The position numbers and the translations under genes were made by a program. The notes beneath the pieces are model-generated. The model was given only the letters and a program-made list of their open reading frames with translations. It was not told the origin of the DNA and did not search any database. Positions 1-32,073 of a stretch of 32,073 bases of DNA are shown here, one piece after another. Position 1 is the stretch's first letter. Every line of letters begins with the position of its first letter. The stretch is from Gemmatimonas sp. (GTDB lineage Bacteria; Krumholzibacteriota; Krumholzibacteriia; LZORAL124-64-63): NCBI GenBank assembly GCA_013824755.1, contig PNOJ01000018.1, positions 1-32,073 of the forward strand. Reading direction: 5' to 3'.

Positions 1-771
1 AGCGAGTGCCTGCGGGTCTCCGCGGGGTTCCACCGGCTCAGCGGCGGCGCCTTCGACCCCACCGCCGAGCCGCTGATGCGCCTGTGGGGCTTCTACCGCC
101 GCGAGGGCCGCCTGCCGACCCAGGCGCAGATCGACTCGGCGCGGGCCCTGATGGGTCGCTACGAGCACGATCCCTTCCGCCGCACGGTGCGCAAGCTGGA
201 CGCCGGCACGAGCTTCGACCTGGGCGGCATCGCCAAGGGCTTCGCCGTCGACCGCGCCGTGGCCAACCTGATCGCGCTGGGCATCAGCAGCGCCATGATC
301 GACCTGGGCGGCAACCTGTACTGCCTGGGGCTGCCCGAGGGGCGGGATGCCTGGCGCGTGGGGATCCGCGATCCCCTGGACCGCGACCTGCTGTTCGCGA
401 CCGTCAGGCTGGTCAACCAGGCGGTGGCCACCAGCGGTTCCTACGAGCGCTTCGTGGAGATCGACGGGCGGCGCTACGGGCACATCATGAACCCGGCCAC
501 CGGCCGGCCGGCCGAGGGGCTGCTGAGCGCGACGGTGATCGCCCGCAGCGCCACGGTGGCCGACGGCCTGTCCACGACGCTGTTCGTGCTGGGACCCGAC
601 GCGGCCGCGGCCCTGCTGCGCGACCACTACCGCAACGTGGAGGCCGTGCTGGTGCTGCCGGGAACGGGAAATGTCGAGGCCCGGGTCGTGGCGACGCCGG
701 GCCTGAAAGGCGATCTGGAATTGCGCGCGGAATACCGCGGCCGCTACTCGCTGGAGTTCCTGGACTTCTGA
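1..771 (+). CDS. apbE: ApbE-family FAD:protein FMN transferase (5' end outside window)
   Basis: ApbE enzymes move FMN from FAD onto a threonine of target proteins, classically RnfD, RnfG, NqrB and NqrC. The frame is open from base 1, so the N-terminus with any lipoprotein signal lies outside the window; 256 codons are visible before TGA. Visible motifs include GAFDPTAEPL near the left edge, DLGGIAKGFAVDRA (about 220-260), the DLGGN strand, ATSGSYERF, and GHIMNPATGRPA, which matches the family's conserved His-(I/V)-x-(N/D)-P region. Near the end SATVADGLST carries the usual metal-site Asp and Thr. The gene converges with rnf and its last 28 bases overlap the rnfE tail. The neighbouring RnfD and RnfG both contain flavinylation motifs, so they are the likely substrates. 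The family call is firm; substrate assignment is inferred from context. Confidence 0.93.
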   Translation, partial: SECLRVSAGFHRLSGGAFDPTAEPLMRLWGFYRREGRLPTQAQIDSARALMGRYEHDPFRRTVRKLDAGTSFDLGGIAKGFAVDRAVANLIALGISSAMIDLGGNLYCLGLPEGRDAWRVGIRDPLDRDLLFATVRLVNQAVATSGSYERFVEIDGRRYGHIMNPATGRPAEGLLSATVIARSATVADGLSTTLFVLGPDAAAALLRDHYRNVEAVLVLPGTGNVEARVVATPGLKGDLELRAEYRGRYSLEFLDF

Positions 772-1466
772 GCGGCCGGCGGCGCCGGCGCCAGCGACGC
801 CAGCGGCTTGCACAGCACGCAGCTGCCGCAGTCCATCTCGCGCGGCGGTTCGTACTTCTCCCCCGCGCGGATCGCGCGCCGCTCCTCCAGCCGGTTCATG
901 CCCGCCAGCAGCAGGCCCAGCGTCAGGAACGCGCCCGGCGGCAGGATCATCACCAGCATCGGCGGGTAGCCGGGCCCGAACAGCGGGTAGCCGAGGAGCG
1001 AGCCGCTGCCCAGGACCTCGCGCACGCTGCCCAGGACCGCCAGGCCGAGCGTGAAGCCCAGGCCCATGCCCAGGCCGTCGGCCAGCGAGACGGCGACGCC
1101 GTTGCGGCCGGCGAAGGCCTCGGCGCGGCCCAGGATGATGCAGTTGACCACGATCAGCGGGATGAACAGGCCGAGGCTGCGGTGCAGCTCGAAGAAGTAC
1201 GCGTGCATGACCAGGTCCACGACCGTCACGAACGACGCGATCACCACGACGTAGCCCGGGATGCGCACCTGGCGCGGGATGAAGTTGCGCAGCGCCGAGA
1301 TCATGACGTTGCTGCAGACCAGCACGAAGGTCGTGGCCAGGCCCATCCCCAGCCCGTTCTGGACCGAGGTGCTGACCGCCAGCGTCGGGCACATGCCCAG
1401 CAGCAGGCGGAACACCGGGTTCTCCTTCCAGATCCCCTGGGCGAACGTGCGTCCCATGCCGGCCAT
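744..1466 (-). CDS. rnfE: Ion-translocating oxidoreductase complex subunit E
   Basis: RnfE is an integral membrane subunit of the Rnf complex, which couples ferredoxin oxidation by NAD+ to ion pumping. The 240-residue product has the ENPVFRLLLGMCPTLAVSTS opening, about six hydrophobic helices, and the paired half-helix cysteines C26 and C109 (IVVNCIILGRAEAF). In this family these form, with RnfA, the membrane-embedded iron site. The start ATG overlaps the rnfG stop as TGATG (1464-1468), implying translational coupling. It is the last gene of rnfABCDGE. The C-terminus is odd: after the last helix comes a soluble tail with C213, C216 and C219 (DCGSCVLCK) followed by an Ala/Pro-rich end. The last bases overlap the convergent apbE gene. 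Confidence 0.95.
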   Translation of the reverse strand: MAGMGRTFAQGIWKENPVFRLLLGMCPTLAVSTSVQNGLGMGLATTFVLVCSNVMISALRNFIPRQVRIPGYVVVIASFVTVVDLVMHAYFFELHRSLGLFIPLIVVNCIILGRAEAFAGRNGVAVSLADGLGMGLGFTLGLAVLGSVREVLGSGSLLGYPLFGPGYPPMLVMILPPGAFLTLGLLLAGMNRLEERRAIRAGEKYEPPREMDCGSCVLCKPLASLAPAPPAAQKSRNSSE

Positions 1467-2065
1467 CAGTGCGCCTCCCCTGTGGTGTCCGCGGCCGCCG
1501 CGGCCGGCGCCGCGACCTGCAGCTGCGGCCGATCGCGCTCGAAGCCCGCCAGCCCGGTGCTGACGGCCTCGGCCAGCGCGCGTCCGGTGACCGTGGCGCC
1601 GGTGATGGCGTCGACGTCGCCGCCGTCCTTCTTCACGCGCCAGTCGCGGTCGTTCAGGCCGAAGCCCGCGTAGAAGCTCTTGAGCACCTCGGCGTCCGTG
1701 TAGCGCGAGCCGAGGCCGGGCGTCTCGGCGTGCCGCAGGACGCGCGTGCCCACGACCCGGCCGCCGGCGTCCACGCCCACCATGACCGCGATCTCGCCGG
1801 AATAGCCCTTCGCGCTCGAGGCGGCGAAGGCGTAGCCGGTCGGACCGTCCGCGCCGCGGCCCACGAAGTAGATGGCGCCGTCGGCCAGCGTGTCGGGTTC
1901 GAGCGTCTCGAAGGGCGGCATGACCGCCTCGACGGCCTCGCGCTGGGCCTGGGCCTCGACCGCGGCGATGGGCTCGCGCGTCATGGCGTCGACCTTGGCC
2001 AGGACGACCGCCATCACGGCGCAGATCAGCGCCAGGCGCAGCGACAGGTTCAGGATCTCCCTCAT
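1466..2065 (-). CDS. rnfG: Ion-translocating oxidoreductase complex subunit G
   Basis: RnfG is the periplasm-facing flavoprotein subunit of Rnf, anchored by one N-terminal helix and carrying covalent FMN. The 199-residue product begins MREILNLSLRLALICAV, a single hydrophobic anchor. The FMN-binding domain ends with DAITGATVTG, where T158 of the (S/T)GAT motif is the expected FMN attachment residue. RHAETPGLGSRY (about 111-122) is also typical of the family. The ATG overlaps the rnfD stop as ATGA (2062-2065), and its own stop overlaps the rnfE start. The apbE gene next to the operon supplies the enzyme class that makes this modification. The C-terminal Ala-rich extension after about residue 185 is low-complexity and probably unstructured. 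Confidence 0.95.
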   Translation of the reverse strand: MREILNLSLRLALICAVMAVVLAKVDAMTREPIAAVEAQAQREAVEAVMPPFETLEPDTLADGAIYFVGRGADGPTGYAFAASSAKGYSGEIAVMVGVDAGGRVVGTRVLRHAETPGLGSRYTDAEVLKSFYAGFGLNDRDWRVKKDGGDVDAITGATVTGRALAEAVSTGLAGFERDRPQLQVAAPAAAAADTTGEAH

Positions 2066-3141
2066 GCCGCGTCGGCCTCCCGGTAGAGCTTCCGCGCCTC
2101 GCCGAAGACCCGCGGCCGCGTCCAGCGGTCGATCAGGGGCGTGGCGGCGTTCATCAGCAGGATCGCGAAACTGACGCCTTCGGGGTAGCCGCCCCAGAGG
2201 CGGATGACCGCGGTGAGCAGGCCGCAGCCGGCGCCGAAGATCAGCAGTCCGCGGCGGGTGACCGGCGAGGTGACCATGTCGGTGGCCATGAACCAGGCGC
2301 CGAGCATCAGGCCGCCGCCCAAGAGGTGGACCAGCGGCGAGGCGTAGTGCGCCGGGTCGACCAGATAGGCGACGCCTGTCACCAGCGCCGTGGCGGCCAT
2401 GAAGGCGACCGGCACCTGCCAGCGGATGACCCCGCGCCACAGCAGCCACAGACCGCCCAGCAGCAGGGCCAGCGCGCTGACCTCGCCGAAGCTGCCGCCC
2501 ACGTTGCCCACCAGCAGGTCGCGCAGACCGGGAGCGCCGGCGTCGGCCACGGTGCGGCCCAGGCCCACCGCCTCCTTGATCGCGCCCAGCGGCGTGGCGC
2601 CGGTGGCGGCGTCCAGGGCGGTGCCCGGGCCCTGCGGCACGACCCAGGTCGTCATCTGCACGGGGAAGGAGATCAGCAGGAAGACGCGCGCGACCAGGGC
2701 CGGGTTGAACGGGTTGTAGCCCAGGCCGCCGTAGACGGCCTTGCCCAGCCCGATCGCCACCGCGCTGCCGACCAGCACCAGCCACCAGGGGCTGCCCGAG
2801 GGCAGGTTCATCGCCAGCAGCACGCCGGTGACCACGGCGCTGTAGTCGCGCAGCGTCGCCGGGCGTTTCACCAGGCGCGCGCAGGCCCACTCGCAGGCCA
2901 GGCAGCCGGCGACCGCCAGCACCAGGACGCGCAACGCGCCCAGGCCGAAGAACCACAGGCCGGCCAGCAGCCCGGGCAGCAGGGCCAGCAGCACCTGCCG
3001 CATGATCCACGGCACGTCCTGCCCCGCGTGGACGTGGGGCGACGCGCTGACGATCAGGTCCTGCGGCGTGATGGGCTCGGCGACGGGGGTCGCGGGCTCG
3101 CGCGGGACGCCGTCCGGTCCGGATCCGGGTTCCAGGGTCAT
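2062..3141 (-). CDS. rnfD: Ion-translocating oxidoreductase complex subunit D
   Basis: RnfD is the NqrB-like integral membrane subunit of Rnf with covalent FMN. From ATG at 3141 the product is 359 residues with about eight to ten hydrophobic helices. VSASPHVHAG opens the conserved part, KAVYGGLGYNPFNPALVARVF (about 134-154) is a strong family signature, and DAATGATPLGAI contains the flavinylation motif with T183 as the expected FMN residue. The frame is open further upstream to 3315, but that stretch overlaps rnfC and is Arg/Gly-rich without homology. The ATG at 3141 has a good ribosome-binding site (GAGGAAGG) just upstream, so I start there. The stop overlaps rnfG as ATGA. The gene lies 23 bases after rnfC in the same operon. 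Confidence 0.94.
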   Translation of the reverse strand: MTLEPGSGPDGVPREPATPVAEPITPQDLIVSASPHVHAGQDVPWIMRQVLLALLPGLLAGLWFFGLGALRVLVLAVAGCLACEWACARLVKRPATLRDYSAVVTGVLLAMNLPSGSPWWLVLVGSAVAIGLGKAVYGGLGYNPFNPALVARVFLLISFPVQMTTWVVPQGPGTALDAATGATPLGAIKEAVGLGRTVADAGAPGLRDLLVGNVGGSFGEVSALALLLGGLWLLWRGVIRWQVPVAFMAATALVTGVAYLVDPAHYASPLVHLLGGGLMLGAWFMATDMVTSPVTRRGLLIFGAGCGLLTAVIRLWGGYPEGVSFAILLMNAATPLIDRWTRPRVFGEARKLYREADAA

Positions 3142-3164
3142 GGTCCTTCCTCGCCCTCGTTGGT

Positions 3165-4526
3165 TCAGGCCTTGGCCGCCGCGCTCTGGCGCTCGGCCTC
3201 GCGCTCGGCCTTGGCCCGGCGCCCATCCAGAATCTCGCGCCACTCCGCCTTGCCCCGCTTGAAGTGCTGGACCAGCGGTCGGCGCGACGGGCAGACGTAG
3301 GCGCAGCTGCCGCACTCGATGCAGTCCAGGACGTGCCAGTCGCCCAGTTCCTCGAAGCGGAACCGCTCGGCGATCAGGCCCATGGCGCTGGGCACCAGGC
3401 CCATCGGGCAGGCGTCGACGCAGGCGCCGCAGCGGATGCAGGGGCCGCCCTCGAAGCGGGCCGCCTCGTCATCGCGCAGGCAGAGCACGCCGCTGGTGCC
3501 CTTGATCAGGGGCACGTCCATGTCGAACTGGCCGATGCCCATCATGGGCCCGCCGAAGATGACCTTGCCCACGTCCGGGGTGACGCCCCCGCAGTGGGCC
3601 AGCACGTCCAGCAGCGGGGCGCCGACGCGCACGCGCAGGTTGTGCGGCACGTTGATCGCGGCGCCGGTGACCGTCGCCACGCGCTCGGTCATCGGCAACC
3701 CGTCGCGAACCGCCTCGAGGCAGGCCACGGCCGTGCCCACGTTCTGCACCACGCAGCCGACGTCCATGGGCAGGCCGCCGGGCGGCACGCGCCGGCCGCA
3801 GAGGGCGTAGATCAGGTGCTTCTCGGAGCCCTGCGGGTACTTCGTCTCCAGCAGCGTGAACTCCGCCGCGACGTCCGGCGGGCAGGCCCGGCGCAGCGCC
3901 TCGAGCGCGTCGGGCTTGTTGGACTCGATGCCGACGCAGGCGCGCGTGACGCCCAGGACGCGCATCATCAGGCCCAGGCCCTCCATGACCTCGGCCGCCT
4001 GCTCGAGCATCACGCGGTGGTCGGCGGTCAGGTACGGCTCGCACTCGGCGCCGTTGAGGATGAGCAGGTCGACCTTCTTCTCGGCCGGCGGGCTCAGCTT
4101 GACGTGCGTCGGGAACGTCGCGCCGCCCATGCCGACCACGCCGGCGGCCTGGATGGCGCGGCGCAGCTCGGCGGACTCGAGCCGGCGCCAGTCCGCCGGC
4201 GGCGCCAGGCCCTCCCAGGGCCGGTCCTCGCCGTCGGATTCGATCTCCACCGCCAGCATGGGGCGGCCCAGCGGGTGCGGCAGGGCCGCCACCTGCTTGA
4301 CCGTGCCGCTGGTCGGCGCGTGCACCGGCACCGAGACGAAGCCCACCGGCTCGCTCAGGGGCTGCCAGCGGGCCACGCGGTCGCCCTTGGCGACCAGCAC
4401 CTTGCCCGGGGCGCCGAGGTGCTGGGCGATCGGCACCACGTAGCGGTGCAGCAGCGGCATGGCCTCGATCTGCAGGCCGGCCGTGTCCTTGTGGTAGGCT
4501 GGGTGGACGCCGCCGCTGAATTTCAT
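3165..4526 (-). CDS. rnfC: Ion-translocating oxidoreductase complex subunit C (NADH/Fe-S/flavin subunit)
   Basis: RnfC is the cytoplasmic NAD(H)-reactive subunit of Rnf, holding FMN and two [4Fe-4S] clusters. The 453-residue product begins MKFSGGVHPAYHKD. It has the N-terminal barrel-sandwich region (about 30-100), GMGGATFPTHVK and NGAECEPYLTADH of the nucleotide/flavin domain, the SLBB region (about 260-350), and two ferredoxin motifs, CIRCGACVDACP and CIECGSCAYVCP. A short charged Ala/Glu/Lys tail follows. Residues upstream of the chosen Met are open in frame but belong to rnfB on another frame. ATG at 4526 overlaps the rnfB stop as ATGA and has GAAAGGA upstream. The length is typical of the shorter RnfC forms without the long C-terminal repeats seen in enterobacteria. 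Confidence 0.95.
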   Translation of the reverse strand: MKFSGGVHPAYHKDTAGLQIEAMPLLHRYVVPIAQHLGAPGKVLVAKGDRVARWQPLSEPVGFVSVPVHAPTSGTVKQVAALPHPLGRPMLAVEIESDGEDRPWEGLAPPADWRRLESAELRRAIQAAGVVGMGGATFPTHVKLSPPAEKKVDLLILNGAECEPYLTADHRVMLEQAAEVMEGLGLMMRVLGVTRACVGIESNKPDALEALRRACPPDVAAEFTLLETKYPQGSEKHLIYALCGRRVPPGGLPMDVGCVVQNVGTAVACLEAVRDGLPMTERVATVTGAAINVPHNLRVRVGAPLLDVLAHCGGVTPDVGKVIFGGPMMGIGQFDMDVPLIKGTSGVLCLRDDEAARFEGGPCIRCGACVDACPMGLVPSAMGLIAERFRFEELGDWHVLDCIECGSCAYVCPSRRPLVQHFKRGKAEWREILDGRRAKAEREAERQSAAAKA

Positions 4527-5344
4527 GACGACGTCCTTTCGGCGGCCGGGGCCGCGGCGCCGCGGTAGACCAGGGAGCCCGTCGGGCAGAGCGCGGCCAG
4601 CGCCGGGTCGTCGGGCACGTGCTCGTAGTCGATGTAGGCCAGGAAGTCGGCCACTTTGATGCGCGGGTCCTCGGCGAAGGACTTCTCGCACTTCTTGCAG
4701 CCCAGACAGGCGACGGCGCAGGCCTTCTTGGCCGCCGGGCCGCGGTCGTGGTTGCTGCACAGCACGTGGATGGTCGCCTCGGCGGGCACCAGCTTGATCA
4801 GGTCCTTGGGGCAGGCGGCCACGCACTGCCCGCAGGCGGTGCAGCGGGCGGGGATGATCCGCGCCACGCCGCTGGGCATCATCTCGACCGCGCCGAAGGC
4901 GCAGGCGCGCTGGCAGTCGCCCAGGCCGAGGCAGCCGGCGCCGCAGGCCTTGTCGCCGCCGCCGAGCAGGGCCGCGCTGGCGCAGCTGGCGAGCCCGTTG
5001 TAGCGGTACTTCTTGGCGGCGACGTCGTCGCCGCCCTGGCAGAGGATCAGGGCGACCTGGGGCGCGCGGTCCTGCACCGTCAGGCCGACGATGGAGGCCA
5101 CGAGACGGCGCGTTTCCTGATCGCAGACGGGGCAGCCGTCGGGCGTGGCGTCGCCGCGCACGACCGCGCCCGCGAAGTCGCCGCAGCCGGCGAAACCGCA
5201 GCCGCCGCAGTTGGCGCCCGGCAGGGCCTCGGTGATGCGGTCCTGGCGCGGGTCGGTCTCCACGGCGAAGGCGCGCGCCGCCAGGGCGAGTCCCAGGCCG
5301 GATAGCAGGCCGATCCCGGACAGCACGACGGTCGGAACGAGCAT
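4523..5344 (-). CDS. rnfB: Ion-translocating oxidoreductase complex subunit B (ferredoxin-like)
   Basis: RnfB receives electrons from ferredoxin and passes them into the Rnf complex. The 273-residue product has one N-terminal membrane helix (LSGIGLLSGLGLALAARAF), then the Fe-S domain ANCGGCGFAGC with a later Cys (GCPVC). A ferredoxin-like region follows with CGAGCLGLGDCQRAC and CTACGQCVAACP. A further Cys-rich stretch, ACAVACLGCKKCEKSF, and a final LCPTGSLV complete it. This matches the longer multi-cluster RnfB type of anaerobes rather than the shorter enterobacterial protein. The stop overlaps the rnfC start as ATGA. The gap to the upstream rnfA is 30 bases, so it is part of the same transcript. 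Confidence 0.95.
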   Translation of the reverse strand: MLVPTVVLSGIGLLSGLGLALAARAFAVETDPRQDRITEALPGANCGGCGFAGCGDFAGAVVRGDATPDGCPVCDQETRRLVASIVGLTVQDRAPQVALILCQGGDDVAAKKYRYNGLASCASAALLGGGDKACGAGCLGLGDCQRACAFGAVEMMPSGVARIIPARCTACGQCVAACPKDLIKLVPAEATIHVLCSNHDRGPAAKKACAVACLGCKKCEKSFAEDPRIKVADFLAYIDYEHVPDDPALAALCPTGSLVYRGAAAPAAERTSS

Positions 5345-5374
5345 GATCCCTCCCCCGCCTCGGCGGCGGCTCGG

Positions 5375-5950
5375 CTACTTGACGAGGCCGGCGAAGCCCA
5401 TGAACGAGAGCGACAAGGTGCCGGCGGTGAGCAGGGCGATGGCCGTGCCGCGGAAGCTGCGCGGGGTGTCGGCCAGAGCCAGGACCTCGCGGATCCCGGA
5501 GAACAGCACCAGCGCCAGGCCGAAGCCCATCGCCGCCGCCAGCGAGAAGACCGCGGTGACCAGCAGCGAGCTCTCGTTCATGATGTTCATCACGGCGCAG
5601 CCCAGCACCGCGCAGTTGGTCGTGATCAGGGGCAGGTAGATGCCGAGCGAGCGGTAGAGACCCGGGCTGAGTTTCTGCAGGGCGAGCTCCACCAGCTGCA
5701 CCATCGCCGCGATGATCAGGATGAAGGAGATCGTCTGCAGGTATTCCAAGCCGTAGGGCCGCAGCAGGCCGTGGAACACCAGCCAGCAGACCGTGCTCGC
5801 CAGCGTCATCACGAACATGACCGCGGCGGTCATGCCCAGGGCCGTGGACAGCTTCTTCGAGACGCCGAGGAAGGGGCAGATGCCCAGGAAGCGGGACAGC
5901 ACGAAGTTGTTGACGAGGATCGCGCTGAGCACCAGCAGGACGAGCTGCAT
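5375..5950 (-). CDS. rnfA: Ion-translocating oxidoreductase complex subunit A
   Basis: RnfA is the membrane subunit that pairs with RnfE around the buried iron site of the Rnf complex. From ATG at 5950 the product is 191 residues, six helices, and reads AILVNNFVLSRFLGICPFLG at the start and PLITTNCAVLGCAVMN later. C25 and C113 are the expected metal ligands. The end FMGFAGLVK is also typical. An in-frame GTG two codons upstream (5956) is possible, but the ATG sits better after GAGGCGG and gives the usual N-terminus. This is the first gene of rnfABCDGE, the order seen in gamma-proteobacteria rather than the CDGEAB order of clostridia. It diverges from korA across 284 bases. Confidence 0.94.
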   Translation of the reverse strand: MQLVLLVLSAILVNNFVLSRFLGICPFLGVSKKLSTALGMTAAVMFVMTLASTVCWLVFHGLLRPYGLEYLQTISFILIIAAMVQLVELALQKLSPGLYRSLGIYLPLITTNCAVLGCAVMNIMNESSLLVTAVFSLAAAMGFGLALVLFSGIREVLALADTPRSFRGTAIALLTAGTLSLSFMGFAGLVK

Positions 5951-6234
5951 GACCACCGCCTCTGCGTGTTAAGGAAATAACCAGGCCCCAAGTAAGTCCC
6001 TTGAGCGGGGACCATCAAGACAAATATTTAACAACCTGGATGATTGCACTCCGGCTCCGCCCGGTGCGGCAACACCGATCTTCTCTGGCCCCGGGCCGCT
6101 CCTTTGACTACTTTGAACCCTCGCGCAAAGCGATGTCCAGGGACCGGCGGCATCGGCCGCGGCTCCCCCCATTCCGACTCCCGGGCGCACGGCCGGCACG
6201 GCGCGGCGCAGGGCAAGGAGGCGACGGTTCCGCC
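5951..6234. promoter_or_regulatory. Divergent rnfA / korA intergenic control region
   Basis: This non-coding stretch separates two divergent operons. Its centre (about 5971-6045) is clearly AT-richer than the surroundings. On + the best sigma70-like candidate is TTGAGC (6001-6006), an 18-base spacer, then TATTTA (6025-6030), giving korA a leader of about 200 bases. On the minus strand TTGATG (complement of 6014-6019) with a 17-base spacer to TTACTT is a weak candidate for rnfA. Neither hexamer pair is close to consensus, so boundaries are tentative. korA has AAGGAGG at 6215-6221, 13 bases before its ATG, a slightly long spacing. Confidence 0.4.
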
Positions 6235-8079
6235 ATGTCGATCGCAGTGACCAGACAGGACGATGTCGTGATCCGTTTCGCCGGCGATTCCGGCGACGGC
6301 ATGCAGATCACCGGCAACCAGTTCACGGACACCACGGCCCTGGTCGGCAACGACCTCGCCACGTTCCCCGATTTCCCCGCCGAGATCCGCGCGCCGGCCG
6401 GCACGCGGGCCGGGGTCTCGGGGTTCCAGATCCGCTTCAGCAGCACCGACATCTACACCGCCGGCGACATCCCCGACGTGCTGGTGGCCATGAACGCCGC
6501 GGCGCTGATCGTCAACTACAAGGACGTCGCCCCCGGCGGGATCATCATCGCCAACACGGGCAACTTCACCGAGCGCGACCTGCAGAAGGCCAAGCTCGCG
6601 ACCAACCCGCTGGAGGACGGCACCCTCGACGGGTACCGGGTCATCGCGATCGACATCAACGCCCGCGTCACCGAGGCGCTGGCGGGCTCGCCGCTGACCT
6701 CGAAGGACGTCCTGCGCTGCAAGAACTTCTACGTGCTGGGCCTGATGTACTGGCTCTACAGCCGGCCCCTCGAGCCGACGCTGGAATGGCTCGCCGCCAA
6801 GTTCGCCAAGAAGCAGGATCTGGCCGACGCCAACCGGACCGCCCTGCGCGCCGGCTACAACTCCGGCGACATCCACGAGGTCTTCCAGGGCCGCTACGAG
6901 GTGGTCCCGGTCGAGAATGCGCTGCCCGGCACCTACCGCAACATCATGGGCAACCACGCCGTCGCCCTGGGCCTGGTCGCGGGCGCCGAGCTCGCGGGGC
7001 TCAAACTGTTCCTGGGTTCCTACCCCATCACGCCGGCCACCGACATCCTGCAGCACCTCGCGGAGCTGAAGGAGTTCGGCGTGATCACCTGCCAGATGGA
7101 GGACGAGATCGCGGGCATCTGCACCGCCATCGGCGCCTCGTACGCGGGCATGCTCGGCTGCACCACGACTTCGGGCCCCGGCCTCGCGCTCAAGACCGAG
7201 GCGATCGGTCTGGCCATCATGACCGAGCTGCCGCTGGTCATCGTCGACGTGCAGCGCGCCGGCCCCTCGACCGGCCTGCCGACCAAGGTGGAGCAGGCGG
7301 ACCTGCTGCAGTCCCTGTTCGGCCGCAACAGCGACGCCCCCCTGCCGATCATCGCCTGCGCGACGCCGGCCGACGCCTTCGACTGCGCCGTGGAAGCCTG
7401 CCGCATCGCCGTGCAGTACATGACGCCGGTGATCCTGCTCAGCGACAACTACATCGCCAACGGCGCCGAGCCCTGGCGGCTGCCCGAGATGGACAAGCTG
7501 CCGCACTTCCCGGCCGCCCAGGTCACCGACCCGGCCGGCTACGCGCCCTACGCGCGCGACGGGAAGCTGGCGCGTCCCTGGGCCGTCCCCGGCACGCCCG
7601 GCCTCGAGCACCGCATCGGCGGCCTCGAGAAGGAGCACATCACCGGCAACGTCAGCCACAACCCCGAGAACCACCAGCTGATGTCCGAGCTGCGCCGCGA
7701 CAAGGTGCTCGGCGTGCGGGACACCATCCCGACGCCCGAGGTCTCCGGGCCGCGCGAGGCCGACCTGCTGGTCGTGGGCTGGGGTTCGACCTACGGCGCG
7801 ATCCGCAGCGGAACCGAGCGCCTGCGGCGCGAGCGGAACGTCTCGGTCGCCCACCTGCACCTGCGGCACCTGTGGCCGCTGGCGAACGGGCTGGACGAGA
7901 TCTTCGCCCGCTACAAGCAGATCCTCGTGCCGGAGCTGAACATGGGGCAGCTGTCCCGCCTGCTCCAGGGCGAGTACCCCGACCACCGTTTCCTGCACTA
8001 CGGCAAGGTGAAGGGCAAGCCCTTCACCGCGCGCGAGATTCGGGAAAAGATCACCGCCGTGCTGGAGGGAAAGTCATGA
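6235..8079 (+). CDS. korA: 2-oxoacid:ferredoxin oxidoreductase, fused gamma-alpha subunit (2-oxoglutarate type)
   Basis: With KorB this enzyme interconverts 2-oxoglutarate (or a related 2-oxoacid) plus CoA and succinyl-CoA plus CO2, using ferredoxin. The 614-residue product has an N-terminal gamma domain (about 1-190; FAGDSGDGMQITGNQF, FPAEIRAPAGT). A linker leads to the alpha domain with YPITPATDI (263-271), QMEDEIA (287-293) and STGLPTK (345-351). A C-terminal domain starts near 510 (DLLVVGWGSTYGAI). The frame is open upstream to 6001, but that part is Arg-rich and unlike the family; ATG at 6235 follows AAGGAGG. The stop overlaps korB as ATGA. The fused gamma-alpha layout and the partner favour the 2-oxoglutarate class; pyruvate or another 2-oxoacid cannot be excluded. 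The enzyme could run oxidatively or in a reductive TCA direction. Confidence 0.92.
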   Translation: MSIAVTRQDDVVIRFAGDSGDGMQITGNQFTDTTALVGNDLATFPDFPAEIRAPAGTRAGVSGFQIRFSSTDIYTAGDIPDVLVAMNAAALIVNYKDVAPGGIIIANTGNFTERDLQKAKLATNPLEDGTLDGYRVIAIDINARVTEALAGSPLTSKDVLRCKNFYVLGLMYWLYSRPLEPTLEWLAAKFAKKQDLADANRTALRAGYNSGDIHEVFQGRYEVVPVENALPGTYRNIMGNHAVALGLVAGAELAGLKLFLGSYPITPATDILQHLAELKEFGVITCQMEDEIAGICTAIGASYAGMLGCTTTSGPGLALKTEAIGLAIMTELPLVIVDVQRAGPSTGLPTKVEQADLLQSLFGRNSDAPLPIIACATPADAFDCAVEACRIAVQYMTPVILLSDNYIANGAEPWRLPEMDKLPHFPAAQVTDPAGYAPYARDGKLARPWAVPGTPGLEHRIGGLEKEHITGNVSHNPENHQLMSELRRDKVLGVRDTIPTPEVSGPREADLLVVGWGSTYGAIRSGTERLRRERNVSVAHLHLRHLWPLANGLDEIFARYKQILVPELNMGQLSRLLQGEYPDHRFLHYGKVKGKPFTAREIREKITAVLEGKS

Positions 8080-9068
8080 GCGCCGTCCAACTCACTCCCA
8101 AGGACCTCAAGTCGGACCAGGAAGTCCGCTGGTGCCCCGGCTGCGGCGACTACGCGATCCTGAACGCCACGCAGGCCGCGCTGGCGGAGATCGGCGTGCC
8201 CCGCGAGAAGATGACGATCATCTCGGGCATCGGCTGTTCCAGCCGCTTCCCCTACTACATGGGCTGCTACGGATTCCACGGGATCCACGGCCGCGCCGCC
8301 GCCATCGCCACCGGCACCAAGACGGCCAACCCGGATCTCTCGGTGTGGGTCGTCACCGGCGACGGCGACGCGATGTCGATCGGCGGCAACCACCTGATCC
8401 ACACCATGCGCCGCAACGTCGACCTCAAGATCCTGATGTTCAACAACCAGATCTACGGGCTGACCAAGGGCCAGTACTCCCCCACGTCGCCGGCGGGCCT
8501 GAAGACCAAGACGTCGCCCTTCGGCTCGGTGGACCTGCCCTTCAACCCGATCAACCTGGCGCTGGGCTCCGGGGCGACGTTCGTGGCCCGCACCGTGGAC
8601 ACGAACCCCAAGCACATCAAGAGCACCCTGCTGGCCGCCGCCGCCCACAAGGGCGTCGCCTTCGTCGAGATCTGGCAGAACTGCGTGATCTTCAACGACG
8701 GCGCCTGGAAGGACTGGTCGACGAAGGACGCCCGCGCCGAGCGCACGATCGACCTGCAGCCGGGACAGCCGCTGGTCTACGGCAAGGACAACGAGAAGGG
8801 CCTGCGCATCTCCGGCGGCGAGGTCGAGGTCGTCGCGGCGGCCGACGCCGACGTCTGGGATCCGACGACGGCCGCGCCGCTGGCCTACGTCATGGCCTAC
8901 CTGGACGAGCGGGAGGACCTCCCGCACGCCCTGGGCATCTTCCGCCAGCACGACAAGCCGACCTACGACGCCGCCGTGAAGGAGCAGGTCGACGCCCTGA
9001 CCGCCAAGAAGGGCAAGGGCGACCTGAAGAAGCTCATCTACACGAAGGACGCCTGGCAGGTCGGCTGA
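8076..9068 (+). CDS. korB: 2-oxoacid:ferredoxin oxidoreductase beta subunit (TPP and Fe-S)
   Basis: KorB carries thiamine diphosphate and a [4Fe-4S] cluster and forms the catalytic core with KorA. The 330-residue product shows the cluster cysteines in WCPGCGDY (C20, C23) and GIGCSSR (C54), with a fourth candidate in QNCVIFNDG. The TPP motif starts at GDGD (95-98) and ends at NN (123-124), followed by YGLTKGQYSPTS, typical of 2-oxoglutarate/2-oxoacid beta subunits. It is translationally coupled to korA through ATGA and is the last gene of the pair; a strong hairpin terminator begins 23 bases after the stop. A product that makes reduced ferredoxin, placed back to back with rnf, which spends it, is functionally coherent. 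Confidence 0.94.
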   Translation: MSAVQLTPKDLKSDQEVRWCPGCGDYAILNATQAALAEIGVPREKMTIISGIGCSSRFPYYMGCYGFHGIHGRAAAIATGTKTANPDLSVWVVTGDGDAMSIGGNHLIHTMRRNVDLKILMFNNQIYGLTKGQYSPTSPAGLKTKTSPFGSVDLPFNPINLALGSGATFVARTVDTNPKHIKSTLLAAAAHKGVAFVEIWQNCVIFNDGAWKDWSTKDARAERTIDLQPGQPLVYGKDNEKGLRISGGEVEVVAAADADVWDPTTAAPLAYVMAYLDEREDLPHALGIFRQHDKPTYDAAVKEQVDALTAKKGKGDLKKLIYTKDAWQVG

Positions 9069-9090
9069 CCACGGGCGCCCCGACGGAACC

Positions 9091-9121
9091 AGGGCCCGGC
9101 CTCACGGCCGGGCCCTTTCCC
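9091..9121 (+). terminator. Rho-independent terminator after korB
   Basis: AGGGCCCGGCC (9091-9101), loop TCAC and GGCCGGGCCCT (9106-9116) form a perfect 11-bp stem followed by TTCCCTT. It lies between the convergent korAB and cco operons, so it probably also blocks readthrough from the cco side, although the minus-strand side lacks a T tract. Confidence 0.85.
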
Positions 9122-9146
9122 TTGTCGCGCAGGCAGTCGGTCGGGG

Positions 9147-9275
9147 CTACTTCACCAGCTCGGGGCGGTGCAGGACCGCGATCGCCACGAAGGCCGCGTT
9201 CATCCCCATCACGAACAGGAAGAAGACGACGATCCACACCCAGGGGTGGTCCTTCAGCCAGCGCTTCACGGTCAC
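9147..9275 (-). CDS. 42-residue single-helix protein, resembles only the N-terminal anchor of CcoH/FixH
   Basis: Directly after ccoG there is a 43-codon frame starting GTG, with the start overlapping the ccoG stop as GTGA (9272-9275). The product begins MTVKRWLKDHPWVWIVV, continues as one hydrophobic helix (about 11-35), and ends VLHRPELVK. FixH/CcoH proteins sit at this place in cco operons and begin with a basic segment, a W-rich entry to one helix and a short exit like this, followed by a periplasmic domain of roughly 100 residues. Here that domain is absent and TAG comes at once. CcoH is needed for cbb3 assembly and stability, so a minimal anchor-only form is possible; a truncated remnant is the alternative. 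Overlap with ccoG and the clean helix argue that it is translated. Confidence 0.6.
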   Translation of the reverse strand: MTVKRWLKDHPWVWIVVFFLFVMGMNAAFVAIAVLHRPELVK

Positions 9276-10672
9276 GGCCCCCGGAACTGGACGTCGAGAT
9301 GCTTGACCTCGTCGGTGAGCGAATCGGTCACCGAGAGCGTCAGCGGGAAGGCGCCGGCGTACAGGGCGCGGTCGAGGTACAGGAACAGCGGCGTCTGCCC
9401 GTCCTCGAGGGGATCGAGCCGGACCACGGGCTGCGGCAGGATGAGTTCCAGGCCGGGCCGGTCGCCGGACGTCAGGCTGATGGTGTAGGCGCTCGGGCGG
9501 TCGCCCTTGTTCTGCAGTTGGAGGGTGTAGAGGTTGCGGATGCGGTCGCCTTCCAGCAGGTAGGGCATCCCGGCCTGGCGCAGGGCGGTGGCCTGGAAGC
9601 CCTCGCGGCTACCGGCCGACAGCGCCGCCACCGTCAGGCCCAGCAGGCCCAGGGCGGCGTAGACGAACGTGCGGGCGCGCAGCAGCGGCCGCCGGGGCTC
9701 GCCCTGGAAGGCCCGCTGGGAGTCGTAGCGCACCAGGCCCGGCGGCTTGCCGAGCCGCCGCATGACGTCGTCGCAGGCGTCGATGCAGTTGGTGCAGCCG
9801 ATGCACTCCATCTGCAGCCCGTTGCGGATGTCGATCCCCGTCGGGCAGACCTCCACGCAGCGGTAGCAGTCGACGCAGTCGCCGCCCTCGTCCCGACCCT
9901 TGTGCCGCGGCTCGCCGCGCCGCTCGTCGTAGCCGATGATGATCGTGTCCTGGTCGATGAGCGAGGACTGCAGCCGCCCGTACGGGCAGATGATCAGGCA
10001 GGTCTGCTCGCGGAACCAGGCGAAGTCGAAGTAGAGGACCGCGGTCCAGAACATCGACCAGCCGAAGGCCGTGGGGTGGAGCGCCGGCGATCCCGTGACC
10101 ACGTGCAGCAGCTGGCGCGGCGGGAAGAAGTAGCTCAGGAAGACGTGGGCGATGACGTAGGAGCCGCCCAGGAAGACGACGTGCTTGAGCAGCTTGCGCC
10201 AGAAGCGCCCCGCCGTCGGCGGCCCCAGGTTGCGGCGGATGCGCTCGACCCGGGGCCCCTCGATCCACCGTTCGAACTTGCGGAACACGCCTTCCATGAA
10301 GACGGTCTGCGGGCAGGCGTAGCCGCACCAGATGCGCCCCCAGAGGGCCGTCGCCACGAACAGGCCGAACCCGATGCCCGTCAGCACGAAGAACATCAGG
10401 TAGAAGTCCTGGTTCGTGAAGCTGAGGCCGAACAGGTAGGCGTGGCGCGCGGGCAGGTCGACGTGGACCGCCGGCTGCCCGCCGATCATGAGCCAGGGCA
10501 GCGCCGCGTAGACCAGCAGCAGCACCATGAAGACGAGGTTCTTCAGGACCTGCCAGCGGCCGCTGACATCGGCCGGGTGCAGGAAGTTGCGCGAGCCGTC
10601 CGCGTTGATCGAGTAGACGGTGTCCAGGTCGGGACGGCGGCGCTCCTTCCTGCCCTTGCCCTGCTCAGCCAT
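9272..10672 (-). CDS. ccoG: Cytochrome c oxidase accessory protein CcoG (FixG)
   Basis: CcoG is a membrane Fe-S protein linked to copper handling during cbb3 oxidase assembly. The 466-residue product has about five helices. It carries the RIWCGYACPQTVFMEGVFRK motif (about 110-130), whose cysteines are implicated in Cu(II) reduction, and the segment EQTCLIICPYGRLQS. Two ferredoxin motifs follow, CVDCYRCVEVCP and CIGCTNCIDAC. The C-terminal 110 residues form the expected Ig-like domain (LYTLQLQNKGDRPSAYTISL onward). The start ATG lies inside the end of ccoP (ATGGCTGA overlap, 10665-10672) and its stop overlaps the mini-CcoH start. Length and domain order are normal for the family. Confidence 0.95.
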   Translation of the reverse strand: MAEQGKGRKERRRPDLDTVYSINADGSRNFLHPADVSGRWQVLKNLVFMVLLLVYAALPWLMIGGQPAVHVDLPARHAYLFGLSFTNQDFYLMFFVLTGIGFGLFVATALWGRIWCGYACPQTVFMEGVFRKFERWIEGPRVERIRRNLGPPTAGRFWRKLLKHVVFLGGSYVIAHVFLSYFFPPRQLLHVVTGSPALHPTAFGWSMFWTAVLYFDFAWFREQTCLIICPYGRLQSSLIDQDTIIIGYDERRGEPRHKGRDEGGDCVDCYRCVEVCPTGIDIRNGLQMECIGCTNCIDACDDVMRRLGKPPGLVRYDSQRAFQGEPRRPLLRARTFVYAALGLLGLTVAALSAGSREGFQATALRQAGMPYLLEGDRIRNLYTLQLQNKGDRPSAYTISLTSGDRPGLELILPQPVVRLDPLEDGQTPLFLYLDRALYAGAFPLTLSVTDSLTDEVKHLDVQFRGP

Positions 10673-11279
10673 TGCCGGTCGCCCCTGCCGTCGCCGGCGC
10701 GGCGGTCGGCGGCGCCGCCGCGGCCTCGGGCACGCCCTCGGGCGCCTTGCCCGGCACCTCGGTGCCCTTGAGCGTCAGCACGTAGGCCACGACCTTCTGG
10801 ACGCGCGTCGGGCCGAGCTGGCGGCCCCAGGCGGCCATGCCCTTGCTCAGCACGCCGTCGGTGACGACCCGGTGGATGTCCAGCGGGCGGCCGCCGTGGA
10901 TCCAGAAGCCGTCGGTCAGGTTCGGACCCACCAGGCCCTGGCCGCGGTCGGCGTGGCAGACCACGCAGTAGGTCGCGTAGAGCTGGCGGCCCTCCTCCAC
11001 CTGGGCGGGGATGGCGGCCATCAGGGCCAGGCTCTCGTCGGTGAGCCCCTGCTTGGACATGCGGGCCAGCTGCTCCTCGCTGGCCTTGACCATCTCCTTG
11101 TCGTAACGGGCGCTCGGCAGGTCGACGATCGAGAAGGTGTGGAACACCAGCCAGTAGCCGACCGCGAAGACGATCGAACCGTACAGGATGAACAGCCACC
11201 AGTTGGGCAGCTTGTTGTCGTACTCCTCGATGCCGTCGTACACGTGGTCGCGCAGTTCGTCGGGCTTGTGCTCGTTCAT
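10665..11279 (-). CDS. ccoP: cbb3 oxidase subunit III, mono-heme CcoP
   Basis: CcoP is the membrane-anchored cytochrome c subunit that feeds electrons to CcoO and CcoN. The 204-residue product starts MNEHKPDELRDHVYDGIEEY, the FixP N-terminal signature, with one helix (about 27-46). A single cytochrome c domain has C105-x-x-C108-H109 and a probable axial M148. Canonical CcoP has two such domains and about 300 residues; here the second is missing, and the protein ends with an Ala/Pro-rich tail. The ATG overlaps the ccoQ stop as ATGA (11276-11279). The longer open frame upstream overlaps ccoQ and is not homologous. Confidence 0.92.
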   Translation of the reverse strand: MNEHKPDELRDHVYDGIEEYDNKLPNWWLFILYGSIVFAVGYWLVFHTFSIVDLPSARYDKEMVKASEEQLARMSKQGLTDESLALMAAIPAQVEEGRQLYATYCVVCHADRGQGLVGPNLTDGFWIHGGRPLDIHRVVTDGVLSKGMAAWGRQLGPTRVQKVVAYVLTLKGTEVPGKAPEGVPEAAAAPPTAAPATAGATGNG

Positions 11280-11476
11280 GTCCGCACGACTCCTTCCTCG
11301 GCCGCGCCCGTCGCCCCGTCGTCCAGGGGCAGGGCCGCCATCCGCTCGAGCTCGCGGTCGCGGCGCAGCACGACCGTCACGTAGAGGATCACCATCAGGA
11401 ACGCCGCGACGAAGATGCCCAGGCCGGCCAGCGGCCAGGCCAGCAGCGGGTTGTCCCGGAAGAACCACTCGCTCAT
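11276..11476 (-). CDS. ccoQ: Small CcoQ-like subunit of cbb3 oxidase
   Basis: A 66-residue protein begins MSEWFFRDNPLLAWPLAGLG and has one membrane helix (about 12-38) followed by a charged segment RRDRELERM and an acidic tail. It sits between ccoNO and ccoP, where CcoQ/FixQ or another small single-helix subunit is normally found, and is stitched to both neighbours by ATGA overlaps (11473-11476 and 11276-11279). Sequence similarity of CcoQ proteins is low, so position, size and topology carry the assignment. CcoQ stabilises the complex and helps CcoP association. Confidence 0.75.
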   Translation of the reverse strand: MSEWFFRDNPLLAWPLAGLGIFVAAFLMVILYVTVVLRRDRELERMAALPLDDGATGAAEEGVVRT

Positions 11477-13839
11477 CGCGCCACCTCCCGCGCGGCCACC
11501 GCGGCCGGGGCCGGCGCCACGGGCTGCGGGCCGCGGCCCAGGCGCTGCAGGTAGGCGATCAGGGCGGCCAGCTCGCTGTCGGGGGCGAGCGTGACGCCCT
11601 GGGTGGCCAGGTCGGCGACGATCAGCCCACCCTGGTCGCGCGCGGTCGCCGAGGCGCCGGCGATCTGCGCCTCGTCGTAGGGGACGCCCAGCTTGCGCAG
11701 GACCCGCATCTTGCCCGCGGTGGCCCCCAGGTCGACCCGGTGCGTCTTGAGATGCGGGTACGACGGCATGTTCGAGCCCGGCGAGGTCGAGCGCGGGTCG
11801 ATCATGTGCAGGTAGTGCCAGATGTTGGCGTACTTGCCGCCCTCGCGGTGCAGGTCGGGGCCGGTGCGCTTGGATCCCCACTGGAAGGGCGTGTCGTAGA
11901 TGAACTCGGTGGCCCGGCTGTACTCGCCGTAGCGCAGGGTCTCGTGCCGGAAGGGGCGGACCATCTGGCTGTGGCAGACGTAGCAGCCCTCGCGCACGTA
12001 GATGTCCCGGCCTTCGACCTCCAGCGGGCTGTAGGGCATCTGGACGAAGACGTACTCGCCCTTCGCCGCCCAGACCGAATCGGCGTGCGCGACCTGGGCC
12101 GGCACGTCCTTCTTGGCGACGACCAGGGGCACGATCTCCACCAGACCGCCCACGAGGATCGCCACCAGCACCAGCACGGTGAAGGCCAGCGAGTGGCCCT
12201 CGATCAGGTCGTGCCAGCTGCGCCGCGACTTCTCCATGCCGATCGACAGGGCGCCGGCGATCGCCAGCACGCCGAAGCCGGCCAGCGCGATGGCGCTGCC
12301 GAGGGCGCCGGAGAAGAACAGCACCAGCGACAGCGCGATCACGGCCAGCGAGTAGAGCACCGGCGCGCCGCGCATCAGCGCCCAGAAGCCCGGGCCGTCG
12401 TGCGCGTAGCCCTGCACTTCGATCTCGACCGTCGACTTGCGGCCGCCGCGGATGGTCGCCCAGAGGTTGCCGACCATCAGCAGGGCGCCGGCGAAGTAGG
12501 CCAGGCCGCCGATCAGGCGCATCTGGTACATGAACCGCGAGGCGAGCAGGCCCTCGATGAAGTCGGGGTACTTCAGGAAGCCCTCGGCGTCCAGGGCGCG
12601 CCAGAACAGGCCCTGGCTGACGCCGGAGATCCACATCGAGACGACGTAGAGCAGGATGCCGAAGGTCGCGATCCAGAAGTGGAGCTCGGCCAGGCGCACC
12701 GACTTGAGCTGCGTGCTCCAGAGGCGCGGCACCAGCCAGTAGAGCATGCCGAAGGCCATGAAGCCGTTCCAGCCCAGGGCGCCGCCGTGGACGTGGCCGA
12801 TGATCCAGTCGGTGTAGTGGCCCAGGGCGCTGACGCTCTTGATCGAGAGCAGCGGGCCCTCGAAGGTGCTCATGCCGTAGAAGGTCACCGCGACGATGTA
12901 GAACTTGATGACCGGATCGGTGCGCAGCTTGTCCCAGGCGCCGCGCAGGGTCAGCAGGCCGTTGAGCATGCCGCCCCAGCTCGGGGCCCACAGCATGACG
13001 CTGAAGATCATGCCCATCGTCTGCGCCCAGTCCGGCAGCGCCGTGTAGAGCAGGTGGTGCGGGCCGGCCCAGATGTAGATGAAGATCAGCGACCAGAAGT
13101 GCACGATCGACAGCCGGTACGAGTAGACCGGCCGCGCGGCCGCCTTGGGCAGGAAGTAGTACATGATGCCCAGGATCGGGGTGGTCAGGAAGAAGGCCAC
13201 GGCGTTGTGGCCGTACCACCACTGCACCAGGGCGTCCTGCACGCCGGTGAAGATCGAGTACGAGTGGGTCAGGCTCGTCGGCAGCTGCAGGTTGTTGACG
13301 ATGTAGAGCACGGCGATGGTGATGATCGTCGAGATGTAGAACCAGACCGCCACGTAGAGGTTGCGCTCGTTGCGGCGGGCCAGCGTCCAGAAGAAGTTCA
13401 CCCCGAAGGCGACCCAGACCAGCACGACCAGCAGGTCCAGCGGCCAGATCAGCTCCGCGTACTCCTTGCCCTGGGACAGGCCCAGCGGGTAGGTGATCGC
13501 CGCTCCGACGATGACCGCCTGCCAGCCCCAGAAGTGGATCCAGCTCAGCAGGTCCGAGGCCAGGCGGGCCTTCAGCAGCCGCTGGGTGCTGTAGTAGACG
13601 CCCGCGAACATCATGTTGCCGACGAAGGCGAAGATGACCGCGTTGGTGTGCAGCGGCCGCAGCCGGCCGTACGACGTCCACGACAGGCCCAGGTTGGCCT
13701 GCCAGAACGACAGCTGGGTCGCGACCAGGACGCCGACCAGCAGGCCGACGGCGCCCCAGATGATCGTCGCGAGCGAGAATGCGCGGACGACCTCGTCGTC
13801 GTACACCACGCGTTTGGTGACGGGAGTCGTGGCTTGCAT
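11473..13839 (-). CDS. ccoNO: cbb3-type cytochrome c oxidase fused subunit I/II (CcoNO)
   Basis: This is the catalytic core of a high-affinity cbb3 oxygen reductase, with CcoN and CcoO in one chain of 788 residues. The CcoN part (about 1-480) has the heme ligands in RPLHTNAVIFAF and DWIIGHVHGGALGW, the active-site region WWYGHNAVAFF, and AGPHHLLYTALPDW (copper-site histidines). Two to three extra helices (about 500-580) lead to the CcoO part, which has a membrane anchor, then C619-x-x-C622-H623 in GCYVCHSQMVRPF and the conserved DPRSTSPGSNMPSYPHL. The start has AGGAGAGGAGG upstream. Such fusions are known in some Bacteroidota and relatives but are a minority form. The stop overlaps ccoQ (ATGA). 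Confidence 0.95.
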   Translation of the reverse strand: MQATTPVTKRVVYDDEVVRAFSLATIIWGAVGLLVGVLVATQLSFWQANLGLSWTSYGRLRPLHTNAVIFAFVGNMMFAGVYYSTQRLLKARLASDLLSWIHFWGWQAVIVGAAITYPLGLSQGKEYAELIWPLDLLVVLVWVAFGVNFFWTLARRNERNLYVAVWFYISTIITIAVLYIVNNLQLPTSLTHSYSIFTGVQDALVQWWYGHNAVAFFLTTPILGIMYYFLPKAAARPVYSYRLSIVHFWSLIFIYIWAGPHHLLYTALPDWAQTMGMIFSVMLWAPSWGGMLNGLLTLRGAWDKLRTDPVIKFYIVAVTFYGMSTFEGPLLSIKSVSALGHYTDWIIGHVHGGALGWNGFMAFGMLYWLVPRLWSTQLKSVRLAELHFWIATFGILLYVVSMWISGVSQGLFWRALDAEGFLKYPDFIEGLLASRFMYQMRLIGGLAYFAGALLMVGNLWATIRGGRKSTVEIEVQGYAHDGPGFWALMRGAPVLYSLAVIALSLVLFFSGALGSAIALAGFGVLAIAGALSIGMEKSRRSWHDLIEGHSLAFTVLVLVAILVGGLVEIVPLVVAKKDVPAQVAHADSVWAAKGEYVFVQMPYSPLEVEGRDIYVREGCYVCHSQMVRPFRHETLRYGEYSRATEFIYDTPFQWGSKRTGPDLHREGGKYANIWHYLHMIDPRSTSPGSNMPSYPHLKTHRVDLGATAGKMRVLRKLGVPYDEAQIAGASATARDQGGLIVADLATQGVTLAPDSELAALIAYLQRLGRGPQPVAPAPAAVAAREVAR

Positions 13840-13878
13840 GGGTCGCGGAGCCTCCTCTCCTGGGGTGGACGAGCCCGT

Positions 13879-14058
13879 TCAGGGCTCCTGCGTCTTCGCT
13901 TCCGGTTCGGGATCGCCCTGCGGGTCGTCGGCCAGCGGCAGCAGCGACAGGCGGTCCCCGTGGTCGAAGTCGCCCGCGCGCTGGCGGACGAAGAACAGCA
14001 CCAGCCCGCCGACGACCAGCAGCAGGCTGACGAAGACGGTGATCATCAGGACGTCCAC
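13879..14058 (-). CDS. ccoS: cbb3 oxidase assembly protein CcoS
   Basis: CcoS is a small membrane protein needed, with the copper ATPase CcoI, to assemble the binuclear centre of cbb3 oxidases. The 59-residue product begins MDVLMITVFVSLLLVVGG, one helix, then VRQRAGDFDHGDRLSLLPL, which fits the family pattern of a helix followed by a Gly-(Q/D)-(Y/F)-(D/E)-D segment, and an acidic tail. I use GTG at 14058, because GGGGAGG sits just upstream. An in-frame ATG at 14046 exactly abuts the ccoI stop (TGATG) and would give 55 residues. With the GTG start it overlaps ccoI by 13 bases. It lies 39 bases before ccoNO. Confidence 0.85.
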   Translation of the reverse strand: MDVLMITVFVSLLLVVGGLVLFFVRQRAGDFDHGDRLSLLPLADDPQGDPEPEAKTQEP

Positions 14059-16514
14059 GGGGACCTCCCCGCGCCGAGGCGCGCGGCGGTCGCCGCGACC
14101 ACCGTCACGGAACTGACGGGCATCAGGACCGCGGCCACCACCGGGGTGACCGCCCCGGACAGGCAGAGCCCGACCGCGATCAGGTTGTAGGCGCCGGCGA
14201 ACACGAGGTTGCCGTGCTGCACGGTGCGCAGGCGGCGGGCGGCGTCCAGCGAGCGGCGGACGGCGGCGACGCCGTCGCCCAGGTAGTAGAAATCGGCCTT
14301 GTGCGGCAGCACGGCGCGGTCGACGGCCGGGGTGGCCGCCGTCCAGGCGGCGTCGAAGCTGGGGCTGTCGTTCAAGCCGTCGCCGATCATCAGGGTGTCG
14401 CGGTCGTCCAGTTCGCGCACGGCGTCGGCCTTCGCCAGCGGGGACAGCCCCCCGCGTGCCCGGCCTGCCGCCAGGCCGAGGGCGGCCGCCGCCGCACGGA
14501 CGCGCGCGGGCGCGTCGCCGCTCAGCAGGTGGACCTCGTAGCCGGCGGCCTGCAGCAGCGCCACCTCGGCCACGGCGTCGGGTTTCATCTCCTCGACCAG
14601 CGTCAGCGAGGCCAGCGGCGCGCCGTCGCGGCTGAAGACGCTGCGCCCGGCGTAGGTGTCGTCGTTACCGGCCGTCGGCAGGGCGAACCCGGGGCGGCCG
14701 AAGCGCCAGACGACGCCGTCGCGCTCCCAGGCCAGGCCCTCGCCGGGGACCTCGCGCACGTCGTCGGCCGCGGGGTCGAGCCGGGCGGCGCCCTCGCCGG
14801 AGGCGGCGGTGTCGCTCAGCGACAGGGCCGCCGCGACGCAGCGGCTCACCGGGTGGCCGCTGCGCCCGGTCAGGTTCCACAGCACGCGACGCTCGGCCGC
14901 CGGCAGCGCCAACAGTTCGCGGCGCGAGTCGTCGCTCAACGCGAGCAGGCCGCGGGTCAGCGTGCCCGTCTTGTCGAAGAGGATCTTGCGCACGCGCAGC
15001 GCCTTCTCCAGGTAGCTGTTGCGGCGCAGCAGCACGCCTTGCCGGCGCAGCCCGACGTGCACCAGCTCGCGCGCCAGCGGCACGGCCAGCCCCAGCGCGC
15101 ACGGGCAGGTGACCACCAGCACCGCGACCGCCACCGCCACCGCCCGCTGCAGCCCCGCGCCGAGCCAGGCCACGAACCCCGTCGCGGCCAGCAGGAGCAC
15201 GACCCCGACGTACACCGTGGCGATGCGGTGCCAGGCGTCGCGGGGCGCGTCGGCATCGTCCCCGCGCGCGTCGTCCAGGCGCAGCAGGTCGTGCAGCCGC
15301 GAGTCGGAGAAGTCCTCCACGGCGGCCAGCCGGAAGCCCGTCTCGCCGGCGTTGAAGGCGCCGGCGGGCACGCGCTCGCCGGGGCGCCGGACCTGCGCGT
15401 CGGATTCGCCGGTGATCCAGTCCAGCGAGACCAGGACCTCGCGGCGCAGGGGCACGCCCGCGACGGGGACCAGGTCGCCGGGCGCGATCCAGATCTCGTC
15501 GCCGGTGCGCAGCTCGGCAGCGGACACGGCCTGCAGCCGGCCGTCGACGAGGCGGCGCGCGTAGAGGTCGGCGATGCCGCCGGACGCCAGCAGCGAATTG
15601 CGGTTGCGCTCGAGCACCCACTCTTGCAGCCAGCGCCCCACGAGCATCAGGGCCACGAAGATGGTGACGGTGTCGAAGTAGGCGTTCTCGGGACCCGCGG
15701 TCAGGTAGGCGTGGACCGAACCGCTCCAGCTCAGGAGCATGCCCAGCGCGATGGGCAGGTCCAGGTGCACCACGCGGCGGCGCAGGCCCCGCCACGCGGC
15801 GGCGAAGAACGGCCAGCCGCCCACCCCGACCGCGACCGTGCACAGCACGAGGCTCAGGCGCCCGAACATGACGTAGGCCGGTCCCTGCTCGCCGGGCGCG
15901 AGCCCGAAGTAGTAGCTGAGGCTGAACATCATGACGTTCATGGCCGCGGCCGCGGCGACGGCCAGGCGCACCAGGATCCCCCGCGACCGCGGCGTCGGCT
16001 TGGCGTGCGCCGGGCCGAAGCGGTAGCCGAACGCCTCGGCCTCGGCCAGGTAGTCCCGCAGCGAACCGAGGCGCGTGTCCCAGACCAGCTCGACGGTGCC
16101 CAGGGCCGGGTTGATGCGCAGGTCGCGGCCGGCGGCCCGCCGCGCGAAGAGCTGCTCGAGCAGCCAGACACAGGCGGCGCAGTGCACTCCCTGCAGGTCC
16201 AGGCGCAAGCGCACCACGCCCTCGCCGACGCGGTGGGCGGGATCCTCGAGCTGCAGGTCCAACCAGGCGAAATTGTCGGGGCGGAGCTGCGGCGACGGGG
16301 CGGATTCGCCGCGGCGCAGCTCGTAGTAACGGTCGAGGCCGGCGCCGTGGATCAGGCCGTGCACGGCCCGGCAGCCGCCGCAGCAGAAGGGGCCGTCCTG
16401 TTCGCGGTGGTCGGGCCCGAGATCGAGCCCGCAATGCGCGCACGTCCGCGGCAGCCGGCGCACCGAAGCGGTCGGTTCCGGTGCCGCGACTGGGATCGCT
16501 GCTGGCTTGGCCAT
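14046..16514 (-). CDS. ccoI: Copper-translocating P1B-type ATPase CcoI (FixI)
   Basis: CcoI exports copper across the inner membrane for insertion into the cbb3 active site. From ATG at 16514 the product is 822 residues. Order: an N-terminal Cys cluster (C25, C28, C44, C45, C48), a heavy-metal domain with GVHCAACVW (C112, C115), eight helices, TGES in the actuator domain, the metal-path motif TCPCALG (C470, P471, C472), the phosphorylation site DKTGTLT (D514), and GDGLNDSPSF. The frame is open to 16622, but those codons precede or overlap the predicted promoter; the Met at 16514 has GCGAGGTG upstream. It is the first gene of the minus-strand cco operon. The Cys-rich N-terminus is typical of the FixI subgroup. 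Confidence 0.94.
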   Translation of the reverse strand: MAKPAAIPVAAPEPTASVRRLPRTCAHCGLDLGPDHREQDGPFCCGGCRAVHGLIHGAGLDRYYELRRGESAPSPQLRPDNFAWLDLQLEDPAHRVGEGVVRLRLDLQGVHCAACVWLLEQLFARRAAGRDLRINPALGTVELVWDTRLGSLRDYLAEAEAFGYRFGPAHAKPTPRSRGILVRLAVAAAAAMNVMMFSLSYYFGLAPGEQGPAYVMFGRLSLVLCTVAVGVGGWPFFAAAWRGLRRRVVHLDLPIALGMLLSWSGSVHAYLTAGPENAYFDTVTIFVALMLVGRWLQEWVLERNRNSLLASGGIADLYARRLVDGRLQAVSAAELRTGDEIWIAPGDLVPVAGVPLRREVLVSLDWITGESDAQVRRPGERVPAGAFNAGETGFRLAAVEDFSDSRLHDLLRLDDARGDDADAPRDAWHRIATVYVGVVLLLAATGFVAWLGAGLQRAVAVAVAVLVVTCPCALGLAVPLARELVHVGLRRQGVLLRRNSYLEKALRVRKILFDKTGTLTRGLLALSDDSRRELLALPAAERRVLWNLTGRSGHPVSRCVAAALSLSDTAASGEGAARLDPAADDVREVPGEGLAWERDGVVWRFGRPGFALPTAGNDDTYAGRSVFSRDGAPLASLTLVEEMKPDAVAEVALLQAAGYEVHLLSGDAPARVRAAAAALGLAAGRARGGLSPLAKADAVRELDDRDTLMIGDGLNDSPSFDAAWTAATPAVDRAVLPHKADFYYLGDGVAAVRRSLDAARRLRTVQHGNLVFAGAYNLIAVGLCLSGAVTPVVAAVLMPVSSVTVVAATAARLGAGRSPWTS

Positions 16515-16590
16515 CGGGAACGGCACCTCGCCGGACGCGGAACCAAATCGACCATGAACAAGGACTCTATTCATCCGCTCTCGGCTCGAA

Positions 16591-16618
16591 AGTATACCGC
16601 TCTGGAGTTCGATGCCAA
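16591..16618 (-). promoter_or_regulatory. Sigma70-type promoter for ccoI operon
   Basis: On the minus strand TTGGCA (complement of 16613-16618), a 16-base spacer, then TATACT (complement of 16591-16596) each match five of six consensus positions, the best promoter in the window. Transcription would start near 16584, giving a leader of about 70 bases before the chosen ccoI ATG, and would exclude the longer ccoI start at 16622. Confidence 0.65.
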
Positions 16619-16630
16619 ACAAGACTGTCT

Positions 16631-16678
16631 GGTAATCAGTGATTTCCGTGAATACCGATCATGATATCGATTATCGAT
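16631..16678. promoter_or_regulatory. Two dyads upstream of the ccoI promoter, possible operators
   Basis: GGTAATCA-G-TGATTTCC (16631-16647) is a 17-base dyad with seven of eight pairs, centred about 55 bases upstream of the predicted ccoI start point. ATCGAT-T-ATCGAT (16666-16678) is a perfect 6+1+6 dyad. They lie in a locally AT-rich gap between the SafE-like gene and ccoI. Neither matches the FNR consensus spacing, so the regulator is unknown. Confidence 0.35.
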
Positions 16679-16699
16679 GTCGCGTCGGACGCGGCCGCC

Positions 16700-17428
16700 T
16701 CACCAGAACACGACCTCCCCGAGCCGGGCGTGAGCGATGACGTCGCGGGCCGCGAGCCCGCGCAGGATCAGTTGGACGGCCATGACGAACACCAGCGCCG
16801 CGCCCAGCCGGTTGAACAGCCGCCTGGCGCCGAGACCGAGCCGCGCGACCCCCATCCCGAACAGCAGCAGCACCGGCACCGTGCCCAGGCCGAACCACAC
16901 CATGGCCAGCCCTCCGTCGATCACGCTGCCGCTGGCCGCGGCCGTCATCGCCGCCTTGTAGACCGGACCGCAGGGCAGCAAGCCGTTGGCCAGGCCGAGG
17001 GCGAGCCGGCCCGGCGCCGTGCGCGCGCCCAGCAGCCGCGGCAGGCGGTCGGCGATCAGCTTCTGCAGGGGGCCGCCCTGCTCCCAGCGCCGCATCGAGA
17101 CCAGGCCGACGGCGGTCAGCAGCATCAGCACGCCGATCGCGATCGAGAGCACGCCCTGCCCCGCGCGCGAGACGGCGGAGCCGAGCAGGCCGCCGACCGC
17201 GCCGAGCCCGGCGTAGCCCGCGATGCGGCCGAGGTTGTAGAGCGACAACCGGCCGAGCATGACCGCGCTCGAGGCGCCGTCGCCGCGCTGCGCCGCGCTG
17301 ACCGCGGTCACCAGCGGGCCGCACATGCCCAGGCAATGCCCGAGGCTCATGGTCAGGCCGAATCCGAACAGCGTCGCGAAGGACAGGGCCATCGTGGTCT
17401 CGACGACGGGGTTCCCGCAGCAGTCCAT
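16700..17428 (-). CDS. TauE/SafE (UreH_2-like) membrane protein, probable copper or redox factor for cbb3 assembly
   Basis: The 242-residue product has about six helices and belongs to the sulfite-exporter/UreH_2 type family often found beside ccoI and ccoS. It begins MDCCGNPVVETT (C3, C4) and has the family motif GHCLGMCGPL (H31, C32, C36) near the first helix, with LPCGPVY (C153) at the equivalent place in the second half, an internal two-fold repeat. These Cys/His positions suggest metal or thiol chemistry, but no activity is shown here. ATG at 17428 follows GGAGGAGC with ideal spacing. It is upstream of and co-oriented with ccoI, separated by 185 bases that contain the ccoI promoter, so it may be transcribed separately or read through. 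Confidence 0.82.
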   Translation of the reverse strand: MDCCGNPVVETTMALSFATLFGFGLTMSLGHCLGMCGPLVTAVSAAQRGDGASSAVMLGRLSLYNLGRIAGYAGLGAVGGLLGSAVSRAGQGVLSIAIGVLMLLTAVGLVSMRRWEQGGPLQKLIADRLPRLLGARTAPGRLALGLANGLLPCGPVYKAAMTAAASGSVIDGGLAMVWFGLGTVPVLLLFGMGVARLGLGARRLFNRLGAALVFVMAVQLILRGLAARDVIAHARLGEVVFW

Positions 17429-17616
17429 GGTCGCTCCTCCAGGCTCGCGTGCGGGGGCATCCTAGCCCCGGCGGCCGGCGCTGGCAAGTGGCCGTCATCC
17501 CACACGTTGGCGCTGTGAATTCGCGTTCCCGGCCCCGCCGCAACCTTGCTGTTTCGCGGGATCGCGCCTGCGACTATCATGACCGGAGCCTGTCCGACAA
17601 CCGACCGGGAACGGTG

Positions 17617-20600
17617 ATGATGCTCGACGACCAGACGCTGGACCTCCTGCTCGACGGCAACGACAGCGGCGATGGCGACGCCGCCCCTCGCGCCGCGCGC
17701 CTGCTCGCGGCCGCCGAAGCGGCGCTGCGCGACGGCGCCGACGTGCCCGACGCCGTCTGGCGGCGCTGGCTGGACGGGACCCGGTCGCCGGCTCTGCTGG
17801 CGGCGCTGCCGGACGACGCGGCCCGCGAACGCTGGGCCGAGGCGGCCATCGCCGCGACCCGCCGCAGCGGCACCACGCTCGAGACGCTGCTGGACCAGCG
17901 CGTCGCCGCCCACCCCGATCGCACCTGGCTGCGCGAGCCCGACACCGCCGGCGCCGGCACCTGGAGCTACGCGCGCGCCCGCCGCAAGGCCCGCGCCTAC
18001 GCCGCGGCGCTGCTGCAAGCCGGCCCGTCGCCGCGCGTGGCGCTGCTGACGCCCAACTCGGTGCGCGGCGCGCTGGCCGACCTCGCCTGCCTCCTGCACG
18101 GCATCCTCGTGACGCCCCTGTCCCCCCAGACGGAGGCCGGCGAGCTGGCCTGGATCCTGGCCCGGCTGGACATCGACACGATCGTCGCCGGCAACGACGA
18201 GCAACTGGATCTCGCCCGCCGCGCCGCCGCGGCCGCCGGACGGCGACCGCGCCTGCTGCACCTTGACGAGGGGCAGCGGGGCGAGGGCTCGACGCTGCTG
18301 GACGAGATCTGCGCCGGCCTCTCGGCCGGCGACGTGGACGCCGCGCTGGCGACGCACCCCCGACTCGGGCTGGACGACGTCGCCACCGTCATGTTCACCT
18401 CCGGCAGCACCGGCACCCCGAAGGGCGTCGCCTTCTCGCTCGGCAACCTGGTCAGCAAGCGGTTCGCGCGCGCGGCCGCCCTGCCGCAGGTCGGCCGGGA
18501 CGAGGTCCTGCTCTGCTACCTGCCGCTCTTCCACACCTTCGGCCGCTACCTGGAGCTGCTCGGCACGATGTTCTGGGGCGGCGAGTACGTCTTCGCCGGG
18601 AACCCGTCGCGCGAGACGCTGCTGCGCCTGCTGCCTCTGGTACGCCCCACCGGCCTGATCGGCATCCCCCTGCGCTGGAGCCAGTTGCGCGAGGCCTGCC
18701 TGGCGGGGCGCGGCGACGAGGCGGGCGAACCTACCCGCGAGGACGTGCGCGCGACGACCGGGGACCGCCTGCGCTGGGGCCTGTCCGCCGCCGGCCACCT
18801 CGCGCCCGAGGTCTTCCGCTTCTTCCACCACCACGGCATCGAGCTGTGCAGCGGCTTCGGCATGACCGAGGCCACCGGCGGCATCACGATGACGCCGCCC
18901 GGCGACTACCGCGACGACTCGGTGGGCCGGCCCCTGCCCGGGGTGCGGGTCCGGTTCGGCGAGGAGAACGAGCTGGAAATCTCGGGACCTTACGTCGCCG
19001 CCTACCTCGACGACGAGGGACGGCCCGGCGACGGCGCCTGGCTGCGCACCGGCGACATCTTCCGCCGTCACGACGACGGCCACCTCGAGATCGTCGACCG
19101 CCTCAAGGACATCTACAAGAACGCCCGCGGCCAGACCGTCGCCCCGCGGCGCGTCGAGCAGAAGTTCACCGGCGTGCCCGGCATCCGTCGCGTCTTCCTG
19201 GTCGGCGACCACCGCACCGACAACGTGCTGCTGATTGTCCCGGACCCCGGAGACCCGGTCCTGCAGGAGCAGCCGCAGGGCGAAGTCGCCCGCGCCTACT
19301 TCGGGCGGATCGTCCACGCCGCCAACGCCGACCTGCTCTCCTACGAGCGCGTCGTCAACTTCGCGGTGCTGGACCGCGACTTCGACGCCGAGCACGGCGA
19401 GCTGACGCCCAAGGGCTCCTACCGGCGCAAGGCCATCGAGGAGAACTTCGCCGCCGTCGTCGACGAGCTGTACCGCAGCGACGCGGTGACCCTGGCGCTG
19501 ACCGGCGTGCGCCTGCGCGTGCCGCGCTGGCTGATCCGCGACCTGGGCATCCTCGAAACCGATCTGGAGGCCGTCGGCGACCGCGTGCGCGACCGGGTCG
19601 GCGGCCGCGAGCTGGCGGTGACGCCGGGCGACGGCGGCCGCTGGCGCGTGGGCGACCTGGAATACGAGGTCGGCGGCGACGTCATCGACCTCGGTCTGCT
19701 GGCCCGCCAGCCGCTGCTCTGGGTCGGCAACCCCGCCCTGGCCGCCTTCTGCCCCGTGCGCGACGGCTGGGACACGGCCCTGACCTCGATCACGCAGCAC
19801 GTCCACCTGCCGCACCCTCTGCCCGCGGGAGCCGGCGCGGCGGCGCCCGGGACCATCCAGGACCAGCGGTTGACGCGCCTGCACGAGCTGACCTGCGAGG
19901 CGTTCTTCGGCGGCGGCGAGGCGGCCTCCCGCGCGGTGGACGGCTTGGCGAGGGCGCTGCAGATCGCCGACCACCGCACCGCCGAGCTGCTGCGCCGCCG
20001 CCTCGAAGCGCTGTCGCGCCATGCGGAGATGCCGGTGCGCAGCGCCGCCTACCGCGTGCTGCTGCTGGATGAGCCTGCGCCGGACTATAGCCAGGTGCGG
20101 CCCAAGTTCCTGCTGTCGGGCCTGCCGTTCCTGGACGAGGACAGCATCGCGGCGATCACGCGCGGCGGTTTCGAGGAGCGGCGGCTCGCGGCCTTCCGCC
20201 TGCGCCTGCACGCCTACCGGCAGCACCTCACCTGGCCCGCCGACGACGTCAGGCGGTCGCAGCTCTTCATCATCTTCAAACTGCTTTCGGACTTCGCGCG
20301 CCTGAATCCCGCCTACTACGGCGCCGTGCGCGACGAGCTGGTCAGCTGGGTGCTGCTGCGCGAGGACCCGGTCCTCGCCGCGCACGCCCAACGGTTCGCG
20401 CTGGAGCTGGCCGACTGGTACGAGGAGGCCCTGGACCGCGCCCTGCCCCACCGCGGCCCGGGCGCCTGGCAGGACAAGATCCTCTACCAGGACGGCATGT
20501 CCGCCGAGGAGATCCAGCGGCTGGAGGAGGTGCTGGTCGGCACCACCTTCCTGCAGCAGTCGGTGAAGCTCACGTCCGACGGCGAGGACCTGGACCTGCG

Positions 20601-22194
20601 CGAGGTGCCCCGCGAGGGCATCTGGATCGGCCGCACCGCCGTCCGCCACCGCCAGCGCATCTACCGCCTCAGCGTGAACACGGTGCAGGGGAAGCACTAC
20701 GACCTGCTGGCCGTCATCTGGGACCGCGACCTGCTCGCCGAGGACCGCAGCGAGATGATGACCACCATCTTCTGGCTGATCGCGCTGGGCGGCCACCCCC
20801 ACGGCCCGCCCGTGCTGCCGCGCTTCGGCTGCTACCGGCCCGCCATGGGCGCGCTGTCGCTCGCCTTCGTCAGCGACCTCTCGGTCTGGGAACGCATCCG
20901 CGAATTCACCGGCGACCGGCCGCAGGTTCCCGGAGAACTGCCCGACCCGGGCTGGCGCCGACTGTTCGTGCAGGCGCTGGCCGCGGTGTTCCGGGGCTGG
21001 GCCATCAGCGGGCACCGCATCGTGCCGGGCATGGTCACGCCCTCGAACGTCGCGGTCTCCGAGCCCGACTTCCGCGAGGGCGCCCGCATCCTCTCGCTGA
21101 CGGGCTGGTCCGACTACACCGGCCCGCTGGACCTCGTGCGGCCCATGCTGCGCAACTTCTTCAAGCAGACGACGGTCACCTATCCCTGGACGGGACGCCG
21201 CCTGGACCTGACCTGGATCGCCGACGCCTGCGTCGAGGCGCTGGGGCTGGCGGGCGCGCGCGTCTTCCTGACCGAGCTGCAGACCGCGCTGGCCGACCAG
21301 CCTCCCGACGGCTACCGCAGCCAGCTCGGCCGGGTCCTGCAGGGCTACCTGCACCGGCTCGACGAGACGCCCTTCGAGAGCTGCGCCCTGCGCGGCGCGG
21401 TGGGCCGCTTCCGGCGCTGGGAGCTGTCGAACCCCGACGCCTCGCCGCAGGCGCGCGGGCAGATCGTCGAGGAGATGCTGCGCCTCTACGGCCTGGACGA
21501 GCAGCCGGAACTCGAACGCTACCTCCTGTACCGGCGGACCTGGTTCCGGCGCGCCTCCGACGCCACCCAGGCCGCCTTCGACGCGCTGATCGCCGCCTTG
21601 CACCGCGAGCCGGCCACGCCGGCGACCCGGCGCGTCGAGCTCAACGCCTTGCAGGAGACGTTGACCGAACCCGAGGACCGTCACGCCTTCCAGCGTCTGG
21701 CCTTCCCCCACTCGGCGGCGGGCCAATCCGCGCAGCTGCTGGCCGTCGGGGACAGCGACCACCGCCAGGTCATCGTCTCGACGCGCATCCAGGACAAGAC
21801 CGGCACCGCCTACTCGGTGCGCGAGCCGGTCGAGCCCTCGGAGTACGGCCGCCTGTACCGGCTGTTCTTCAAGTCCGGCTACTACAAGACGATCGCCGAA
21901 CGCGACAGCTTCGTCATCGTGCTCGACGCCCAGGAGCGCATCGTGGGCGGCATCTGCTGGAAGGAGATCGAGCCGGGCGTGGTCCACCTCAACGGGATCG
22001 TCGTGGCCACGCCCCTGCTGGGCCGCGGCATCAGCAGCGTGCTGATCGAGGACTTCTGCACGCGGATGGCGAACCTGGGCCACCAGGCCGTGACCACCCT
22101 GTTCGTGCTGCGCCCGTTCTTCGAGCGGCACGGCTTCCACCTCGACAAGCGCTGGGGCGGGCTGGTCCGCGCGCTGCAGCGGCAGGCACCATGA
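17617..22194 (+). CDS. Giant adenylation-GNAT protein: acyl-CoA synthetase-like domain, unassigned middle, C-terminal acetyltransferase domain
   Basis: The 1525-residue soluble protein has three parts. Residues about 80-620 are an AMP-binding adenylate-forming domain: FTSGSTGTPKG (260-270), FGMTEATGG (415-423), RTGD (477-480), DRLKDIYKNARGQ, and LTPKGSYRRK with K599 and K605 as candidates for the catalytic lysine. This resembles long-chain acyl-CoA synthetases. Residues about 620-1395 match nothing I recognise; they are rich in helices and contain GMVTPSNVAV (about 1136-1145) and ILSLTGW (about 1158-1164). Residues about 1400-1515 look like a GNAT fold with acetyl-CoA-type loop LLGRGISSVLIEDF near 1467. 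A lone synthetase is about 550-650 residues. The start is uncertain: GTG 17614, ATG 17617 and ATG 17620 are adjacent and the ribosome site is weak. It heads a likely three-gene unit with the bd-like genes; substrate unknown. Confidence 0.8.
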   Translation: MMLDDQTLDLLLDGNDSGDGDAAPRAARLLAAAEAALRDGADVPDAVWRRWLDGTRSPALLAALPDDAARERWAEAAIAATRRSGTTLETLLDQRVAAHPDRTWLREPDTAGAGTWSYARARRKARAYAAALLQAGPSPRVALLTPNSVRGALADLACLLHGILVTPLSPQTEAGELAWILARLDIDTIVAGNDEQLDLARRAAAAAGRRPRLLHLDEGQRGEGSTLLDEICAGLSAGDVDAALATHPRLGLDDVATVMFTSGSTGTPKGVAFSLGNLVSKRFARAAALPQVGRDEVLLCYLPLFHTFGRYLELLGTMFWGGEYVFAGNPSRETLLRLLPLVRPTGLIGIPLRWSQLREACLAGRGDEAGEPTREDVRATTGDRLRWGLSAAGHLAPEVFRFFHHHGIELCSGFGMTEATGGITMTPPGDYRDDSVGRPLPGVRVRFGEENELEISGPYVAAYLDDEGRPGDGAWLRTGDIFRRHDDGHLEIVDRLKDIYKNARGQTVAPRRVEQKFTGVPGIRRVFLVGDHRTDNVLLIVPDPGDPVLQEQPQGEVARAYFGRIVHAANADLLSYERVVNFAVLDRDFDAEHGELTPKGSYRRKAIEENFAAVVDELYRSDAVTLALTGVRLRVPRWLIRDLGILETDLEAVGDRVRDRVGGRELAVTPGDGGRWRVGDLEYEVGGDVIDLGLLARQPLLWVGNPALAAFCPVRDGWDTALTSITQHVHLPHPLPAGAGAAAPGTIQDQRLTRLHELTCEAFFGGGEAASRAVDGLARALQIADHRTAELLRRRLEALSRHAEMPVRSAAYRVLLLDEPAPDYSQVRPKFLLSGLPFLDEDSIAAITRGGFEERRLAAFRLRLHAYRQHLTWPADDVRRSQLFIIFKLLSDFARLNPAYYGAVRDELVSWVLLREDPVLAAHAQRFALELADWYEEALDRALPHRGPGAWQDKILYQDGMSAEEIQRLEEVLVGTTFLQQSVKLTSDGEDLDLREVPREGIWIGRTAVRHRQRIYRLSVNTVQGKHYDLLAVIWDRDLLAEDRSEMMTTIFWLIALGGHPHGPPVLPRFGCYRPAMGALSLAFVSDLSVWERIREFTGDRPQVPGELPDPGWRRLFVQALAAVFRGWAISGHRIVPGMVTPSNVAVSEPDFREGARILSLTGWSDYTGPLDLVRPMLRNFFKQTTVTYPWTGRRLDLTWIADACVEALGLAGARVFLTELQTALADQPPDGYRSQLGRVLQGYLHRLDETPFESCALRGAVGRFRRWELSNPDASPQARGQIVEEMLRLYGLDEQPELERYLLYRRTWFRRASDATQAAFDALIAALHREPATPATRRVELNALQETLTEPEDRHAFQRLAFPHSAAGQSAQLLAVGDSDHRQVIVSTRIQDKTGTAYSVREPVEPSEYGRLYRLFFKSGYYKTIAERDSFVIVLDAQERIVGGICWKEIEPGVVHLNGIVVATPLLGRGISSVLIEDFCTRMANLGHQAVTTLFVLRPFFERHGFHLDKRWGGLVRALQRQAP

Positions 22195-22237
22195 CCGCGG
22201 CCGCCGGACCGGCGGGCGCAACCTCGGAGGACGGGCG

Positions 22238-23794
22238 ATGAACTTTCCGGTCTGGGAACTGCCGATGGGCGGGGGCCTCCTGATGGCCCTGGTCTCGGTG
22301 CTGCACGTGTTCGTGGCGCACCTCGCCGTCGGCGGGGGCTTGTGGCTCGTGCTCGCCGAGGGCGCGGCCCGGCGTCGCGGCGACGCGGCGCTGCTGTCCC
22401 TGGTGAAGACCCAGAGCCGCGTCTTCCTGCTGCTGACCCTGGTATTCGGCGCCATCACCGGTGTCGGCATCTGGACGACCGCGGCGCTCATCTCGCCCCA
22501 GGCGCTCCTCGCCCTGATCCGCGCCTACGTCTGGGGCTGGGCGATGGAATGGGTCTTCTTCATCGTGGAGATCGCCGCGGCCCTGGTCTACTGGTACGGC
22601 TGGGACCGCCTGGATGCGCGGACCCACCGGATCGTGGGCTGGATCTACTTCGTCGCCGCCTACGTCAGCCTGGTGATCATCAACGGGATCGTCACCTTCA
22701 TGCTGACCCCGGGCGGCTGGCTCGCGAACCACGAGTTCTGGACCGGCTTCTTCAACCCGACCTACTGGCCGTCCCTGGCCCTGCGCTCGGCCGCGGCCGC
22801 GATCCAGGCCGGTCTGTTCGTCCTGGTGACCGTGGCCTTCGCGAGACGCGGCGATCCCCGCGTCGAGGCGGCCCGCGCCTGGGCCACGCGCCACGGCGCC
22901 GTCTGGGTCGCGGCGGGCGTCGCGGCGTTCGCGGCCGCGCTGTTCTGGTACCGCGGCGCCTTGACGACCGCGATCCCGGACTGGGCCGACCTGGCCGCCG
23001 GCGCGATCCCCGTGCTGCCGCGCGTCGTCTGGTTGATGCAGGTCGGCGCGGGGGCGGCCTTCCTGATCGCGCTGTGGCCCCTGGCGGCGCCCCGGCGCTG
23101 GCACCCGGCCGGAGCCGTGCTGCTGACCGCGGCCGGCCTGGCCCTGTTCTTCGGCGGCGAGTGGGTGCGCGAGGCGGCCCGCAAGCCCTACACGATCCAC
23201 GGCTACCTCTACACCACCGGCCTGCGCGTCGACCAGGAGCCCGCGGTCGCCGCCGCCGGCGTCGCCGCCTTCACCCGCTGGCGCGATCCCGCGGCGGACA
23301 CGCCCGCCGCGCGCGGGCGCGACCTCTATCGCGCCTGGTGCCTGCCCTGCCACACCCGCGACGGCTACAACGCGATGCGACCCTTCCTGTCCCACCGCAC
23401 CGAAGCGGAGATCGCCGACTTCCTGCCGCGCCTGCAGCACATGCGGGCGCGGATGCCGGCCTGGCACGGCAACGCCGCGGAGACCGCCGACCTCGCGGCC
23501 TACCTCGCCGCCGACGCCGACCACGGAGCCGCCGTGTTCCCCGCCGACCCCGCCGCCGCGGCCCGGCTGGCCTGGGACGCGCACTGCGGCACCTGCCACA
23601 CCCTGGATGCCTACCGCGCGCTGCGGCCCTCCCTCGCGGGCAGCACGCGCGAGGACTTCGAGGCGATGCTCGACGCGCTGCCCGACCTCGCCGCGGAGAT
23701 GCCCGCCTACGGCGGCGACCCGGTCGAGCGCGCGCACCTGCTGGACTTCCTCACCGGCGCCGCCGGCGCCGCCCCCGATCGGAGCCCGGAATGA
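22238..23794 (+). CDS. Cytochrome bd subunit I-like membrane protein fused to a di-heme cytochrome c domain
   Basis: The 518-residue product has about eight helices followed by a periplasmic cytochrome c region. By eye the membrane part follows CydA: H23/H28 in the first helix (VLHVFVAHLAVGGGLW), E104 and E111 before GWDRL (121-125), M267 in VWLMQVGAG, and E312-x-x-R315-x-P317 matching the CydA ExxRxP motif. The long quinol loop is missing, and the position of the CydA heme b558 His looks like Arg (WPSLALRSAAAA). The C-terminus has two heme c sites, C368-x-x-C371-H372 and C450-x-x-C453-H454. From memory, bd-superfamily phylogenies include subunit I homologues with C-terminal cytochrome c domains, thought to take electrons from c hemes. 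It has GGAGG before ATG and overlaps the next gene (ATGA). Confidence 0.8.
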   Translation: MNFPVWELPMGGGLLMALVSVLHVFVAHLAVGGGLWLVLAEGAARRRGDAALLSLVKTQSRVFLLLTLVFGAITGVGIWTTAALISPQALLALIRAYVWGWAMEWVFFIVEIAAALVYWYGWDRLDARTHRIVGWIYFVAAYVSLVIINGIVTFMLTPGGWLANHEFWTGFFNPTYWPSLALRSAAAAIQAGLFVLVTVAFARRGDPRVEAARAWATRHGAVWVAAGVAAFAAALFWYRGALTTAIPDWADLAAGAIPVLPRVVWLMQVGAGAAFLIALWPLAAPRRWHPAGAVLLTAAGLALFFGGEWVREAARKPYTIHGYLYTTGLRVDQEPAVAAAGVAAFTRWRDPAADTPAARGRDLYRAWCLPCHTRDGYNAMRPFLSHRTEAEIADFLPRLQHMRARMPAWHGNAAETADLAAYLAADADHGAAVFPADPAAAARLAWDAHCGTCHTLDAYRALRPSLAGSTREDFEAMLDALPDLAAEMPAYGGDPVERAHLLDFLTGAAGAAPDRSPE

Positions 23795-24880
23795 ACCCCT
23801 ACGTCCCGACTCCCGACGTGCTGCCCATCCCCGCGCCGGCGCCCCTGTTCGAGGCGCTGCTGCACCTGACCTTCCTGGTGCATCTGCTGTTCATGAACGC
23901 GCTGCTGGGCGGCGGCGCGATCCTGCTGGGGAGCCTGTTCACCCGCGGCGGCGACCGCGAGCTGCACGAGGCGGTCGTCGAGCGGATCTCGAAGCTGCTG
24001 CCGACGCTGTTCGCCGGCACGGTGACCTTCGGCGTGGCGCCGCTGCTGTTCATGCAGACGCTCTACGGCGGCTTCTTCTACACCTCGAGCATCCTGATGG
24101 GCTGGCCGTGGTTCGCCACGGTGCCGCTGCTGATCGTCGGCTACTACGCGACCTACCTCAACGCCTTCCGCGGGCGCCGTCTGGGCGGCGGCCGGCGCTG
24201 GGCCGCCGGCGTCGCGGTCGGCTGCGTGGCGCTGGTCGCCTTCGCCTTCAGCAACAACACGACGCTGATGCTCACGCCCGACAAGTGGAGCCGCCTCTAC
24301 TTCGCCTCTCCCCGCGGCCTGCACCTGAACCTGGGCGAGGCCCTGCTGTGGCCGCTTCCTGCACATGGCTCTGGGCGCCGTCGCGGTGGCCGGTCTCATG
24401 CTGGCGCTGCTGGCCCGCCGCGAGCGGGCCGACGCGCGCCTGCGCGAGGCGCTGGTGCGCCGCGGGCTGGACGTGTTCCTGGCCGTGACCGTGGTCAACG
24501 TGATGGTCGGGTTCTGGTACCTGCTGGCCCTGCGGGAGGACGTGCGCAGCCTGTTCATGGGCGGCAGCGGCCACGCCACGGGCCTGCTCGGCCTGGGGAC
24601 GGTCCTGTCCCTGGTCCTGCTGCTGCTGGCCTGGCGCGTGCGCGTCGCCCCGGCGCGCTCGCTGAAGCCGCTGGCCTGGTCGACCCTGCTGACGCTGGCG
24701 GTGATGATCCTGATGCGCGACGCCGTGCGCGCCGGCTACCTGGCGGGGATGGCGGACCTGCGGGAGATCCCGGTGAAGACCCAGACGCTCAACCTGGCGC
24801 TCTTCGCCGCGCTCCTGCTGGGCGGGATCGTCACGGTGGCGTGGATGGTGCGCAAGCTGCTGTCGTCGCCGCCGCGCTGA
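23791..24880 (+). pseudogene. Second cytochrome bd subunit I-like membrane protein, interrupted by a frameshift
   Basis: This gene begins with ATG overlapping the preceding stop (ATGA) and encodes about 362 residues across two frames. Frame one (23791 to about 24354) gives helices starting LLHLTFLVHLLFMNALLGGG (H25, H31), parallel to the first helix of the upstream protein, and LMLTPDKW, parallel to its FMLTPGGW. At 24352-24355 (tggccgcttc) the homologous reading moves to the +2 frame and continues RFLHMALGAVAVAG to TGA at 24880. The join restores WPRFLH, comparable to WPSLALR upstream and to the CydA segment with the heme-ligand His. Loss of one CG dinucleotide from CCGCGC explains the shift. 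It may be a true mutation or an assembly error; both halves otherwise look intact. Confidence 0.7.
24365..24880 (+). CDS. C-terminal half of the frameshifted bd-like subunit, as an open frame
   Basis: If the frameshift is real, this 171-codon frame from ATG 24365 is all that remains readable of the second half. It has about five helices (ALGAVAVAGLMLALLARR, VFLAVTVVNVMVGFWYLLAL, LGLGTVLSLVLLLLAWRV, WSTLLTLAVMILM, LNLALFAALLLGGIVTVAWM). There is no ribosome-binding site before this Met, which supports treating it as the continuation of the gene starting at 23791 rather than an independent gene. Confidence 0.5.
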   Translation: MALGAVAVAGLMLALLARRERADARLREALVRRGLDVFLAVTVVNVMVGFWYLLALREDVRSLFMGGSGHATGLLGLGTVLSLVLLLLAWRVRVAPARSLKPLAWSTLLTLAVMILMRDAVRAGYLAGMADLREIPVKTQTLNLALFAALLLGGIVTVAWMVRKLLSSPPR

Positions 24881-24904
24881 TCGGTTCCCCGCCGTGGACC
24901 CCGG

Positions 24905-26407
24905 CTACTCCGTGACCGGACTCTCCACGGGCGCGGTGCGCAGCGCCACCAGGACCAGCCGGCGCTGCTTCTGGCGGCGGTCGTTGTCCAGCCGGTTGCG
25001 CGGCGTCTCCGGCAGCAGGCGCCAGGCGGGGGCCAGGGCTTCGAGCTCCTCGAGCAGTTGCCAACTGTGGCGGTATTCCCGGCCGACCAGCGACGAGACC
25101 GCCGCGATCTGCTCGGGCTCGAACCAGCCGGGCTTGAGGTCCTGCGCCACCCTCCCGGGGTCCACCAGGTAGCGGTCGACCTCCGCCGCTCGCACCACCC
25201 TCTCGCGCTGCTTGGCGTCCAGGGCGGTCCCGCCGCGCAGGCTGCGGTTCAGCGACAGCTGGGTCGTGTAGCGCCCGCCCGCCAGCTCGGCCAGCCCGTC
25301 GACGGGCAGCCCGAGGCGGTCGACCCTCTCGATCACCTGCGGCGACAGCTCGAAGGCGTGCGGCCGGTTGACCTGCACCGAGAAGACGTTCTGCAGGACG
25401 AACAGGCCGATGAACGCGAGGAAGCAGGCGATGATGGGCGTGGTCACCCAGCCCGCGGCGATGTCCACCAGCACCCGGTAGCGGATCCCGTGCCCGCCCT
25501 TGAGCAGCCCCAGGCCCACCACGGCGCCGATCACGGCCTGCGAGCTGGAGACCGGCACCAGCGGCAGCGCCGGCAGGCCCACGCTCAGCAGCGCGTGTTC
25601 CAGCCTCTGCGAGGCGAACAGGAACAGCACGACCGACTGCGCCAGCACCACGACCAGCGCCATCTGCGGCGTCAGCTTGAAGAGGTTGCCGCCGACGGTG
25701 CTCATGACGTGACGCGAATAGGTGTACACGCCCAGGGCGATGGCCAGGCCTCCCAGCAGGAACAGCTGCTGCGCGCCGCTGAGCGCCAGGCCGAACGGCA
25801 GGTCCAGCCCCGAGAACGGCGCCACCGGCACGAAGACGCCCATCACGTTGCCGATGTTGTTGGCGCCGAGGCTGTAGGAGCCGAAGGCGCCGACGGCGAT
25901 CAGGGCCCAGCGCGTCCCCATGTCGTCCCACAGCAGGTGCGGGCGCAGGCGGCGCACGAGGCGCTGCGTCAGGACGTAGAAGAGGGCGGCGAACGCGCCC
26001 GCCAGGAGCGGGCAGACGACCCAGGTCGCCACGATCTTGGACAGGGCGGCGGTGTCGGTCAGCACGCCGCTGAAGAAGTTCCAGCCGATGATCGCCCCGA
26101 CGACCGCCTGCGACGTCGAGACCGGCAGTCCCAGCTTGGTCATGACGGTGATGGTCACCGCGGCCGCTAAGGCCACCATGAAGGCGCCGCCCATGGCGTC
26201 GATCGCGCCGAGCTGGCCCAGGGTCCCGGCGGCGCCGGCGCCGCCGGCGACCGAGCCCAGGATCACGAACACGCTGCAGATCAGCGCCGCGGTCGCGAAG
26301 CGGATCATGCGCGAGCCGACGGCCGTCCCGAACACGTTGGCGGCGTCGTTGGCGCCCAGGGACCAGCCCAGGAACAGCCCGCTGGAGAGGAAGAACAGGA
26401 CCAGCAA
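24905..26407 (-). CDS. pit: Inorganic phosphate transporter, PiT family, with C-terminal cytoplasmic extension
   Basis: PiT proteins are low-affinity, metal-phosphate or cation-coupled phosphate permeases. The 500-residue product carries both halves of the PiT repeat: GANDAANVFGTAVGSR in the first and LGANNIGNVMGVFVP in the second, each followed by the VSTSQAVVGAIIGW / VSSSQAVIGAVVGL motif. About ten helices end near residue 340. The last 160 residues are soluble, charged and helical, and are not part of the usual permease. The start is TTG (26407) with GGAGG five bases upstream, nine bases after the DUF47 gene, so the two are co-transcribed. The partner is typically a regulator of Pit, which supports phosphate as substrate. 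Confidence 0.92.
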   Translation of the reverse strand: MLVLFFLSSGLFLGWSLGANDAANVFGTAVGSRMIRFATAALICSVFVILGSVAGGAGAAGTLGQLGAIDAMGGAFMVALAAAVTITVMTKLGLPVSTSQAVVGAIIGWNFFSGVLTDTAALSKIVATWVVCPLLAGAFAALFYVLTQRLVRRLRPHLLWDDMGTRWALIAVGAFGSYSLGANNIGNVMGVFVPVAPFSGLDLPFGLALSGAQQLFLLGGLAIALGVYTYSRHVMSTVGGNLFKLTPQMALVVVLAQSVVLFLFASQRLEHALLSVGLPALPLVPVSSSQAVIGAVVGLGLLKGGHGIRYRVLVDIAAGWVTTPIIACFLAFIGLFVLQNVFSVQVNRPHAFELSPQVIERVDRLGLPVDGLAELAGGRYTTQLSLNRSLRGGTALDAKQRERVVRAAEVDRYLVDPGRVAQDLKPGWFEPEQIAAVSSLVGREYRHSWQLLEELEALAPAWRLLPETPRNRLDNDRRQKQRRLVLVALRTAPVESPVTE

Positions 26408-26416
26408 CGCGACCTC

Positions 26417-27064
26417 CTACACCGTGCGCTTGATGGTGTAGATCGCCAGGCGGTCGGCGACCTCCTCCGCGGCGTCGGAGACCCGGTCGACGTTCAGCAC
26501 GAACTGGCGCAGGTGGAGCTTGAGCGCCAGGTCGGCGTCCGCGTCGAAGATCTTGCGCTTGAGCGCCATGGCCTGCCGGTCGCCTTCCTTCTCGTAGAAG
26601 TAGACCTTGTGCAGGTGGTCGTTGACCGTGTAGGGGTCGCGGAAGAAGGCCCGCGTGGCCAGGACCACGGCCTCGGCCGTGCGCGCGGCCGTCGCGCCGA
26701 GCGCCCGCCAGTCCTCGTCCATGCCGGGCAGCAGCCGGGGGCGCTCCACCAGGAACATGCCCAGGGTGTGCTTGGCCTGGTTCACCACGTCGTCGGTGGT
26801 CTCGAGCAGCCCCAGCACGTCGCCGCGCGCCTCCGGGATCAGCGAGTGGCGGTAGAGCTGCTTCTCGATGTCGCGGCGCAGCTCGTCCGCGCCGTGTTCG
26901 GCATCCTCGATCGCCCGGTAGTGCGTGTCGAACTGCTCCTGCCGGCCGGCCACGTAGTCCGCCACGCCGCTCTCGAAGAGCAGGGCGGCCTGGCCGACCG
27001 TGTCCAGGAACTCGTCGATCTGGGCCACCAGGGCCCGCGTGCGCTTGAACAGCAGGATCGGCAT
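26417..27064 (-). CDS. DUF47 / PhoU-like phosphate transport regulator
   Basis: Members of this family are all-helical PhoU-like proteins encoded beside Pit permeases and thought to modulate them. The 215-residue product starts MPILLFKRTRALVAQIDEFL and has the metal-binding style helices YRAIEDAEHGADELRRDIEKQL and LLETTDDVVNQAKHTLG, then a second PhoU-like half (FFRDPYTVNDHLHKVYFYEKEGDRQAMALKRKIF). The ATG at 27064 follows GAAAGGA. An upstream in-frame Met at 27160 would overlap ppx and add low-complexity residues, so it is rejected. It lies 43 bases downstream of ppx and 9 bases before pit. Confidence 0.9.
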   Translation of the reverse strand: MPILLFKRTRALVAQIDEFLDTVGQAALLFESGVADYVAGRQEQFDTHYRAIEDAEHGADELRRDIEKQLYRHSLIPEARGDVLGLLETTDDVVNQAKHTLGMFLVERPRLLPGMDEDWRALGATAARTAEAVVLATRAFFRDPYTVNDHLHKVYFYEKEGDRQAMALKRKIFDADADLALKLHLRQFVLNVDRVSDAAEEVADRLAIYTIKRTV

Positions 27065-27107
27065 GGTGTCGTGTCCTTTCCGGCGGCGGGCGGCGCCCGC
27101 CGGGTCG

Positions 27108-28022
27108 CTACGCCGGCGGCGGCACGAAGCGGTCGTGGAACACGCCGTGGCGCAGGCCACGGGCGCAGACGGTCAGCTCGTCGGCCCCGCAGCGGATCAG
27201 GGCCTCCTCCAGGATCACGGCGCCGGCCAGGGCCACGTCGGCGCGCGCGGGCATCAGGCCCGGCAGGCGGCGGCGAGCCGCCAGGGTCAGCGCGGCGAAG
27301 CGCGCGGCGAGGCGTCCGATCTCCTCGCGGCTCAGGCGGCTGCCGTGGACGGCGGCCGGCTCGTGCGCGGGCAGGCTGCGGCTCACCGTGGCCATCGTCG
27401 TCGGGGCGCCGCCGACGGCGACCACCGCGCCCGGCGGGAGCTCGAGGCCGGCGAAGGCCTCGCGCACCGCGTCGCGCAGCGCCCTCAGGGCGGCGGTTCC
27501 CGGCGGGTTCCCGCGCACGAGCCGGTCGGTCAGGACCCGCGAGCCCACCGGCACGCTCGCGCGCGACACGACGCGCCCGCTCTCGGCGGCGACGAACTCG
27601 GTGCTGCCCCCCCCCGCATCGATCACGATCAGGCGCTCGGGCAGGTCGTCGAGGCTGCTGCGCACCGCGAGGTGGGCCAGGCGGGCCTCCTCCTGCCCGT
27701 CCAGCACCTGCACCCGCAGCTTCGCCAGCCGGCGGGCGAGGTCCAGGAACTCGTCGGCGTTCGTCGCCGAGCGCAGGGCCTCGGTGCCCACCGCGACGAC
27801 CTTCTCCACCGCGAGATCCTCGGCGCGCACCCGGAAGGCCGCCACCTGCCGCGCGGTGCGCGTCATGGCCTCCTCGGCGAGCTCGCCGGTCAGGGACAAC
27901 CCCTGGCCGAGCCGCGTGACCGCCAGCTCGTCGGTCAGCGGCGTCACCCGGCCGTGGACCACCCGGCCGGCGAAGAGCTTGACCGAGTTGGTGCCGATGT
28001 CGATGACGGCATACCGTCCCAT
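27108..28022 (-). CDS. Ppx/GppA family exopolyphosphatase or (p)ppGpp phosphatase, short form
   Basis: This family hydrolyses terminal phosphate from polyphosphate or pppGpp using an ASKHA fold. The 304-residue product shows the phosphate-1 motif DIGTNSVKL at the start, VAVGTEALRSATNADEF, the catalytic-region GQEEARL, the phosphate-2 motif VIDAGGGSTEF and the later AVGGAPTTMA. It contains only the two N-terminal ASKHA domains and lacks the C-terminal HD-like domain of enterobacterial enzymes, as in many short bacterial Ppx/GppA proteins. ATG at 28022 has AGGAG six bases upstream. It heads the ppx-DUF47-pit unit, so polyphosphate turnover linked to phosphate transport is likely; the polyP versus pppGpp preference cannot be read from sequence. 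Confidence 0.9.
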   Translation of the reverse strand: MGRYAVIDIGTNSVKLFAGRVVHGRVTPLTDELAVTRLGQGLSLTGELAEEAMTRTARQVAAFRVRAEDLAVEKVVAVGTEALRSATNADEFLDLARRLAKLRVQVLDGQEEARLAHLAVRSSLDDLPERLIVIDAGGGSTEFVAAESGRVVSRASVPVGSRVLTDRLVRGNPPGTAALRALRDAVREAFAGLELPPGAVVAVGGAPTTMATVSRSLPAHEPAAVHGSRLSREEIGRLAARFAALTLAARRRLPGLMPARADVALAGAVILEEALIRCGADELTVCARGLRHGVFHDRFVPPPA

Positions 28023-28083
28023 GCTGCTCCTGACGATTGGCCGACCATTGAACGCCCTGCCGGGCGGGAATGCAAGCCCGGAT

Positions 28084-28143
28084 GCCCCCCGGGGGGCCGT
28101 GCCGACCGCGAAAGGCAGGACCCCGGCGCCGGGGCCGGGGTCC
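28084..28143 (-). terminator. Terminator hairpin after sdhB, with an adjacent GC palindrome
   Basis: Reading on the minus strand, GGACCCCGG and CCGGGGTCC (complements of 28135-28143 and 28118-28126) form a 9-bp stem with an 8-base loop, followed by TGCCTTTCG. This lies 39 bases after the sdhB stop. A perfect 14-base palindrome, GCCCCCCGGGGGGC (28084-28097), lies just beyond it. The rest of the sdhB-ppx gap (28023-28181) shows no gene. Confidence 0.6.
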
Positions 28144-28181
28144 GCGGGAGCCGCGACGCGTCGGGGGGCCGCGCGCCGGCG

Positions 28182-28961
28182 CTAGTCCCCGGTCGCCGCC
28201 TTGCGGTCGTGCCCGCCGAGCGCGCCCTTGAAGAACTCGCGGCGCATGCGGGCGATGTTCTCGATGGAGATCTCCTTGGGGCAGACCGCCTCGCACTCGC
28301 CGTGGTTGGAGCAGTCGCCGAATCCCTCGCGGTCCATCTGGCCGATCATCAGCAGCGCACGGCGGCCGCGTTCCGGCCCGCCCTGCGGCAGGTAGGAGAG
28401 CTGGCTGATCTTGGCGCCGACGAACAGCGAGGCCGAGGCGTTGGGGCAGGCGGCCACGCAGGCGCCGCAGCCGATGCAGGAGGCGGCGTCCATGGCCTTG
28501 TCGGCGTCGATCTTGGGGATCGGCACCGCGTTGCCGTCGGGGGCCGAACCCACGTTGGCCGTGACGAAGCCCCCCTGCTGCTGGATGCGGTCGAAGGCGG
28601 TGCGGTCGATCACCAGGTCCTTGAGGATCGGGAACGGGCCGGCGCGGAACGGCTCGACGGTGATCGTCTCCCCGTCGCGGAAGTGCCGCATGCGCACCTC
28701 GCAGGTGGTGGTCTTGGGGTTGGGGCCGTGGGCCGTGCCCTTGATCACCAGGCCGCAGGTGCCGCAGATGCCTTCGCGGCAGTCGCTGTCGAACTCGACG
28801 GGCTGCTGCCCCTGCCGGGTCAGCTTCTCGTTGAGCAGGTCGAGCGTCTCGAGGAAGGACATCTCCGGCAGGACCTTCTCGACCGTGTAGTCGACGAAGC
28901 GGCCCTTGGCGTCGCCGCGGGCCTGCCGCCAGATCTTCAGGTGGATGGTCATCTCGCTCAT
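28182..28961 (-). CDS. sdhB: Succinate dehydrogenase / fumarate reductase iron-sulfur subunit
   Basis: SdhB carries electrons between the flavin of SdhA and the quinone site. The 259-residue product has a plant-type [2Fe-2S] site C61-REGI-C66-GT-C69 and C87, a [4Fe-4S] site C162[10 protein letters not shown]172P, and the third cluster in [15 protein letters not shown] (C217, C223, C227). The order is typical of complex II in the Bacteroidota/Firmicutes type-B group. ATG at 28961 (MSEMTIHLK) follows GGAAGGTG; a second ATG three codons later is possible. It lies 14 bases after sdhA and is the last gene of sdhCAB. Confidence 0.94.
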
Positions 28962-28975
28962 GCTCGCACCTTCCG

Positions 28976-30891
<1,916 letters not shown>

Positions 30892-30895
<4 letters not shown>

Positions 30896-31608
30896 CGGTG
30901 ACCTCCCGACACGGACGGGTCGACGAAGAAGAGGATGTACAGGGGCAGCGCCAGGAAGCCGACCGCGAACAGCACCGCGACGACCCGGGCCAGGTTCTCC
31001 AACACGACGATCGCCCGGTCGTTGTTCCAGCCCAGGGACTGGAAGGCGCTCCAGAAGCCGTGGCGCAGGTGGAAGCCCAGCATGGCCATCACCGCGACGT
31101 AGAGGCCGGCGATCAGCGGCTGCTTGAACGCCGCCACCACCACCGCGTAGAGGTCCTTCATCTCCTTGCCGTCGTAGACGACGGACGGGTGGTCGGCGAA
31201 CTTGAACATCTTCACGTGCAGGACCACGAAGACCGCCAGCGTGATCCCGGTCACGATCATGCTGGTCGACGGCAGGCCCTTGCGGCTCTTGCCGCCGGCG
31301 TTGCGCACCAGCGCGTAGCCCACCGGCCGCGCCTTGCGCTTGTCGGTCCAGGCGACGGTGATCGCCGACGCGATGTGGAACCCGAACACCGCCAGCAGGC
31401 CCGCCTCGAAAGCGAGGATCAGCCAGCCGTGGACGGCGTGCTCCAGGAAGTACGCGTAGGCGTTGAAGGCGTGGCCCCGGTCCGGGATGAACAGGGTCAG
31501 GTTGCCCAGCAGATGGACCGCCACGAAGCCGACGAGCATCAGGCCCGTCAACCCGGTGATCATCTTCTTCCCGACGGAGGACCAGACGTGGGATCGGAAC
31601 GTCGACAT
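30892..31608 (-). CDS. sdhC: Succinate dehydrogenase cytochrome b subunit (type B, single chain)
   Basis: This membrane anchor binds two b hemes and the quinone for complex II. From ATG at 31608 the product is 238 residues with five helices, and histidines inside helices at H32, H78, H131 and H180 that fit the di-heme pattern of the type-B family. It begins [22 protein letters not shown], the typical opening. An in-frame Met 11 codons upstream (31641) lacks support; ATG 31608 has GGAGTG at a sensible distance. It is the first gene of sdhCAB and overlaps sdhA by four bases. Its upstream region carries the large nested dyad. Confidence 0.93.
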
Positions 31609-31768
31609 GGACACACTCCAGCGCTGGCGCCCTGGTTGCAAGGCCGATCGCGGTAACTAGTAGCACCCGTGCGGTCGCAATTCAACATTCAATGATCCGG
31701 GGTATGGTCGTGATCCGCCGGCAGGTCATCCTGCGGCCGGGACACATCCAACCCGAGCGACGGGGGGC

Positions 31769-31799
31769 GCGCTCCAGGCGCCTCCTGCGCCTGGAGCGC
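31769..31799. repeat. Inner hairpin 1 of the nested dyad, loop CTCCT
   Basis: GCGCTCCAGGCGC (31769-31781) and GCGCCTGGAGCGC (31787-31799) form a perfect 13-bp stem closing a five-base loop CTCCT, or AGGAG on the minus strand. Confidence 0.9.
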
Positions 31800-31808
31800 T
31801 CGACTTGC

Positions 31809-31839
31809 GGGTTCCGGCGCCCTCCTGGCGCCGGAACCC
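31809..31839. repeat. Inner hairpin 2 of the nested dyad, loop CTCCT
   Basis: GGGTTCCGGCGCC (31809-31821) and GGCGCCGGAACCC (31827-31839) form a perfect 13-bp stem with the same CTCCT loop as the first hairpin, nine bases away (linker TCGACTTGC). The stem sequence differs from hairpin 1 at several positions while pairing is kept. Confidence 0.9.
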
Positions 31840-31935
31840 TCCAGACGCCCCCGTCGCCCGGGTTGGATGTGTCCCGGCCGAGATGCACCTGCCGGCGGGT
31901 CAGCGACCATTCCCCCGGATCGATCGAAGTTGAAT

Positions 31936-32073
31936 CACAAGTTCACAGCGATGGGTTCGCATACATGAGCGCAAATATCCTGTTGCGAGTCGAATTGTGA
32001 GGCTGTCAGGGAAGGGATGAGATCCCCCACAACCGGTGCTTCGGCACAGAGACTCGAGAGAGACCCGTACGGC
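31936..32073. other. Non-coding right edge, no gene recognised
   Basis: This stretch is less GC-rich than the rest and has no convincing gene. It holds two small hairpins: GGGAT-GAG-ATCCC (32014-32026) and GTGC-TTCG-GCAC (32036-32047), the latter with a UUCG-type tetraloop. It may be the leader of a gene or RNA beyond the window. Confidence 0.4.

Follow-up and report, generated by a model that had tools for sequence, protein, structure and literature searches.

A palindromic element upstream of sdhC as a probable copy of a dispersed, MITE/REP-like repeat family

The large inverted repeat located upstream of sdhC in the window (the entire analyzed stretch of 32,073 nt, contig C18 of the 2.46-Mb, 84% complete MAG G000) is most probably one copy of a lineage-specific, dispersed and mobile palindromic repeat of the MITE/REP type. 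A first-pass annotation made from the sequence had listed a palindromic MITE- or REP-like repeat, a structured RNA and an sdhC leader as candidates. DNA searches and a covariance model applied to the source genome and its relatives returned many dispersed copies instead of a single copy syntenic with sdhC, and the dispersed copies, their empty sites and the ends in common with an insertion sequence favor the first of these options.

Fold, architecture and distribution of the Y element

The region 31680-31935 exhibits a minimum free energy of -223.9 kcal/mol, compared to -128.4 +/- 5.5 kcal/mol for 200 dinucleotide shuffles (z = -17.3; 0/200 shuffles equal), which confirms the initially reported inverted repeat at its position. 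Its further details were recovered as well: two perfect hairpins are located at the tip, followed outward by a 33-bp inner stem and by imperfect pairing that extends to about 31680 and 31935. The fold-back had been described as devoid of a credible gene, and the 102-aa ORF that crosses it (31692-32000) was dismissed as a mechanical frame. The individual features, with the repeat unit termed Y, are the following:

31680..31733, plus strand: left outer arm, imperfect pairing, kept in place in the congeners G001 and G002
31734..31880, minus strand: Y unit proper, ~147 bp, perfect pairing ending 33-35 nt out in most copies
31734..31766, plus strand: left inner arm, 33 nt
31769..31799, no strand assigned: tip hairpin 2, a stem of 13 bp closed by a CTCCT loop that reads AGGAG on the minus strand
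31809..31839, no strand assigned: tip hairpin 1, a stem of 13 bp closed by a CTCCT loop that reads AGGAG on the minus strand
31848..31880, plus strand: right inner arm, an inverted copy of the left arm with one G-T pair
31881..31935, plus strand: right outer arm, imperfect pairing, kept in place in G001 and G002
32042..32073, plus strand: single arm of another Y copy, located at the end of the contig and recognized by sequence identity with L137/L019; this second copy is visible in G001

Both tip hairpins carry 5-nt loops and are seated on the nearly perfect 33-bp stem. The canonical strand of the unit, recognized by its YGTC tag and AGGA loops, is the minus strand; GACG, located 3' of tip hairpin 1 on the plus strand, represents the CGTC tag on the opposite one. 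A covariance model of the 113-nt tip, built from an alignment of 28 copies (A2), matches the window copy at G000:C18:31751-31863 on the minus strand with 106.8 bits.

Across the copies, the ~147-bp unit combines a pair of 13-bp hairpins, each with a 5-nt loop, with a conserved junction and an arm of ~33 bp on either side, and the same layout was found in many other genera. The inner GGGG/CCCC, the TGTC/CGTC tag, the AGGA at the tip of hairpin 1 and the junction AAGYCRAGC are kept, the loop of hairpin 2 is either AGGAK or ACGAG, and the arms consist of copy-specific sequence whose perfect pairing in most cases ends 33-35 nt from the tip. The tag reads TGTC or CGTC in 28/28 copies of the genus and TGTC, CGTC or CCTC in 18/25 copies from other genera. 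A full-length subtype of ~243 bp has outer arms in common, and about 14 copies of G000 are complete or nearly complete representatives of it. Pairs of Y copies in opposite orientation are frequent, with a spacing of about 220-300 bp (G000:C66; G003:C55, C125 and C66; G002:C172; G001:C341; G017:C66 and C122).

A DNA search of G000 with the window element identified 17 further places, and a query consisting of one full-length copy yielded more. The covariance model gave 36 matches in G000, 34, 35 and 55 matches in three congeners (G001-G003), and 1-18 matches in 11 out of 19 further genomes of the family in the first set. Among 80 scanned genomes of the phylum, 21 were positive at E <= 1e-6, all of them from the family of the window, and no Y tip was detected at this threshold in 42 genomes of other families within the phylum; a single weak match was obtained in G023. 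The exact core pattern had 0 matches in genome and viral contig collections, from which near relatives were possibly left out, and the element matched neither phage records nor, for six loci scanned, any Rfam family above its gathering score. Within the genomes searched, the Y element is a lineage-specific repeat confined to one family. This family probably belongs to Candidatus Krumholzibacteriota, as judged from the SdhA neighbours of the window, which carry the labels Krumholzibacteriota/Krumholzibacteriia; two near-identical ones are named Fibrobacter sp. and Latescibacterota, probably through submitter labels. An assembly artefact, which the first-pass annotation had named as a possible refutation, is excluded in practice by the 113-nt tip at 36 places of G000 and in independent assemblies of relatives, and by the presence of the sdhC copy in G001. 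The repeat in turn accounts for the frequent short-read contig breaks at Y sites in these genomes.

The sdh locus, mobility and a candidate insertion sequence

At the sdhC site of G001, the element occupies the orthologous place with the same arms, and two Y copies in opposite orientation lie in the intergenic region that separates a PntB-like gene from sdhC. In G000, one arm of the second copy forms the end of the window contig and the other is found on contig C60 after the PntB-like gene, so that C18 and C60 are probably adjacent in the genome with the assembly split at the repeat. The second copy on C60 (G000:C60:13200-18224, locus 3215-4980) is interrupted just after a tip hairpin by a group II intron, which was identified by Rfam models RF02001 and RF01998, a sub-threshold match to RF00029 and a 451-aa reverse-transcriptase-like ORF. 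Class C introns favor insertion just after a hairpin.

The position upstream of sdhC and the occupied orthologous place in G001 would be expected of a cis-regulatory RNA or riboswitch for sdhCAB. However, dozens of copies adjoin unrelated genes, the PntB-like/sdhC region of G001 holds a second copy too, and none of the six loci reached the gathering level of an Rfam family. In addition, at the sdhC site of G002, whose flank is 97% identical, a single arm is present with the outer flanks, neither the tip nor the right arm is found, and the sequence is joined at CGA. The proposed sdhC leader is consequently abandoned as extremely unlikely; nothing links the element to sdhC, and the window copy is without an sdhC-specific role.

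The flanks of 31 G000 copies were traced in G001-G003 and the orthologous stretches were read. Copy C91 is present in G000 alone, and the corresponding sites in G001-G003 are cleanly empty and lack both arms; other empty sites were found for C7b in G003, for C3b in G002 and G003, and for C34 in G001. On the level of sequence comparison, these empty sites in close relatives show that the Y copies are mobile. A candidate target duplication at C91 (AAAATCGTC/ATAATCATC) is imperfect, with 7/9 bp matching. At the place corresponding to C47/C89 in G003 (G003:C117:40718-41738), two oppositely oriented Y copies are located side by side, an arrangement that suggests insertion of Y next to Y.

A different origin of the arms, in which they represent target DNA and insertion of the tip is accompanied by an inverted duplication of about 30 bp of the flank, could account for arms of constant length (33-35 nt from the tip) and copy-specific sequence, as well as for the single arm between intact outer flanks at the sdhC site of G002. 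This scenario is nevertheless very improbable. Conserved arms are common to full-length copies at about 14 sites and therefore move as part of the element, neither arm is found at clean empty sites (for example, that of C91), and the state of G002 is equally explained by deletion at the CGA microhomology.

The outer 26 bp of the full-length subtype (GGTTCTGGCC...GAAATTGTCCCTG) also terminate an insertion sequence in G003:

L242:191-1398 (G003:C105) and L243 (G003:C27): insertion sequence, 1.21 kb, with a 365-aa transposase

Because of these common ends, the full-length subtype can be regarded as MITE-like. The 365-aa transposase could move the full-length copies in trans; the window copy belongs to a subtype without the 26-bp ends. 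The transposase had no Pfam match, weak NCBIfam matches to IS1 (6e-5) and ISL3 (0.003), and, as the only query used there, no tblastn match among plasmid records. Its relatives occur throughout the family and beyond, including genomes without Y. No clear target duplication was identified at the two insertion sequence copies (G003:C105 and C27). The idea that the Y tip is a remnant of this insertion sequence was ruled out, since the insertion sequence contains no Y tip. As far as seen, the phylum is known from MAGs only, and a mobile repeat family and a candidate mobilizing insertion sequence are hereby added to it.

Genomic context and possible functions

According to a home-made gene caller, none of 33 G000 copies lies inside a called gene; 10 are found between convergent, 17 between unidirectional and 3 between divergent genes, the remaining 3 being undetermined. 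Between unidirectional genes, most copies are closer to the upstream stop codon than to the downstream start. This clustering close to stop codons and in convergent intergenic regions could indicate that selection has fixed the copies at 3' ends for a function as ordinary terminators or insulators, an explanation that appears rather unlikely, as REPs generally show the same 3'-end and intergenic bias (PMC3733652), which fits purging from genes and promoters. Moreover, copies are gained and lost between species that are 94-97% alike, and no T run was noted beside the Y unit. For a mobile repeat, it can be proposed that copies are retained mainly directly downstream of stop codons, a location in which they would be least harmful and may function in the manner of 3'-end structures or terminators.

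Across genera, conservation of the tip exceeds the requirements of a purely selfish spacer, an observation that counts against the mobile-repeat explanation. The alternative is a dispersed structured RNA under selection, spread by transposition, whose tip would bind a protein, for example as two CsrA-type GGA hairpins, and which would act as a sponge or 3'-UTR element. Indeed, AGGA/GGA is present at the tip of hairpin 1 in 53/53 copies, and the loop of hairpin 2 contains GGA in 33/53, covering many genera. The repeats of CsrB display CAGGA(U/A/C)G in hairpin loops, and high-affinity loops follow ANGGAN (PMC7652899). csrA was found in G001, G002, G003, G006 and G017, but not in the 84% complete G000. 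Further observations argue against such an RNA: the GGA strand shows no preference relative to the genes (6 co-directional versus 11 opposed among the 17 unidirectional copies), the tip flips between close relatives, hairpin 2 carries ACGAG without GGA in about half of the genus copies, and long stable stems are reported to be unfavorable for CsrA (PMC7652899). Selection for an RNA of this kind is therefore considered unlikely. The structured RNA of the first-pass annotation is likewise an unlikely reading of the conserved tip, in view of the missing strand preference, the tip inversions and the absence of an Rfam match at gathering score in the six loci scanned. It is a decidedly improbable variant that mobile pairs of CsrA-type GGA hairpins are seeded at gene 3' ends at dozens of sites per genome, with template switching maintaining the stem without sequence selection.

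Paired arm changes, tip inversion and comparison with known repeat systems

In alignment A2, 443 arm cells are Watson-Crick paired, 1 is G-U and 4 are mismatched; 13/16 arm pairs are altered on both sides and none on one side alone. Orthologs were compared over 30 positions at 18 loci, using the closest pair of orthologous copies per locus. Here, both partners of the pair had changed at 37 arm positions and one partner alone at 17; wobbles accounted for only 4 of the singles. Flank divergence amounts to a few percent (the sdhC region is 94-97% identical), and independent mutation at this divergence would be expected to yield far more singles than doubles. At six loci (C65, C34, C22, C47, C57a and C7a), the orientation of the tip is reversed relative to the flanks, and the tip of C22 is 100% identical yet reversed. 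At C65 of G000, the right arm, its outer part included, now matches the left arm exactly in inverted form, and G002 retains the older right arm.

Published work describes the combination of arm homogenization and spacer inversion as a signature of template switching at inverted repeats (PMC8604942), and template switching has also been proposed to maintain hairpins via compensatory changes (PMC8794818). After insertion of a Y copy, the replicating polymerase would switch templates from one arm to the other and recopy one arm from its partner, which could explain the near-perfect pairing despite sequence drift, and would occasionally invert the tip. Part of the paired differences may instead reflect replacement of whole copies, not conversion in place, as for C1 and C3a in G003. 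The Y copies represent a natural series, with dozens of examples of paired changes lacking G-U intermediates and of tip inversions that are readable between close relatives. Since template switching alone can produce covariation, a bacterial inverted repeat that covaries strongly is not necessarily a selected RNA.

In a brief literature search, near-perfect arms of constant length and free sequence around a conserved double hairpin were not found described. The Y element resembles bacterial MITEs such as RUP, NEMIS/Correia, ERIC, QMITE2 and Chunjie (PMC10969869, PMC2229807) in that these are non-coding, 70-300 bp long, strongly folding, intergenic and dispersed, with empty sites in relatives and terminal inverted repeats common to a resident insertion sequence, the latter applying to the full-length subtype only and not to the window copy. 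It differs from them in its GC-rich sequence, its conserved double-hairpin tip and the constant length of its near-perfect inner arms of free sequence. Moreover, many copies, including that of the window, lack insertion sequence ends, and target duplications are not clear.

With CGTC-tagged REPs and BIMEs (PMC3733652), the element has in common the CGTC/TGTC/CCTC tag at the hairpin foot, the 5-nt loop, pairs in opposite orientation and the 3'-end bias, and some REP dimers in A. variabilis and H. neapolitanus lie within long palindromes (PMC3733652). These REPs, however, are units of 20-40 bp with 8-9 bp stems that begin with A-T pairs, whereas Y measures ~147 bp, has 13-bp G+C-rich stems without such pairs, and its second hairpin is untagged. 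RAYT-mobilized GTAG REPs and REPINs would be accompanied by a RAYT gene in the genome, and the Y genomes depart from this, the RAYT/Y1 transposase (PF01797) being absent in 7 genomes searched, with the control matching in 5 genomes. Finally, quasipalindrome correction by template switching (PMC8604942, PMC8794818) exhibits the same arm homogenization, paired multi-base changes and spacer inversion. In the case of the Y element, such correction would differ in having acted repeatedly on a repeat dispersed in bacterial genomes, across a spacer of 81 nt, to give a whole family of copies with copy-specific perfect arms.
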